Assembly (NCBI GenBank): GCA_913055615.1
Contig: CAJXKK010000010.1
Span: 1-64,000, forward strand
Origin: an uncultured Ectothiorhodospiraceae bacterium
GTDB taxonomy: Bacteria > Pseudomonadota > Gammaproteobacteria > XJ16 > Halofilaceae
DNA: 64,000 nucleotides
Direction of reading: 5' to 3'
The notes below the pieces were generated by a model, which saw only the letters and a list, made by a program, of their open reading frames with translations, did not search any database and was not told the DNA's origin. The translations under genes were made by a program, and so were the position numbers. Numbering within the stretch: the first letter of the stretch is position 1; the number at the start of each line of letters is the position of its first letter. This document shows, piece by piece, positions 1 through 64,000 of the stretch.

Positions 1-977
1 CCCTTGGGCGTGAGGTCCAGCAGGAACAGATGGTCGTCGGTGCCGCCGGAGACGATCTTCAGCCCGCGCTCCTGGAAGACGCCGGCCATTACACGCGCGT
101 TGTCGATCACGCGCTGCTGATACTCCTTGAACTCCGGCTGCAGCGCCTCCTTGAACGCGACCGCCTTGGCCGCGATCACGTGCATCAGCGGGCCGCCCTG
201 CATGCCCGGGAACACGCTGGAGTTGAACTTCTTGCCCAGGTCCGTGTCCCGCGACAGGATCATGCCGCCGCGCGGACCGCGCAGCGTCTTGTGCGTGGTG
301 GACGTCACGACATCGGCAACCGGTACCGGATTCGGATAATGGCCAGTCGGGATCAGGCCCGAGACGTGCGCCATGTCGACCATTAACAGCGCACCGACCT
401 CGTCCGCGATATCCCGGAACCGCTGCCAGTCGATCACGCGCGAATAGGCCGAGAAGCCGGCGATAATCAGCTTCGGCTTGTGCTCGCGCGCCATCTCGGC
501 CACTTCGTCATAGCGGATCTCGCCGGTCTCGTCGTCGATCCCGTACTGCACCGCATGGTAATTCTTGCCGGAGAAGTTGACCGACGCGCCATGCGTGAGA
601 TGGCCGCCATGCGCCAGGCTCATGCCGAGGATGGTATCGCCCGGCTTCAGCAGCGCCGTAAAAACGGCGGCATTCGCCTGCGCGCCGGAATGCGGCTGCA
701 CGTTGGCGTAAGCGGCGCCGTAGAGTTCCTTGACGCGGTCGATCGCAAGCTGCTCGGCGACGTCGACATGCTCGCAGCCACCGTAGTAGCGGCGCCCGGG
801 ATAGCCTTCGGCGTACTTATTGGTGAGCACCGAGCCCTGGGCCTCGAGAACGCGCATCGACGCGTAGTTCTCGGAGGCGATCAGCTCGATGTGCCGTTCC
901 TGGCGCGTGCGCTCGGCATTGATCGCCGCATCGAGTTCGTCGTCGAAACCGGCAATCGTTTCATTGCTGCTGAACAT
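1..977 (-). CDS. glyA: Serine hydroxymethyltransferase, C-terminal end outside window
   Basis: PLP enzyme that interconverts serine plus tetrahydrofolate with glycine plus 5,10-methylene-THF; the main cytoplasmic source of one-carbon units. The translation starts [15 protein letters not shown] and carries family landmarks in order: [27 protein letters not shown], the acid-rich [10 protein letters not shown] strand and the PLP-lysine motif [11 protein letters not shown] near residue 230. The frame runs off the left edge after about 325 codons, so roughly the last quarter is missing. The ATG at 977 is preceded by GGGAGAG at a good distance. A perfect TATAAT box lies about 175 bases upstream, so a long leader is possible. 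Identity is certain from the motifs. Confidence 0.97.
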
Positions 978-1344
978 GCATCTCTCCCGGAACCAGCGGG
1001 CGCCGCGGCGCCCGGAAACCATTCACCGAAATATCAGGGGGCACCGCGAATGGCCATCGGCCCGGCGGCATCCCGATCCATTCCCTCAGTCCACTTCAGG
1101 CACTGCCGAAACGGCAACGCCGAGGCCCGCCCGGCCAATTTCCAGCGGGCCATTATACGAGTCAGGCACGGCAGCTTACAGCGCCTGCCGCGCGTGACTT
1201 GTTCCGCCACGACGCGCCTTTGCCTTGCGGCGACGATGGCCTGTGGGCATCGCGTCAGGGGAGCCTGAATCGCCCTGGAACTCCCTTTTCGGCGCGCCGC
1301 GGCTGCTCGCACACACCCGATTCGATCCGGCGCCGGTCCCGGTG
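978..1344. other. Gap between glyA and the oxygenase gene; glyA leader, no gene seen
   Basis: About 370 bases with no supported gene on either strand; the open frames here have no recognisable protein features. It holds the candidate glyA -10 box at 1152-1157 and the 16-base palindrome at 998-1013. I looked for glycine, THF and SAM riboswitch signatures and recognised none. Confidence 0.6.
1152..1157 (-). promoter_or_regulatory. Candidate -10 box for glyA
   Basis: A perfect TATAAT on the minus strand, 175 bases upstream of the glyA start. No convincing -35 hexamer is seen at 16-18 bases, so this is a candidate only. Between it and glyA lies a 16-base perfect palindrome (GGGCGCCGCGGCGCCC, 998-1013) close to the ribosome binding site. 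Confidence 0.35.
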
Positions 1345-2232
1345 TCATCGATTTGCCCGATCGACACTCGTTGGCCCCATTTCCGGCAACCGCTCCCCGG
1401 TATCGAGCCGGCGGAACCAGCGCCAGGCGGTGTGCGGCGCCGCGCCGTCGATATTCGGTGCACCGTGCCCGGCCTGGGCATCCACGACGTCGATCGAGCG
1501 CAGCTCGAGGCTGAACCGGGTCGCCCCCGACGCATTCGGGACGCTCGCGTGCAGATGGGCGCCCGAAAAAATGAGCACGTCACCCGGCTCTACCACGATC
1601 GGCATCGACCCGTGGTGATCGAGTGCTTCCCTCGGATCCGGTGTATTGCGGATATCGGGCTCGCGCCCCTCCTGCCGGGCCGCGAGGACCTCGGCCCGTA
1701 TCGCCTCCAGGTCCCAGTCGGCGCTGTCATTCGCGACCGGTCGATCCCAGCGCCCCGGGAAAAAAGTGATCGTGCGTCCCGGCGTGACGGGATAGATCGG
1801 CAGCCACCAGTTGATCTGTTGATAGACGTTTGATGCCCAGGTGTCACGGTGTGCGCCCAGCGTGTGTCGTGGATCGGTGCCGGGGCTGTAGTCATGGGGC
1901 TGTGCCCGCAGGTTCGGCACATCGGTGGCGGTGCGGCCGGCGTCCAGACCGAACGCGGTCAGCAGGTCGCGCATCAGTTGCGCCGCCCGCCGGTCGCGCT
2001 TGTAGTCGGCCCGCAGGCGCGCGGCGACGCCGTGCCAGTCCTCCGGCGCCATGGAGAACTGGGCCTGGGTGGGCGCATCGCAGGCGAACGCGGCCCGCAG
2101 CTCGTGGTCGAAGAAGTCAACCAGACCGGCGGCGGGGTCCGTGCCGCGAACGATGAGCAGATCCCCTGCATAGACACGCGCCCGCAGCCAATCCGGCGCC
2201 GGCGGCCGGCTCAGGGTCTGGATCGCGGTCAT
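1345..2232 (-). CDS. Fe(II)/2-oxoglutarate-dependent oxygenase, PhyH-like
   Basis: A 295-residue cytoplasmic protein with the signature of the phytanoyl-CoA dioxygenase-like branch of Fe(II)/2-oxoglutarate oxygenases: HRDTWASN gives the metal-binding His128 and Asp130, AHLHASVPN supplies the distal His (226 or 228), and Arg239 in ATRFSLELR is placed to bind 2-oxoglutarate. The start was set at the ATG at 2232 because a near-perfect GGAGG lies 8 bases upstream; an in-frame start 36 bases further upstream lacks this. The gene stands alone, diverging from pyrC. The substrate cannot be told from sequence. The family includes ectoine hydroxylase (EctD), but the protein does not look like EctD itself. 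The oxygenase fold is inferred with good confidence, the reaction is unknown. Confidence 0.75.
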   Translation of the reverse strand: MTAIQTLSRPPAPDWLRARVYAGDLLIVRGTDPAAGLVDFFDHELRAAFACDAPTQAQFSMAPEDWHGVAARLRADYKRDRRAAQLMRDLLTAFGLDAGRTATDVPNLRAQPHDYSPGTDPRHTLGAHRDTWASNVYQQINWWLPIYPVTPGRTITFFPGRWDRPVANDSADWDLEAIRAEVLAARQEGREPDIRNTPDPREALDHHGSMPIVVEPGDVLIFSGAHLHASVPNASGATRFSLELRSIDVVDAQAGHGAPNIDGAAPHTAWRWFRRLDTGERLPEMGPTSVDRANR

Positions 2233-2452
2233 GGACAACCTCCTGCAAACGCCAACCAAGTGTAGCAATTTCTACAACCGTGGCCCCGCCGGGGACTCAA
2301 TACGGGCCGTGCGGTCACGGTCCGCGCTTCGCCTTGTGCTGAAGCACCGTGAGCGCTCAGAGTGTGTGCGGGTGGCCCGGATGGTCCACCGGCCGGACTC
2401 GCGGCAGCGGCCGACTGACCGCTATACTCGCCGCTCGCCCAGGGGAGAAATC

Positions 2453-3787
2453 ATGTCCACGCTGTTGCTCAAGGACGTCCGCATCGTCAACGAAGAGACC
2501 GTAACCGAAGGCGATCTGCTCGTGCAGGATGGCCGCATCGACACGATCGGCGGCGATCTCGCCGGCCGCGGTGCCGACCGGGTCATCGAGGGGCGCGGGC
2601 GCTGGCTGCTGCCCGGTCTGATCGATGATCAGGTCCATTTCCGCGAACCGGGAATGGAACACAAGGCCGACATCGCCACCGAGTCGGCGGCCGCCGTCGC
2701 GGGCGGGATCACCAGTTTCTTCGAGATGCCCAACACGAAACCGCCGACGCTGTCGGCCGAGGCGCTCGAGGACAAATACCGCCGTGCCGAGGGCCGCGCA
2801 CGCGCCAACTACGGGTTTTTCTTCGGTGCCGGGCGCGACAACATGGACGCGCTCACGGGGCTGGACCCGCGCGCCACACCCGGCATCAAGATCTTCATGG
2901 GTGCGTCAACGGGCAACATGCTCGTGGACGAACCCGAGATCCTCGACCGGATCTTCGCCACCGCAACCGTGCCGGTAGTCACCCACTGCGAGGACACGCC
3001 CACCATCCAGGCGAATGAAGCGGCCATGCGCGAGCGCCTGGGCGATGCGGTCGAGCCGCGCCATCACCCGGTGATCCGCACCGCCGAGGCCTGCTGGCGA
3101 TCCAGCTCCTTCGCGGTCGATCTGGCGCGCCGCCACGGGACCAATCTGCATGTCCTGCACCTGACCACGGCCCGCGAGATGGCGCTGTTCGAGCCAGGGC
3201 CCATCGACGGCAAGCGCATCACCGCCGAGGCCTGCATCCATCACCTGATGTTCAGTGACGCCGATTACGAGGCACGCGGCAGCCGGATCAAATGCAACCC
3301 GGCGATCAAGAGCCCCGAAGACCGGGCCGCACTGCTGGCGGCGCTGCGCGAAGACCGCATCGACGTCCTCGCGACCGACCATGCCCCGCATACGATCGCG
3401 GAAAAGGATCAGCCGTATCTCGACGCGCCCGCCGGGCTGCCGCTCGTACAGGATTTCCTGCCGGCACTGCTCGATCTGGTGCACCGCGGGGAGCTGTCGA
3501 TCGAACAGGTCGTGCGCAAATCAAGCCACAACGTGGCGCGGCGCTTCGACGTCGCCGAGCGCGGTTTCATCCGTGAGGGCTACTGGGCCGATCTGGTGCT
3601 GGCCGATCCCGACAAGCCGACCGAGGTCCGCGCCGAGCGCGTGCTATCAAAGTGTGGCTGGTCACCATTCGAAGGCAGTACGCTCCAGGGCAGTGTCGCG
3701 GCCACGATCGTCTCGGGCGAACCAGTCTGGCTGGACGGGGAACTCACCGGCACCATCGCCGGCCAACGGCTCCAGTTCGCGCGGTGA
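2453..3787 (+). CDS. pyrC: Dihydroorotase
   Basis: Zinc amidohydrolase of pyrimidine synthesis that closes carbamoyl-aspartate to dihydroorotate. The 444-residue protein is a full amidohydrolase barrel: metal motif DDQVHFREPG near residue 60, KIFMGASTGNM, VVTHCED, HVLHLTTA, and the catalytic-Asp strand ATDHAPHT. Length and motifs fit the longer class I-type dihydroorotases rather than the short E. coli PyrC type, so pyrC is used here in the functional sense. The start is the ATG at 2453 with AGGGGAG upstream; an upstream in-frame extension has no binding site and no family similarity. A TATACT box at 2423-2428 may be its -10. Only four bases separate it from the peptidase gene downstream, so the two are probably co-transcribed. 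Confidence 0.93.
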   Translation: MSTLLLKDVRIVNEETVTEGDLLVQDGRIDTIGGDLAGRGADRVIEGRGRWLLPGLIDDQVHFREPGMEHKADIATESAAAVAGGITSFFEMPNTKPPTLSAEALEDKYRRAEGRARANYGFFFGAGRDNMDALTGLDPRATPGIKIFMGASTGNMLVDEPEILDRIFATATVPVVTHCEDTPTIQANEAAMRERLGDAVEPRHHPVIRTAEACWRSSSFAVDLARRHGTNLHVLHLTTAREMALFEPGPIDGKRITAEACIHHLMFSDADYEARGSRIKCNPAIKSPEDRAALLAALREDRIDVLATDHAPHTIAEKDQPYLDAPAGLPLVQDFLPALLDLVHRGELSIEQVVRKSSHNVARRFDVAERGFIREGYWADLVLADPDKPTEVRAERVLSKCGWSPFEGSTLQGSVAATIVSGEPVWLDGELTGTIAGQRLQFAR

Positions 3788-3791
3788 CCCC

Positions 3792-4628
3792 ATGACCCAC
3801 ACCATGGCCCGGCTCGTCGCCACCGTCCTGCTTGCCGCCCTGGCCCTGCCGCTGGCGGCGGCCCCGCGGGTGGAACTGGAAGGGCGCCTCGCCCAGGGAT
3901 CCGTCGTATTCGGCCGCACCGACCCGGGTGCGAACGTGTACTTCGCCGATCGCGAGGTGCGGGTCTCGCCGCAAGGCGTGTTTCTGATCGGTTTCGGTCG
4001 CGACGCCGAGGCCCACGAGCAGTTGATGGTCGAAGGGCCTGACGGCGAGCGCATCGAACGCGACCTCGAGATCGAGCCGCGCGATTACGACATCCAGCGG
4101 ATCGACGGCGTGCCGCCGGAAACGGTATCGCCCCCGAAAGAGGCCCTGCAGCGCATCCGCGAAGAGGTGGAAATGGTGCGTGAGGCCCGCCGGCGCGATG
4201 ACCCGAGAACCGATTTTTTGGCCGATTTCATCTGGCCCGTGACCGGCCGTATTACCGGCGTCTACGGCAGCCAGCGGGTTTACAACGGCGAACCGCGCCG
4301 CCCGCACTACGGCATCGACATCGCGTCTTCCGCCGGCACCCCGGTCCGCGCCCCGGCTGGCGGGGTCGTCACGGTTGCCCATGAGGACATGTACTTCTCC
4401 GGCGGCACGCTCCTGCTCGACCACGGGCACGGGCTCTCATCGGCATTTCTGCACCTGCAGTCGCTCGCGGTCGATGTCGGCGACCGCGTCGAGCAGGGCG
4501 ACACGATCGGGACCGTGGGTTCCGGCGGCCGGTCCACCGGCGCCCACCTCGACTGGCGCATCAACTGGTTCCAGCGCCGCCTGGACCCGCGCGAGCTCGT
4601 CGACGCGATGCCCGGGGGCGGCGACTGA
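3792..4628 (+). CDS. Exported M23-family (LytM-type) peptidase
   Basis: A 278-residue protein with an N-terminal signal peptide (hydrophobic VATVLLAALALPLAAA, cleavage near residue 24), a beta-rich middle and a C-terminal M23 peptidase domain (about 150-265). M23 enzymes are zinc endopeptidases that cut peptidoglycan cross-bridges; catalytically dead members regulate amidases. The first zinc motif HxxxD is intact (His172, Asp176) and His221 is present. The second motif, normally HxH, reads His252-Leu-Asp254, so the usual third zinc ligand is Asp. Whether it is still active cannot be judged. It follows pyrC by four bases. Role in the envelope is inference from the family. Confidence 0.82.
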   Translation: MTHTMARLVATVLLAALALPLAAAPRVELEGRLAQGSVVFGRTDPGANVYFADREVRVSPQGVFLIGFGRDAEAHEQLMVEGPDGERIERDLEIEPRDYDIQRIDGVPPETVSPPKEALQRIREEVEMVREARRRDDPRTDFLADFIWPVTGRITGVYGSQRVYNGEPRRPHYGIDIASSAGTPVRAPAGGVVTVAHEDMYFSGGTLLLDHGHGLSSAFLHLQSLAVDVGDRVEQGDTIGTVGSGGRSTGAHLDWRINWFQRRLDPRELVDAMPGGGD

Positions 4629-4710
4629 GCGGATAACGTGCAACGCACGCTGGCGACGGCGCGCACGGACCGGGGTTACACCGCCGCCGGCCGTTCCGCA
4701 ACGTCAGCAG

Positions 4711-5979
4711 CTACTCCCGACGTGCTGCCGAGGCAGTGGCCGGGCACGCCGCTGCCGCCGGACGTAACCGACTCCACAGCACCGCGGACCAGAACGCGAC
4801 TGCCTGAATAACGGTTGCCCCCAGCATCATGATCACCATGGTCGTGTATGACCCCGTGACCGTCCAAAGCGCTGCACCGGCCACGGGTGCCAGCGCCCGT
4901 GCAGTCAGAGATGGCGCGTTGAGCGCCCCGTTCAGCGCGCCGTAGCCTCCCTGAGAGACCATTTCCGGCACTACCAGGCCGCGGACTATCGTCATGACCC
5001 CGTTGGCGCCGCCGTACAGGGCGGCCGCCAACGTGGCCGCAACGAAGCTGTCGCCCCCTGCCCACAGCAGCAACATCGCAAGCGGGAATCCCGAAACGAC
5101 GAATGAACCCAGCGCAGCCGCCGAATGTTCGGCCGTAAGGAATCGTACGGTGATACGTCCAGCCACCTGCGCGGGGCCTATGACCATGATCACGGTAACG
5201 ACCGTAGACGGGGACAACCCCCGTTCAAGCAGGAGCGGATAAAGATGAAATGCAATCAGGGAAAAGATCCCCGCGTGGAGAGTAAGGCTTGTCCCCAGAA
5301 GCCAGAATACCGGTTCGCGCAGCGCACGCGAGAGATGTTCGCCGGCGACAGTCGGCCGCGTCCTGTCATTCGCCGTGGCGTGCCTCTGGTCCCGCGCGGG
5401 ATCGATCAGCACGCCGTAAAGTACGGTGCAAAGCCCAAGGTTCACGAGCGCCAGTGCGCCCAGAGTCCCGCGCCAGCCAAACTCGGCGATCAGAAGTTCG
5501 ATCAATGGGACGAAGATCGTGCTGGCAAAACCGCCCCACAGGGTGAGCTCGGTAATCGCCTGGCGCGCGTTAAGCGGCCCGAACCGGCGGGCAACTACGG
5601 CGAACGCGGGTTCGTATAACGTAGCCGCCTGGAGCAGCCCGATTCCGCCTACGATGCAAAAGAATGCCGTCAGGCCCTCGACCCGGGCCCACATCAGCAG
5701 CAGCAGCCCGGCGGCGGTCGATGCCCCCGCCATGATCACCCGGCCCCAGCCGCGGTCTATGGCCACCCCGATCGGGTACGCGGCAAGCCCGGACAACAGT
5801 ACGCCCAGCGTAGCCGCTGCATAGAGCACGGCCTTCGAGAATCCCAGATCCGCCGAGATCGCCTCCGCGAGTTGCGGAAAGCTGTAGTAGAGCGATCCCC
5901 AGGATGCAATCTGGGCGATCCCCAGGCCCGAGATGAACCGGCGAATGCCGGCCTCCGCCGATCCTGCCTCTGCGGTCAT
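4711..5979 (-). CDS. Major facilitator superfamily permease of the phosphonate transport operon
   Basis: A 422-residue inner-membrane protein with about 12 hydrophobic segments, a loop typical of MFS between segments 2 and 3 (GVAIDRGWGR) and no periplasmic domain. It is the last gene of the leftward phnD-phnC-phnE operon, 57 bases after phnE. Its substrate is unknown; position suggests phosphonates, related oxyanions or a breakdown product. Many phn transport operons carry a second phnE at this place, so this gene may be a functional replacement. The ATG at 5979 was chosen; an in-frame GTG at 6033 would add 18 residues but has no binding site. Confidence 0.8.
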   Translation of the reverse strand: MTAEAGSAEAGIRRFISGLGIAQIASWGSLYYSFPQLAEAISADLGFSKAVLYAAATLGVLLSGLAAYPIGVAIDRGWGRVIMAGASTAAGLLLLMWARVEGLTAFFCIVGGIGLLQAATLYEPAFAVVARRFGPLNARQAITELTLWGGFASTIFVPLIELLIAEFGWRGTLGALALVNLGLCTVLYGVLIDPARDQRHATANDRTRPTVAGEHLSRALREPVFWLLGTSLTLHAGIFSLIAFHLYPLLLERGLSPSTVVTVIMVIGPAQVAGRITVRFLTAEHSAAALGSFVVSGFPLAMLLLWAGGDSFVAATLAAALYGGANGVMTIVRGLVVPEMVSQGGYGALNGALNAPSLTARALAPVAGAALWTVTGSYTTMVIMMLGATVIQAVAFWSAVLWSRLRPAAAACPATASAARRE

Positions 5980-6036
5980 GAAGTTTCTCGCCGGGCAATC
6001 CAAGGGGAGTGGCGTCCGCGGCGGCGCCTCCACGGA

Positions 6037-6840
6037 CTACATGATTCGCGCACGCACCATTGCGGAGAGGCGCTCGACGACCATGATCATGGCGAAAATC
6101 GCCAGGATGATGGCTGACGCGGTCTGATACTCGTACATGTCCATCGCCGTCGTAAGCTCCACACCGATACCCCCGGCGCCCACAAGCCCGAGGACGACCG
6201 AGGAACGTACGGCCTTCTCCAGCGCGAACAGAGAACTGGCAACCATGGATGGAAGTGCCGCCGGGAGGACCGTGCAGACCACGATGCCCATACGCGAAGC
6301 GCCGACTGCGCGCAGACCCTCCTGCGGTCCTTCCTCCACTTCTTCGATCGCCTCGGCAAAGAAGCGGCCACAAAACCCGATCGCCTCCATCATCAGCGCC
6401 AGGACACCGGCGAACGGACCCAGCCCTACCGTCACTACGAAAAAGATGGCCCAGATCAGGTCGGGCACAGTCCTGCAGAAGGTCACAACGGCGCGGCTGA
6501 GGTGATATAGAAGCGGATGCGGGGACTGACCGCGCGCCGCGAATACCGCGATCGGCAGGCTCAGCAGAACGGCAAGCACAGTGCCCGCGACGGCCATCTG
6601 GAAGGTCTCGAGTAATTTGCCGCCAATGCTGCCCGCACGGCTGAAGTCCGGCGGCACCATCTCGCCCAGAACCCGGCCCATCTGCGGCAGACCTTCAGCG
6701 AAGGTGGATAGCGAGAGGTCAACCCCGTCGAACGACCAGACTACGACGCCCGCGAAGGCGACCGCGGAAAACAGCATCGGCAGGGACGGCCGCTGAAAAC
6801 GGCCTGGGCGCTCGGGCATCGATCCGGATGAAGTGCTCAT
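6037..6840 (-). CDS. phnE: Phosphonate ABC transporter, permease subunit
   Basis: A 267-residue inner-membrane permease with about six hydrophobic segments and the cytoplasmic EAA-type loop (EEGLRAVGASRMG-like region near residue 180) that docks on the ATPase. It belongs to the PhnE family that, with PhnC and PhnD, imports phosphonates and sometimes phosphate esters or phosphite. The start ATG at 6840 overlaps the phnC stop codon as ATGA, which points to translational coupling; a GTG one codon earlier is less likely. It is followed by the MFS gene in the same operon. Only one phnE copy is present. Confidence 0.93.
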   Translation of the reverse strand: MSTSSGSMPERPGRFQRPSLPMLFSAVAFAGVVVWSFDGVDLSLSTFAEGLPQMGRVLGEMVPPDFSRAGSIGGKLLETFQMAVAGTVLAVLLSLPIAVFAARGQSPHPLLYHLSRAVVTFCRTVPDLIWAIFFVVTVGLGPFAGVLALMMEAIGFCGRFFAEAIEEVEEGPQEGLRAVGASRMGIVVCTVLPAALPSMVASSLFALEKAVRSSVVLGLVGAGGIGVELTTAMDMYEYQTASAIILAIFAMIMVVERLSAMVRARIM

Positions 6841-7667
6841 CACGCCACCTGCCCGTACAGTGCGCTCAGATCATCCTCGCTGACACCGGTCACCGGACCC
6901 TGGCACACCACACCGCCATCCCGCAGGCCGATCATGCGATCGGCATACCGGCGCGCATGGTCGACGTCATGCGATGAAAACAGCACGGTCGTGCCCTCCT
7001 CACGCATCAGCGTCGTCAGCAGGCTCATGACCTCCTCGCCGGAGGCGGGGTCGAGGCTGGCCGCGGGCTCGTCGGCGAGCATCAGGCGGGGGCGCTGCAT
7101 GAGCGAGCGTGCGATCGCGACCCGCTGCGATTGCCCGCCGGAGAGACGGTCGGCCCGGCGGTCGGCAAAATCCTGCATGCCGACGCGGGTGAGACACTCC
7201 ATAGCTTCGTCGCGCAGCCAGTTCGGAGCCCATGCCTGGAACCATGATTGCGGACCGCCGCATCGGCTTTGCGCCCCGTGCAGCACGTTCGTCAGCACGG
7301 ACAGTCGGGCAACGAGGTTGTGCTTCTGGAACACGAAACCGGTGCTGGCACGCAGATCCCGTAGCCCGGCGCTCGGGCAAGTCAGGACATCCTCACCGAA
7401 GAGCTGAATGCTGCCGCCATTACAATCGATCAGACGCACGAGGCAGCGAAGCAGCGTCGACTTGCCACTGCCGTTACTGCCCAGCAACACCACGCGTTCG
7501 CCCGTACGGACCTCGCAGTCGACATCGCGCAGACAGTAGCGGGTTTCGCCTGGATAGCATTTACGCAGGCCTTCGACCCGCACGGCGGGGGGCTGCTCCC
7601 CCCTACCGTGGCGGACCGACCCGAGTTCGTGCACGGTGCCCGGATCGTTCATCACTTGAGCAGACAT
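6840..7667 (-). CDS. phnC: Phosphonate ABC transporter, ATP-binding subunit
   Basis: A 275-residue ATPase of the PhnC family that powers phosphonate import through PhnE. Walker A is LGSNGSGKST (about residue 58), the signature motif is LSGGQSQRVAIA and Walker B is LMLADEP, followed by the H-loop FSSHDVDHA. The first 25 residues form a poorly conserved tail. Its ATG overlaps the phnD stop as TGATG and its own stop overlaps phnE as ATGA, so phnD-phnC-phnE is a tightly coupled operon. It acts at the cytoplasmic face of the inner membrane. Confidence 0.95.
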   Translation of the reverse strand: MSAQVMNDPGTVHELGSVRHGRGEQPPAVRVEGLRKCYPGETRYCLRDVDCEVRTGERVVLLGSNGSGKSTLLRCLVRLIDCNGGSIQLFGEDVLTCPSAGLRDLRASTGFVFQKHNLVARLSVLTNVLHGAQSRCGGPQSWFQAWAPNWLRDEAMECLTRVGMQDFADRRADRLSGGQSQRVAIARSLMQRPRLMLADEPAASLDPASGEEVMSLLTTLMREEGTTVLFSSHDVDHARRYADRMIGLRDGGVVCQGPVTGVSEDDLSALYGQVA

Positions 7668-8566
7668 CAGTCGCCCACGAACTGGTTGTATTGCGGATAA
7701 CCGATCGTCCCGTAGGCCTTGCGGGCATAGTCGTAATCCGAATCCTTGATGTTCGCCAGGAACTGCATGCCTTCGTATTTGCGGTTCTCACCCATGCCAT
7801 CGTCAGGCACGATCGCGTCTACCAGTGCATCGGAATGCTCGGTTACCGTTGTCGTGAATGAATCGATGACGTCATTGTTGACATGCGCTCCCGCAAGCAG
7901 CACATCGTTGGGAAGATCCGGCCCGCGCGCGATCGTGCGGAACTCACCGAGTTCCGAAGAATCATCGTTGTTGCGCAGGTAGATATAATCGGATTCGTAG
8001 TTCGTGCCCCAGGCGGCAACATCGCCTCGCTTCAGGGATTCGAATCCCACCTTGGGGCTCACGTGAACGATGTCCAGATCCTCCTGCGGATCGAGACCAT
8101 AGTCGGCCAGCGCCTGCAGCGGGCCGAGATGACCCGACGTCGACCCGATCGAGTCGACGGCAATCTTGCGTCCTTCGAGATCGTCCACCGAGGTAATGCC
8201 GCTGTCGGCCATGACAATCACGCCAGAGAAGTAATCGGGACGACTGAATCCAATCACCGGCTCCGCACCGGTCTGTTGACGCATCACCACGTACTCCGCC
8301 GGCCCCGTCAGGACGAAGTCCACGCGTTCCGACTTCAGCAGCTCGGCCGCGGCAGTTCGGCTGGACACGGAGGCGAATTCGACCTCGAGACCGGATCTGC
8401 TCTCGAGTACGTCACGGAAGTCACCCCAATCCCGGCGCAGTTCCTCGAGACCCTTTACATCGGTCACTGCCATACTGATCGTCTCGGCATGCACGACGCC
8501 GGCTGTTCCCATCAGCGTCACTCCTGTCAGCGCCGCAATCATTGCGGTATTCACAAAGCGATTCAT
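7667..8566 (-). CDS. phnD: Phosphonate ABC transporter, periplasmic binding protein
   Basis: A 299-residue exported binding protein. A clear signal peptide (MNRFVNTAMIAALTGVTLMG) ends at VHA-ET. The mature part follows the PhnD/phosphate-phosphite-phosphonate binding family: SSRTAAAELLKSERVDF, the GLEGRKIAV-like strand and SIGSTSGHLGP, which forms the anion-binding turn. The start ATG at 8566 has GAGGAGG upstream; upstream in-frame codons would place charged residues before the signal peptide. It is the first gene of the leftward transport operon and faces phnM across a 182-base gap containing a Pho box. The mature protein is notably acidic. Confidence 0.93.
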   Translation of the reverse strand: MNRFVNTAMIAALTGVTLMGTAGVVHAETISMAVTDVKGLEELRRDWGDFRDVLESRSGLEVEFASVSSRTAAAELLKSERVDFVLTGPAEYVVMRQQTGAEPVIGFSRPDYFSGVIVMADSGITSVDDLEGRKIAVDSIGSTSGHLGPLQALADYGLDPQEDLDIVHVSPKVGFESLKRGDVAAWGTNYESDYIYLRNNDDSSELGEFRTIARGPDLPNDVLLAGAHVNNDVIDSFTTTVTEHSDALVDAIVPDDGMGENRKYEGMQFLANIKDSDYDYARKAYGTIGYPQYNQFVGD

Positions 8567-8673
8567 CGATTCGACCTCCTCAGTGGTTATCCAGTGCAGG
8601 ACGAATGCTGAGGGAGCCGTGTTACACCGGGTTGGCACCGAGATAGCGGTTTAATGACGTTCGGCACGGATCT

Positions 8674-8702
8674 CCGTCATGCCGCTTTCATGGCTTTGTC
8701 AC
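8674..8702 (+). promoter_or_regulatory. Pho box (PhoB binding site), three direct units
   Basis: Three 7-base units spaced exactly 11 bases apart: CCGTCAT (8674-8680), CTTTCAT (8685-8691) and TTGTCAC (8696-8702). The known PhoB site is two CTGTCAT-like units with a 4-base spacer, so the last two units alone make a full 18-base box and the first adds half a further site. It lies 46 bases before phnM in the gap shared with phnD. This implies that phosphate starvation switches on phosphonate use through PhoBR. A possible reverse-strand pair (ACGTCAT-TAAA-CCGCTAT) further left could serve phnD but is weak. Confidence 0.75.
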
Positions 8703-8748
8703 CCGGTATCCGTAGGGTCCCGCTCCATCACGAATCCGGAGATTCATC

Positions 8749-9951
8749 ATGAGAACCACCATTACCAACGACATGCCAGAGTGGGTGATTACGGGCGCAC
8801 ACACCATGCTCCCCGACGGGACTCTCGAAGATGCATGCGTTCGCGTAGCAGGCTCATCCATCGTCGAGGTCACCGCCGATGAAGGCCAACCGAACGACCG
8901 CAGGATCGATGGCGCCGGTCGCTGGTTATTGCCGGGCATCGTTGATCTGCACGGTGACGCCTTCGAGCATCTGTTGATGCCGCGTCCTTCCGTTTACTTC
9001 GCGACCGGCATGGCGTTGGCCGAGGTGGACCGACAGGTCTGTGCCAACGGCATAACGACCGCGTTCCATGGACTCACCTACTCATGGGAGCCCGGATTGC
9101 GGGGCGGCGATACGGTGCGCGAAGTCATCAATACGATGGAGCGGCTGGAATCCAGCCTGGGGGCGGATACGCGTCTTCACCTGCGTTATGAGATGCACAA
9201 CATCGATGCCGTTGACGAAGTGGAACAGTGGCTTCGCGAAAAGCGTTTCAGCCTGTTGTCGCTCAATGACCACGCGCAGATGATCCTCGATCGGCTGGAC
9301 CGCGCCGACAAGCTGTCCGAGTACACCGGGCGATCCGGACTTTCGGCGAAGGAATATGCCGCGCTGGTCGAGCGCGTAATAGCGCGAGGTGACGAGGTCG
9401 ACGCAACGGTGCAGCGGGTATGCGATGCGGCCCGTGCCCAGGGAGTGGTGATCGCCTCACACGACGACGAATCGCCCCAATGGCGCCGGCACTTCCGTGC
9501 CAGGGGCGCCACCATCTGCGAATTCCCGTGCAACAGGCCGACGGCCATGGAAGCCCACGCGGCGGGCGACCCGATCGTTTTGGGCGCCCCGAACGTCCTG
9601 CGCGGACACAGCCACGATGGACGCCTGGATGCCTCCAGCGCCATTGCGAGCGGGCTATGCAATGCGCTCGCATCGGATTACTACTATCCCTCGCTGGCAG
9701 CGGCCCCGTTCCGCCTGGTTGAAAGGGGGGTGAGCGAACTGGCGAACGCCTGGTCGCTGGTTTCCTCGGGACCGGCCGCGGCGGCCGGCCTCTGCGACCG
9801 CGGCTACATCGAAGCCGGGCGGCGCGCGGACATGGTCCTGATGGACTTCGACCCCGACGGCAACCCCGCGATCGCGGCGACCATCGCCGGCGGACGTCTG
9901 GTGCATGCCGCCGCCCCGGATCTGTGCAGCGCGGTCTCCCGGGCGGCGTAA
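8749..9951 (+). CDS. phnM: Alpha-D-ribose 1-methylphosphonate 5-triphosphate diphosphatase
   Basis: A 400-residue amidohydrolase-fold enzyme of the C-P lyase pathway; it removes pyrophosphate from ribose 1-alkylphosphonate 5-triphosphate before the C-P bond is cut. The metal site motif reads GIVDLHGDAFEH (about residue 64), and later landmarks are YEMHNID, SLNDHA, IASHDDE and NVLRGHSHDG, all typical of PhnM. It opens the rightward catabolic operon just after the Pho box, and phnN begins six bases after its stop. The start ATG follows CCGGAG at a good distance. Confidence 0.95.
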   Translation: MRTTITNDMPEWVITGAHTMLPDGTLEDACVRVAGSSIVEVTADEGQPNDRRIDGAGRWLLPGIVDLHGDAFEHLLMPRPSVYFATGMALAEVDRQVCANGITTAFHGLTYSWEPGLRGGDTVREVINTMERLESSLGADTRLHLRYEMHNIDAVDEVEQWLREKRFSLLSLNDHAQMILDRLDRADKLSEYTGRSGLSAKEYAALVERVIARGDEVDATVQRVCDAARAQGVVIASHDDESPQWRRHFRARGATICEFPCNRPTAMEAHAAGDPIVLGAPNVLRGHSHDGRLDASSAIASGLCNALASDYYYPSLAAAPFRLVERGVSELANAWSLVSSGPAAAAGLCDRGYIEAGRRADMVLMDFDPDGNPAIAATIAGGRLVHAAAPDLCSAVSRAA

Positions 9952-9957
9952 CGGGAT

Positions 9958-10548
9958 ATGGCATCCGGACGGCTCATCTATCTGATCGGCCCATCCGGCG
10001 CGGGCAAGGACACGCTGTTGTGGGAGGCCTCACGTCGGCTCAGTCACCGCGGCAACGTGCGCTTCCCGCGCCGGGTCATCACCCGCCCCCGCGATCAGCG
10101 GGGCGACGATGTCCGGGAACTCTACGAATGGGCCGACGAAGCGCGTTTTCGAAGCCGGGAAATGCACGGTGACTTCCTGGTGACCTGGCGCAGCCATGGC
10201 CTTGCCTATGGCCTGCCCGGATCGATCCGGGAAGACCTTGCGGATCGGCGGGATGTCGTCGTGAACGGCTCGCGCGGCGCCCTGGATCGCGCGCGCGCGG
10301 CGGTCGAGCGGATCCAGCCGGTCTACATCTGGGCCGACGCGAACACGCTCGCGCAGCGCCTTCGGCAACGCGGGCGCGAAGACGAGGCTGATATCGAGCA
10401 CCGGATCGCGCGCGGCTCGGCGTATGCGATCCCGCAAGACGCGGCCGTCATCGACAACAGCGGCAGTCTCGACGACGCCATCGGTGCGCTCTGTCGCATC
10501 CTCGGCCCTACCTGCGACGACGCGACCGCAAACGGGCGGTTCGCATGA
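9958..10548 (+). CDS. phnN: Ribose 1,5-bisphosphate phosphokinase
   Basis: A 196-residue kinase related to guanylate kinase. It phosphorylates ribose 1,5-bisphosphate to PRPP, the last step of the ribose branch of the C-P lyase pathway. The P-loop GPSGAGKDT is at residues 11-19, followed by the RVITRPRDQRGDD strand and the FLVTWRSHGLAYGLP segment characteristic of PhnN. It begins six bases after phnM. Its presence without phnP nearby raises the question of which enzyme opens the ribose cyclic phosphate; the 2H phosphoesterase at the end of the operon is the obvious candidate. Confidence 0.93.
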   Translation: MASGRLIYLIGPSGAGKDTLLWEASRRLSHRGNVRFPRRVITRPRDQRGDDVRELYEWADEARFRSREMHGDFLVTWRSHGLAYGLPGSIREDLADRRDVVVNGSRGALDRARAAVERIQPVYIWADANTLAQRLRQRGREDEADIEHRIARGSAYAIPQDAAVIDNSGSLDDAIGALCRILGPTCDDATANGRFA

Positions 10549-10551
10549 GCG

Positions 10552-10570
10552 TTGTCATGAGCGTTGTCAC
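10552..10570 (+). repeat. Tandem 12-base duplication with Pho-like units before phnG
   Basis: The sequence ATGAGCGTTGTC occurs twice in a row just after phnN. It places TTGTCAT (10552-10558) and TTGTCAC (10564-10570) 12 bases apart. These resemble Pho box units but the period is 12 instead of 11. It may be a weak internal regulatory site for phnG onward, or a chance duplication. Confidence 0.4.
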
Positions 10571-10651
10571 ATGCCTGTGATCCCCGGATTGCACCATGAC
10601 ACTGATTGACAGCAGACGACTCCACCATCGCCGGGAATTGCACACGATCCC

Positions 10652-11098
10652 ATGGACCATCGCAATCGTCAGCGCCGCCTCGCTTTGCTCGCCCGTGCCC
10701 AGCTCACGCGTCTGCACGCGTGCTGGCATCAGTTCGACGATCAGCCCGTGGTCACGCGACTGCGCGGACCGGAGACCGGATTGGCCATGATCCGCGGGCG
10801 CATCGATGCGCGCGGCGGCCGCTTCAATCTCGGCGAAGTCACGGTGGCACGTGCCAGCGTCCGCCTGGACGACGGCACGGTCGGGCACGGCTACGTGCTC
10901 GGACGTTCACTCGAGCATGCCGAATGGATCGCGGTCTACGACGCCATGGCGCAGCACGCGCGATTCGCTGACACCATCGAGACGCAACTGCTCGAACCGA
11001 CCGAACGCGCCGTCGCAGCGGCGCGGGAGAAGATCCGGCGCCGGGCCGGAGCCACACGCTGCCGCTTCGACACACTCGTGCGCGAGGCCGCCCCGTGA
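10652..11098 (+). CDS. phnG: C-P lyase core complex subunit PhnG
   Basis: A 148-residue protein, the usual size of PhnG, a subunit of the PhnGHIJ core that attaches alkylphosphonate to the ribose of ATP and then cuts the C-P bond. It shows the family strands TGLAMIRGRIDARGGRFNLGE and GHGYVLGRSLEHAEW. The gene sits about 100 bases after phnN, the only sizeable gap in the operon, and its stop overlaps the phnH start (GTGA). The assignment rests on similarity plus its fixed position before phnH-I-J. Confidence 0.92.
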   Translation: MDHRNRQRRLALLARAQLTRLHACWHQFDDQPVVTRLRGPETGLAMIRGRIDARGGRFNLGEVTVARASVRLDDGTVGHGYVLGRSLEHAEWIAVYDAMAQHARFADTIETQLLEPTERAVAAAREKIRRRAGATRCRFDTLVREAAP

Positions 11099-11685
11099 AC
11101 GCATCGATGCCCGGGTTTACGGACAGCGTGGAGGATGCCCAGCGCGTATTCCGGGCGGCGCTTTCGGCAATGTCGTATCCGGGGCGCATCGAGCGCATCG
11201 ACACGCCGGCAGTGGCACCGCCACCGTTCTCGCGCGCCTGTGTGGCCCTTGCGTTGTCGCTGATCGACGAGACGACGCCCGTCTGGCTCGGACAGGCGCA
11301 CGCCGCAGCCATCGGGCACTTGCAGTTCCACTGCGGGGCACGCGTGGTCGATGCGCCGGCATGCGCCGATTTCGGCATCACACACGCGAGCACATGCCCC
11401 ATGCCGGAGCGGTGGGCGCCGGGGACCGCCGCCGAGCCCCATCGATCGGCAACGCTGCTGCTGGAGGTCGACAGCCTCGGCGCGGGCCAGCGCTATCGTC
11501 TGAGCGGGCCTGGCATGTCCGGCGAGCGATATCTGGACTGCCACGGTCTGCCCCGGGAATGGCTCGCGGCCCGGGCCGCGAACGACTTTCCCTGCGGCGT
11601 CGATATATTCCTGACCAGCGGCGATCTCATGGCGGCACTGCCGCGTACGACCCGAGTCGAGGCCCAGGCATGTACACCACGCTGA
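11095..11685 (+). CDS. phnH: C-P lyase core complex subunit PhnH
   Basis: A 196-residue subunit of the C-P lyase core complex, structurally a catalytically silent relative of PLP aminotransferase folds. Landmarks are AQRVFRAALSAMSYPGR near the N terminus and the C-terminal CGVDIFLTSGDLMAALPRTT, both typical of PhnH. Translation probably starts at GTG 11095, which overlaps the phnG stop as GTGA; an ATG four codons later is an alternative. The 3' end overlaps phnI by 16 bases, showing tight coupling. Confidence 0.93.
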   Translation: MNASMPGFTDSVEDAQRVFRAALSAMSYPGRIERIDTPAVAPPPFSRACVALALSLIDETTPVWLGQAHAAAIGHLQFHCGARVVDAPACADFGITHASTCPMPERWAPGTAAEPHRSATLLLEVDSLGAGQRYRLSGPGMSGERYLDCHGLPREWLAARAANDFPCGVDIFLTSGDLMAALPRTTRVEAQACTPR

Positions 11686-12758
11686 AGGCCTCGCGCGAGG
11701 CCATCGACAATGCCCATCGCTGGCAGGCAGAGGCACCCCGCGGCGATGCCGGCTCCCCATCGATGGCGCCGGCGCAGATCAGTGGCCAGCTGCACCACGC
11801 CACCGAGCGTGTGATGGCCGAAGGCGCCCTCTACGATCCGGAACTCGCCGCCATGGCATTGCGGCAGGCCAGCGGTGATGTGCCGGAGGCCGTGCATCTG
11901 CTGCGCGCATTCCGCGCGACGCTGCCACGCTTTGCCACCAGCCTGCCCATAGACACCGACCGCATGTGCCCGCACCGCCGGATATCCGCCGTACAGAAGG
12001 AGCCGGCGGGCGGTCAGCTCCTCGGCCCGACCACGGACTATGGCCATCGCCTGCTCGACATGGCCACGCAGGACGCACAAGCCACGGCACCCGCCGAAGG
12101 CGAACCGGCCTCCGTGGATAGCCGGGTGTCCGATGAGCTGCTCGCGGACGGCCTGCTCGAAGCGGCGGAAACCGGCATCGAAGACGCGGACCCGCCCGAC
12201 CTGGGCCAGCAGGCCCTGCAACTGCCGGTCGATCGCGCGCTGCGCCTGCAGGCCCTGGCCCGCGGCGACGAGGGCTTCCTGCTCGGACTGGCCTATTCCA
12301 GTCAGCGGGGAAGCGCCAACACGCGCCCGCACCTGGCCGAACTCCGTGTCGGCGATGTCGCCGTCGAATTGATCCCCCCGGAACTCGGCTTCGCCATCGA
12401 TATCGGCGAGATCACCGTCAGTGAGTGCGAGACCGTGCACCGGCCCGCCGCCGAGACGGAGGGTTCGCCGCGGTTCACGCGCGGCTACGGGCTTGCATTC
12501 GGCCACTGTGAGCGTAAGGCGCTCGTGGTCGCGCTGGTCGATCGGGCGCTGCGTGCCGAGTCCCTGGGCGAGGACACCTCCGCCCCCGCCTGCCGCCAGG
12601 ATTTCGTGCTGGAGAACTGCGACAGCGTGCCCGCAAGCGGCTTTCTGGAGCACCTCAAGCTGCCGCACTACGTCGATTTCCACAGTGCCGCGTTCACGCT
12701 GCGGGATCTGCAGCGCCGGGCATCCACCGCACCCGCTGCAGAGGGCGAATCGGCATGA
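11670..12758 (+). CDS. phnI: C-P lyase core complex subunit PhnI (nucleosidase)
   Basis: A 362-residue subunit that, with PhnG, PhnH and PhnL, displaces adenine from ATP to form ribose alkylphosphonate triphosphate. The N-terminal MYTTLKASREAIDNAH, the middle LPRFATSLPIDTDRM and the C-terminal LKLPHYVDFHSAAFTLRD regions match the family. Start ATG 11670 lies inside the end of phnH; the stop overlaps phnJ as ATGA. A longer in-frame open stretch continues upstream but would run through phnG and phnH, so it is not used. Confidence 0.95.
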   Translation: MYTTLKASREAIDNAHRWQAEAPRGDAGSPSMAPAQISGQLHHATERVMAEGALYDPELAAMALRQASGDVPEAVHLLRAFRATLPRFATSLPIDTDRMCPHRRISAVQKEPAGGQLLGPTTDYGHRLLDMATQDAQATAPAEGEPASVDSRVSDELLADGLLEAAETGIEDADPPDLGQQALQLPVDRALRLQALARGDEGFLLGLAYSSQRGSANTRPHLAELRVGDVAVELIPPELGFAIDIGEITVSECETVHRPAAETEGSPRFTRGYGLAFGHCERKALVVALVDRALRAESLGEDTSAPACRQDFVLENCDSVPASGFLEHLKLPHYVDFHSAAFTLRDLQRRASTAPAAEGESA

Positions 12759-13609
12759 GCGCAACGCCCACTTACAACCACGCCTACCTGGACGAGACCA
12801 CCAAGCGCATGCTGCGCCGGACGATACTGAAGGCCGTGGCGATTCCGGGTTTCCAAGTGCCATTCGCCGCTCGCGAGATGCCCCTGCCTTACGGGTGGGG
12901 CACGGGCGGGATTCAGTTGACCGCCGCGTTGATCGGCCCCACCGACGTGCTCAAGGTGATCGATCAGGGCGACGATCACAGTACCAACGCCGTGAGCATC
13001 CGGCGCTTCTTCGAGCGTACTGCCGCGGCGACGACGACGGCCTCCACGACAAAGGCCACGCTCATCCAGACGCGCCATCGCATCCCGGAAACGCCACTCA
13101 CGGAATCCCAGATCCTGGTCTACCAGGTACCGCGGCCCGATCCGCTGCGCTCGCTCGAGGACGACGCCGAGCAGCGCTCACGCATGCATGCCTATGGTGA
13201 TTACGGCCGCATGCGTCTGCTGCTCTATGAACAGATCACGCGCAGCGGGTGTATCACGCAACCCTACAACTACCCGGCAATGGTCGAGGGGGGCTACCTC
13301 ATGAGTCCGAGCCCGATCCCGGCTTTCGACAACCCCAGGCTCGACAACAGCCCGGCACTGCAGGTGTTCGGCGCAGGTCGCGAGCAGCGCATCTACGCAA
13401 TCCCGCCGTACACGCACGTCGCCAGCCTCGACTTCATCGATTACCCGTTCGCGCCGGAACGCCCACCAGGAAAATGCGCACTCTGCGGCTCGGGATCGAG
13501 TTGGCTCGATGCGTTGGCGATCGACGATGCCGGCAACCGCCAGTACGTCTGCTCGGACACGGACTACTGTCAGCGTCGCCAGACCGCCCGGGCTGAAGAG
13601 GTTCGGTAA
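12755..13609 (+). CDS. phnJ: Alpha-D-ribose 1-methylphosphonate 5-phosphate C-P lyase
   Basis: The radical SAM enzyme that breaks the carbon-phosphorus bond, giving the hydrocarbon (methane from methylphosphonate) and ribose 1,2-cyclic phosphate 5-phosphate. At 284 residues it has every catalytic feature at the same number as in E. coli PhnJ: Gly32 in AIPGFQ, cluster cysteines 241, 244 and 266, and Cys272 for the thiyl radical. This conservation makes an active enzyme very likely. It is coupled to phnI (ATGA) and to phnK (TAATG). Confidence 0.97.
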   Translation: MSATPTYNHAYLDETTKRMLRRTILKAVAIPGFQVPFAAREMPLPYGWGTGGIQLTAALIGPTDVLKVIDQGDDHSTNAVSIRRFFERTAAATTTASTTKATLIQTRHRIPETPLTESQILVYQVPRPDPLRSLEDDAEQRSRMHAYGDYGRMRLLLYEQITRSGCITQPYNYPAMVEGGYLMSPSPIPAFDNPRLDNSPALQVFGAGREQRIYAIPPYTHVASLDFIDYPFAPERPPGKCALCGSGSSWLDALAIDDAGNRQYVCSDTDYCQRRQTARAEEVR

Positions 13610-14379
13610 TGAGCGAACCGGTACTGCAGCTTAAACGGATGAGCCACGCGTATCCGGGCGGCCTCGGCTGCAGCGGCGTCGAACTGGAGATCCATCCGGG
13701 AGAGATCGTCGCCATCGTGGGTGAATCCGGGGCCGGCAAATCGACGCTGCTCGACTGCGCCTCCGGGCGACTGCGGCCGACAGGCGGTGTTGTGCGGTTG
13801 TGCCGGGGCGGTCCACCGCAAGACCTCTACGCACTCGCGGCCGATGAACGCCAGGCCTTTTTGCGCGGCTGTCTTGCGCGCATCCACCAGAACCCGCGCG
13901 ACGGTATCCGCTACGGGATCAGCGCCAGCGGCAACGTTGCCGAGCCGCTGCTGGCGACCGGCGAACGCCACTATGGCGCCGTGCGCGAGCAGGCCTTGCA
14001 GTGGCTTGCGCAGGTCGAGATCGACCGCGCGCGCGCCGACGATCTGCCCGACCATTTCTCCGGAGGTATGCAACAGCGCGTGCAGATAGCGCGCGCTCTG
14101 GTGACGCGGCCGGCAGTCCTCCTGGCCGATGAGCCAACGGGCGGTCTCGACGTTTCCGTGCAGGCCACGCTGATCGAACTCCTGCGAAAGCTGGTGCGTG
14201 ACCACCGGATCGCCATGGTCGTGGTTACACACGACCTCGCGGTGGCCCGCTATCTGGCCAGCCGCATGCTGGTCATGCGCGCCGGGCAAGTCGTCGAGGC
14301 CGGGCTCACCGACCAGGTGCTGCAGGACCCGCAGCACCCCTACTCGCAATCGCTTGTCGCGTCGGTGTTGCGCGGATGA
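13609..14379 (+). CDS. phnK: C-P lyase ABC-type ATPase PhnK
   Basis: A 256-residue ABC ATPase that binds the PhnGHIJ core rather than a membrane transporter. Walker A is GESGAGKST, the signature is FSGGMQQRVQIARAL, Walker B is VLLADEP with the GGLDVSVQ D-loop, and the H-loop is VVTHDLAVA. The GGLDVSVQA motif is typical of the oligopeptide-transporter-like ATPase group to which PhnK belongs. Its ATG overlaps the phnJ stop and its stop overlaps phnL (ATGA). Confidence 0.94.
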   Translation: MSEPVLQLKRMSHAYPGGLGCSGVELEIHPGEIVAIVGESGAGKSTLLDCASGRLRPTGGVVRLCRGGPPQDLYALAADERQAFLRGCLARIHQNPRDGIRYGISASGNVAEPLLATGERHYGAVREQALQWLAQVEIDRARADDLPDHFSGGMQQRVQIARALVTRPAVLLADEPTGGLDVSVQATLIELLRKLVRDHRIAMVVVTHDLAVARYLASRMLVMRAGQVVEAGLTDQVLQDPQHPYSQSLVASVLRG

Positions 14380-15092
14380 AATTCGATGATCCCACGCTGC
14401 AGGTGCGTAACCTCAGCAAGACCTTCGTCGTCCACCCGCAGGGTGGTCTTCACCTGCCCGTCCTGCGGGATGTGAATCTGACGGCCCACCAGGGCGAATG
14501 CGTAGCTCTGACCGGGCCGTCCGGTTGTGGCAAGTCGACCCTGATCCGCTGCCTGTACGGTAGTTATGTCTGCGATTCCGGCGAGATCCAGGTACATCAC
14601 GGCGACCGCCGCATCGACCTGGCGAGCGCCAGCGCGCGCGAGATCCTGGCGGTGCGGCACGAGTCGATCGGATATGTAAGCCAGTTCCTGCAGGCGGTAC
14701 CGCGCGTTCCCACGCTCGGGCTTGTCGCGGAAGCGTTGATCGCGCGCGGGATCGAGTCCGAGCCGGCCTACGCGCGCGCCCGCGAGATGCTGATGCAACT
14801 GGGTGTTTCACCGCGCTTGTGGGACCTCCCACCCGCGACCTTCTCCGGCGGCGAACAGCAGCGGGTGAATATCGCCGCCGGCCTGATCGACCGCAAACCG
14901 ATTCTGCTGATGGACGAGCCGACCGCCTCGCTGGATGCAGGCAACGCGCAGACGGTAATCGATCTGATGCGGGCCGCATGCGCCGCCGGCTCCAGCGTCG
15001 TGGTCATCCTGCACGACTCGGCACAGCGCCGACTCGCGTGCGATCGCGAGATCCACCTGCCGGCTTGCGTCGAGCAGGCGGCGACCGGGTAA
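14376..15092 (+). CDS. phnL: C-P lyase ABC-type ATPase PhnL
   Basis: A 238-residue ABC ATPase of the C-P lyase machinery, needed with PhnGHI for the first step and able to bind the core complex with PhnK. Walker A is GPSGCGKST, the signature FSGGEQQRVNIAAGL, Walker B ILLMDEPTASLD, and the segment VRHESIGYVSQFLQAVPRV is characteristic of PhnL. Coupled to phnK through ATGA. It is the last core gene; the 2H phosphoesterase gene begins 16 bases after its stop. Confidence 0.95.
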   Translation: MKFDDPTLQVRNLSKTFVVHPQGGLHLPVLRDVNLTAHQGECVALTGPSGCGKSTLIRCLYGSYVCDSGEIQVHHGDRRIDLASASAREILAVRHESIGYVSQFLQAVPRVPTLGLVAEALIARGIESEPAYARAREMLMQLGVSPRLWDLPPATFSGGEQQRVNIAAGLIDRKPILLMDEPTASLDAGNAQTVIDLMRAACAAGSSVVVILHDSAQRRLACDREIHLPACVEQAATG

Positions 15093-15108
15093 TCCCGGTA
15101 CAAGACGC

Positions 15109-15858
15109 ATGGCTGCACGCTACGCCATCTACTACGCTCCCCCGCGTGACGGCGCACTTTGGGTACGCGGCTGTCGATGGCTCGGCCGCGATCCGGAAAC
15201 CGGCACAAGCTGGCAGTCACCGGGCTGGCTGGCGCCGGATGACTGGCACAAGCTTGTTGCCGAGCCGAGGCGTTACGGTCTGCACGCCACCGTTAAAGCC
15301 CCGTTTCATCTGGCCTCGCCAACGGGTGAAGCCGCTGTCGAGAAGGAACTTGCCCGGATCTGCGCAAGGCATCGGCCGTTCCTGCTGCCCCCACTCCAAC
15401 TCGCCGACAATGGCGGCTACCTCGTGCTCAGACCGCGTACGCCGGACCCACGCATGGATGCACTCGCAGCGGATTGCCTGGAGACATTCGAGCCCTTGCG
15501 CGCGCGCACCGGCGACGCGCACCGTCTCCAGCGCGGCGGCCGCGCGCGACTGAACCCACGACAGCGCGAGCTCGTACGCCATTACGGCTATCCGCACTGC
15601 GCCGAACGCTTTCGCTTCCATATAACGCTGACCTCGCGGCTATCGTCGCGCGCGCGACAGCAACTCGCGCCCATGTTGCGGCTCCTGTTTGCCCCCGTGC
15701 TGCATGCGCAGCGAATCCCGGCACACGAACTCGCGATCTTCCGCCAGGCGCATGCGGGTGCACCGTTCGAACTGACACAACGGGTTGGCCTCGGCGTGGC
15801 TTGCCCTTCGGGCGCGGAACGAGTTGATCCCACCGACGTACGCGAATCGATCATCTGA
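15109..15858 (+). CDS. 2H phosphoesterase-family protein of the phn operon (DUF1045)
   Basis: A 249-residue member of the DUF1045 family regularly found in phn operons. It has the two H-x-T/S type motifs of 2H phosphoesterases: HATVKAPF near residue 63 and FRFHITLT near residue 169. Such enzymes open cyclic or 2'-5' phosphodiesters. No phnP gene (the metallo-beta-lactamase that opens ribose cyclic phosphate in E. coli) is present in this operon, so this protein may perform that step; this is inference from motifs and place. It is the last gene of the operon, 16 bases after phnL. Confidence 0.85.
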   Translation: MAARYAIYYAPPRDGALWVRGCRWLGRDPETGTSWQSPGWLAPDDWHKLVAEPRRYGLHATVKAPFHLASPTGEAAVEKELARICARHRPFLLPPLQLADNGGYLVLRPRTPDPRMDALAADCLETFEPLRARTGDAHRLQRGGRARLNPRQRELVRHYGYPHCAERFRFHITLTSRLSSRARQQLAPMLRLLFAPVLHAQRIPAHELAIFRQAHAGAPFELTQRVGLGVACPSGAERVDPTDVRESII

Positions 15859-15954
15859 TCGAACCGATTCGCCACCATCAGTGCGAATCCCCGGCCGGAT
15901 TCCCGTGAGCCGTGGACTGGGCGACTGCCACGGCGGCGCGGTATCATTGGCAGG

Positions 15955-16398
15955 ATGGAGACGCTCAAGGAAACGGAACCACTCGCCGAAGGCACGCGCC
16001 TCGCCTGGACCGACGTACGCGCGGCCCTGCGTTTCGACGCGAGCGGACTGATCCCGGCCATCGCCCAGCAGCATGACACCGGCGAGGTGCTGATGCTGGC
16101 CTGGATGAACGCGGCGGCACTTGATGAGACCCTGGCCACCAGCCGGGTCGTCTACTGGTCGCGCTCACGCCGCAAACTCTGGCGCAAGGGCGAATCCTCG
16201 GGCCAGATCCAGCGGCTCATCGACGTGCGTATCGACTGCGACGGCGATGCCCTGCTCCTGCGCGTGGACCAGGCCGGCCCCGCATGCCATACGGGCCGCC
16301 GCAGCTGTTTCTACCACCGGATTGATGGCGACGCGGTCGAGATCACCGGGGCGCCTCTGATCGATCCCGCCCATCTGTATGGACCATCCGGCTCGTAA
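15955..16398 (+). CDS. hisI: Phosphoribosyl-AMP cyclohydrolase
   Basis: A 147-residue zinc enzyme of histidine synthesis, opening the adenine ring of phosphoribosyl-AMP. Landmarks: [27 protein letters not shown], the acidic metal site DCDGDALLL and the zinc motif [11 protein letters not shown]. It is the monofunctional form, without the HisE pyrophosphohydrolase domain. The N-terminal 25 residues extend beyond the usual family start, and no better start is visible. It lies alone between the phn operon and cysS, with no other his genes near. Confidence 0.93.
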
Positions 16399-16435
16399 CA
16401 CGCGCCGGCCACCCTCACGAACCAAAGACGGAACC

Positions 16436-17844
<1,409 letters not shown>

Positions 17845-17848
<4 letters not shown>

Positions 17849-18081
17849 AACGCCTGCTGATCGGTCTGGTCCGGGGCTACGCCCGCTATATCAGCCCGTT
17901 CACCGCGCCCAGCTGCCGCTTCTTCCCGAGCTGCTCCGAATACGCCGAGGAGGCGATCCGCCGCCACGGCGCGCTCCGCGGCGGTTGGCTCGCCCTGCGC
18001 CGGATCCTGCGCTGCCATCCTTTCTGTCCGGGCGGTTATGACCCCGTGCCCCGGTCGCATCGGGATCGCGGGGACCTTTGA
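17845..18081 (+). CDS. yidD: YidD, membrane protein insertion efficiency factor
   Basis: A 78-residue YidD with the family core [21 protein letters not shown] and [13 protein letters not shown]. YidD assists YidC in inserting inner-membrane proteins, probably as a peripheral amphipathic protein. The gene is usually found between rnpA and yidC near the replication origin; here it is translationally coupled (ATGA) to cysS. That location is unusual and might mean a second copy or a rearrangement. A palindromic element and a strong two-way terminator follow. Confidence 0.93.
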
Positions 18082-18130
18082 ATCTCTCGCCGCCATAGGC
18101 GATTCGAACCGCCCAATCGGCGAAGTCGTT

Positions 18131-18211
18131 GATCGCGAGCGAGCTCGCTCGTGCACACCAGACAGCGGCTGCGGTGTGCCGAAGCCTGTAGGAGCGAGCT
18201 CGCTCGCGATT
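18131..18211. repeat. REPIN: paired inverted REP-like palindromes, copy 1
   Basis: Two palindromic units in inverted orientation, left unit beginning GATCGCGAGCGAGCTCGC and right unit GTAGGAGCGAGCTCGCTC, separated by a short spacer with CGGTGTGCCGAAGCCTG. The same 81-base arrangement recurs, reversed, at 29684-29764. The unit resembles the REP sequences of Pseudomonas (GTAGGAGCGAGCTTGCTCGC). Such elements are spread by RAYT transposases, none of which is in the window. Confidence 0.85.
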
Positions 18212-18232
18212 GCACCGTCGAGAACCCCATAC

Positions 18233-18265
18233 AAAAAAAGCCCGGCTGTGAGCCGGGCTTTTTTT
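18233..18265. terminator. Bidirectional intrinsic terminator between yidD and tRNA-Glu
   Basis: A perfect 8-base stem GCCCGGCT/AGCCGGGC with a 3-base loop, flanked by seven A on one side and seven T on the other. It can stop leftward transcripts after tRNA-Glu, only 4 bases past its CCA end, and rightward ones after cysS-yidD. Confidence 0.92.
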
Positions 18266-18268
18266 GTA

Positions 18269-18343
18269 TGGCGTCCCCAAGGGGATTCGAACCCCTATTA
18301 CTGCCGTGAAAGGGCAGTGTCCTAACCGTTAGACGATGGGGAC
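18269..18343 (-). tRNA. tRNA-Glu (anticodon TTC)
   Basis: A 75-base tRNA with the CCA end encoded. The acceptor arm GTCCCCA pairs with TGGGGAC, the anticodon loop reads CTTTCAC (anticodon TTC), and the T arm AGGGGTTCGAATCCCCT is canonical. It closely resembles other bacterial tRNA-Glu. It has its own near-consensus promoter 67 bases upstream and a terminator just downstream, so it is a single-gene unit. Confidence 0.98.
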
Positions 18344-18409
18344 CTGTTTTTCGGTTCGGCTGGCGCGCGAAGAACTGGCCGGGTCGCGGGCGCTGCGCGA
18401 ACCGCGCGA

Positions 18410-18438
18410 AATGTACGGAAGCCGGCCGCGTCTGTCAA
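18410..18438 (-). promoter_or_regulatory. Sigma-70 promoter of tRNA-Glu
   Basis: TTGACA (18433-18438) and TACATT (18410-18415) with a 17-base spacer. A GC-rich discriminator (TCGCGCGG) follows the -10, as in stringently controlled stable RNA promoters. Confidence 0.82.
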
Positions 18439-18450
18439 CGCGGACTTGGT

Positions 18451-18777
18451 TCAGATCTCGCCGTCCCTGCGCTGCCGGGTCTTCTCCGGGTCGATAAGGC
18501 CGTCCTCGTCGATCAGCGCGAAGTCGTAGGTGTAGCGGATGTTCTCTTCCAGATACTGCCCCATCCCTTGCGAGTTCATCAGGCCATCGAAGACCTCCTG
18601 CGGCACCGGCGAATACACGGTGCGCAGCCCCGGCAGCGAATCGTAGAACTGAATCACGAGCTGCTGTGTTTCCGGATTGTAGCCGAGGCGGCGGATACTG
18701 CGGGACTCCACGTCCTGCATGTGCACTTCGACCTGCTCGGGCCGGGTATGCTTTTCGTGGACGATCGAGCTGTTCAT
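18451..18777 (-). CDS. KTSC-domain protein
   Basis: A 108-residue protein whose middle (about 25-85) matches the KTSC domain: VESRSIRRLGYNPETQQLVI, then YDSLPGLRTVYSPVPQEVFDGL and a final YLEENIRYTY. The domain is small, found alone or next to tRNA synthetase or RNA-related modules, and its biochemical role is not established. The ATG at 18777 was chosen; longer frames add a low-complexity Arg-rich stretch. The C-terminal tail is acidic. It stands alone, ending just beyond the tRNA-Glu promoter. Confidence 0.75.
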   Translation of the reverse strand: MNSSIVHEKHTRPEQVEVHMQDVESRSIRRLGYNPETQQLVIQFYDSLPGLRTVYSPVPQEVFDGLMNSQGMGQYLEENIRYTYDFALIDEDGLIDPEKTRQRRDGEI

Positions 18778-19094
18778 GACGGTTCGATTCCCCGGGATTA
18801 CCCCTGATTGGATTGCATGGCGAGGGCGGCCAAAAGCGGCACGCGACCGCAAACTGATATGCGGCGGTATCGGGTAGGCCACCCCTGGAAGGCGGCCTGC
18901 AAATGCGGCGTGGTCCGCACGGGACCTCCGGACAACGGGCGCCTTATGGATGCCATCATAGGTTACATTCATTGTACCACGTAGCCTTGGGCGATACAGG
19001 TGCGCCGGCCAGCCGCGAATCCGCCGGCGTTATGGCCCGCGCCCGGCCGCAATGGTCTGCTAGAATTCCCGGTCGCTTACCGGGCCGCGATGCC
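18778..19094. other. Divergent gap between KTSC gene and hpnD
   Basis: About 320 bases, no gene seen. It holds a TATGAT box on the minus strand near 18955 that could serve the KTSC gene, and the TGCTAGAAT extended -10 of hpnD at its right end. Confidence 0.5.
19058..19066 (+). promoter_or_regulatory. Extended -10 promoter element for hpnD
   Basis: TGCTAGAAT, an extended -10 (TG-n-TAGAAT), 29 bases before the hpnD start. No good -35 is visible, which is acceptable for extended -10 promoters. The same CGTGCTAGaAT form occurs before gyrA. Confidence 0.45.
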
Positions 19095-19961
19095 ATGGAT
19101 CCCGATCAGTACTGCCAACAGAAGGCCGCCGCGAGCGGGTCGAGCTTCTACTACAGCTTCCTGTTCCTGCCGGAGCAGCGCCGGCGCGCGATCACGGCGC
19201 TATACGCGTTCTGCCGGGAGGTGGATGACGTCGTCGACGAGGTCTCGGAGACCGAAGCGGCACGCATGAAAGTGGCTTGGTGGCGCGCGGAGGTCGAGCG
19301 GCTGTTCGCCGGCCAGGCGAGCCATCCCGTGGCCCGGGCGCTCAGCCCGTTGCTCGAATCGTTCGACCTGCCCCGGGAGCACTTCCACGAGATCATCAAC
19401 GGCATGGAGATGGACATCGACCATGCCGGCTACGCGACCTTCGCCGATCTCGAGACCTACTGCTGGCGCGTGGCCTCGGTCGTCGGGCTGCTGTCGGCCG
19501 AGATCTTCGGTTACGAAGACGCGGGCACCCGGGACTATGCCCGCGACCTCGGGATGGCATTCCAGCTCACCAATATCCTCCGCGACGTGCGCGAGGACGC
19601 CATGCGCGGGCGGATCTATATCCCCGGCGAAGATCTCGACGCTCACGGCGTGAAAACCGGTGAACTGCTGCAACCGTCGACACCGGACCATGTCCGCCGA
19701 CTGTTCGAGGCGCAGGCCCATCGCGCGCGGATGTATTACGACCGCGCCTTCGCCGCCCTGCCGAGCGGTGACCGCCACGCGCAGCGCAGCGGGATCATCA
19801 TGGCGCGGATCTACCTCACGCTGCTCGACGAGATCGAACGCGATGGCTACCGGGTGCTCGAACACCGGGTCGCCCTGACCCCTTTGCGCAAGCTCTGGAT
19901 CGCCTGGCGCACGGCGCGGGCCGAGGCCCGCCATCGGCGCCGCAACGCGCGCGCGGCATGA
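19095..19961 (+). CDS. hpnD: Presqualene diphosphate synthase
   Basis: A 288-residue enzyme joining two farnesyl diphosphates to presqualene diphosphate, the first step of the HpnCDE route to squalene and hopanoids. It has both Asp-rich sites of the squalene/phytoene synthase fold, AFCREVDDVVDE near residue 40 and GMAFQLTNILRDVRED near 160, plus GRIYIPGEDL. The start MDPDQYCQQKAAASGSSFYYS is that of HpnD. The stop overlaps hpnE as ATGA. hpnC is not adjacent, so the middle step must be encoded elsewhere. A phytoene synthase is the main alternative; HpnE next door argues against it. Confidence 0.87.
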   Translation: MDPDQYCQQKAAASGSSFYYSFLFLPEQRRRAITALYAFCREVDDVVDEVSETEAARMKVAWWRAEVERLFAGQASHPVARALSPLLESFDLPREHFHEIINGMEMDIDHAGYATFADLETYCWRVASVVGLLSAEIFGYEDAGTRDYARDLGMAFQLTNILRDVREDAMRGRIYIPGEDLDAHGVKTGELLQPSTPDHVRRLFEAQAHRARMYYDRAFAALPSGDRHAQRSGIIMARIYLTLLDEIERDGYRVLEHRVALTPLRKLWIAWRTARAEARHRRRNARAA

Positions 19962-21262
19962 GCGCGCGCGACCGGCGGGTCGCCATCATCGGCGGCGGCT
20001 GGTCCGGTCTGACCACCGCCGTAGACCTGACGCTGCGCGGCTTTGCGGTCAGCGTGTTCGAGGCGGGCGCCGAGCCCGGCGGGCGCGCGCGACGGCTCCG
20101 GCTCGACGGGCATACGCTCGACAACGGGCAGCACCTGCTGCTGGGTGCCTACCGGGCGACACTGGACGTGATGGCAACGGTCGGCGTCGATCCGAAGCGC
20201 GTGCTGCGGCGCGAACCGCTCGCGCTGAGGCTGACATCCGGGCAAGCGGTTTTCGAATTGCGCACGCCGCGACGTGGCGGACGTGCCGCGCTGGCCTGGG
20301 CGCTGGCGACAATGAAGGGGGTGCGCACGGGCGATCGATGGCGGGCCCTGGCGAATGCGCGTGCACTGCGCCGACTCCCGACCCGGGACCAGCCGGCGCG
20401 GGACTGGCTGGCCGCGTGCGGGCAGCCGCAGGTCGTGATCGAACGCCTCTGGGGGCCGCTCTGCCTGGCGGCGCTGAACGCCGCACCCGAACACGCCTCC
20501 GCACGCCTGCTCGCGCGGGTCCTGCAGGAGGCATTCGCCGGGCCGGGGGCCAGCGATATGCTGATCCCGGTCGTGGATCTGGGTGCCCTGTTCCCGCGAC
20601 CCGCCCGGGAGTGGCTGATCGATCGGGGCCAGCGGGTCGACACGAATACCCGGGTCCGCGCACTGCAAGCGCAGGCGCAGGGCTGGCGCCTCGATTGCGC
20701 GGATACGGTTTTCGACGAGGTCGTGCTGGCGACGGACCCGACGGCGGCCGCGCGCCTGCTCCCCGGCGATGATGCCAGCCGCGACCACGCCCGCCGACTG
20801 CAGGCGCTGGGGGCCGCACCCATTGCGACCGTGTACCTGGATTATGGCCCGGACGATCCGCCCCGCGCGCCCATGAGCGGGCGTCTGGACACGCCCGGGC
20901 AGTGGGTGTTCGACCGGCGCCTGACGGGCTCGCCCGGCGTACTGGCGGTGGTCGTCAGCGGCCACGGTCCGCACGAGGGGATGAGCCGGGATGCGCTTGC
21001 GCGCGCCGTGAGCGGGCAACTGGCGAGGGACCGGCAGGCTGTGCCGACGCCGCGCATACTCGGTGTAATCCGCGAGAAACGCGCCACCTTCGATCCACGC
21101 CCGGGGATCGAGTCCCTGCGGGTCGGGACCGAGGGTCCGCGCCCGGGCCTGTGGTACGCCGGCGACCATGTGGACACGGGGCTGCCGGCCACCATCGAGG
21201 GTGCGGCCCGGGCCGGGCGGCTTTGCGCCGCCGCAATCAACCACGGGAGCAGCAGACAGTGA
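19958..21262 (+). CDS. hpnE: Hydroxysqualene dehydroxylase (squalene-associated FAD desaturase)
   Basis: A 434-residue FAD amine-oxidase-type enzyme; HpnE reduces hydroxysqualene to squalene. The dinucleotide-binding motif is IIGGGWSGLTTA with EAGAEPGGRARRL, typical of the family, and the C-terminal FAD site is LWYAGDHVDTGLPATIEGA. Coupled to hpnD by ATGA and to the SDR gene by GTGA. It may act at the membrane on its lipid substrate. Confidence 0.88.
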   Translation: MSARDRRVAIIGGGWSGLTTAVDLTLRGFAVSVFEAGAEPGGRARRLRLDGHTLDNGQHLLLGAYRATLDVMATVGVDPKRVLRREPLALRLTSGQAVFELRTPRRGGRAALAWALATMKGVRTGDRWRALANARALRRLPTRDQPARDWLAACGQPQVVIERLWGPLCLAALNAAPEHASARLLARVLQEAFAGPGASDMLIPVVDLGALFPRPAREWLIDRGQRVDTNTRVRALQAQAQGWRLDCADTVFDEVVLATDPTAAARLLPGDDASRDHARRLQALGAAPIATVYLDYGPDDPPRAPMSGRLDTPGQWVFDRRLTGSPGVLAVVVSGHGPHEGMSRDALARAVSGQLARDRQAVPTPRILGVIREKRATFDPRPGIESLRVGTEGPRPGLWYAGDHVDTGLPATIEGAARAGRLCAAAINHGSSRQ

Positions 21263-21957
21263 ACGACGCCATGACACCGCGGACCCCCGACCTGCAGGGG
21301 CGTACGATCCTCATCACCGGTGCGGGCGACGGCCTCGGCGCTGCCCTCGCCCGCGCTGCCGGCGGGGCCGGTGCGGAGGTGATCCTGCTCGGGCGCACGG
21401 TCCAGAAGCTGGAAACCGTATACGACGCGATCATACGCGAAGGCGGCCCGCAGCCGGCGATCTACCCGCTCGATCTGGAGGGTGCGACGCCCGGCGACTA
21501 TGCGGAACTCGCGAACCGGATCGGTGAGCAGTGCGGGCGCCTCGACGCGGTCATCCACAATGCCGCCATACTCGGCACACAGACACCGCTCGAGCACTAC
21601 GAACCGCTGGAGTGGGCGCGCGTGCTGCAGGTCAACCTGACCGCGCCCATGCTGCTGACACAGGCCGTGATCCCGTTGCTACGCAACAGCCACAATCCCG
21701 CCGTGCTGTTCCTCGGTGAGCAGCGACACAGCGCCTACTGGGGCGCGTACGGCGTATCGAAGGCCGGCGTGCACACCCTGGCGGACATTCTCGGCGACGA
21801 ACTCGCGGGGCATGCGGGTATCCGGGTCGAGTATTGCGATCCCGGCCCCATGCGAACGGCGCTGCGCCGCAAGGCATTCCCGGGCGCGCTGCCCGAGGAA
21901 ATGCCGGCCGCCGAGTCCGCGGTACCGGCGATATTGGCCCGGCTTGTGGGCGACTGA
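21259..21957 (+). CDS. Short-chain dehydrogenase/reductase, YciK-like
   Basis: A 232-residue NAD(P)-dependent SDR. The cofactor motif is ITGAGDGLGAALA, followed by HNAAILG and the YGVSKAG catalytic Tyr-Lys motif; the active-site serine region reads AVLFLGEQRHSAYWG, so the usual Ser position is not obvious. Overall pattern resembles YciK. Start GTG 21259 overlaps the hpnE stop and has GGGAG at 8 bases; ATG 21271 is an alternative. It may modify a hopanoid intermediate, but YciK relatives also occur without hpn genes. It ends two bases before the FHA gene on the other strand. Confidence 0.8.
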   Translation: MNDAMTPRTPDLQGRTILITGAGDGLGAALARAAGGAGAEVILLGRTVQKLETVYDAIIREGGPQPAIYPLDLEGATPGDYAELANRIGEQCGRLDAVIHNAAILGTQTPLEHYEPLEWARVLQVNLTAPMLLTQAVIPLLRNSHNPAVLFLGEQRHSAYWGAYGVSKAGVHTLADILGDELAGHAGIRVEYCDPGPMRTALRRKAFPGALPEEMPAAESAVPAILARLVGD

Positions 21958-21959
21958 CT

Positions 21960-22259
21960 CTACCGACCCGAGCGGGTATAGGCCGAGGCCAGCAAATCCC
22001 CCAGGCGCACTTCGCAGCGGCCGAAAGACAGTCGCTCGTGGGGTTCGACGTAGCCCTCGGAGAAGCGCTCGGCACGCCCGTCACGGTGACGCCAGATGCC
22101 GTTGCGCGAGCCCAGATCGGTCAGGTAATACGTACCGGACAACACCAGCAGTTCGGCGTGGCGCTGGCTGACGGTGGGGTGATCGAGTGCAAGGAATTTG
22201 GGGTCGGATGCGGCCGGCCCCGTCGCGCGGCCGATCAGCCAGGTGCCATCCAGTTTCAT
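21960..22259 (-). CDS. Small FHA-domain protein
   Basis: A 99-residue protein made of a single FHA (phosphothreonine-binding) domain. Conserved marks are LIGRATG, TVSQRHAELLV (Ser and His of the binding site) and LTDLGSRNGIW. No other domain is present, so it is likely an adaptor that recognises a phosphorylated partner. No Ser/Thr kinase is seen in the window. The start at 22259 has GAGGCGGG upstream. It may be co-transcribed with prmB, 72 bases upstream. Confidence 0.82.
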   Translation of the reverse strand: MKLDGTWLIGRATGPAASDPKFLALDHPTVSQRHAELLVLSGTYYLTDLGSRNGIWRHRDGRAERFSEGYVEPHERLSFGRCEVRLGDLLASAYTRSGR

Positions 22260-22331
22260 GCCCGCCTCGATTTCACGACAACAGCCTCTATTCCAGCATG
22301 GATCGCCCTGTAGATCATGCATGCCGCTCCA

Positions 22332-23249
22332 TTATCCGCCTCGTGCATCGGCCATGAAATCGTGGCTGCGCAGTGCATCGGCCTCGATCGCGAACACGCC
22401 GTCGCCACCATACTCGAATTCCAGCCAGATCATCGGCAAAAGCGGCCAGCGTGCGGTCAACGCCGCACCGGCACGCCCGGTCTCGATCACGAGCAGACCG
22501 TCTTCGGCAAGCCAGTCCGCGGCCGCCCGCAACAGCGGCCGGATCACGTCCAGCCCGTCCTCTCCCGCCCCGAGGGCGGCCCCGGGTTCATGCCGGTACT
22601 CGGCCGGCAGGGCCTCCATGGCGGCACGGTCCACATACGGCGGATTGCTCACGATGAGGTCATAACGCACTCGGGGCAGACCATCGAACAGGTCCGCCCG
22701 ATGCAGGCTGACCCGACCCTCCAGCCCAAGATCGCCCAGATTCGTCGCGGCCAGAGCGAGCGCCTGGTCGTCGATGTCGGTCGCATCCACCCGGGCCTCC
22801 GGAAACGCCCGAGCGCAGGCGGCCGCGATGCAGCCGCAGCCGGTTCCGATCTCCAGGATCCGGTCCAGCGCCCGCGCACCGATCCACGGTGCGAACCGCG
22901 CCGCGATCGGCTCCGCGAGCGGTGAACGCGGCACCAGGACATGCTCGTTGACCCGGAACGGGAGCCCTGCGAACCATGCGCGGCCGGTCAGGTAGGCGGT
23001 CGGCCGGCGCTCATCGATACGTCGCCGCACCAGCTCCTCGATGGCCTTGACCGCGTCGGCGCCGACCCGGGCGGCGGGATCGACGGCCGGATCGTCGGGC
23101 GCGTGGCCCGCCCCGGCGAGTACCAGCCATGCGGCTTCGTCGCGCGGATTGTCGGTCCCGTGACCGTAGGCCAGCGGTGCCATCGCGAGGCGTCGCTCGG
23201 CCCAGTCGACCAGTTCGAGCAGCGTCGCCGGCGGCTGCGGTATATTCAT
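22332..23249 (-). CDS. prmB: Ribosomal protein L3 N5-glutamine methyltransferase
   Basis: A 305-residue SAM-dependent methyltransferase that methylates a glutamine in ribosomal protein L3. The N-terminal helical domain is followed by LVPRSPLAEPI, the SAM motif ILEIGTGCGCIA, an acidic ATDID loop and the catalytic SNPPYVD. RxPTAYLTGRAWFAG is typical of PrmB/PrmC; the LVPRSPLAEPI form and genome context (not next to prfA) favour PrmB. A perfect TATAAT lies 80 bases upstream. Confidence 0.9.
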   Translation of the reverse strand: MNIPQPPATLLELVDWAERRLAMAPLAYGHGTDNPRDEAAWLVLAGAGHAPDDPAVDPAARVGADAVKAIEELVRRRIDERRPTAYLTGRAWFAGLPFRVNEHVLVPRSPLAEPIAARFAPWIGARALDRILEIGTGCGCIAAACARAFPEARVDATDIDDQALALAATNLGDLGLEGRVSLHRADLFDGLPRVRYDLIVSNPPYVDRAAMEALPAEYRHEPGAALGAGEDGLDVIRPLLRAAADWLAEDGLLVIETGRAGAALTARWPLLPMIWLEFEYGGDGVFAIEADALRSHDFMADARGG

Positions 23250-23328
23250 GGGGTTGCCTGTAATGCGGTCAGAGGGAATGATGTTGAACCATCGATTACG
23301 GATCCAACAGGAGTCGTCGCCAATCGCG

Positions 23329-23334
23329 ATTATA
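23329..23334 (-). promoter_or_regulatory. Candidate -10 box for prmB
   Basis: Perfect TATAAT on the minus strand, 80 bases before the prmB start, in the divergent gap with psd. The -35 region is weak. Confidence 0.35.
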
Positions 23335-23455
23335 CGAGCTCTGCAAGGCGCGACTCACGCGCCCTGAGCAACACCCCGAGCGCAGACGCACATCGTGCCC
23401 TGCAACACACCCATTATGGCCGCCCACCGCATCGCACCGACCCGGACACACTGAT

Positions 23456-24361
23456 ATGACAAGCGGATCCCGCTCGTCCGCGAAGCCGCTGGATCACGTC
23501 CGCGTCCTGCTGCTCGCCTGCCTGCCACAGCACGCGGTCTCGCGCCTCACCCTGCGCCTCACGCGCCTGCGGACCCGGCTCAAGGATCCCGTCGTGCGCT
23601 GGTTTATCCGCGCCTACGGCGCGGACATGGATGAGGCCGCCGAACGAGACCCGGCCGCGTACCCGACGTTCAACGCATTCTTCACGCGCCCGCTGCGCCC
23701 CGGGGCGCGTCCGATCGCCGGCGACGAGAAGACGCCGGTCAGCCCGGTCGACGGCCGCGTCTCGCAGGCCGGCCGCATCGAGGCCGGTCGCCTGTACCAG
23801 GCCAAGGGAATCGATTACGGTTTGCCCGACCTCCTCGGCGGCGATCCGCGCGATGCCGAGCCGTTCATGGACGGGGCCTTCGCGACCCTGTATCTGGCCC
23901 CGGGCGACTACCACCGGATCCACATGCCGCTCACGGGGCGGCTGCGCCGGATGTGCCATGTCCCCGGACGCCTGTGGTCGGTCGCGCCCTGGACGGTGCG
24001 CAGCGTCCCCGGCCTGTTTGCCCGTAACGAGCGCGTCGTCGCACTGTTCGATACGGACCGGGGCCCCTTCGGTCTCGTCCTCGTCGGGGCGATCAATGTC
24101 GCCGCCATCGAGACCGTCTGGGCCGGACTGGTGACGCCTCCGCGCGGGCGCAGCGTGATCCATACCGAATACCGCGACCATGGACCGCTGATCAGGCGCG
24201 GCAGTGAAATGGGCCGTTTCAACATGGGATCGACCGTAATCGTACTCACACCGCCGGGCATCCCGCTCGATCAGGTACCGGCGCCGGGCGAGCGCGTGCG
24301 CGTCGGCATGGAACTGGGCCGAACGCGCGGCACGGGCGGCCCGGCGCCGGAGATGGCATAG
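23456..24361 (+). CDS. psd: Phosphatidylserine decarboxylase
   Basis: A 301-residue proenzyme that makes phosphatidylethanolamine at the inner membrane. It self-cleaves at Gly-Ser in FNMGSTVIVL to form the pyruvoyl alpha subunit. Other marks are PTFNAFFTRPLRPGARP, PVDGRVSQAG and LAPGDYHRIHMPLTG. Length and motifs fit the gammaproteobacterial form. Single gene, diverging from prmB and followed by the diguanylate cyclase gene after 67 bases. Confidence 0.95.
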   Translation: MTSGSRSSAKPLDHVRVLLLACLPQHAVSRLTLRLTRLRTRLKDPVVRWFIRAYGADMDEAAERDPAAYPTFNAFFTRPLRPGARPIAGDEKTPVSPVDGRVSQAGRIEAGRLYQAKGIDYGLPDLLGGDPRDAEPFMDGAFATLYLAPGDYHRIHMPLTGRLRRMCHVPGRLWSVAPWTVRSVPGLFARNERVVALFDTDRGPFGLVLVGAINVAAIETVWAGLVTPPRGRSVIHTEYRDHGPLIRRGSEMGRFNMGSTVIVLTPPGIPLDQVPAPGERVRVGMELGRTRGTGGPAPEMA

Positions 24362-24428
24362 TGTGATCCGGATGCAGCCGTGCGGTGTGTCACCGGATAC
24401 TGGCGCGGGACCGCGGGGGAGGGAGGCA

Positions 24429-26147
24429 ATGAGTCAGGTTGAGTCGGACACAACGCCACGCCGCAAAGCCGGGACAGAACTCACGGTGGCCGATGTCATG
24501 TCGGCCGACATGCTGGTGTGCACCCCGGATACGCCCGTGGCCGAGGCCGCACGACGCATGAGCGCGGCCCGCTGTTCCTCCATCATCGTCCGCGACGGCG
24601 ACGCTATCCACGGCATCTGGACCGAGCGCGATGCCCTGTCCGAAGACTGCACAACCGCCGACGGCACCGCGCGCCCGATCCGTGATGTCATGAAGGCGCC
24701 CGTGTTGACGCTTGGCGGCGGCACCTCGATCGGCGATGCCGCGAGCCGTTTCAAACAGCACGGTATCCGGCACTTCCTCGTCGTCGATGCCCGCGAGCGG
24801 CCGATCGGCGTCATCTCCCAGAGCGATGTGGTGCTCAACCATGGGGTCGAATGGTTCATGCGCATGCAGCGGGTGTCGAGCGTACTCTGCGACCCGCCGC
24901 CGATGGTCGCACCCGACGCGCCACTGTCTTCCGCCACCGCCCTGATGCGCCAGGAGGGCCGCAACGCCGTTGCCATGGAGGCCGGTGCGGGCCAGTTCGC
25001 AATCCTGACCGAGCGCGACGTCCTGCGTCAGGTAGCCAGCGCAGGAATGGATATCTCCTGCCTCGACGCGGCGACCCGACCCATGGAAACGGTTACCGAG
25101 GACCACAGCCTCTTCCATGCTCGCAACCGCATGCTGGCCGGATCGTTCCGCCACCTGGGCGTCGTCGATCTGAGCGGGCGCCTGACCGGCCTGATCGGAT
25201 TCGGCGAGATCATGCAGACGATCGAGCACGGTTACGTCGAGGAGCTTGAAGTCGCCCTGCGCGAGCGCGACTCTGCCCTGCGCGCGAGTGAGGAACGGTA
25301 TCGCTCGCTGGTGGAAGCGTCCCCGGATGCGATCGCGGTACATCGCGAGCGGGAGATCCTGTTCATCAACCCCGCCGGTGCCAGGCTGCTCGGGGCCGAA
25401 TCGGCCAGCGAGGTACTGGGTGCCTCATTCGAGGATTTTCTGGCCGACACGGACACCGGCACCGCGAGCGAACGCCTCGTGGTCCTGGAGCGCCGGGTCC
25501 GCAGCCAGCCCGTGGAGGAGCGGTTCGTGCGCCTCGACGGCCTCGGGATCGATGTCGAACTCCGGGCGATGCCGGTCACGTACAACGAGGAGTCGGCCTG
25601 GCAGATCGTGATGAGTGACATCACCCGTCGCAAGGAGATCGAGGCCGAACTGCGGCGACTGGCCAGCACGGATCAACTGACGGGCATCTACAACCGGCCC
25701 CATTTCGAGCAGCACCTCGACCACGAACTGCGTGAGGCCGCGTGTTTCGATCAGCCCGTCAGCCTGATCATGTTCGATCTCAACGGGTTCAAGCGGGTCA
25801 ACGACTCCCTCGGCCATGACGCCGGCGACCGCGCCCTGCAGACGGTCGCCAGTACGATCGCCTCGTATCTGCGCGATACCGATCTGTTCGCGCGCTGGGG
25901 CGGCGACGAATTCATGATTCTGGCGCCGCGCACGGATCCCGAGGGTGCACGGGAGCTGTGCGCGAAGCTGGCGGATGGCCTCGCGTCCACCATGGCCTCA
26001 CCGCTCGGTCCGGTCGGCGCGGCATTCGCATCGACCGCCTTCGAACCCGGTGAACAGCGTCGTGCCCTGCTCAAGCGACTCGATCTCGGCGTCTATCGCG
26101 CCAAGGAACTGGATCACGACGGCCTGAACGGGATCGAAAGGGTATGA
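24429..26147 (+). CDS. Diguanylate cyclase with four CBS motifs, PAS and GGDEF domains
   Basis: A 572-residue soluble signalling protein. Two CBS pairs (about 18-138 and 150-270), which usually bind adenine nucleotides, are followed by a short helix, a PAS domain (about 285-400) and a GGDEF domain. The active motif GGDEF is at 491-495 and an inhibitory I-site RDTD (482-485) sits five residues before it, so the enzyme should make c-di-GMP and be feedback-inhibited. No membrane segment or EAL domain. ATG 24429 is chosen because of a strong GGGAGGGAGG site; other in-frame starts lie upstream. The likely sense is linking energy state to c-di-GMP, which is inference. Confidence 0.9.
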   Translation: MSQVESDTTPRRKAGTELTVADVMSADMLVCTPDTPVAEAARRMSAARCSSIIVRDGDAIHGIWTERDALSEDCTTADGTARPIRDVMKAPVLTLGGGTSIGDAASRFKQHGIRHFLVVDARERPIGVISQSDVVLNHGVEWFMRMQRVSSVLCDPPPMVAPDAPLSSATALMRQEGRNAVAMEAGAGQFAILTERDVLRQVASAGMDISCLDAATRPMETVTEDHSLFHARNRMLAGSFRHLGVVDLSGRLTGLIGFGEIMQTIEHGYVEELEVALRERDSALRASEERYRSLVEASPDAIAVHREREILFINPAGARLLGAESASEVLGASFEDFLADTDTGTASERLVVLERRVRSQPVEERFVRLDGLGIDVELRAMPVTYNEESAWQIVMSDITRRKEIEAELRRLASTDQLTGIYNRPHFEQHLDHELREAACFDQPVSLIMFDLNGFKRVNDSLGHDAGDRALQTVASTIASYLRDTDLFARWGGDEFMILAPRTDPEGARELCAKLADGLASTMASPLGPVGAAFASTAFEPGEQRRALLKRLDLGVYRAKELDHDGLNGIERV

Positions 26148-26158
26148 AGCGGCGGGAG

Positions 26159-26791
26159 TCACTGACCGTCGAGATACGCCGGCCAATGCCCGCCGAGCGC
26201 CCGCACGCGTTCCAGATCCTCCGGATGGTCGACATCCCAGGCGGCCGGGCGTTCATCGAAGCGCCAGGCCAGTGCCCGCAGGCGCGCCCGCGTGGCCGCC
26301 AGTACGCGATCCGTTCCCCAGTCGATACCGGTAAACAGCGCCGTCGGCGCCTGGCGGAGGCCGAGCAGTACATAGCCGCCGTCGAGCGCCGGCACGATCA
26401 CCGCGTCGTGACGCAGCAGGTTGTCACCGGCCTGTTCAATAGCCGCCGCGGTCAACCCCGGCGCATCGGTACCGATGATCAGCGCGGGCGTACCATCAGC
26501 TGTCGCCCGCGCCAGCGCGTTGTGCATGCGGGCGCCGAGATCGCCGTCGCACTGCTCATGGAGTGAGGCCCCATGGCGGGCCGCGAGTGTCGGCAACCAC
26601 CCCTCCGGGTCGTCGCCGGTTCCCCAGAGTTCGAGTCCGGCTGGTCCGGCCGCGCGGGCACGCTGCAGGGCGTCCTCGAGAAGCGCGGCCTGCAGGCGCG
26701 CGGCGCCCTCCGCGCCGAGCGCCGGTATGAGACGGGTCTTGGCCCGCCCGGCCACCGGTGCCTTGGCGAATACGACGATGCGCGCGTTCAC
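26159..26791 (-). CDS. TIGR04282-family (DUF2064) glycosyltransferase-like protein
   Basis: A 210-residue protein of the DUF2064/TIGR04282 group, relatives of nucleotidyl- and glycosyl-transferases. It begins VNARIVVFAKAPVAGRAKTRL and contains IGTDAPGLTAAAIEQA and VPALDGGYVLLGL. Start is GTG 26791, which overlaps the stop of the preceding glycosyltransferase (GTGA). This family repeatedly occurs beside TIGR04283 and ArsS, as here, so it probably takes part in making arsenosugars or a related product. It meets the cyclase gene tail to tail. Confidence 0.83.
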   Translation of the reverse strand: MNARIVVFAKAPVAGRAKTRLIPALGAEGAARLQAALLEDALQRARAAGPAGLELWGTGDDPEGWLPTLAARHGASLHEQCDGDLGARMHNALARATADGTPALIIGTDAPGLTAAAIEQAGDNLLRHDAVIVPALDGGYVLLGLRQAPTALFTGIDWGTDRVLAATRARLRALAWRFDERPAAWDVDHPEDLERVRALGGHWPAYLDGQ

Positions 26792-27477
26792 GCCCGGTGC
26801 CCGCCGCGATAACGGCGTGCCAGTGCCGCCGGGTCGGCCCCGCGCCAGTAGGCGAAACGCAGCGACCACATCAACCAGATGGTCCGCCAGGCCCCGCGCT
26901 GTTCCCAGCGCCGACTGGACGTGGTGATCCGCACCGGCAGGCAGGCGGGCCGCGCTTGTGCGCGCAGCATGCGCGACAGGGCGATGTCCTCCATCAGCGG
27001 CTGCTCGGGATAACCGCCGACCGACTCGAACAGTGCGCGCTCGACCGCCATCCCCTGGTCGCCCGTGGCGATCCCGGTCACGCAGGAGCGCGCATTCATC
27101 AGGAATGCGATGGTACGGAACAGAACACGACGCCCCGAGAGACGGACCCCGAAGCGGGCCCAGCGGCGCCGCGATCGCCCGGCCATGGCCTCGAGGTCGG
27201 CGACCGCGGCCGCATCGACCCGGGAGTCGGCGTGCACGAACCAGAGCCAGTCGCCGCGGGCCGCGGCCGCACCGGCATTCATCTGCACGGCCCGCCCCGG
27301 CGCCGCTTCGATGACGTTATCGACGAATGGCCACGCCCGCGCGACCGTGTCATCGCGACTGCCGCCATCGACCAGGATGATCTCGCCGCCACGCGCGCGC
27401 ACGGGCGCGAGTGTGCGCAGGGCTGCGGCGATCTCCGCGCCCTCGTCGCGGGCCGGTACGATGACGGACAGGTGCAC
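26788..27477 (-). CDS. TIGR04283-family glycosyltransferase (GT2 fold)
   Basis: A 229-residue GT-A glycosyltransferase: LSVIVPARDEGAEI at the start, IILVDGGSRDDT, the metal motif FVHADSRVD and GDQGMAVERALFESVGGYPE. It lacks membrane segments. The start appears to be GTG 27477 with no clear ribosome binding site; it lies 21 bases after the arsS stop, so it may depend on arsS translation. It works presumably with the DUF2064 partner and ArsS. Confidence 0.85.
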   Translation of the reverse strand: MHLSVIVPARDEGAEIAAALRTLAPVRARGGEIILVDGGSRDDTVARAWPFVDNVIEAAPGRAVQMNAGAAAARGDWLWFVHADSRVDAAAVADLEAMAGRSRRRWARFGVRLSGRRVLFRTIAFLMNARSCVTGIATGDQGMAVERALFESVGGYPEQPLMEDIALSRMLRAQARPACLPVRITTSSRRWEQRGAWRTIWLMWSLRFAYWRGADPAALARRYRGGHRA

Positions 27478-27498
27478 GCCGGGGCCGAAACGGTTCGC

Positions 27499-28461
27499 TC
27501 AGGCGAGCGCCCCGCCACAGGAGGAACCCTGACCGGCGGTGCAGCCGTAGCAGTGACCGCACACACTGATCGGTTCGCCGGCCAGGGCCTCGGCTTGCAG
27601 ATCGGTGATATGGCGTTTCGGCTGATCGTGGCCGCCCAGCGGCAGATCCAGCATCTGATTGAAGTCGCAGTCATAGACATAGCCGCGCCAGTCCACGCTG
27701 ATCAGATCGCGGCACATGACCTGGTCCAGGTTCTCGTCCTTGTGGGCGGATTTGAGCAATTCCATGTAGTCGTCGAACTGCCGGCGCGAGATCAGGGTGC
27801 TGCCGAAGCGGTGGATGGGCAGATTGGCCATGCAGAACAGGTCGGTGAATTCGATCCCGAAATCCGTCCACAGACGCTCGCGGTAATCCGCACTCAGCGC
27901 CTCCTGATCCGGTGGCAGGGCCGGGCCGATCGGGTTGAACACCAGATGCAGCGGCAGTACGCCATCCGCTTTCCCATAACCGAGCGCATTGAGGCGCTGG
28001 AGGCCGCGGATCGAGGCGTCAAAAACCCCGTTGCCGCGCTGTTTGTCGACATTCTCACTCGAATAACACGGCAGCGAGGCCACGATCTCCACCTGGTTCT
28101 CCGCCAGGAACTCCGCCAGCCCTTTCATCTCCGGGAGCTCGAGCACGGTCAGGTTGCAGCGATCCATCACGTGGATGCCGCGCCGCCGGGCCTCCGTGAC
28201 CAGAAAGCGGAATTCGGCATGCAGTTCCGGCGCACCGCCGGTGATATCGAGGGTGCCGACATCGCTCGCATCGAGGAAATCCACCACCTGGCACGCGGTC
28301 TCATGATCCATCATTTCCTTGCGCGTGGGCCCCGCGTTCACGTGGCAGTGGAGACAGGCCTGATTGCAGTAGTACCCGATATTCACCTGCAGCGTGCTCA
28401 CCGAGCGCCGCGTCAGCGCCGGGAAGTGGTGGGTGTTCAGGTGCGGGAGCGTTGCATGCAT
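27499..28461 (-). CDS. arsS: ArsS-like radical SAM/Cys-rich protein (arsenosugar biosynthesis)
   Basis: A 320-residue radical SAM protein with the cluster motif CNQACLHCH (Cys32, 36, 39), followed by DITGGAPEL, and a C-terminal Cys-rich domain with MCRDLISVDWRGYVYDCDFN-like region and CGHCYGCTAGQGSSCGG. This is the TIGR04167 family, named ArsS for its role in joining dimethylarsenic to a deoxyadenosyl unit in arsenosugar formation. Some homologs use selenocysteine in the final motif; here it is Cys. ATG 28461 with GGAG 9 bases upstream. First gene of the leftward three-gene operon. No arsM or other ars gene is visible nearby. Confidence 0.85.
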   Translation of the reverse strand: MHATLPHLNTHHFPALTRRSVSTLQVNIGYYCNQACLHCHVNAGPTRKEMMDHETACQVVDFLDASDVGTLDITGGAPELHAEFRFLVTEARRRGIHVMDRCNLTVLELPEMKGLAEFLAENQVEIVASLPCYSSENVDKQRGNGVFDASIRGLQRLNALGYGKADGVLPLHLVFNPIGPALPPDQEALSADYRERLWTDFGIEFTDLFCMANLPIHRFGSTLISRRQFDDYMELLKSAHKDENLDQVMCRDLISVDWRGYVYDCDFNQMLDLPLGGHDQPKRHITDLQAEALAGEPISVCGHCYGCTAGQGSSCGGALA

Positions 28462-28787
28462 TGATTGTTCTCCGTATGCGCGCCCAACCGGCCTTGGTGA
28501 CCGGACGGCTGTGGCTGTTGCACCGCCCACGCCGCCGTTCGCGGCCGCTTCGGTACCGCGAGTGTCCGGGTGATGGGTCGGCGGTATGGCTGGCACGGTC
28601 ACCGCGCGTAACCGGCCACGCGATTCATTCCGCGGTCCGTGGCTTTGGGGCTGAGACCGCCGTACGCTGCCTTCGATCGCAGAATGGCGCGTGAGTTCCC
28701 GTACCGGTCTCATCCGTGTATCGTCCGCGCCCCGGCCGCTACACTACGCCCTGGGGCCGCAGCCGAAGAACGTCCACGGGATCCCCT
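28462..28787. other. Divergent gap between arsS and ycgL-like gene
   Basis: About 325 bases without a supported gene. A TACACT box at 28740-28745 could be the -10 for the rightward genes, but the -35 is weak. No arsenic-responsive ArsR operator or other palindrome was recognised. Confidence 0.45.
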
Positions 28788-29033
28788 ATGCAATGTTTCG
28801 TGTACCGTAGCACACGGCGTGACGACACCTATCTGCTCACCGACCGCGGTGAGACCTTCGAGCACATACCGGGCGAACTGCTGCAGCATCTTGGGCGCCT
28901 CGAATTCGCGTTCGAGTTCGCGCTGACGCCGGAGCGCCGGCTGGCGCGCACGGACGGGCGCACGGTGATCGACCACATCGAGCGCAACGGCTACTACCTG
29001 CAGATGCCCGACCGGGACTACGAGTCCACGTGA
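28788..29033 (+). CDS. YcgL-domain protein
   Basis: An 81-residue protein matching the YcgL family along its length: CFVYRSTRRDDTYLLTDRGE at the start, IPGELLQHLGRLE in the middle and the hallmark GYYLQMP at the end. YcgL is widespread in gammaproteobacteria; its function is not firmly known. Start ATG 28788. The stop overlaps the rhomboid-like gene (GTGA), so the two are translated together. Confidence 0.85.
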   Translation: MQCFVYRSTRRDDTYLLTDRGETFEHIPGELLQHLGRLEFAFEFALTPERRLARTDGRTVIDHIERNGYYLQMPDRDYEST

Positions 29034-29644
29034 ACCCAGCGGCCCGCGTCTGGTCGATGGTCGCTGCGCTGCTGCTGTTGTCGGCCGTGCTGCAGTTCAG
29101 CGGCCTTACCCCCCTCCTGCGCTATTCGCACGACGCGATCGCTGCCGGCGAGATCTGGCGCCTGATCACGGGGCATCTGCTGCATCTCGGCGCGGCCCAT
29201 TTCCTGCTCAACGCCGTGGGCATGGTCCTCGCGGCCGCACTGGTTGGCGCGCAGCTGCGGCCTCTCGGCTGGGCCTGCGTGTGGCTCATCTGCGCCCTCA
29301 GCGTCAGTGCGGGGCTCTGGTTCCTGCAGCCGGGAGTCAGCTGGTATGTCGGGCTTTCCGGCGTGCTGCATGGGCTCATCGTGGCCGGGGCGGTCACGGC
29401 CCTGGGCGACGACCGCGAGCGACTGTTCGCCGCCGCGATACTGGTGGCGATCGCCGCCAAACTCGGCTGGGAGCAATGGAACGGCGCCATGCCCGGTACC
29501 GCCGAACTGGCGGGCGGATCGGTCGTCACGGAGGCGCATCTGTATGGCGCGATGGGTGGGTTGGTCGCGGGGCTCGCCGTGCTCGCCTCGCGTCGGCTGC
29601 GCGAGACCCGGCCTCATGATCGCGACAGCCGTGACGCGGAGTGA
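29030..29644 (+). CDS. Rhombosortase-like rhomboid protease
   Basis: A 204-residue inner-membrane protein with about six hydrophobic segments. The rhomboid catalytic serine is in GLSGVLHGL (about residue 109) and the histidine in EAHLYGAMGGLVAG (about 170); HLLHLGAAHFLLNAVGM corresponds to the family loop. The short size and pattern fit rhombosortase, which cleaves GlyGly-CTERM sorting signals. No GlyGly-CTERM substrate is encoded in this window. Start GTG 29030 overlaps the ycgL stop. A general rhomboid is the alternative. Confidence 0.75.
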   Translation: MNPAARVWSMVAALLLLSAVLQFSGLTPLLRYSHDAIAAGEIWRLITGHLLHLGAAHFLLNAVGMVLAAALVGAQLRPLGWACVWLICALSVSAGLWFLQPGVSWYVGLSGVLHGLIVAGAVTALGDDRERLFAAAILVAIAAKLGWEQWNGAMPGTAELAGGSVVTEAHLYGAMGGLVAGLAVLASRRLRETRPHDRDSRDAE

Positions 29645-29683
29645 CATCGGACGCCATGCGCGCGGCAATCCCGTGGAAACGAT

Positions 29684-29764
29684 GATCGCGAGCAAGCTCC
29701 CTCCTACAGGCTTCAGTACACCGTAGCGGTCGTATGATCTGTAGGAGCGAGCTTGCTCGCGATC
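29684..29764. repeat. REPIN: paired inverted REP-like palindromes, copy 2
   Basis: Left unit GATCGCGAGCAAGCTCC, shared spacer part CTACAGGCTTCAGTACACCG, right unit GTAGGAGCGAGCTTGCTCGC. It is the same 81-base element as at 18131-18211 in reverse orientation, with scattered changes. It sits between the rhombosortase gene and htpG, which converge. Confidence 0.85.
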
Positions 29765-29798
29765 GCCTGACGATCCAACTGCGCACGATTCCGGGCAC

Positions 29799-29843
29799 AA
29801 AAAAGCCCGCGAAGACGGGACGCCACGTCCCGACCCCGCGGGT
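29799..29843 (-). terminator. Intrinsic terminator of htpG
   Basis: On the minus strand a two-part stem (ACCCGCG/CGCGGGC outside, GGGACG/CGTCCC inside) is followed by six T, starting 34 bases after the htpG stop. Confidence 0.88.
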
Positions 29844-29876
29844 CTGTTCATCACCGGCGGACCGCCAGCACCGCCG

Positions 29877-31832
<1,956 letters not shown>

Positions 31833-31868
31833 GCGGTCCCTCTCCCTTGTGGTTGCTCAACGGCCTAC

Positions 31869-31895
31869 AAGTGGGGCCGGACTGACTTTTTTCAA
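31869..31895 (-). promoter_or_regulatory. Heat-shock (sigma-32) promoter of htpG
   Basis: Minus strand TTGAAA (31890-31895), 13 bases, then CCCCACTT (31869-31876), 36 bases before the start codon. This fits the sigma-32 consensus CTTGAAA-N13/14-CCCCATnT closely. Confidence 0.78.
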
Positions 31896-31929
31896 CCCCA
31901 GGTGCCGCCCACCCGCCTGGCCAGGCAAG

Positions 31930-32149
31930 TCAAAGGCGACCTCTCGCCAAGACGCCACGCGCGCCAAGGAACGTCAAAATCCGTAAGGAATGGTTGGTTG
32001 GACGTACTGATGCATGGCATCGGGTGGGGCCGCGTTGCCGTCCTGATCGTCCCTTTGCCCCGGCGGAAACCTTCCGGCAGATTAATACCCCTGCATTCTT
32101 TATCGCCTTTCTTGGCGCGCGTGGCGTCTTGGCGAGAGATCGCCTTTGA
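31930..32149. repeat. Inverted-repeat element, 39-bp arms (CTTGGCG family)
   Basis: Arms 31930-31968 and 32111-32149 are reverse complements over 39 bases with one mismatch, with core CGCGTGGCGTCTTGGCGAGA. They enclose 142 bases with no gene. The arms themselves repeat CTTGGCG. It lies between ogt and the htpG promoter. It looks like a non-autonomous mobile or REP-like element; no transposase or target duplication was recognised. Confidence 0.8.
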
Positions 32150-32162
32150 ATTTCCTGCTCGT

Positions 32163-32645
32163 TCAGCCGGCCCCGCCGGCCATCTCCCGTTCCCGTTCAA
32201 GCAGCCAGCGTTTGAACTCGACAGCGGAGCCGCCCTCGGGATCGCGGCCGTAGCCGCCGATGCCGTTGGCGGCGACCACGCGGTGGCAGGGCACGACGAG
32301 TGCGATCGGGTTGGCGCCGCAGGCATTGCCGACGGCGCGTGGTGCGGTTGCGAGTTCGCGGGCGAGCTCGCCATAAGTGACGACCTCGCCGAAGGGGACC
32401 GCACGAAGGGCCGCGCGGAAACGGCGCTGGAACGGCGTCGGTGCGGGTGCCAGTGGCAGGTCGAAGCGATGCCGCGGGTCGTTGCTCCAGGCGTTCAGCT
32501 GGCGGATCGTCTCGGCGGCGAGCGGGTGTCCCGGGGTGCGCCCCGGTCCCGACTCAAGACGGTCGATCCGGGTGACGAAATCATCGGCGATCGCGATGCC
32601 GAAACGGCCGGGGGTGCCCGACCAGATCGCCTCGTACTCAGTCAT
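32163..32645 (-). CDS. ogt: Methylated-DNA--protein-cysteine methyltransferase
   Basis: A 160-residue suicide repair protein that removes methyl from O6-methylguanine. The acceptor site is the PCHRVV motif, preceded by VPFGEVVTYGELARELA and PRAVGNACGANP, and followed by GGYGRDPEGG. It lacks the Ada regulatory domain. Start ATG 32645 overlaps the last codons of the TPR gene by eight bases. Confidence 0.94.
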   Translation of the reverse strand: MTEYEAIWSGTPGRFGIAIADDFVTRIDRLESGPGRTPGHPLAAETIRQLNAWSNDPRHRFDLPLAPAPTPFQRRFRAALRAVPFGEVVTYGELARELATAPRAVGNACGANPIALVVPCHRVVAANGIGGYGRDPEGGSAVEFKRWLLEREREMAGGAG

Positions 32646-34542
32646 CAAGGCCCCCGGGCAAGGGCAGGTCATCCGACCCCGGCTCGCGCAGGCCCAGCTT
32701 CTGCAACCGCTGGCGCAGCGTCGAGCGCCGGTCGCTGTCGCTCGTGGTGCGCAGCAGCTGCGTGTAGATCCGGCGCGCGTCGCTGACCAGGCCGGCCTCG
32801 GCCAGCATGCCGGCCGCCTGATAGCGCGCGGTCTGGCCCCAGGGATCAACGCCACGACCGTCCAGCAGCGTGGCCGATCGCAGGTACAGCCCGGCGGCCC
32901 GCCTCGGGTTGCCGAGGGCATCCTGAGACTCGGCACGCCAGTACAGCATTTCCCTCCGGCGCTGCCCCGGCAGTTCGCGCTCACCGAGTCGCTGCAGCAG
33001 ATCCAGGGCGATCTCGTGGGCCTGGGCGCCCTGCAGATCGAATATCACCTGCAGGAAGCGATCGATACCGCCCTCACCGAGGTCCGGATAATCGTCCAGC
33101 ACCGCGTGCAGCGCCTCGATACCGGCGTCGCGACGCCCCCCGAGAACGAGCACCCGGGCCCGCAGAAGGCGCCAGGCGTAAGCACTGACATCGGCCGGCG
33201 CCTCGGGCAGTTTCTCCATCAGGCGGGTCGCGAGTTCCAGGTCATCGCGCGCCAGCGCATCATCCACCAGGCGATAGCGCACGATTTCCGGTACCCGTTC
33301 CAGGGAAGGGAAGCGGTTGCTGTGCAGATACGCCTGCCGGGCGACGACCAGGCCCGGCCCATCATCGGCGAGCAGATCGAGCAGGCGCCGATGCGCGGCG
33401 GTCGACGCATCACCGCTACCGCGAAGCGCGACCACCGCCAGCAGACTGCGTGCGCGCACCGGATATTCGGGGAGCGAGTCGGCCGCCGCCTGGAACCAGT
33501 CCTCATCATCGCCGACCAGGAGCTGCCGTTCATTGCCCCAGCCCAGGGCCCGATCCAGCCATGCCCCCCAGAGCGCATCGCCACCCACCCGGAAAACGGT
33601 ATCACTCCGCGGCAGCGCCCCGTCAGCCGCGGCCACCCGTTCGATCGCCAGTGCCCGCAGACCATGCGCCGAGCGTTGCGCGGCGGCCTCCGCCACCACG
33701 TACCAGTAGCGGGCGGCATCGATCAGTTCGGTGCGCTCCGCGGTCGCCGCCTCGCGGGCACGCTCACTGATCGCAACCGGTTCCATGGTCTCGGCGCGCA
33801 GATGCGCCAGCAGGCCCAGCGCATCGAGCTCGTCCTCGGGGCCTTCCGGCAACCGATCGACGGCCTCCTCGGCACGTTCGGAACGCAAGAGGACGCGGGT
33901 CCGCAGGATGGTCCAGGCCGTCGAATCGTCGTCGTAGTCCTGATCGAACCGGCGCAGTGCGGCGACCGCATCGCGGACCTGCCCACCGACCAGGTAGGAA
34001 CGCACCACGAGACGGCGCCAGGCCCGGAGTTCGTCCGCCGTCGCCCCGGCCCCGGCACTCCATATCAGCTCGCGCGCGAGCGCGCGCGACTGCTCAGCCT
34101 CGCCGAGATCGAGATGGAGGGCGCTGCGACGGGCGAGCGCCCAGCGCCGGAACGGCTCGGGTGCCGCCCCGGGGAGATCGGACAGGCGGTCGATCGCATC
34201 GCGCGGCGCACCGGCCCCGGCCAGGATATCGATGCGGGAACGCTCCCAGCGGGCCCAGATATCGGGCACCTCGGCCGCCGCGGGCTGGGCCTCATCGAGT
34301 CGCGCCAGCGCGAGCCCGGGGGCCCCGGCGGCGGCCATCTCCCGGAGGGCGCCCAGGCGATAACGGGGTTCGTCCTCGGCATGCAGACCCTGGACGAGGA
34401 GGCCGGTGATCAGCAGGCAGGCGTACGCAAGCTGGCGGCGTGCCGAGGCACGCCGCCCGCCTGCATTACTGCCGGTACGATCGCTCCACACCGGCGTACG
34501 CGCCGACCGCCGACCGGAAGGCGTCCACCGAGCCCGGCTCAT
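32638..34542 (-). CDS. Exported TPR-like repeat protein, function unknown
   Basis: A 634-residue, strongly acidic protein built of helix-turn-helix repeats of TPR type, such as EIALDLLQRLGERELPGQ and AARYQAAGMLAEAGLVSDA-like units. A hydrophobic stretch LAYACLLITGLLVQGLHA (about 39-56) looks like a signal peptide with a long Arg-rich n-region, so the true start may be an internal codon; the ATG at 34542 is the most upstream. It follows rplS by 13 bases, at the end of the ffh-rplS gene run. No enzyme motif is seen. TPR proteins of this size often act as periplasmic scaffolds; that is inference. Confidence 0.7.
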   Translation of the reverse strand: MSRARWTPSGRRSARTPVWSDRTGSNAGGRRASARRQLAYACLLITGLLVQGLHAEDEPRYRLGALREMAAAGAPGLALARLDEAQPAAAEVPDIWARWERSRIDILAGAGAPRDAIDRLSDLPGAAPEPFRRWALARRSALHLDLGEAEQSRALARELIWSAGAGATADELRAWRRLVVRSYLVGGQVRDAVAALRRFDQDYDDDSTAWTILRTRVLLRSERAEEAVDRLPEGPEDELDALGLLAHLRAETMEPVAISERAREAATAERTELIDAARYWYVVAEAAAQRSAHGLRALAIERVAAADGALPRSDTVFRVGGDALWGAWLDRALGWGNERQLLVGDDEDWFQAAADSLPEYPVRARSLLAVVALRGSGDASTAAHRRLLDLLADDGPGLVVARQAYLHSNRFPSLERVPEIVRYRLVDDALARDDLELATRLMEKLPEAPADVSAYAWRLLRARVLVLGGRRDAGIEALHAVLDDYPDLGEGGIDRFLQVIFDLQGAQAHEIALDLLQRLGERELPGQRRREMLYWRAESQDALGNPRRAAGLYLRSATLLDGRGVDPWGQTARYQAAGMLAEAGLVSDARRIYTQLLRTTSDSDRRSTLRQRLQKLGLREPGSDDLPLPGGLDD

Positions 34543-34555
34543 GGAGAACCCGCCA

Positions 34556-34909
34556 TTACTTCTTGGCGAGCTTTTCCTTGATCCGGGCCGCCTTGCCGGT
34601 CAGGCCACGCAGGTGATAGAGCTTGGCCTGGTGGACCTTGCCGCGGCGCTTGACCTTGATCTCGGCGATCTGCGGGCTGTAGGTCTGAAAGACACGCTCG
34701 ACGCCCTCGCCATGCGTCGTCTTGCGCACGGTGAACGACGAGTTGATGCCCCGGTTGCGCTTGCCGATGACAACGCCCTCGAACGCCTGCAGGCGCTCGC
34801 GGTTGCCCTCTTTCACGCGGACCGAGACGTTGACGGTATCGCCGGAGCCGAATTCCGGCACCGTCTTCGTCATTTGTTCCGCTTCAATCTCTTTGATGAT
34901 GTCGCTCAT
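34556..34909 (-). CDS. rplS: 50S ribosomal protein L19
   Basis: A 117-residue ribosomal protein with the family patterns [32 protein letters not shown] and [13 protein letters not shown]. It sits at the 30S-50S interface. Last gene of the conserved rpsP-rimM-trmD-rplS order, 12 bases after trmD. Confidence 0.98.
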
Positions 34910-34921
34910 TGCCCGCTCCGG

Positions 34922-35692
34922 TTACATCTCTCGTTTCGCCGCTTCCGGGCCACCGGCCCGCCATTCGGCGATGAACTGTTCCAGCAGTCGGCGGTCTTCC
35001 GGCCCCAGAGCCCGCCCTTCCAGCAGGTCGGGCCGGCGCAGCCAGGTCCGTCCCAGCGCGTGGCGCCGACGCCACTCGGCGATCGCGCGATGGTCGCCCG
35101 AGCGCAGGACCGCCGGCACATGCCGCCCGGCAATCTCCTCCGGACGCGTATATTGCGGCCCTTCCAGCAGGCCGTCGCTGAACGAGTCGGCCGCGGCCGA
35201 GTCGCTGCTGCCGAGTGCACCCGGCAACTGCCGGACCACCCCATCGATTACCGCCATCGCGGCGACTTCGCCCCCGGACAGGACGAAGTCGCCGAGCGAC
35301 CACTCCTCGTCCGTGAATTCCTCCAGCAACCGCTCGTCGATGCCTTCGTAGCGCCCGGCGAGCAGGATCAGGCCCGGCAGCGCGGCGAAGCGTTCAAGCG
35401 CGCGCTGGGTCAGCGGCCGACCCTGGGGCCCCAGATGGACCCGCAGTGCGCCGCGCGGTGCCGCCGCTGTGGCCCGAGCCAGCGCATCGCGCAGCGGCTG
35501 GACCTTCATCAGCATGCCTGGGCCCCCGCCGAACGGGCGATCATCGACCGTCCGGTGGGGGTCGTGCGTTTCGTCGCGCGGGTTCCAGCCGTGCAGCGAG
35601 AACAAACCGCGCTCGCGCGCCCGCGCAACGACCCCGTAATCGGCTACCGACTCGACGAGTTCGGGGAACAGCGTAACGACATCGAAGCGCAT
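34922..35692 (-). CDS. trmD: tRNA (guanine-N1)-methyltransferase
   Basis: A 256-residue SPOUT enzyme that methylates G37 of several tRNAs to prevent frameshifting. It shows [14 protein letters not shown], the trefoil-knot SAM site [13 protein letters not shown] and [12 protein letters not shown], and the C-terminal RPDLL tRNA-binding part. Between rimM and rplS as in most proteobacteria. Start ATG 35692. Confidence 0.97.
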
Positions 35693-35714
35693 GCCAACCG
35701 CTCCCGATGCGGCC

Positions 35715-36221
35715 TCAGAACGTCGGATCCCAGTCCACGATCATGCGACCGGCCGCCAGGTCCACGCTCTGCACGACCTGCCCCTGTACCCACGGGATCA
35801 GCCGTTCGCGGTCGCCGTGGACGACCAGGACGTCGTTGGCGCCGGTGTCCAGCAGATGGTCGACACGCCCGAGCTCCTCGCCCTGCGTGGTCGCCACCGC
35901 CAGACCGATCAGGTCATGCCAGTAGTACTCACCGGGAGCCGGTTCCGGCAGCGCCGATCGGGGCACGGCCACCGCGGCGTGGCGCAGGGCCGCCGCGGAT
36001 TCGCGATCCCTGCACCCTTCCAGTGCCACCACGATTCCATTCGACTGGATCCGGCCGGACTCCAGGGCCCGTTCCTTCCAGCCGTCGCCCGTCTCCACCC
36101 ACCAGCGCGCGAAATCGAGAATCGACTCGGGCGGGCGGGCGAATGACTGCACGCGCACTTCCCCGCGTACGCCACGCGGGGTACCGATTCGGCCGATCGT
36201 GACCGGCTCGGGGCGCGACAA
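35715..36221 (-). CDS. rimM: Ribosome maturation factor RimM
   Basis: A 168-residue protein assisting assembly of the 30S head, binding S19. The N-terminal domain has [17 protein letters not shown] and the C-terminal PRC barrel has [12 protein letters not shown] and NDVLVVHG, ending in VDWDPTF. The only possible start is TTG at 36221: an in-frame TGA lies 21 bases before it and no ATG or GTG occurs before the conserved region. There is no clear ribosome binding site, so translation may be weak or coupled to rpsP, whose stop is about 30 bases upstream. Confidence 0.93.
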
Positions 36222-36253
36222 CGGAGCGGACCGCTGGCGTCAAGCCCGCCGCT

Positions 36254-36514
36254 TCAGGCGGACTTCTGGTCGGCGCGCCGCTGCTCCTTCGCGAGACTGA
36301 CGACGCGATCGCTCATCTGTGCGCCGTCCGCCACCCATTTGTCCAGGCGTTCGAGGTTGAGCCGCAGGCGCGGCGACTGGCCACGCGCCACCGGATTGAA
36401 CAGGCCGAGGCGCTCGATTATACGGCCCGAGCGCGGGCTCCGGCTGTCGGCGACGACAATTTCGTAAAACGGGCGCTTCTTGGCGCCCCCGCGGCTGAGT
36501 CGAATCGAAACCAT
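36254..36514 (-). CDS. rpsP: 30S ribosomal protein S16
   Basis: An 86-residue ribosomal protein with [35 protein letters not shown] and the C-terminal [15 protein letters not shown]. First gene of the rpsP-rimM-trmD-rplS group; a promoter with TTCACA and TACAAT lies 68 bases upstream of its ATG. GGAGG is present upstream. Confidence 0.98.
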
Positions 36515-36581
36515 CGAACTGGCTACCTCCGTACGCGATTCGTATGCGGCGGGCCACCGACCCGCCGGACGTAAACGCGCG

Positions 36582-36609
36582 ATTGTACCGGAAAATGGAG
36601 GAATGTGAA
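36582..36609 (-). promoter_or_regulatory. Sigma-70 type promoter before rpsP
   Basis: Minus strand TTCACA (36604-36609), 16-base spacer, TACAAT (36582-36587). It lies in the ffh-rpsP gap and would let the ribosomal genes be transcribed apart from ffh. Confidence 0.55.
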
Positions 36610-36656
36610 GGATCGCGAGCGCCGCCCGCAACCCTGAAGTCGGCGGGGACCCGGTA

Positions 36657-38033
36657 TCAGGAGCCGCCCATGCCCGGGGGTATCTGGCCGGCGCCACCCA
36701 TGCCTCGCATCATTTTCTGCATACCGCCCTTCTTCGAGGCCCTCTTCATCATCTTCGACATCTGGGTATGCTGCTTGAGCAGACGATTGACGTCCTGCAC
36801 GCGGGTGCCGGAACCATTGGCGATGCGCCGCTTGCGCGAGCCGTTGATGCTGTCGGGCCGGCGGCGCTCGGTCGGCGTCATGGAATCGATGATCGCGATC
36901 ATGTGGGTCGTCTGGCCGGCCGCGCCGGCGGCCTGCTGCATCTGCGCCTGCGACATTCCGCCCATGCCGGGCAGTTTGTCCATCATGGCGCTTATACCGC
37001 CCATCTGGTTCATCTGATCGAGCTGCTCGCGCAGGTCGGACAGATCGAACCCCTTGCCCTTCTTCAGCTTCTTCGCGAGCTTGTCGGCCTTGTCGGTATC
37101 GACATTCTGCTGCGCCTCCTCGACCAGGCTGACGACATCACCCTTGCCGAGGATGCGCGAGGCCACGCGATCCGGATGGAACACCTCGAGTGCATCGGTC
37201 TTCTCGCCGGCCCCGAGGAACTTGATCGGCTTGCCGGTAACCATGCGCACGGACAGGGCGGCACCGCCCCGCGCGTCGCCATCCGTCTTGGTGAGGACCA
37301 CGCCCGTCAACGGCAACGCCTCGTCGAACGCCTTCGCCGTCTGCGCAGCGTCCTGACCACTGAGGCTGTCGACGACGAACAGGGTCTCGGCGGGCTCAAG
37401 CGCCGCGTGGACGTCACGGACCTCGGCCATCATCGCCTCGTCGATGGCGAGGCGTCCCGCCGTGTCGACGATCAGGACATCATGCGCGGACCGCCGAGCC
37501 TCCTCGAGGGCACCGCGCGCGATGCCGACGGCATCGTTCGCGCCCGCCACGCCCAGATACTGCACGCCGACCTCACCGGCCAGCGTCTCGAGTTGATCGC
37601 GGGCGGCCGGGCGATGGATGTCCGCGCTGACAACGGCAACCCGTTTCCGGTCCCGTTCGCTGAGGCGCCGGGCGAGCTTGGCGACGGTCGTGGTCTTGCC
37701 CGCACCCTGCAGGCCGGCCACGAGTATAACGGCCGGGGGGCGCGTGCGCAGATTGAGTTCGGTCTGCTCGCCGCCCATGACCGCCACGAGTTCGTCGTTG
37801 ACGACCTTGATCAGTGCCTGGCCGGGCGAGACGCTGCGCACGACCTCGCGGCCGAGCGCGCGCTGGCGAGCCCGCTCCACGAACTGCTTGACGACCGGCA
37901 GTGCGACATCCGCTTCGAGCAGGGCCATGCGGATCTCGCGCATGGTGTCGCGGATATTGTCCTCGGTCAGGCGACCCTGACCGCGGACATTCTTGAGGGT
38001 TTTGCCGAGGCGTTCGGTGAGACTGTCAAACAC
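36657..38033 (-). CDS. ffh: Signal recognition particle GTPase Ffh
   Basis: A 458-residue SRP54 homolog that targets nascent membrane proteins to FtsY. The N domain is followed by the G domain (G1 [26 protein letters not shown]) and a Met-rich M domain (about 300-458) with [14 protein letters not shown] for SRP RNA binding. Upstream is a TATAAT box at 38078-38083 that overlaps the stop codon of the preceding hydrolase gene. No SRP RNA gene was recognised in the window. Confidence 0.97.
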
Positions 38034-38077
38034 GGCGATATCCTGCCCGATTACGGGGCTTGCGCGATGGTCGCGAG

Positions 38078-38083
38078 ATTATA
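38078..38083 (-). promoter_or_regulatory. Candidate -10 box for ffh
   Basis: Perfect TATAAT overlapping the TAA stop of the metallo-hydrolase gene, 45 bases before ffh. The -35 region is poor. Confidence 0.35.
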
Positions 38084-38843
38084 GCGTGAACGCGTCGTCG
38101 CCCTGAAGCCGATGGATGTCATATCCGGGCAACGCGGCCGCCAGCTCGTCCATGATCCGATCCTCGTCACCGGGCTTGATGTGGGTCACTGCGATGCGCG
38201 GACGCCGATCGAGCTTGTTCAGATCGGCCGCCAGCGATTGCGGACTGTAGTGGCGCGAGAGATGGGCGAGTTCCGCCTGCCGGTCCGGGAAGCCGACCTC
38301 GACGATCAGGAGATCGAGATGCTCGGCCCGATTGAGCGCTGGCCAGAGGGTGTCGTTGGTCGTTGTATCGCCGGAAAAACAGAACGCGGACGCCCCGTTC
38401 GAACACAGGTAACCGACTGCCGGGACCGTGTGCGCGACCTCGATGGCCTCGAACGTGCGCGCCCCGATGCGGCAGACCTCACCGGCCTCGATCGGTTCGA
38501 ACCGCAGTACCGGCCGCTCCGCATCCGGCAGACAGGTAAAATCCGGCCAGATCTCCCAGTTGAAGATATGGCGGCGCAGGGCATCGATCGTGACCCGCTG
38601 CGCATGCACCACCAGCGGCTCGGTCAGCTCATCGAACAGCGAATCCACCAGCAGCGGGATACTGGCGACATGGTCGAGATGGGAGTGCGTGACGAAGACA
38701 TGCCGGATGCCTTTCATGTCCTCATACGTGAGATCGCCAACGCCGGTACCGGCATCGATGAGGACATCGTCATCGACAAGGAACGCGGTCGTCAGCAACC
38801 CGGCGCCGATTCCGCCACTGCACCCCAGTACCCGCACCTGCAT
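38079..38843 (-). CDS. Metallo-beta-lactamase-fold hydrolase, class II cAMP phosphodiesterase-like
   Basis: A 254-residue MBL-fold protein with the metal motif THSHLDHVASIP and later FSGDTTTN and VEVGFPDR. The N-terminal MQVRVLGCSGGIGAG is that of the class II cyclic-nucleotide phosphodiesterase-like group, which also includes relatives of RNase Z. Its substrate is uncertain. AAGGAGAGG precedes the ATG at 38843; longer frames lack a binding site. It lies between pyrF and ffh. It is not PhnP-like enough to assign to the phn pathway. Confidence 0.78.
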   Translation of the reverse strand: MQVRVLGCSGGIGAGLLTTAFLVDDDVLIDAGTGVGDLTYEDMKGIRHVFVTHSHLDHVASIPLLVDSLFDELTEPLVVHAQRVTIDALRRHIFNWEIWPDFTCLPDAERPVLRFEPIEAGEVCRIGARTFEAIEVAHTVPAVGYLCSNGASAFCFSGDTTTNDTLWPALNRAEHLDLLIVEVGFPDRQAELAHLSRHYSPQSLAADLNKLDRRPRIAVTHIKPGDEDRIMDELAAALPGYDIHRLQGDDAFTL

Positions 38844-38944
38844 CGATCGGCCTCTCCTTCGCCCCTGACTCCGTGTCGAGCTCACGCGCCCCCACGCGTT
38901 GCACCACGGAATCCCCCGCGCGCACAATCGCACGGAGACTGCGC

Positions 38945-38953
38945 ATCCTAGCA
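38945..38953 (-). promoter_or_regulatory. Extended -10 promoter element before the MBL gene
   Basis: TGCTAGGAT on the minus strand, about 100 bases before the start. It shares the CGTGCTAGrAT form with the candidate gyrA promoter. Confidence 0.35.
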
Positions 38954-38993
38954 CGGCAACAATGGCCACAAGGCGCCGCAGCTGTGACGTCTG

Positions 38994-39716
38994 TCACATA
39001 CCCGACACGCTGTTCACCTCGCCAAGGGTATCCTGGAGTGCGTTCAGGGGATCCGAGGCACCCGTGATCGGCCGCCCCATGACCAGATAATCCGCGCCGG
39101 CGCTGACCGCCTCCTCCGGGGTGAGCGTACGCCGCTGATCATCGGGACGCCCTCCCACAGGGCGGATCCCGGGCGTCACCAGGCGAAACTCGGCGCCATG
39201 CGCCCGGCGCATCGCGCCGGCCTCACGGGCCGAGCACACGACACCGTCACAGCCGCTGTCGTGCGCGAGCACGGCGAGCCGGGAGGCCAATCGGTCGGGT
39301 CTGGTATCGAAACCGATCTCGCCGAGATCCCTGCTCTCGAGGCTGGTCAGAACGGTGACCGCGACCAGCAACGGCGGGTGTTCATGGGCATCCAGCGCCG
39401 TGCGCGCCGCCTCCAGCATCCGCCGCCCGCCCAGGGCGTGCACGTTCACCATCCACACGCCGAGATCCGCAGCGGCCTGACAGGCGGCGGCGACGGTGTT
39501 CGGGATATCGTGATATTTGAGATCAAGGAACACATCGAAATGGCGTGCGTGGAGGCGTTCAATAAAAGCCGGCCCGGCACGGGTGAACAGTTCATTGCCC
39601 ACTTTCAGCCGACACAGCGAGGGATCCAGCCGGGCGACGAGTCCCTCTGCCGTTTCAACGTCCGCATAGTCGAGTGCAACGATGATCCGGCGCTGATCCC
39701 CGCTTGACTGCCCCAT
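38994..39716 (-). CDS. pyrF: Orotidine 5'-phosphate decarboxylase
   Basis: A 240-residue TIM-barrel enzyme making UMP, the last step of pyrimidine synthesis. The catalytic Lys/Asp motif is [28 protein letters not shown] and YLVMGRPIT mark substrate binding. Start ATG 39716 overlaps the lapB stop as TGATG, as in many gammaproteobacteria. Works in the same pathway as pyrC at 2.4 kb. Confidence 0.96.
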
Positions 39717-40888
39717 CACTCACCCTCGATGCCGATAATCGGCTTGACCGTATTCCATTCGCGGCAACTCGGGCACTGCCAATGGAGGACCTTGCCCTCG
39801 TGCCCGCACTGCTGACAGTTGTAGACGGGTTTCGACTCCAGCAGCTGATCGAGCATGTCCAGCACCACCTGCGTACCGGGCCGGCTGCGATCACTGGCAT
39901 GTTCGAGCTCCCACGCAACCCATTCCCTGAGCCCCCGCAGTGAAGGCCGGCGGACCATCTGCTCGCGCAGGAATTCACGCGCGGCCTGTTCGCCCTCGCG
40001 CTCCCGGATCAGCCGCGTCGCCGCCTGAACGACCGAAAAGCCGTTATAGCGTCCGCGCAGCTGATCGATGTATGCAGCCAGCGCGGCTTGATTTTCCGCC
40101 CGCTCCAGTGCCTCGAGCAGGCGATCGATCACCTCCGGGAGGAACGCCGGGTCCTGGGACTCCACGCGGCGATACGCCCGCAGCGCCTGGCGATACCGCC
40201 CCACCTCCATGGCGAGGTCGCCTTCGAGAATGCTCGCGCGGACACTGTGCGGATCAGCGCCCAGCGCCCGCGAGGCGAAATTCCTCGCGGCCTTCTGATT
40301 GCCCGCGCGGCGCTCGGCGTCCGCGAGTTCACACCAGTAATGCGCGATGACGTCCGCCATCGACTGACCACCGCGCCGCTGGAGCTTGCGGGCGGTCTCG
40401 ATGGCCGCGTGCCATTCGCGTTCACGTTCGTAGATCCGCAGGAGCTGGCGTGACGCCTCGACCACGTGTGTGCGGTTGCGCAGAAGCTCACTGAACAGGC
40501 CCTCCGCGCGATCGAGGACCCCTGCGCGCATGTAGTCCCGTGCCAGTTCCAGCAGCGCGAATGAGCGATTGTTTTTTGACAGATTCGGACGGGCGATGAG
40601 GTTCTGGTGCAGCCGTATCGCCCGGTCGACCTCACCGCGGCGGCGGAACAGGCTGCCGAGCGCGAGATGGGTCTCGATCGTATCGGAGTCCACTTCCACC
40701 AGCCGGATGAAGACCTCGATCGCCTCATCCTGCTGCTCATTCAGCAGGTAATTGAGACCACGGAAATACTCACTCGGCGGGCGGTTCGAACTGCCCGAAC
40801 CGCGGTTCGGGGCCCCGGCGCCGCGGCGCCCGGCCCACCAGCCGCTGGCGGCCGCGACCGGCAACAACAGCCAGAGCAGTTCAAGCAC
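39716..40888 (-). CDS. lapB: LPS assembly protein LapB (YciM)
   Basis: A 390-residue inner-membrane-anchored TPR protein that controls LPS synthesis by steering FtsH to LpxC. An N-terminal membrane segment ([15 protein letters not shown]) is followed by nine or so TPR units and a C-terminal rubredoxin-like metal site CQQCG...CPSC. Start is GTG 40888. In most relatives lapA precedes it; here the 306 bases upstream hold no lapA. Confidence 0.95.
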
Positions 40889-41194
40889 GATCGCTCACCA
40901 CGACGCGGCGCATGTCCGGATTCCGGCGCGGCATGCACCGCCGACGCTGCCACCCGGGCGACAGCGACCGTTGCAACAGCACGTCAGGATTCATGGTATG
41001 GAACAAAGAGCCCTCACCGGATCGCGTCCGCGTCTGGCGGACGGCGTCCGGGCCAGCGCATGCGAGGTCTGGAGTATACCGGCAGATCGTATTGCAGTCG
41101 GGGCGGCAACGGAAAGTGGCGACCGCGATCAGTGCCCGCCTGCCACTGGACAGCAGCGCCGATTTACGCCTCGATCGAACACGCCTGCGGACAC
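40889..41194. other. Gap between ihfB and lapB; lapA not found
   Basis: About 306 bases. No frame encodes the two-membrane-segment LapA protein expected here, and no other gene was seen. A TATACT box on the minus strand at 41073-41078 might start lapB-pyrF transcription, but its -35 is weak. Confidence 0.6.
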
Positions 41195-41512
41195 TTATCC
41201 GGTACGGCTTTCAGGCTCGTCGCTATCCAGCGGTAGCGTGTTGACCCGTTCCCGCAATGCCTTGCCCGGTTTGAAATGAGGCACGTACTTGCCGCGCAGG
41301 ACCACCGCATCGCCCGATTTCGGGTTACGCCCCATCCGGGGCGGACGAAAATGCAGACTGAAGCTGCCGAAACCGCGAATCTCGATACGCTCGCCATCGG
41401 ACAGTGACTGGCTCATCGTCTCGAGCAGGCTCTTCACTGCCAGTTCGACGTCCTTGTACGCGAGATGGCCCTGTTTGCGCGCGAGCGCATCGATCAATTC
41501 GGACTTGGTCAT
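41195..41512 (-). CDS. ihfB: Integration host factor subunit beta
   Basis: A 105-residue HU-family DNA-bending protein. [17 protein letters not shown], the beta-arm region [16 protein letters not shown]-like with the intercalating Pro, and [15 protein letters not shown] are those of IhfB. It pairs with IhfA. The C-terminal tail is longer and more acidic than in E. coli. It follows rpsA after a strong hairpin. Confidence 0.96.
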
Positions 41513-41543
41513 GAGGCAACTCCGGCGGATCATCCGGAAGGAA

Positions 41544-41580
41544 CGGCTCGACCCGGCATCCCCCGTGCCGGGTCGAGCCG
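41544..41580. repeat. Perfect 15-bp hairpin between rpsA and ihfB
   Basis: CGGCTCGACCCGGCA and its exact complement with a 7-base loop. No T-run follows on either strand, so it is not a standard terminator; it may stabilise or process the rpsA mRNA end. Confidence 0.7.
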
Positions 41581-41586
41581 GAATTG

Positions 41587-43269
41587 CTACTCCTTGTCGT
41601 CCCCCGCGCCAATCTGCTCCTTGAGCAGATCGCCGAGGGTCGTACCACCGCCGCCCTCGCCGCGCTGGTAATCGTTGACCACGGCCCGCTCTTCCGCTTC
41701 GTCCTTCGCCTTGATCGAGAGATTGACCGTACGGCTCTTGCGGTCGAGACCGATGAATTTGCACTCCACCTCATCGCCCACGGACAACACGGAACGCGCA
41801 TCTTCGACCCGGTCACGGGACAACTCGGTGGCGCGCAGAACGCCCTCGATCCCATCGCCCAGGTCGATCGTTGCGGCCTTCGGTTCCACATCGACAACCG
41901 TGCCCTTGACGATACTGCCCTTGGGATTATCGGCGACGAAGTTCGCGAACGGATCCTTGTCGAGTTGCTTGATCCCGAGCGAGATACGCTCGCGCTCCGG
42001 ATCGACGGACAGCACGACCGCCTCGACCTCTTCGCCCTTGCGGTATTTGTGCACCGCTTCCTCGCCGGTCTCGTTCCAGGACAGGTCGGAAAGGTGGATG
42101 AGGCCATCGATGCCGCCGTCCAGGCCGATGAACACGCCGAAGTCGGTGATCGACTTGATCTTGCCGACGACGCGATCGCCCTTGTTGTGCGTGGCCGCGA
42201 ATTCGTCCCACGGGTTCGGCTGGCACTGTTTGATGCCGAGCGAAATCCGGCGACGCTCTTCGTCGATGTCGAGGATCATGACCTCGACCTCGTCGCCGAT
42301 CGCCACGACCTTCGAGGGGCTCACGTTGCGGTTGGTCCAGTCCATCTCGGAGACGTGCACCAGGCCCTCGACGCCCTCCTCGATCTCCACGAAGCAGCCG
42401 TAATCGGCGATGTTCGTGACCTTGCCGAACAGGCGCGTGCCGACCGGATACCGGCGCGCGATGTCGACCCACGGATCCTCGCCGAGCTGTTTGAGGCCCA
42501 GCGAAACGCGGTTGCGCTCGCGGTCGAACTTGAGGACCTTGACCTCCAGCTCCTGACCGACCTCGACCACCTCGGATGGATGCTTGACCCGCTTCCATGC
42601 CATGTCGGTGATATGCAGCAGGCCGTCGATGCCGCCGAGGTCCAGGAATGCACCGTAGTCGGTAAGGTTCTTGACGACGCCCTTGACGGTCTGGCCTTCC
42701 TGCAGGTTCTTGAGGAGTTCCTCGCGCTCGGCGCTGTACTCGCTCTCGACCACGGCGCGGCGGGAAACGACCACGTTGTTGCGGCGCTGATCGAGCTTGA
42801 TGACCTTGAATTCGAGCTCCTTGCCCTCGAGATAGCTGGTGTCGCGCACGGGGCGGACATCGACCAGCGAACCGGGCAGGAACGCGCGGATACCGTTGAG
42901 GTCGACGGTGAAGCCGCCCTTGACCTTGCCGGTGATGTGGCCCTTTACGGTCTCGCTCGCCTCGAAGGCCGACTCCAGTTCCGCCCAGGCGCGCACGCGG
43001 CGCGCTTTCTCGCGCGAGACGCGGGTCTCGCCGAAGCCGTCCTCGACCGCATCGAGTGCGACTTCCACCGTATCGCCGACGCCGATGTGCAGTTCACCGT
43101 TCTCGTCGGTGAACTGGTTCGCCGGGATTACGCCTTCCGACTTGAGGCCGGCGTTGACGATGACCAGGTCGTCGCGCACATCGACCACGGTCGCCATGAG
43201 CAGCGAGCCGGGCCGCATGTTCGTCTTTGCCAGGCTCTCCTCGAACAGTTCCGCGAAACTTTCAGACAT
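41587..43269 (-). CDS. rpsA: 30S ribosomal protein S1
   Basis: A 560-residue protein with six S1 RNA-binding domains (repeats such as [37 protein letters not shown] and [19 protein letters not shown]). It brings mRNA to the 30S subunit. Order cmk-rpsA-ihfB is conserved. The C-terminal region is acidic. A weak AAGG lies before the ATG, as is common for rpsA. Confidence 0.98.
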
Positions 43270-43346
43270 TCAGTCAAGTACCTTGAATTAACCACGCTCG
43301 CGCGCTTTCCCGTCGCCCATCCCCTGGCGCCCACGGGTCGGTTCAG

Positions 43347-43378
43347 AAAAAGCCGCTCCACAGTCCCGTGGAGCCGGC
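43347..43378 (-). terminator. Intrinsic terminator between cmk and rpsA
   Basis: Minus strand GCCGGCTCCAC, loop, GTGGAGCGGC, then five T. The stem has one bulged base. It would cut cmk transcripts before rpsA. Confidence 0.62.
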
Positions 43379-43404
43379 ACCTGCCGGCCATACCGGCGCA
43401 TTCT

Positions 43405-44103
43405 TTACTCGGCCTGCAGCCGCTCCCGCGCACGCGCGAGCACCTGCCGCGTCACTTCCTCGATCGCGAGGCTCGTGGAATCGATCACGATGGCGTCGTC
43501 GGCGGGGACCATGGGGGCCGCCGCCCGCTGCGCATCCTGCTCGTCACGCGCCTCGATGTCTCTCAGAAGGGCGGGGAGGTTAGCACCAACACCCTTTTCC
43601 TTCAACTGCTTATGGCGTCTGCGCGCGCGCTCCTCGGCCGACGCGATCAGGAAAATCTTCAGCGGCGCATCCGGGAATACGACGCTGCCCATATCGCGGC
43701 CGTCAGCGACCAGCCCCGGGGGCTGCAGGAATCCGCGCTGCAGCGCGAGCAATGACTCGCGCACGGTCGGCAGGGCCGCAACGCTCGAGGCATCCATGCC
43801 CACCGCCTCCGCGCGGATTTCACGGGTCACGTCGTCGCCATCCAGCCAGGTGCGCGTCCAGCCGTCGCCAGTGGGCTCGAACCGCGGCTGCATGGTCGCG
43901 GCCACCTCGGCGACGGCCGCCTCGTCCTCCAGGTCCACGCCCCGGCGCACCGCCGCGAGCGCGGTCAAGCGGTACAGCGCCCCCGAATCGAGCAGGTAAA
44001 AACCCAGTTCCTCGGCCACACGGCGCGCGAGCGTGCCCTTGCCCGAACCGCTCGGCCCATCGATACAGATCACGGGGATAGCGGTGTCCTCCCGTTCAGT
44101 CAT
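43405..44103 (-). CDS. cmk: Cytidylate kinase
   Basis: A 232-residue kinase converting CMP/dCMP to the diphosphates. The P-loop is GPSGSGKGT at about 17-25, with [19 protein letters not shown] and the lid [10 protein letters not shown]. Start ATG 44103 lies eight bases inside the end of aroA, so the two are coupled. Order aroA-cmk-rpsA is common in the class. Confidence 0.96.
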
Positions 44104-45415
44104 CGCCGGAGACCTCATGCAGATCGAGCCCGAGGCCGCGTGCGAGATCGGCGAAGCCGGGGAACGAGGTATTGACGTTGCGGCAGTCATCGATGCGGAT
44201 CGCGGAGGCTGCGCGCAGCCCCGCCACGGCGAAGCTCATGGCGATCCGGTGGTCACCGTGGCTGTCGACCCGGCCACCGCCGATCGGGCCGCCCTCGATC
44301 ACGATGCCGTCGTCGGTCGGCTGCGCATCGATACCCAGGACGGCGAGCCCATCCGCCATGACCTGGATCCGGTCGGATTCCTTGACCCGGAGTTCGCCCG
44401 CGCCTGTCAGCCGCGTACGCCCCCGCGCACAGGCGGCGGCCACGAACAGCACCGGGAATTCGTCGATCGCGCGCGCCACGAGCGCCTCGGGGATATCGAT
44501 ACCGTGCAGCGGCGCGCTGCGCAAGCGCAGATCCGCGACCGGTTCGCCGCCTGCCTCGCGTTCGGCCAGCACCTCGATATCCGCGCCCATCAGCCGCAGG
44601 ATCTCGACCACGCCCGTGCGGGTGGGGTTCCAGCCGACATGCTCCAGCACCAGATCCGAGTCCGGCGCGATCGTGGCGCCGACCAGGAAGAATGCGGCCG
44701 AGGAGATATCGGCGGGGACATCGATCGCGCGCGCCCTTAGGCGAGCACCACCCTCGACACAACTTGTGAGCCCGGTCCGCGTCACGGGCCAGCCGAAACC
44801 GGCCAGCATGCGTTCCGTGTGGTCGCGGCTCTCGGACGGTTCCGCCACGCAGGTCCAGTCACTGGCGTAGAGCCCTGCCAGCAGGATCGCCGATTTGACC
44901 TGCGCGCTCGCGACCGGCGATTCGTATTCGATGCCCTGCAGGGCCCGCCCCCCGCGGATCACGAGCGGCGGCGTGCCGGCCTCCCCCGTCTCGATCAGCG
45001 CGCCCATGCGCCCGAGCGGCTCGGTCACGCGGCGCATCGGCCGCCCGGAGAGCGATTCATCCCCGGTCAGGGTGGTGTCAAACGACTGGGCGGCCAACAG
45101 ACCGGCCAGCAGCCGCATCGAGGTCCCCGAATTGCCGAGATCCAGCGGGCCATCCGGGGGCGCCAGGCCATCGAGGCCGACGCCGTGGATGACCACGCGC
45201 CCATCGCTCGGCCCGTCGATCCACACGCCCATGGCGCGAAAGGCGTACAGCGTCCCGAGCGCGTCCGCGCCCTCGAGGAAACCCTCGATCTCGGTCACGC
45301 CATCGGCGAGCGCGCCCAGCATGATCGAGCGATGCGAGATCGACTTGTCGCCCGGCACACGGGCCCGCCCCTGCAGGCTGCCGCCGGGTTCGACATGGAA
45401 GACGAGCGACTTCAT
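44096..45415 (-). CDS. aroA: 5-enolpyruvylshikimate-3-phosphate synthase, class II type
   Basis: A 439-residue shikimate-pathway enzyme. Motifs [47 protein letters not shown] and ELRVKESDR follow the class II pattern (SAQVK and RDHTE) rather than the E. coli class I pattern. The position where CP4-type enzymes carry a glyphosate-blocking Ala is Gly here. Coupled with tyrA by ATGA and cmk by overlap. Works with PheA, TyrA and HisC-like aminotransferase genes beside it. Confidence 0.96.
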
Positions 45416-46266
45416 CCGCAGAAACGGTCCCGTGCCGTTTTGGCCCGCCGGAAACGCGCCAGCAGGCCGTCGCCGTCGCCGTCACGCACCTCGGCGGTCA
45501 ATTGTTCAAGGTCGTCGCGGTAGGCCTCCAGCGCCTCCAGCAAGGCATTGCGATTGGCGAGGCAGACATCGCGCCACATCACGGGATCGCTCGACGCGAT
45601 GCGGGTGAAATCCCGGAAACCGCCGGCCGCATAGCGAAACACCGCGTCGGGGTCGTCGCCCCGCGCCAGTGCATCAACCAGGCCGAAGGCCAGCATATGC
45701 GGCAGATGGCTGGTCGCCGCCAGCAGGCGGTCGTGCGCCTCGACCGGCAGACGCTCGACGTTGGCGCCGGTCAGCGACCACAGCCGTTCGACGGTATCGG
45801 TGGCGTCGGGCTCGGTCTCCTCCGTCGGCGTGAGGATGACGCGGCGCCCGCGATAGAGTTCCGCGAACGCGGCATCCACCCCCGAACGCTCCGTGCCCGC
45901 GATCGGATGGCCCGGCACGATCCGTTTCAGGGAACCGAGGATGCGGTGGGCATCGGTAACGAAACTGCCTTTGACGCTGCCGGCATCCGTCACGACGGTG
46001 TTCGGCTCGAGTGTCGGCGCAATCGCGGCCAGCACGGAGGCCATCGCGCCCATCGGCACCGCCAGCAGGATCACATCGGCACCGGAAGTCGCCGCGGCCG
46101 CTTCGGTCTCGCCACGGTCGATCGCACCGCACTCAAGCGCTGCATCGAGCTTCGCCGGATCGCGCCCGAGCCCCACCAGTTCGCCGTCGAATCCGCCTGC
46201 ACGCAGCGCCAGCCCGAACGACCCGCCGATCAGGCCGACGCCGGCGATGACGACCCGTGCCGTCAC
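45412..46266 (-). CDS. tyrA: Prephenate dehydrogenase
   Basis: A 284-residue NAD-dependent enzyme making 4-hydroxyphenylpyruvate for tyrosine. The cofactor motif is VVIAGVGLIGGSFGLALR; the catalytic His lies in ATSHLPHMLAF and GHPIAGTERSG binds substrate. No chorismate mutase or ACT domain is fused. Starts at GTG 46266, overlapping the hisC stop (GTGA). Arogenate may be an alternative substrate. Confidence 0.95.
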   Translation of the reverse strand: MTARVVIAGVGLIGGSFGLALRAGGFDGELVGLGRDPAKLDAALECGAIDRGETEAAAATSGADVILLAVPMGAMASVLAAIAPTLEPNTVVTDAGSVKGSFVTDAHRILGSLKRIVPGHPIAGTERSGVDAAFAELYRGRRVILTPTEETEPDATDTVERLWSLTGANVERLPVEAHDRLLAATSHLPHMLAFGLVDALARGDDPDAVFRYAAGGFRDFTRIASSDPVMWRDVCLANRNALLEALEAYRDDLEQLTAEVRDGDGDGLLARFRRAKTARDRFCG

Positions 46267-47387
46267 GCGCGCAGGACCCGCTGCAGGGCATCGAGCAGGC
46301 GCTCATTCTCGCTGTCGACGCCGACACTGATCCGCAGGTGCCGTGGCATCTCGTACCCGCCGACCGGGCGCACGATCACGCCCTCACGCAGCAGGGCGTC
46401 ATAGACCGCCGCGGCGTCACGACCGACATCAACGGCGACGAAATTGGCCGCCGAGGGGATGACCTCGAGCCCGAGTCCGCGCAGACCGGCGGTCAGGCGA
46501 TCGCGGCCGCGCGTGTTGGTCGCGACGCTCTCGGCGAGGAACGCCTCGTCGTCCAGCGCCGCGGTCGCAGCCGCCAGCGCCGCCGAGTTGACGTTGAACG
46601 GATGGCGCACCCGGTTCAGCAGATCAGCGATCGCGGGCGACGACAGGCAGTAGCCGCAGCGCAGGCCGGAGAGTCCGTGCACCTTGGAGAAGCTGCGCGT
46701 GACGATCAGATTCGGGAAGTCGTCGAGCCAACGCGTGGCATCGGGATACCCGGGGACGTCGGCGCATTCGAAATACGCCTCGTCGACCACGGCGACCAGG
46801 TGCTGCGGCAGGTTGCGCAGGAACGCGTACAGGGTATCGCCGTCGATCCATGTCCCGGTGGGGTTGTTCGGGTTGGCCACGAACACGAGCCGGGTGTCGG
46901 CATCGACGGCGGCCGCCATGGCGGCCAGATCATGCCCGTACGGCGCCTCGGGGTCGTCCGCAGGGCGCGCCGGCGCGACGTTCGCCGTCGCCCCCGCCGC
47001 CCGCGTCGCGATCGGATACACCGCAAAGGCGTGGCGCGAGAACACGGCCTTGGCGCCCGGCCCCAGGAACACGCGCGCGATCATGTCGAGCACGTCGTTG
47101 GACCCGTTGCCGACCGTGATCGCGGCCGCGCTCACGCCATGCCGATCCGCCAGCCGCGCGCGCAGATCCGTCGCCGCGCCGTCGGGATACCGGTGCACCG
47201 ATTCCAGCGCCAGCCGCGCTGCCTCGACCGCATGCGGACTCGGCCCGCGCGGGTTCTCGTTCGAAGCCAGCTTGATGATGTCCGACAGCCCGTACTCCCG
47301 CGCCAGGGCCTCGATCGGCTTGCCGGGCTCATACGGCGCCAGTCCCCGCACCCCGGGGACGGCCAGTTCAACGGGATCAAAAGACAT
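46263..47387 (-). CDS. hisC: Histidinol-phosphate aminotransferase (aromatic aminotransferase candidate)
   Basis: A 374-residue PLP aminotransferase: LASNENPRGPSP, NPNNPTG, VVDEAYFE, and the PLP lysine in RSFSKVHGLSGLRCGY. It is the HisC2-type often placed between pheA and tyrA, where it may also transaminate phenylpyruvate and 4-hydroxyphenylpyruvate. No other his genes adjoin it, which supports an aromatic role, but substrate range cannot be read from sequence. Confidence 0.92.
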   Translation of the reverse strand: MSFDPVELAVPGVRGLAPYEPGKPIEALAREYGLSDIIKLASNENPRGPSPHAVEAARLALESVHRYPDGAATDLRARLADRHGVSAAAITVGNGSNDVLDMIARVFLGPGAKAVFSRHAFAVYPIATRAAGATANVAPARPADDPEAPYGHDLAAMAAAVDADTRLVFVANPNNPTGTWIDGDTLYAFLRNLPQHLVAVVDEAYFECADVPGYPDATRWLDDFPNLIVTRSFSKVHGLSGLRCGYCLSSPAIADLLNRVRHPFNVNSAALAAATAALDDEAFLAESVATNTRGRDRLTAGLRGLGLEVIPSAANFVAVDVGRDAAAVYDALLREGVIVRPVGGYEMPRHLRISVGVDSENERLLDALQRVLRA

Positions 47388-47413
47388 TGCCTACCGCTTC
47401 TCCAGCGCGAGGT

Positions 47414-47616
47414 AAGAACCACAGATGGACACAGATGAACACAGATAAAAAGCCATTTGCGCACGGTCATTCTCATGGCCGGCGGATGAAAACCATTCAT
47501 CTAACGGACCCGCGACGCGGTCAATACCAGCCGTCAGATACCGTTTCTCAAATCTGTGTTCATCTGTGTTCATCTGTGTTCATCTGTGTTCATCTGTGTT
47601 CATCTGTGGTTCTTTT
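47414..47616. repeat. Inverted-repeat element with 10-bp tandem units (CATCTGTGTT)
   Basis: Left arm 47414-47446 contains three 10-base units of ACACAGATGA type; right arm 47551-47616 contains six head-to-tail units CATCTGTGTT in a perfect 10-base period ending CATCTGTGGTTCTT. The outer 33 bases are reverse complements with one mismatch. The element fills the pheA-hisC gap and interrupts an otherwise tight operon. No gene is seen inside. Confidence 0.85.
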
Positions 47617-47654
47617 ATGATGTATGCGGCGACTCGGTCACGTCGGCAGAGGCA

Positions 47655-48752
47655 TCAGGAAACGGCCCGCGGATAGGACCCGAGTACCCGGCAAAGGGCC
47701 GCTTCGTCCTTGAGGGCCTCGAGGGCCGGGCGGACTTCGTCGCTTTCGGCGTGGCCGACGATGTCGACGAAGAACATGTACTCCCAGAGCCGTCCGCGCG
47801 TCGGGCGTGACTCCAGGCGGGTCATATCGATGCCGTGGTCCGACAGCGGCTTGATCAGGTGAAACAGCGCGCCCGGGCGGTTGCGGGCCGAGAGTAGCAG
47901 CGAGGTCTTGTCGTCGCCAGACGGCGGCACATCGTGGTCGCCGATGACCAAAAAGCGCGTGGTGTTGTCGGGTTCGTCCTCGATGCGTTCGACCAGCAGA
48001 TCGAGTTCGTAGATCTCGGCCGCCATGCGCGGTCCGATCGCCGCCGTGCCCAGTTCCTCCGCCGCGCGCCGGGCCGCTTCGCCGTTGCTCGTGACCGAGA
48101 TGCGCCGGGCATTCGGGAGATTGGCGTCGAGCCACTCGCGGCACTGTGCCAGCGACTGCTGGTGCGAGTACACGGTGTGGATGTCGATCAGTTCGTGCTC
48201 GCGCGTGATCAGGTGCTGGTGCACCGGCAGCAGGATTTCGCCGCAGATCCGCAGGCTCGAATTCACGAAAACGTCCAGCGTGTGCGTAACCATGCCCTCG
48301 GTCGAGTTCTCAACCGGCACCACCCCGAAATGCGCGGAGCCCGCGGCGACCTCGCGGAAGACCTCGTCGATCGCCGCCAGCGGCCGGGTGTCGATCGAGC
48401 GCCCGAAGTGCTTGTAGGCGGCGGCCTCCGTGAAGGTCCCGGAGGGCCCCAGATAGGCGATCGACAGCGGCTGCTCGAGTGCCAGGCAGGCCGAGATGAT
48501 CTCGCGGAACACGCGCGTCACGGCCTCACCGTCTAGCGGCCCGCCGTTGCCCTGGGACAGCGCCCTGAGGACCTGAGCCTCGCGCTCGGGGCGGGAGAAG
48601 TTGATCGCCTCGCCCGCGGCGCGCTTGATATCGGCGACCTCGAGCGCACAGCCCGCGCGCTCGTTGATCAGCGCGAGGATCCGGTGATCGAGATCGTCGA
48701 TGCGATCACGGATCGTCTCGAGCCGGTCGCGGGAAACTCCGGAATCGTTCAT
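47655..48752 (-). CDS. pheA: Bifunctional chorismate mutase/prephenate dehydratase (P-protein)
   Basis: A 365-residue enzyme taking chorismate to phenylpyruvate. AroQ-type chorismate mutase covers about 1-90 (RIDDLDHRILALINER), prephenate dehydratase about 95-275 (AYLGPSGTFTEAA, VPVENSTEG, SNGEAARRA), and a C-terminal ACT domain has SLLLSARNRPGALFHL and ESRPTR, which bind Phe for feedback control. 45 bases after gyrA; the usual serC between them is absent. Confidence 0.97.
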   Translation of the reverse strand: MNDSGVSRDRLETIRDRIDDLDHRILALINERAGCALEVADIKRAAGEAINFSRPEREAQVLRALSQGNGGPLDGEAVTRVFREIISACLALEQPLSIAYLGPSGTFTEAAAYKHFGRSIDTRPLAAIDEVFREVAAGSAHFGVVPVENSTEGMVTHTLDVFVNSSLRICGEILLPVHQHLITREHELIDIHTVYSHQQSLAQCREWLDANLPNARRISVTSNGEAARRAAEELGTAAIGPRMAAEIYELDLLVERIEDEPDNTTRFLVIGDHDVPPSGDDKTSLLLSARNRPGALFHLIKPLSDHGIDMTRLESRPTRGRLWEYMFFVDIVGHAESDEVRPALEALKDEAALCRVLGSYPRAVS

Positions 48753-48797
48753 TGCTCGCCGTTCACCGGTCCGTGGGCCACAGGGTCTGGCCCGCGT

Positions 48798-51416
<2,619 letters not shown>

Positions 51417-51461
51417 GGGCGGTAGCTATCCTCGATGCGGGCCGAAGCGATCAAACCGTGC

Positions 51462-51470
51462 ATTCTAGCA
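51462..51470 (-). promoter_or_regulatory. Extended -10 promoter element of gyrA
   Basis: TGCTAGAAT (TG-n-TAGAAT) on the minus strand, 46 bases before the gyrA ATG. No clear -35. Confidence 0.45.
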
Positions 51471-51645
51471 CGGGAATCCGCGCCGTCCCCCGCGCCGCCG
51501 GCGCGGGTCAACGCCCGATCACGACAGGGTCGGGCACCCGCGGCGTCGCGGGCGGGATCCCCCGCCCGGACGGCGCATGGGCCCCAACCCGGGATCCGTG
51601 TACCCGCCCGCGCGACAACGCTGGAGCGCATTGGCCGCACGCGCC

Positions 51646-52482
51646 TCAGGCGACCTCGCGATGCTCGAAGTGGTGCACGTCCCGCTGCGGGAACGGGATC
51701 GTGATGCCGGCCTCGTCGACGGCCTGCTTGGCCGCCTTGCGCAGTTCGAAACTGGCCGGCCAGAAATCGTCGCCGCTGGTCCAGAAGCGCATACCGAGAT
51801 TGACTGAGGAATCCGCGAGCTCGCGCACCAGCACCTCCGGCTCGGCGGGCTCCGACAGGACCCGCGGGTCATTGCGGATCACGCCGAGCAGGATCTCCTG
51901 GGCCCGACCGATGTCGTCGCGATACGAGATCCCGACGATGATGTCGTGGCGACGATTGGGGTTACGCGAATAGTTCAGGATCCGGCCGCCCCAGATTCCC
52001 GAATTCGGCACGGACACGTAGAGACCGTCATAGGTCGTGAACTCGGTCGCGAACAGGCCGATGTCCTCGACCGTTCCCTCATTGCCATTGGCATCCACGT
52101 AATCCCCGATCCGGATCGGCCGCAGGACGAGCAGCATCACGCCCGCGGCGATGTTCGCGAGCGTACCCTGCAGGGCCAGGCCGACCGCCAGGCCGGCGGC
52201 GCCCAGCGCCGCCAGGATCGAGGCCGTCTGCACCCCGAATCGGCCCAGCACCATAACCAGCAGCGTGATCAGGATGAAGTAGCGCGTGACGCCGGCCACG
52301 ACGTTGATCAGCGTCCGGTCCATATCCTTGAAACGGCCAAGGCCGCGGCGGACGGCGCGATGCGCCCAGCCGGCAATACTCCAGCCGACGATAATCAGGA
52401 CCAGGGCGCTGATCACATTCAAGGACATATCGATAATCAACGGACCGAATTCAGCCCACAGTTGTTCCGGTGAAGTATTCAT
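51646..52482 (-). CDS. mscS: Small-conductance mechanosensitive channel, MscS family
   Basis: A 278-residue inner-membrane channel that opens on osmotic downshock. Three membrane segments are followed by the pore helix AALGAAGLAVGLALQGTLANI, rich in Ala and Gly, and the beta domain starting at RIGDYVDANGNEGTVEDI. The C-terminal region YRDDIGRAQEILLGVI completes the vestibule. Length matches E. coli MscS (286). Single gene; useful for a halophile that meets dilution stress, which is inference. Confidence 0.94.
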   Translation of the reverse strand: MNTSPEQLWAEFGPLIIDMSLNVISALVLIIVGWSIAGWAHRAVRRGLGRFKDMDRTLINVVAGVTRYFILITLLVMVLGRFGVQTASILAALGAAGLAVGLALQGTLANIAAGVMLLVLRPIRIGDYVDANGNEGTVEDIGLFATEFTTYDGLYVSVPNSGIWGGRILNYSRNPNRRHDIIVGISYRDDIGRAQEILLGVIRNDPRVLSEPAEPEVLVRELADSSVNLGMRFWTSGDDFWPASFELRKAAKQAVDEAGITIPFPQRDVHHFEHREVA

Positions 52483-52620
52483 CGATTCGACTCCCTCTGG
52501 GTGCAGGGGCTACCAACCCCGGCTCTTCTCCGGCCACACCTCACCGGAACTTTCATTGAGCAGCACCTGCGCATCGTGATGACGGCGGCACTGCGTGAAT
52601 TCCGCTGAACGCTCATCGAT

Positions 52621-54180
52621 TCAGCGATTTTTCCAGCGTACCGAATACAGATCGAAACGGCGATCATTCAGATTCTGCACGGTGCCCTGGTTGCGGGCGG
52701 TGGTCAGCGCCTCCAGGCGCAGATCGGCGATCGCCACCATCTCGGTATTCGGCGTCGTATCGGCGGCGATGCCGTCACGATCGAAACCGAAATCGCAGGG
52801 TGTCAGGATACAGCTCTGGGCGTACTGGATATCCATGTTCTCGACCCCGGGCAGATTGCCGCAGTTGCCGGAGACCACGATGTAGGACTGATTCTCGACC
52901 GCCCGCGCCTGGGCGCAGTAGCGCACTCGCAGGAAGCTCTGGCGCTCATCGGTGCACGAGGGCACGAACAGGATCTGCGCGCCCTGGTTGGTCAGGTGAC
53001 GCGCCATCTCCGGGAATTCCGCGTCGTAGCAGACCATCACGCCGATCACGCCGCAGTCCGTCATGATGCTCGTAACCTCGGATCCGCCCGAGATATTCCA
53101 CCAGTAGCGCTCGTTGGGCGTCGGGTGGATCTTCGACTGCTCGTGGATCGAGCCGTCCCGCAGAAAGACGTAGCAGATATTCTGTATCTCGCCGGAGGCC
53201 ACCTTCGTGGGATGCGAACCGCCGATGATATTGACATTGTAGCGCACCGCCAGGTGCGACATGACCTCCTTGAAACGCTCCGTGTAGCCGGTGAGATAGT
53301 CGATCGACTCGGCCGGTCCCAGCGGGTGCTCTTCCAGCGACAGCAGCTGCAGCGTGAACAGCTCGGGGAAGGTGACGAAGTCCGCTCCGTAGTCGGCCAC
53401 CACGTCGACGAAATATTCGATGTACTGCTGGAACTGCTCGAACGAGTTCACCCGGCGCAGTTCGTACTGGACGGTCGCGACCCGGATGGCGTCCGGCAGG
53501 CGCGCGCCGCCCTCGCCCTGCTCCTGATCGTCCGTCTGCGGGACCTGGGGGTTGCGCCATACGAGGTGGGCGGCATGCCCGAGCGAGGCGGTGTCATCGG
53601 GCAGGTAGTCGTGCAGGATGCCGAGGAACTCAAACCCGTTGCGCAGCTGGAACGACAGGACCGGGTCCCGGAGTTTCTTGTTCTGGACCTGCTCGACGTA
53701 TTCCTCGGGGGTGCCGACCTTCCGGCGACGCTTCGCCAGCCCCGGCAGGCGCCCGCCGAATACCACGCCCTTCAGACGCCGGTACTGACACAGCTTCTTG
53801 CGCTCGTTATACAGGCGCTGGCCGATCCGGAGATTGCGGAACTCCGGATCGATGAAGACCTCCATGCCGTACAGCCAATCACCCTTGGGATCATGGCGCG
53901 AGGCGAACCCGTGGCCCGTGATCTCGTCCCACCGGTGTGGTGCCAGCGCCAGCGCCTCCCGGGTCAGGAAGGTGGCACAGTAACCGACGATCTGGCCTTC
54001 ATACTCGGCCACGAACTGCCCGTCCGGGAAATTCGTCACCTGACCGCGGATCATCGCTGGCGAGTAGGCCTCATCCTCGGAATAGACCTTGCCGGACAGG
54101 CACGCGATCGCCGTGATATCAGCCGTGCGCGCATTACGGATCACCAGCGAGGGACGCTGCTCTCTATTCGTGGCCGCCAT
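52621..54180 (-). CDS. GNAT acetyltransferase-nitrilase fusion protein
   Basis: A 519-residue cytoplasmic protein. Residues about 12-190 form a GNAT acyltransferase domain (YGMEVFIDPEFRNLRIGQRL is the acetyl-CoA site), and about 230-510 a carbon-nitrogen hydrolase domain with the full triad Glu273 (FPELF), Lys350 (QSKIHPTPN) and Cys384 (MVCYDAEFPE). Both look intact. The pairing suggests that an amide is made or cleaved in two linked steps, but the substrate is unknown. ATG 54180 (MAATNREQRP) was chosen; upstream in-frame codons are not conserved in pattern. Single gene between mscS and the btuC divergence. Confidence 0.88.
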   Translation of the reverse strand: MAATNREQRPSLVIRNARTADITAIACLSGKVYSEDEAYSPAMIRGQVTNFPDGQFVAEYEGQIVGYCATFLTREALALAPHRWDEITGHGFASRHDPKGDWLYGMEVFIDPEFRNLRIGQRLYNERKKLCQYRRLKGVVFGGRLPGLAKRRRKVGTPEEYVEQVQNKKLRDPVLSFQLRNGFEFLGILHDYLPDDTASLGHAAHLVWRNPQVPQTDDQEQGEGGARLPDAIRVATVQYELRRVNSFEQFQQYIEYFVDVVADYGADFVTFPELFTLQLLSLEEHPLGPAESIDYLTGYTERFKEVMSHLAVRYNVNIIGGSHPTKVASGEIQNICYVFLRDGSIHEQSKIHPTPNERYWWNISGGSEVTSIMTDCGVIGVMVCYDAEFPEMARHLTNQGAQILFVPSCTDERQSFLRVRYCAQARAVENQSYIVVSGNCGNLPGVENMDIQYAQSCILTPCDFGFDRDGIAADTTPNTEMVAIADLRLEALTTARNQGTVQNLNDRRFDLYSVRWKNR

Positions 54181-54333
54181 CGGGATCCGGAGCCCCTGCA
54201 TCGCAAAACAGCGCGCATTGTAGCGGAGCGGGAGCGGATTGTCGGCCACGCGCGCGCTTTCGGTCACCCATAAAAGAAGCCGGTGCGGATCCGGCGCTGT
54301 CCCTGTGGCGCCGCGGTGTCATAATCGCGCGCC

Positions 54334-55314
54334 ATGTCTCCCCGCTTGCTGCTGCCGATCCTCGCCCTGCTGGCGCTCGCGAGCCTCGTATTCGCCCTCA
54401 TGGCGGGCGCGGTCGAGGTCCCCGCGGCCGCCGTGTGGAGCGCGCTGACCGCCCCCCCGGAGGACACGGCCACCCGGATCGTCGCCGAACTGCGGCTTCC
54501 CCGGGCCCTGTCGGCGTTCGTCGTGGGTGGCCTGCTGGCCCTCGCCGGCGCGCTCATGCAGGTCCTGCTGCGCAACCCGCTGGCCGACCCGTACGTACTC
54601 GGCATCTCCGGCGGCGCCGCGGTGGCCGCGCTGGCGACGATGATGGCCGGCTTCGGCGCATTCTGGGTATCGGTCGACGCCTTCGGCGGGGCGCTCGTAT
54701 CGATGCTGCTGGTGTTCGCCCTGGCGCACGGACGCGGCGGCTGGACGCCGACCCGTCTGCTGCTCACCGGCGTGGTCCTGGCCGCCGGCTGGGGTGCGCT
54801 GATCAGCTTCATGCTCGCCGTCAGCCCCGAACGGGAGCTGCGCGGCATGCTGTTCTGGCTGATGGGCGACCTGGCGCATGCCGGGATGCCGATCTGGAGC
54901 GCGCTGTCGCTCGCCGCCGGCCTCGCCGCGGCGATCGCTCTGGCCCGCCCGCTCAATCTGATGGCACGGGGCGATCTGCAGGCACGAGCGCTGGGCGTCT
55001 CCGTGGGCCCGCTGCGCCTGGGGATCTACTTGATCGGCTCACTGCTGACCGCGGCGGCCGTCACCGTCGGCGGCACCATCGGCTTCGTCGGCCTCATCGT
55101 GCCGCACGCCGTACGCCTCGTCGCCGGCGCCGATCACCGCACGCTGCTGCCGGCCGCCGTGCTCGCCGGCGGGACGCTGCTCGTCTTCGCGGACGCGCTC
55201 GCCCGCGTCGTGATCGCACCCCAGCAGTTGCCGGTGGGCGTGTTGACCGCGATGATCGGCGTCCCGGTCTTCCTGTTCCTGCTGCATCGCGGCCCGCGGC
55301 GAGGGTTGCCATGA
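54334..55314 (+). CDS. btuC: Cobalamin ABC transporter permease
   Basis: A 326-residue FecCD-family permease with about ten membrane segments. RLPRALSAFVVGGLLALAGA, NPLADPYVLGISGGAA and GFVGLIVPHAVRL are family hallmarks; the last forms the coupling helix to BtuD. Iron-siderophore permeases look alike, but the next-door riboswitch, btuB and btuF point to cobalamin. The stop overlaps btuD (ATGA). Confidence 0.88.
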   Translation: MSPRLLLPILALLALASLVFALMAGAVEVPAAAVWSALTAPPEDTATRIVAELRLPRALSAFVVGGLLALAGALMQVLLRNPLADPYVLGISGGAAVAALATMMAGFGAFWVSVDAFGGALVSMLLVFALAHGRGGWTPTRLLLTGVVLAAGWGALISFMLAVSPERELRGMLFWLMGDLAHAGMPIWSALSLAAGLAAAIALARPLNLMARGDLQARALGVSVGPLRLGIYLIGSLLTAAAVTVGGTIGFVGLIVPHAVRLVAGADHRTLLPAAVLAGGTLLVFADALARVVIAPQQLPVGVLTAMIGVPVFLFLLHRGPRRGLP

Positions 55315-56078
55315 GTCTGCTGGCCAGCGAAGGCCTCGCCATCGAGATCGGTGGCAAACGCATCGGCGGCGACCTCGATCTCGCGTTCCGTGCGGGCGAG
55401 AGCTGGGCGGTACTCGGCGCGAACGGCGCCGGCAAGACCACGCTGCTGCATACGCTCGCGGGCCTGCGCCCGCCCACGGAAGGCCGGGTGCTGCTCGACG
55501 GGCAGGCGCTCGCCGGGATGCGGCGTCGCACCATCGCCAACCGGCTCGGCATCCTCCTGCAGGCGAGCGAGGACCCGTTCCCGGCCACGGTCCTGGAGAC
55601 CGCCCTGATCGGGCGCCATCCGCACATCGGTCCCTGGCGACAGGAGGGTCCGGAAGACTACCGGCGGGCCCGCCAGGCGCTGGCGGACGTGGAAATGGAC
55701 GCACTCGCGGACCGCCCGATCGACACGCTCTCCGGCGGCGAACGCCGCCGGCTCGCGCTCGCGACCCTGCTCACACAGGACCCCGCGGTCTACCTGCTGG
55801 ACGAACCCAGCAACCACCTCGACCTGCACCATCAGATCCGGCTGCTGGGGCATCTGCGCGAGCGTGCCCGGCGCGACGGCGGGACGCTGGTCATGGCTCT
55901 GCACGACGTGAACCTCGCCGCCCGCTTCTGCGACCACGTCGTGCTGATCTTCCACGACGGCCAGGTGCGGCACGGCCGCGCCGCGGAATTGCTCCAGCCG
56001 GGCCATCTGACCTGCCTGTACAACCACCCCGTCGAGGCGGTTGAGGTCGCCGGCCATCGGGCGTTCGTGCCGACCTGA
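55311..56078 (+). CDS. btuD: Cobalamin ABC transporter ATPase
   Basis: A 255-residue ATPase for BtuC. Walker A is GANGAGKTT, the signature LSGGERRRLALA, Walker B VYLLDEPSNHLD and the H-loop ALHDVNLAA. Coupled to btuC. The N-terminal SLLASEGLAIEIGGKRI and overall length fit FepC/BtuD-type proteins. Cobalamin specificity is inferred from context. Confidence 0.88.
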   Translation: MSLLASEGLAIEIGGKRIGGDLDLAFRAGESWAVLGANGAGKTTLLHTLAGLRPPTEGRVLLDGQALAGMRRRTIANRLGILLQASEDPFPATVLETALIGRHPHIGPWRQEGPEDYRRARQALADVEMDALADRPIDTLSGGERRRLALATLLTQDPAVYLLDEPSNHLDLHHQIRLLGHLRERARRDGGTLVMALHDVNLAARFCDHVVLIFHDGQVRHGRAAELLQPGHLTCLYNHPVEAVEVAGHRAFVPT

Positions 56079-56208
56079 TTGACTGCACCGAAGCCGCCAC
56101 GCCGATCGAGCGGCTACCCTACTCCCTCAACGCAACGGACACTCCTGCCCCCTCCCGTGTTTACTCCCCGCCATGGCGCAAGCGAAACAGCCCTCGTCGC
56201 TTCACCCA

Positions 56209-56237
56209 TTGAGTCGCACGTGAACAACGCGTAATGT
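56209..56237 (+). promoter_or_regulatory. Promoter before the cobalamin riboswitch
   Basis: TTGAGT (56209-56214), 17 bases, TAATGT (56232-56237). It would start transcription at or very near the first base of the riboswitch. Confidence 0.5.
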
Positions 56238-56243
56238 GAACGA

Positions 56244-56453
56244 ATTGCTTCAGGTGTTTCGCCGCGTGACCGCGCGGTGACTGAAACGGGAAGCCGGTGC
56301 GTGCACGTTTTACAGCGTGCGCAAGTCCGGCGCTGCCCCCGCAACGGTAAGCGAGTTGCGGTTCGATCACACGCCACTGGGTTTCGACCTGGGAAGGCAT
56401 CGAACCGCGGGCCATCGGCCCACTCGCAAGCCCGGAGACCGGCCTGGAGCAAT
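56244..56453 (+). ncRNA. Cobalamin riboswitch controlling btuB-tonB
   Basis: A 210-base class I cobalamin aptamer. P1 pairs ATTGCTTCAGG (56244-56254) with CCTGGAGCAAT (56443-56453). Core elements follow in order: AAACGGGAAGCCGGTG, AAGTCCGGCGCTGCCCCCGC, CAACGGTAAGC, GGGAAGGC and the B12 box AAGCCCGGAGACCGGCC. The btuB start is 122 bases further on; no terminator T-run is seen, so control is probably at translation initiation. Adenosylcobalamin would repress. Confidence 0.95.
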
Positions 56454-56575
56454 ACGCAGGATGGCGCGGGGGGCGTCATGCGCGTGCCGCCGTGCAGGCC
56501 GCACCGTCTCGTTCTCCCGTTCTATCCGAACCTCGATATCAAGAGGCGCGGGTGAGCGCCTGGAGAACAACCCCG

Positions 56576-58390
56576 ATGTATCGACATTGCCTGCTCGGCG
56601 GCATCGCCGCTGCATTTTCAGCCTTTTCCGTATCCACACTTGCCGCCGACACGATCGCGCCGGTGACCGTGACCGCGACGCGGTCGGCGGAGAGCGCCAA
56701 CGAATCGCTCTCATCCGTGACGGTCGTCGACCGTGAAGAAATCGAACGCAGCCAGAGCTCGAGCATGAGTGAACTGCTCAGCCGTCAACCCGGTGTTGAA
56801 TTCACCCGGAACGGTGGCCGGGGCACCAACTCCAGTATTTTTCTGCGCGGCACCGAGAGCGATCACGTACTGGTACTTGTCGATGGTGTCGAGGTGGGTT
56901 CGGCAACGACAGGCACCGCATCCTTTGAGGATTTGCCGCTCGCCAATGTCGAACGAATCGAAATCGTGCGTGGCCCGCGCTCGAGCCTCTACGGTTCACG
57001 GGCCATCGGTGGCGTGATCCAGATTTTCACGCGCGAAGGCGAAGGTGGTCATGCCACTGTCGGCGCCGGTACCCACGACCGCAGACAAGGCTCCGCCGGT
57101 TACGGCAGCAAGAGCGGAGGCACCAGTTTCAGCGTCAATGTCTCGGCGGAAGAGACCGATGGCATCGACGCGCGTGAGAACGACTGCAACTTCTGCGCGG
57201 ATGAACCCGACGACGACGGCTATGAAAACCAGAGCGTGAACGCCCGCATCAGCCAAGACATCGGCGAGGCCGTAACGGTCTCGGGCCGGGTCCTTGCAAC
57301 GGATTCAGAGGTCGAATACGACGGCAGCTTCCAGAACCGGACCGAGAGCCAACAGCGTGTATACAGCGGCCGGGTTGATGCGCGCATCTCCGGGAACTGG
57401 AACACCCGCGTCCAGTTAAGCCGGTCAACCGACGAAAGCGACAACTTCCTGAACCGGCAGGCCGCCAACACGTTTGATACCACCCGCGATTCGCTCGGCT
57501 GGCAGAACGAGATCACGCTCGGCAGTTCGCAGATCGTAACGCTTGGCCTTGACGCCGAATCCGTGGAGGTCGACAGCAATCTGACGTTTGCCGAGGACGA
57601 ACGCGATGTTACGGGGGCCTACGTACAGCACCAGTGGAGCGGGCACGCATGGAGCAGCGAAGTAAGCCTTCGCGGCGAGGACTACGACGAGTTCGAAGAC
57701 CCGACCACCGGCAGCATCGCCCTCGGGTATCGATTCAACGATTCCGTTCAGGCATTCGCCTCCTACGGGACGGCGTTCCGCGCACCGACATTCAATGAAC
57801 TCTACTTCCCCGGTTTCGGCAATGACGCGCTGGAACCGGAAGAGTCCCGTACAATCGAAGCGGGCCTCCGCGGCCGCTACCAGGCAATGCGTTGGGAGGC
57901 CACGGCCTATCGGACCGAGATCGATGAGCTGATCGATACCGTCTCCGCCGGTGGCCAGTTTTCCCCTGAGAATGTCGACGAAGCGCGGATCCAGGGCCTG
58001 GAATTCAGTGTCGGGGTAACGACCAGCGAGTGGGACGGCAACGTCAGCGTCGATCTCAAGGACGCCGAGAACACCGAAACCGGACAGGAACTTTCCCGGC
58101 GCGCCGAGATCGGTCTCAAGGGTGGCCTCACGCGTAATATCGGCGACTGGTCAATCGGTTCCGACGTGACGATCCAGGGCGATCGTTTCGATGATGCCGC
58201 CAACACGGTGCCACTGGACGCCTACGCCCTGCTCAACCTGCGTGCAAGCTGGGATTTCGCCCGTGATTGGACGGCTCGCCTGAAGATCGCCAACGTCGGC
58301 GATACCGAGTATACCCTGGCCGACACCTACAACACCCTCGGGCGAACCGCCCTGCTCGAAGTCGCCTGGCGCCCCGGCTCAGCGGAGTGA
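56576..58390 (+). CDS. btuB: TonB-dependent vitamin B12 receptor
   Basis: A 604-residue outer-membrane receptor. Signal peptide to about residue 24 (ending TLAA), then a TonB box region DTIAPVTVTATRS, a plug domain (about 45-150, with IFLRGTESDHVLVLVDG and VERIEIVRGPRSSLYGS) and a 22-strand barrel ending in a Trp-rich strand. Cobalamin specificity follows from the riboswitch and size (E. coli BtuB is about 614 with signal). The protein is unusually acidic. GGAG lies ahead of ATG 56576. tonB follows after four bases. Confidence 0.93.
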   Translation: MYRHCLLGGIAAAFSAFSVSTLAADTIAPVTVTATRSAESANESLSSVTVVDREEIERSQSSSMSELLSRQPGVEFTRNGGRGTNSSIFLRGTESDHVLVLVDGVEVGSATTGTASFEDLPLANVERIEIVRGPRSSLYGSRAIGGVIQIFTREGEGGHATVGAGTHDRRQGSAGYGSKSGGTSFSVNVSAEETDGIDARENDCNFCADEPDDDGYENQSVNARISQDIGEAVTVSGRVLATDSEVEYDGSFQNRTESQQRVYSGRVDARISGNWNTRVQLSRSTDESDNFLNRQAANTFDTTRDSLGWQNEITLGSSQIVTLGLDAESVEVDSNLTFAEDERDVTGAYVQHQWSGHAWSSEVSLRGEDYDEFEDPTTGSIALGYRFNDSVQAFASYGTAFRAPTFNELYFPGFGNDALEPEESRTIEAGLRGRYQAMRWEATAYRTEIDELIDTVSAGGQFSPENVDEARIQGLEFSVGVTTSEWDGNVSVDLKDAENTETGQELSRRAEIGLKGGLTRNIGDWSIGSDVTIQGDRFDDAANTVPLDAYALLNLRASWDFARDWTARLKIANVGDTEYTLADTYNTLGRTALLEVAWRPGSAE

Positions 58391-58394
58391 TGGG

Positions 58395-59402
58395 ATGCCA
58401 ACCGGCGTCACACGCATCCTCCCCTTCGCGGCGATCTCGGCGGTCCTGCATGCAGCCGCCTTTATGAACGTCCCCGAAGGCGTGGAAATCGCGGTGACGC
58501 CGGATGGCGATACTGGGCCGGTTTCCGTTCGGCTGGTCCCATCAGGGGCGACCGCACCCGACCCGGCAGCGCAGTCCGGCGTTGCCGGGTCAATCCCGGA
58601 AACATCCCGCGAACGGGTTGAACCAGCGGAATCGCCACCGACAACGGATGGCGCGGACAAGACCGCCGAGCCCGAGTCGCACAAACCTTCCGAGCAGGCG
58701 GCCACCGAACCGGATCGTGTACAGGCGGCATCGGTCGACCGGAACACGCCGAAGGCTAAACCGAAGGATACCGATCAGAAACGCGGGGAGACCGTCTCCG
58801 CCGAGCAGGACGACGCACCCGTGAAATCCGGGCCAGCGCCGGACACGGCCGAGGAATCCACCGAAGACGCCGCGTCAGCCAAGAGCGAGACATCCACTAC
58901 CCCCGAAAACACGCAAGCCTCGCATGCCGCGGATGCTGGCAAGGCGCGCGAGTCCGAACCGGATAAAGAGTCGAGCGCCAGCCGGGCTGCGGAGGAGATT
59001 GCGGAAGCCGCCTCCGGCCGGAACACGAGCGATGAAAGCGACGCCGTCAAGGACGATCGGCAGAGGAAACAGGAAGCGGGCGCCGAAGGCAGGGATGACC
59101 GCGCCCAGCTGGCAAGCCGCGCCCGACAGCAGGTCGAGATCCACTTCCGCGAACAGTTCCGCTATCCGCGGATCGCACGCCAGCGCGGCTGGGAAGGCCG
59201 TGTCGTATTGACGTTCCGGCTGCAGCCCGATGGCCGGATCACGGATGTGGAAGTGACCGAGAGTTCCGGGCGCTCGATCCTGGACGAGAACGCGCGGCAG
59301 ACCCTGGTCCATATCCAGCGCGTCCCCGAAATCGCCGACCGGCTGCAGAGCGGCGCCCTGGAACTCGAGGTGCCGGTCACGTACCGTCTCCAACCCGTTT
59401 GA
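58395..59402 (+). CDS. tonB: TonB energy transducer, dedicated to the B12 receptor
   Basis: A 335-residue inner-membrane-anchored protein. The N-terminal segment ILPFAAISAVLHAAAF has the Ser15-xxx-His19 pair needed for proton-motive coupling with ExbB/ExbD. The C-terminal domain (about 245-335) has FRYPRIARQRGWEGRVVLTF and DVEVTESSGRSILDENA of TonB. The long middle linker is rich in Glu, Asp, Ser, Ala and Lys rather than the usual Pro-Lys/Pro-Glu repeats. No exbB/exbD lie nearby. Its place after btuB suggests B12 control too. Confidence 0.92.
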   Translation: MPTGVTRILPFAAISAVLHAAAFMNVPEGVEIAVTPDGDTGPVSVRLVPSGATAPDPAAQSGVAGSIPETSRERVEPAESPPTTDGADKTAEPESHKPSEQAATEPDRVQAASVDRNTPKAKPKDTDQKRGETVSAEQDDAPVKSGPAPDTAEESTEDAASAKSETSTTPENTQASHAADAGKARESEPDKESSASRAAEEIAEAASGRNTSDESDAVKDDRQRKQEAGAEGRDDRAQLASRARQQVEIHFREQFRYPRIARQRGWEGRVVLTFRLQPDGRITDVEVTESSGRSILDENARQTLVHIQRVPEIADRLQSGALELEVPVTYRLQPV

Positions 59403-59409
59403 TTGAACC

Positions 59410-59489
59410 GTAGCCCGGATGGAGTGAAACGGAATCCGGGGACACGATTACACGCATCCCCCGGATTTCGCTGGGCTCCATCCGGGCTG
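59410..59489. repeat. Inverted-repeat element (GTAGCCCGGATGGAG type)
   Basis: Left arm 59410-59441 begins GTAGCCCGGATGGAGTG; right arm 59459-59489 ends CTCCATCCGGGCTG. The arms are reverse complements with a few mismatches around a 17-base loop. Elements of this type recur in many proteobacterial genomes. It lies between tonB and cobO and could partly separate their transcripts. Confidence 0.8.
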
Positions 59490-59507
59490 ACCGACAGGGA
59501 TACTGCG

Positions 59508-60116
59508 ATGGCCGGGCATGACGAAACAGACGCGGAATACCGCGCACGGATGGAAAAGAAAAAGGCCGCCGTCGACGAGAAAGTCGCACAGGCCAGGGAG
59601 AACCGCGGCATATTCATCGTGCTCACCGGTGACGGCAAGGGCAAATCCTCGTCGGCGTTCGGCACCCTCGCCCGGGCACTGGGCCACGGGTTCAGCGGCG
59701 GAGTCGTCCAGTTCATCAAGGGAACCTGGGACTCCGGCGACCACCGGTTCTTCGCCGACCAGCCCAATGTCGAATATCACGTGATGGGTACCGGTTTCAC
59801 CTGGGAGACCCGCGACCGGGAGAAAGACCGCCAGGCCGCGATTGCCGCTTGGGAGCACGCCGAGCTTCTGCTCGAGAACGAGGACCTCAAGCTGATCGTG
59901 CTCGATGAGCTCACCTACGTCATCAAATATGGGCATATCCCGGTCGAGCGGGTGGTCGAGGCGCTGGAGTTCCGCCCGCGCCACCAGACGGTGATCGTCA
60001 CCGGCAGGGACGCACAGCCCGAACTGATCGAACTGGCGGATACCGTAAGCGAGGTCCGCAAGGTCAAACACGCCTTTGAACAGGGCATCAAGGCACAGCC
60101 CGGTGTCGAATTCTGA
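59508..60116 (+). CDS. cobO: Cob(I)yrinic acid a,c-diamide adenosyltransferase
   Basis: A 202-residue CobA/CobO/BtuR-type enzyme that adds the adenosyl group to corrinoids. The P-loop is LTGDGKGKSSSAFG, with VVQFIKGTW, LIVLDELTYVIKYG and VTGRDAQPELIELAD. The P-loop has Lys-Ser where many have Lys-Thr, a mild change. ATG 59508 has AGGGA upstream. In this region it supplies the cofactor form that the riboswitch senses. Confidence 0.94.
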   Translation: MAGHDETDAEYRARMEKKKAAVDEKVAQARENRGIFIVLTGDGKGKSSSAFGTLARALGHGFSGGVVQFIKGTWDSGDHRFFADQPNVEYHVMGTGFTWETRDREKDRQAAIAAWEHAELLLENEDLKLIVLDELTYVIKYGHIPVERVVEALEFRPRHQTVIVTGRDAQPELIELADTVSEVRKVKHAFEQGIKAQPGVEF

Positions 60117-60129
60117 CCCATCGCCCTTA

Positions 60130-60783
60130 ATGTCGGAGCACCGCTACAGCGCCCCCGAGATCGACGCGCTCTATCGCGTCATCGCCGAGCGCCGCGATAT
60201 GCGCCACTTCCGGCCGGATCCGGTCGAACCGGCAACGCTGACCCGACTGCTGCAGGCCGCCCACCTCGGGCCGAGCGTCGGTTACATGCAGCCCTGGCGG
60301 TTCATCCGCATCACCTCCGACGGGCTGCGCGAGCGGCTGCATGCGCTGGTCGAGGCCGAGCGCGAGCGCACGGCGGATGCGCCTGGCGAGCGACGGAACG
60401 AATTCATGCGGCTCAAGGTCGAAGGTATGCGTGACTGCGGTGAACTGCTCGTCGTCGCGCTCCGTGACGGCCGTGAGCGCCATGTTTTCGGCCGGCGCAC
60501 GATGCCGGAGATGGACCTGGCCTCGGCCGCATGCGCGATCCAGAACCTGTGGCTCGCAGCGCGCGCGGAGGGCCTGGGCATGGGCTGGGTCTCGCTGTTC
60601 GATCCGGATGCCGTGTCCGAGCTGCTCGGCATGCCGGCCGGCGCAAAGCCGATCGCAATCCTCTGCCTCGGGCATGTGGATGCGTTCTACGACCAGCCCA
60701 TGCTGGAGCGCGAAGACTGGGCGCAACGGATCCCCCTGGATCACCTGGTTGGCGAGGATGGCTGGCCTGAAGCCGGCGGTTGA
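60130..60783 (+). CDS. bluB: 5,6-dimethylbenzimidazole synthase
   Basis: A 217-residue nitroreductase-fold enzyme that breaks reduced FMN with oxygen to make the lower ligand of B12. RRDMRHFRPDPVEPATL, HLGPSVGYMQPWRFI and GLGMGWVSLFDP are BluB marks that set it apart from ordinary nitroreductases. ATG 60130 was chosen; an in-frame GTG at 60103 would overlap cobO. Its oxygen need suggests an aerobic route to the ligand. Confidence 0.92.
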   Translation: MSEHRYSAPEIDALYRVIAERRDMRHFRPDPVEPATLTRLLQAAHLGPSVGYMQPWRFIRITSDGLRERLHALVEAERERTADAPGERRNEFMRLKVEGMRDCGELLVVALRDGRERHVFGRRTMPEMDLASAACAIQNLWLAARAEGLGMGWVSLFDPDAVSELLGMPAGAKPIAILCLGHVDAFYDQPMLEREDWAQRIPLDHLVGEDGWPEAGG

Positions 60784-60980
60784 TCGGGATCAATCCGGGG
60801 GCGATCTTCTGTTGTAGAATCGCCGTGCCGGGTATGCGGGCGGCGTGGTCGGGGCAAGAAGGACATCGATCCAATCCGGTGAGGAGTCCCCGCGCCGGGA
60901 TGCGGCATACGGGCCCGCAGACCACGCCGTTCGCGGCCCCATCGCGGACCGGAGCTATCCAACGGAGGCCTTTACGAGCC

Positions 60981-61760
60981 ATGGCAGCGAATTACGCAGC
61001 GGAAACCGTCACCAGCGTCTACCACTGGAACGAGAAGCTGTTCAGCTTCCGCACGACGCGTGATCCCGGTTTCCGGTTCCGCAACGGCGAGTTCGTCATG
61101 CTCGGTCTCGAGGGCGAGCAGAAACCGGTCGTGCGGGCCTACAGCATCGCCAGCACGAATTACGAAGAGGAACTCGAATTCCTCAGCATCAAAGTGCCCG
61201 ACGGCCAGCTCACCTCGCGCCTGCAGCACGTCCAGCCGGGCGACCGCATCCTCATCAGCCGCAAGCCGACCGGCACCCTGGTCCTCGACGACCTGCGCCC
61301 GGGCCGCCGCCTGTTCCTGCTCGCAACGGGCACCGGCTTGGCGCCATTCCTCAGCCTGATCAAGGATTTCGACACCTACGAGCAGTTCGACCAGGTCATC
61401 CTGTTCCACGGCGTGCGCTATGTCAGCGAACTCGCCTACCGCAGGTACATCACGGAGACGCTGCCGAACGACGAGATCTTCGGCGAGATGGTGCGCGGGC
61501 AGCTGCGCTACTACCCGGCCGTCACCCGCGAGGAATTCCCCCACCGCGGCCGCGTGACCGATCTCATCCGCAACGGGCAGCTGTTCGAGGATCTGGGTAT
61601 CGAGCCACTCGACCCGGCCACCGACCGCGCGATGGTCTGCGGCAACCCGGCGATGCTCAGCGACACCTGCAGCCTGCTGGATTCGAAGGGCATGACCATC
61701 AGCCCTCGCCGCGGTGAGCAGGGGGATTATCTGATCGAGCGGGCGTTCGTGGAGCGGTAG
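60981..61760 (+). CDS. fpr: Ferredoxin--NADP reductase
   Basis: A 259-residue FAD enzyme. FAD binding is RAYSIAS, NADP binding is ATGTGLAPFLS, and MVCGNPAMLSDT precedes a C terminus FVER like that of the Azotobacter-type bacterial reductases. It moves electrons between NADPH and ferredoxin or flavodoxin. GGAGG lies 13 bases before the ATG. It comes 197 bases after bluB, and might supply reduced flavin for it; this is conjecture. Confidence 0.93.
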   Translation: MAANYAAETVTSVYHWNEKLFSFRTTRDPGFRFRNGEFVMLGLEGEQKPVVRAYSIASTNYEEELEFLSIKVPDGQLTSRLQHVQPGDRILISRKPTGTLVLDDLRPGRRLFLLATGTGLAPFLSLIKDFDTYEQFDQVILFHGVRYVSELAYRRYITETLPNDEIFGEMVRGQLRYYPAVTREEFPHRGRVTDLIRNGQLFEDLGIEPLDPATDRAMVCGNPAMLSDTCSLLDSKGMTISPRRGEQGDYLIERAFVER

Positions 61761-61931
61761 GAAAGGGCGAAGGGCGAAGGGCGAAGGGCCATAGGGCGCA
61801 GGTTGCGTTGAATACCGACTATACCCAATGGGTCGAGGCAGATTCCATCGTCACGGATTAATGCTGCCCGGGAGCGAATCCTTCGACGGTAGGCCGCCCT
61901 CGGCCCTTCGCCCTTCGCCCTTCGCCCTCTT
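61761..61931. repeat. Inverted GGGCGAA heptamer repeats between fpr and pldA
   Basis: Left arm 61764-61790 is (AGGGCGA)n-type tandem repeats ending GGGCC; right arm 61902-61928 is its 27-base reverse complement built of CCCTTCG units. They enclose about 110 bases. The arms begin right at the stops of the two converging genes, so read-through from either side would form a long stem. Confidence 0.85.
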
Positions 61932-62773
61932 CAATTCAACAACGCAAACCCGATCCCGATCCGCGTGCGCTTGTCGCGGAACGTCTCCAGGCTCTCGCCG
62001 TAGCCGCTGAACAGCTGCGCGTACCAGTACCCGCTGCCACCACCGGTCGGCCAGGCGTAATCAAGGCGCAGTGCACCGTGGTGATCCGAGAACGAGTAGC
62101 GGCTCATTGCGGACAACCGCTGCCCGTCATCGAACGTGTATTCGAGCCGCAGTTCGTGGTGGCCGTAGTAATCGACGATGCCGGGGTTGTCGTCGCCATC
62201 CGGGTCTTCCGGCGTCGACGGTTCACCATCGGGTACACGTGACCAGACCTTGAGCGAGCCGGACCAGCGATCCTGATCGAACCACGCCCGGACGTAGGTA
62301 CGATCCCAGCTGCGTGAAGCCGGCTGCTCTTCGCCGTTGGACTCGTGCTCGAACCCGATATCGAGTGCCAGCCAATCCGGCCGCAGACGCCCTGGACGAA
62401 AGCGGTACCAGATCTCGGGATTGTAGTTGGTCTCGCGGAATGGGCGCGAGTTCTCGTCGTCGAGCCAGCGGAAATACGCGGTCTGCGTGTAGGCGACATA
62501 CACGGGGGTGCGGGCGACCTGATACCGAAAGCTCAACTGGTATTTGAACTCGACATCTTCCGAACCCGCGGCATCATCACTCCACGTGATCGGCAAGGCG
62601 TAATTCGCACGGTAGAGTGACAGCCCCTCGGGGAGCTGAATCGTCGCCAGATCATCCGCGGCTGAAGATGCGCCGCCATCATTCTCGGATGCCGCGGCCG
62701 TCTGCATCGAGAGCCCGACGAAGATCCAAAACAGGCAAAACGCTAACCGCGCGCATTCACCAGTTGTTCGCAC
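61931..62773 (-). CDS. pldA: Outer-membrane phospholipase A
   Basis: A 280-residue outer-membrane barrel enzyme that removes acyl chains from phospholipids in the outer leaflet. After a signal peptide (cleavage near AAA-SE) come YNPEIWYRF, the catalytic FEHESNGE (His143, Ser145) and SRSWDRTY. E. coli has Asn156 as third residue of the triad; here the aligned residue is Asp157. Start GTG 62773 is the only likely start and lies inside the 3' end of btuF. Its link to the B12 genes is positional only. Confidence 0.87.
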   Translation of the reverse strand: MRTTGECARLAFCLFWIFVGLSMQTAAASENDGGASSAADDLATIQLPEGLSLYRANYALPITWSDDAAGSEDVEFKYQLSFRYQVARTPVYVAYTQTAYFRWLDDENSRPFRETNYNPEIWYRFRPGRLRPDWLALDIGFEHESNGEEQPASRSWDRTYVRAWFDQDRWSGSLKVWSRVPDGEPSTPEDPDGDDNPGIVDYYGHHELRLEYTFDDGQRLSAMSRYSFSDHHGALRLDYAWPTGGGSGYWYAQLFSGYGESLETFRDKRTRIGIGFALLN

Positions 62774-63615
62774 AAGCGTTCCATTCCGGTCAGGATGCGG
62801 GGGGTATGCCGCTGCAGGTACTGCGGCGGAATGAAGTACAGGTTGTTCTCGGCAACGGCGCGCACTTCGGACCACCGTTTCCAGTCCTCGAGCCATTCCG
62901 GACGCTCCTCTCCCATACCGCTGGCGACGATGACCGCGGGATCCCGCGTGACCACGGCCTCCGTACTGACACGGGGCGCGATGTTGGAAAGTTCCGCGAA
63001 AACATTACGGCCGCCGCAGCCGCGGATCACGTCGCTGATCAGGTGTTCGCCATTGATCGTCATCAGCGGTTCGTTCCAGATCTGGTAGAACACATCGATG
63101 GATTCCCGGTCCGCGTAACGCTCTCGAAGCGCGGCCAGGCGCTCGCGATACGCCCTTGCCGCTTCCAGGGCGGAATCCCGCGTGCCGGCGAGGCGCCCGA
63201 ACCGCTCAAGGCTCTCGCCGATCGTCGACAGTGCGCGCGGCTCGCTGACGTAGAGCGTCAGCCCGAGCTCCTGCAGTCGCTGGAGCTGGCCCTGCGCGTT
63301 GCCGCTCTCCCAACCGATGACAAGGTCCGGGTCGAGCTCGAGGATGCGCTCGATATTGACCCGATCGTAGCCGCCGATCCTCGGGATGTCTGCTGCCGCC
63401 GCGGGATAATCGCTGTGATTGACGGTCGCGACGATCCGATCACCGGCACCCGCCTCGAACAGCGACTCGGTGACATGCGGCGCCAGGCTGACGATCCGCT
63501 TGGCGGGGGCATCCAGGCGAACCTCGCGACCACGATCGTCGGTCACGACGATGCCCGCCATGAGCGGCGTGCTCATGGCGATCAGCAGACCGGTGATCAG
63601 CGTCCGCAGCGTCAT
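62743..63615 (-). CDS. btuF: Cobalamin-binding periplasmic protein
   Basis: A 290-residue class III binding protein with signal peptide (LITGLLIAMSTPLMA) and two lobes joined by a long helix. AKRIVSLAPHVTESLFEAGAG and the VATVNHSDYPAAAADIPRIGGY stretch fit BtuF; DVFYQIWNEPLMTINGEHLI and GCGGRNVF are also typical. It delivers cobalamin to BtuCD, encoded 7 kb away on the other strand. Coupled to cobD upstream (ATGA). Confidence 0.92.
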   Translation of the reverse strand: MTLRTLITGLLIAMSTPLMAGIVVTDDRGREVRLDAPAKRIVSLAPHVTESLFEAGAGDRIVATVNHSDYPAAAADIPRIGGYDRVNIERILELDPDLVIGWESGNAQGQLQRLQELGLTLYVSEPRALSTIGESLERFGRLAGTRDSALEAARAYRERLAALRERYADRESIDVFYQIWNEPLMTINGEHLISDVIRGCGGRNVFAELSNIAPRVSTEAVVTRDPAVIVASGMGEERPEWLEDWKRWSEVRAVAENNLYFIPPQYLQRHTPRILTGMERLCEQLVNARG

Positions 63616-64000
63616 GCGCGGCTCATGACCTCGGCCATCACATCGGCAAGCCCGACGTCCAGACGTCGCCAGCCCGCCTCATCGGGGGGCAGGCCGAAGC
63701 GCAGACCGTTCTGGTGATCGAGCAGGCGCACGAGTATCCCCTGTCGCGCCAACGACTCGTGGATCCTCGCCGCATGCGGGGTGAGCACGGTCCGGAACAG
63801 GGGGGTACCGACCGCACGGCGCCCGAAATGATGCGCGAGCAGTTCGCCGAGGCGGTCCCCTTCCTCGCGCAGACGGCTCCGCATGACGCCCTGCCAGGCA
63901 CGGTCGCCCAGAGCATTGCGGGCCACCCAGCGGGCGGGGCCGTTCACCGACCAGGGGCCGAGCGCCTCTTCCAGGGGCTGCAGGAGGTCGTCCGGGCCGA
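63612..64000 (-). CDS. cobD: Threonine-phosphate decarboxylase CobD, C-terminal part
   Basis: The last 129 residues of a PLP fold-type I enzyme; the N-terminal part lies beyond the right edge. GPWSVNGPARWVARNAL and LFRTVLTPHAARIHESLARQGILVR, then LRFGLPPDEAGWRRLD, fit CobD/CobC, which makes (R)-1-aminopropan-2-ol phosphate for B12. The PLP lysine is outside the window. Overlap with btuF (ATGA) supports the B12 role. A HisC-like aminotransferase is the alternative. Confidence 0.85.
   Translation of the reverse strand, partial: GPDDLLQPLEEALGPWSVNGPARWVARNALGDRAWQGVMRSRLREEGDRLGELLAHHFGRRAVGTPLFRTVLTPHAARIHESLARQGILVRLLDHQNGLRFGLPPDEAGWRRLDVGLADVMAEVMSRA

Follow-up and report, generated by a model that had tools for sequence, protein, structure and literature searches.

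Two inverted pairs of REP units in the window, by which we mean the whole 64,000-nucleotide stretch of DNA analysed here, are very probably REPINs of the GTAG-1/PF18 kind, members of a genome-wide population spread by a REP-associated tyrosine transposase (RAYT) of the type encoded on contig 61 of the same genome. Copy 1 (18133-18209) consists of two inverted 22-bp REP units with their GTAG tags facing inward and a 33-bp spacer between them (Table 1). In the terms of the accessible part of the GTAG-1 study (PMC3733652), inward tags make this a tail-to-tail (TT) dimer. In copy 1 the left arm is worn: it has GCAC in place of the GTAG tag and three mismatches to the core.

Table 1. Coordinates of the two REPIN copies in the window
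Feature	Position	Strand	Remark
Left REP arm, copy 1	18133..18154	-	Worn tag, GCACGAGCGAGCTCGCTCGCGA read on the - strand
Spacer, copy 1, 33 bp	18155..18187	.	Resembles the copy 2 spacer and G002 units L176 and L175
Right REP arm, copy 1, GTAGGAGCGAGCTCGCTCGCGA	18188..18209	+	CT directly before
Left REP arm, copy 2	29686..29707	-	1 mismatch to core
Spacer, copy 2, 33 bp	29708..29740	.	
Right REP arm, copy 2, GTAGGAGCGAGCTTGCTCGCGA	29741..29762	+	

A sequence-only reading of this DNA had described an 81-base inverted REP pair after yidD and a reversed copy, spacer included, about 11.5 kb away, and both statements were borne out. A repeat search of the window returned blocks 18131-18210 and 29685-29764, 80 nt each, 83% complementary and 11474 nt apart, which were the longest among the inverted repeats listed. 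The spacers of the two copies were 73% identical in the better of two orientations, a likeness that ranked 3rd of the 276 spacer pairs formed by 24 window-type units of the genome. Spacers of two units in G002, a genome of the same genus, were also similar to that of copy 1 (76% for L176 and 71% for L175), and the copy 2 spacer was 71% identical to that of L175. From these likenesses we conclude that spacer subfamilies exist. That the whole pair moves as a unit is suggested by the likeness of spacers within a subfamily together with the full-unit matches in G002 described below. Both window copies, the two checked in this respect, are extragenic and lie between gene ends. Copy 1 is located between yidD (end at 18081) and a convergent tRNA-Glu gene (18269-18343, - strand), and copy 2 between a rhomboid-like gene and convergent htpG; the protein gene names were read from the sequence.

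The core GTAGGAGCGAGCTNGCTCGCGA was present in 65 exact copies in the genome that carries the window (G000), and the reversed control gave 0. A wider pattern in which the middle of the stem was left free had 110 copies, again with 0 in the control. As this 3.0-Mb genome is a draft of 87 contigs, all such counts are lower bounds, and the element is clearly not confined to the two copies in the window. The core can be written GTAG-GA-GCGAGC-TT-GCTCGC-GA, i.e. a tag, two extra bases, a 6-bp stem, a loop and a tail, usually followed by T in window-type units. This fits the GTAG-1 family, whose REPs have a GTAG tag, two extra bases (GW), a short stem and loop, and a tail of 3 bp. The significance of the REP lies in the genome-wide count of the 22-mer and not in the count of a 12-mer within the window: with up to two mismatches, the 12-mer GTAGGAGCGAGC matched the window 9 times compared to a shuffled mean of 7.34, so that the motif of the sequence-only reading stood as a 22-mer across the genome but showed no over-representation as a 12-mer in the window.

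Stretches around the exact copies contained 42 REP pairs of two kinds, 22 inward as in the window and 20 outward, as well as 18 single units. Start distances were 52-58 bp in 19 and 42-58 bp in 21 of the 22 inward pairs, and 110-145 bp in 17 of the 20 outward pairs. A closely spaced inverted pair of REPs is thus repeated as a unit, which is what characterizes a REPIN. The window-type units used for further comparison (24 in G000 and 31 in G002) came from the stretches examined, with at most four mismatches per arm, and do not constitute a census. In both genomes combined, the base that followed the arm was T in 101 of 110 cases for window-type units, and for outward-type units it was A in 31 and T in 29 cases, with ACCG following 25 of 60 arms. 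CT directly preceded the tag in 92 of 170 arms (27/48, 30/62, 17/32 and 18/28 in the four sets), although this dinucleotide may simply belong to the conserved sequence of the repeat.

GC-rich hairpins near gene ends might also be ordinary bidirectional terminators or chance inverted repeats, and a terminator-like hairpin does occur next to tRNA-Glu (18239-18254). That hairpin is separate from copy 1, and a terminator scan gave no such site on the REP arms of copy 1. The uniform start distances of the inward pairs also speak against an origin of this kind, and 65 exact 22-mers versus none in the reversed control rule it out for all practical purposes; we regard its probability as close to nil.

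For each copy, folding with DNA parameters predicted a single long hairpin (-35.2 and -34.5 kcal/mol), mostly owing to the inverted arms. Folding of the spacer beyond that expected from base composition was weak, with mean z values of -0.54 and -0.41 compared to -0.15 in control windows (p 0.01). In-register spacer pairing exceeded that of shuffled sequences at the four outermost bases (0.49 versus 0.26), and there was no excess at positions 5-12 (0.245 versus 0.255). The case for spacer folding as a selected trait is therefore weak, and this weakness counts against the reading that we prefer.

A search of the genome with the Pfam Y1_Tnp model gave five matches, three of them above the cut-off. 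Two RAYT genes were recognized with the NCBIfam model REP_Tyr_transpos (NF047646; cut-off 80), one on contig 61 (142.6 bits) and one on contig 8 (169.8 bits), so that the RAYT for which the sequence-only reading had proposed a search is indeed present. The contig-61 gene (L041 3611-4084, - strand) encodes a protein of 157 aa that matched the E. coli TnpA-REP structure 4ER8 with an E value of 1.3e-6. It contains an H-x-H motif at 70-72 and a tyrosine at 129 that aligns with the 4ER8 tyrosine counted as 115, which we take to be the catalytic residue. The gene is bracketed by inverted REPs at L041 3560 (+) and 4209 (-) that share the frame of the window REP; the two arms are 33 nt long, 91% complementary and 605 nt apart. 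A RAYT flanked by REPs of its own is thus present, although the stem variant differs from the commonest class: it is GGGC/GCCC, a sister of the commoner GAGC/GCTC, which counts against the reading that we prefer. The flanking REPs are followed by ACC, like the 25 of 60 outward-type arms with ACCG, and the window-type arms mostly by T, as noted above; the link between this RAYT and the window sub-type is therefore indirect. Neither flanking arm has CT before the tag.

The interval that holds this RAYT lies between argA and a thioredoxin-like gene, both named from their sequences. The RAYT is absent from the matching interval in both G001, another genome of the same genus, and G002. In G001 the gap is about 50 bp and lacks a REP, and in G002 it contains other repeat DNA; no precise insertion junction could be drawn for this interval from the comparison of G000 with these two genomes. 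Short GGGCGAA-like runs occur beside the RAYT in G000 and in the matching G002 interval, and inverted runs of GGGCGAA-type repeats were also seen at 61737-61955 of the window.

Relatives of the contig-61 RAYT (E<=1e-15) and the wider REP pattern were then tabulated across 369 genomes of the class. The pattern occurred in 25 genomes, a RAYT relative in 50 and both in 17. A RAYT relative was thus present in 17 of 25 REP-positive genomes compared to 33 of 344 others (Fisher odds ratio 20, p 6e-11), in a table that was compiled by eye from two listings and that treats genomes as independent, which they are not. When the genus of the window was left out of this by-eye table, 15 of 22 REP-positive genomes had a RAYT. 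In the full set, all six genomes with at least 45 REP copies had one. Against the preferred reading, six of the 15 genomes with at least three copies were without a RAYT (nine had one), and nine of the 25 REP-positive genomes held a single copy each. The REP-positive genomes in which no relative was found at E<=1e-15 are G001, G019, G090, G206, G261, G286, G309 and G334. One of them, G019, has 14 exact REP cores, 12 on one strand and some in tandem at only 32-53 bp, and no relative of the contig-61 RAYT was found there at E<=1e-5.

REPs of the same frame were also concentrated around RAYT genes. The frame GTRGGAG-(12-16)-CGA occurred within 400 bp of 30 of the 66 RAYT-relative loci; it was matched 167 times in 49 kb near these genes versus 28 times in 46 kb at a distance of 1 kb. 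The other 36 loci had other tagged hairpins or none that was detectable. The RAYT of Pseudomonas plecoglossicida (L097) has on both sides a REP identical, letter for letter, to the one that flanks the contig-61 RAYT, and the two proteins are 50% identical. In a quick tree of relatives found by similarity, in which 33 of 63 inner branches were open, the contig-61 RAYT fell into an open fork of 10 rows that includes two Pseudomonas rows, L091 and L097.

Such resemblances bear on the idea that the REP/RAYT system was imported from Pseudomonas, which we consider improbable. The shared flanking REP and the open fork are compatible with import, as are the identity of the core with Pseudomonas class PF18 (accessible part of PMC3686654) and the fact that the top 16 of 60 named RAYT matches were Pseudomonas. 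However, identity to the named Pseudomonas proteins did not exceed 54%, which makes a recent import from them unlikely, and the contig-61 RAYT lay at the end of a long branch (0.78), with the remaining 18 Pseudomonas rows in a set that excluded it (98% support). Taken by itself, the quick tree decides neither for nor against a transfer. The nearest genomes of the class without a species name reached 53-57%, and Pseudomonas may be among them.

The size of the population was uneven within the genus. One 22-mer had 63 exact copies in G000, 113 in G002 and 0 in G001, and the wider pattern had 110, 147 and 4 copies, respectively. Full-length matches to the 81-bp unit (75-85%) were found at no fewer than 29 places in G002, with 40 of 409 candidates scored. 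At least 11 of the 24 window-type units of G000 had a counterpart of the same type at the orthologous position in G002, with both flanks matched; the other 13 were compared with the examined G002 stretches only. These shared positions point to inheritance rather than recent movement and thus argue against the preferred reading: about half of the examined units, lying at places common to G002, look inherited. A clean empty site for a window-type unit was not seen in the aligned G000/G002 stretches, where either REPs were present in both genomes or the differences were larger than the unit; this result also counts against the preferred reading.

At the 11 orthologous sites the arms were 95% identical, the spacers 58% and the adjoining 60-bp flanks 63% and 70%; because free end gaps were allowed in part of the flank measurements, the values for flanks and spacers should not be compared strictly. 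For 733 non-orthologous pairs, mean spacer identity was 54% when one orientation was compared and 57% when the better of two was taken, with 49% for shuffled sequences. Apart from one pair at 88%, orthologous spacers were hardly more alike than unrelated ones (means of 0.578 in one orientation for the former, and 0.539 in one or 0.571 in the better of two for the latter).

G002 also differs with respect to the RAYT. At E<=1e-15, the contig-61 RAYT has a single relative there. This relative carries one in-frame TAG, the REP at its flanks is another one (GTAGGTCGGGCTTC...), and in the quick tree it pairs with L161, a sequence of another family (95% support). By sequence comparison, then, the G002 assembly keeps REPs with no close intact match to the contig-61 RAYT, and G001 also gave no close match to it. 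The 113 exact copies in G002 beside this one relative count against the preferred reading. The upkeep of arms together with the turnover of spacers in G002, seen in a small sample of 11 sites, may reflect selection on the arms, a RAYT that acts in trans, recent loss of the RAYT or assembly gaps.

Conserved arms beside diverged flanks, arms kept in the G002 assembly, and the position of both window copies between convergent features would also be expected of immobile relics that serve the host in 3' mRNA stabilization, termination or protein binding and today are passed on by inheritance alone. We regard this explanation as possible but doubtful, since copies of the 22-mer vary widely within the genus and the spacer subfamilies imply earlier copying. 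It is nonetheless compatible with past mobility, and both readings can be true. Another explanation, which we consider unlikely, is that fixed REP positions serve as exchange sites and not simply as places where units insert and then decay. Arms would stay uniform and spacers would be replaced even where, as in G002, no close intact RAYT is present; exchange would then proceed by conversion between copies or through the action of a RAYT in trans.

The yidD side of copy 1 differs in the related genomes. In G002, yidD is followed by about 1.5 kb of extra DNA, then by a window-type unit whose spacer is different, and then by a truncated end of tRNA-Glu; the same contig has an intact tRNA-Glu about 75 kb from there. 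The unit has extra DNA on both sides and is not one of the 11 orthologous sites. A synteny break was considered less likely here, because the truncated and intact tRNA-Glu copies point to an inserted element; an element was likely inserted at tRNA-Glu in G002. In G001, about 3.5 kb separates the parts that match yidD and tRNA-Glu. The tRNA-Glu gene at 18269-18343 looks like an attachment site.

Our preferred reading, a REPIN population spread by a RAYT, can be stated as a mechanism. The 81-bp REPIN would be a tail-to-tail dimer of GTAG-1-type REPs with a variable 33-bp spacer that forms one hairpin in single-stranded DNA, and the population most likely spread as a non-autonomous element. The RAYT, a single-strand HUH/Tyr transposase, would recognize the GTAG-tagged hairpin, cut at a neighbouring CT and move the element by cut and paste. 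The candidate RAYT for the window REPINs is the contig-61 gene. The analysis shows the unit, its copy number, the RAYT with the REPs beside it, and the joint occurrence of this RAYT type and this REP frame across genomes. Cleavage, the strand involved and mobility itself are inferred, and the contig-61 RAYT, rather than one since lost, is the presumed maker of the copies.

Several published systems resemble this one; the statements that follow reflect the accessible portions of the papers cited. The PF18 REP class of fluorescent pseudomonads, GTAGGAGCGAGCyyGCTCGCGA (Nunvar et al. 2013, PMC3686654), is listed there for Pseudomonas extremaustralis. The cores of the window genome fit this string with a TT or TC loop, form inverted doublets and are accompanied by a RAYT. 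Differences are that the host here is probably not Pseudomonas, given that the genomes compared included two others of its genus and no further member of its family or order, and that the contig-61 RAYT is flanked by the GGGC/GCCC sister sequence. A change of REP class is termed 'orthoswitch' by the same authors (PMC3686654), and the GGGC/GCCC REPs would fit such a switch. The GTAG-1 family (Di Nocera et al. 2013, PMC3733652) shares the GTAG tag, unpaired GA, 6-bp stem, TT loop and short 3' tail, as well as both dimer types, TT as in the window and HH, with TT spacers variable as a rule; it differs in host lineage. REPINs of P. fluorescens SBW25 (Bertels and Rainey 2011, PMC3116915) likewise are extragenic inverted REP doublets that are repeated together with their spacer and linked to a RAYT. 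However, SBW25 has 1,422 extragenic REPs of a different sequence compared to about a hundred here, and its doublets show distance peaks at 71 and 110 bp, whereas inward start distances in our genome are mostly 52-58 bp.

TnpA-REP proteins of E. coli (group 2) and of group 3 share the HUH motif and tyrosine, a GTAG-tagged hairpin and CT beside the REP (PMC8266576). The E. coli enzyme is reported to cleave at CT 5' or 3' of the REP, and E. coli REPs have bulged stems (PMC8266576). In contrast, stems here are short and perfect, which fits the description of group 3, found mainly in Pseudomonas with short, generally perfect REPs (PMC8266576). REPINs, GTAG-1 REPs with both dimer types, variable TT spacers and RAYT-flanking REPs are thus already described (PMC3116915, PMC3733652). 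The present data place a Pseudomonas-type REP population together with its RAYT in another lineage; they extend the known range of an otherwise ordinary system. The published model assumes that REP populations need a RAYT to persist, and overrepresented REP classes without a cognate RAYT, said to be quite frequent, are explained there by loss of the RAYT or by mutations in the REPs beside it (PMC3686654). The three genomes of the window's genus, one with copies and a RAYT, one with copies and no close intact RAYT, and one with only four wider-pattern copies and no close RAYT match, constitute a natural test of that requirement.

Other tagged families were observed in the same genome. A second GTAG-tagged inverted pair, GTAGCCCGGATGGAG..., lies at 59410-59490 of the window and has a worn right tag. 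The pattern GTAGCCCGGATGNAG has 78 copies in the genome (control 0), seven of them within 30841-32016 of contig 11, around another RAYT-like gene. A third tagged family, GTAGGCCGGYTTT, has 75 copies (control 0); it flanks the 167-aa RAYT on contig 8 (L038 514-1214) and also brackets a RAYT-like gene of contig 11 (L040; C11:53344 and 54001). A longer Y1_Tnp protein of 244 aa (L036 5071-5805, contig 8) scored 70.7 bits, below the RAYT cut-off of 80, and its gene has inverted repeats with TCAGAGTAAA at its flanks in place of GTAG-tagged REPs. The window also contains a 50-nt inverted repeat at 31922-32157, whose arms are 92% complementary and separated by 136 nt; its CTCGCCAAGACGCC-like motif recurs at the borders of several outward-type pairs and of single REPs. 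A 10-bp unit, ATCTGTGTTC / ACACAGATGA, is repeated in both direct and inverted orientation within the short stretch 47414-47618, and a cobalamin riboswitch was detected at 56235-56461 (114 bits).
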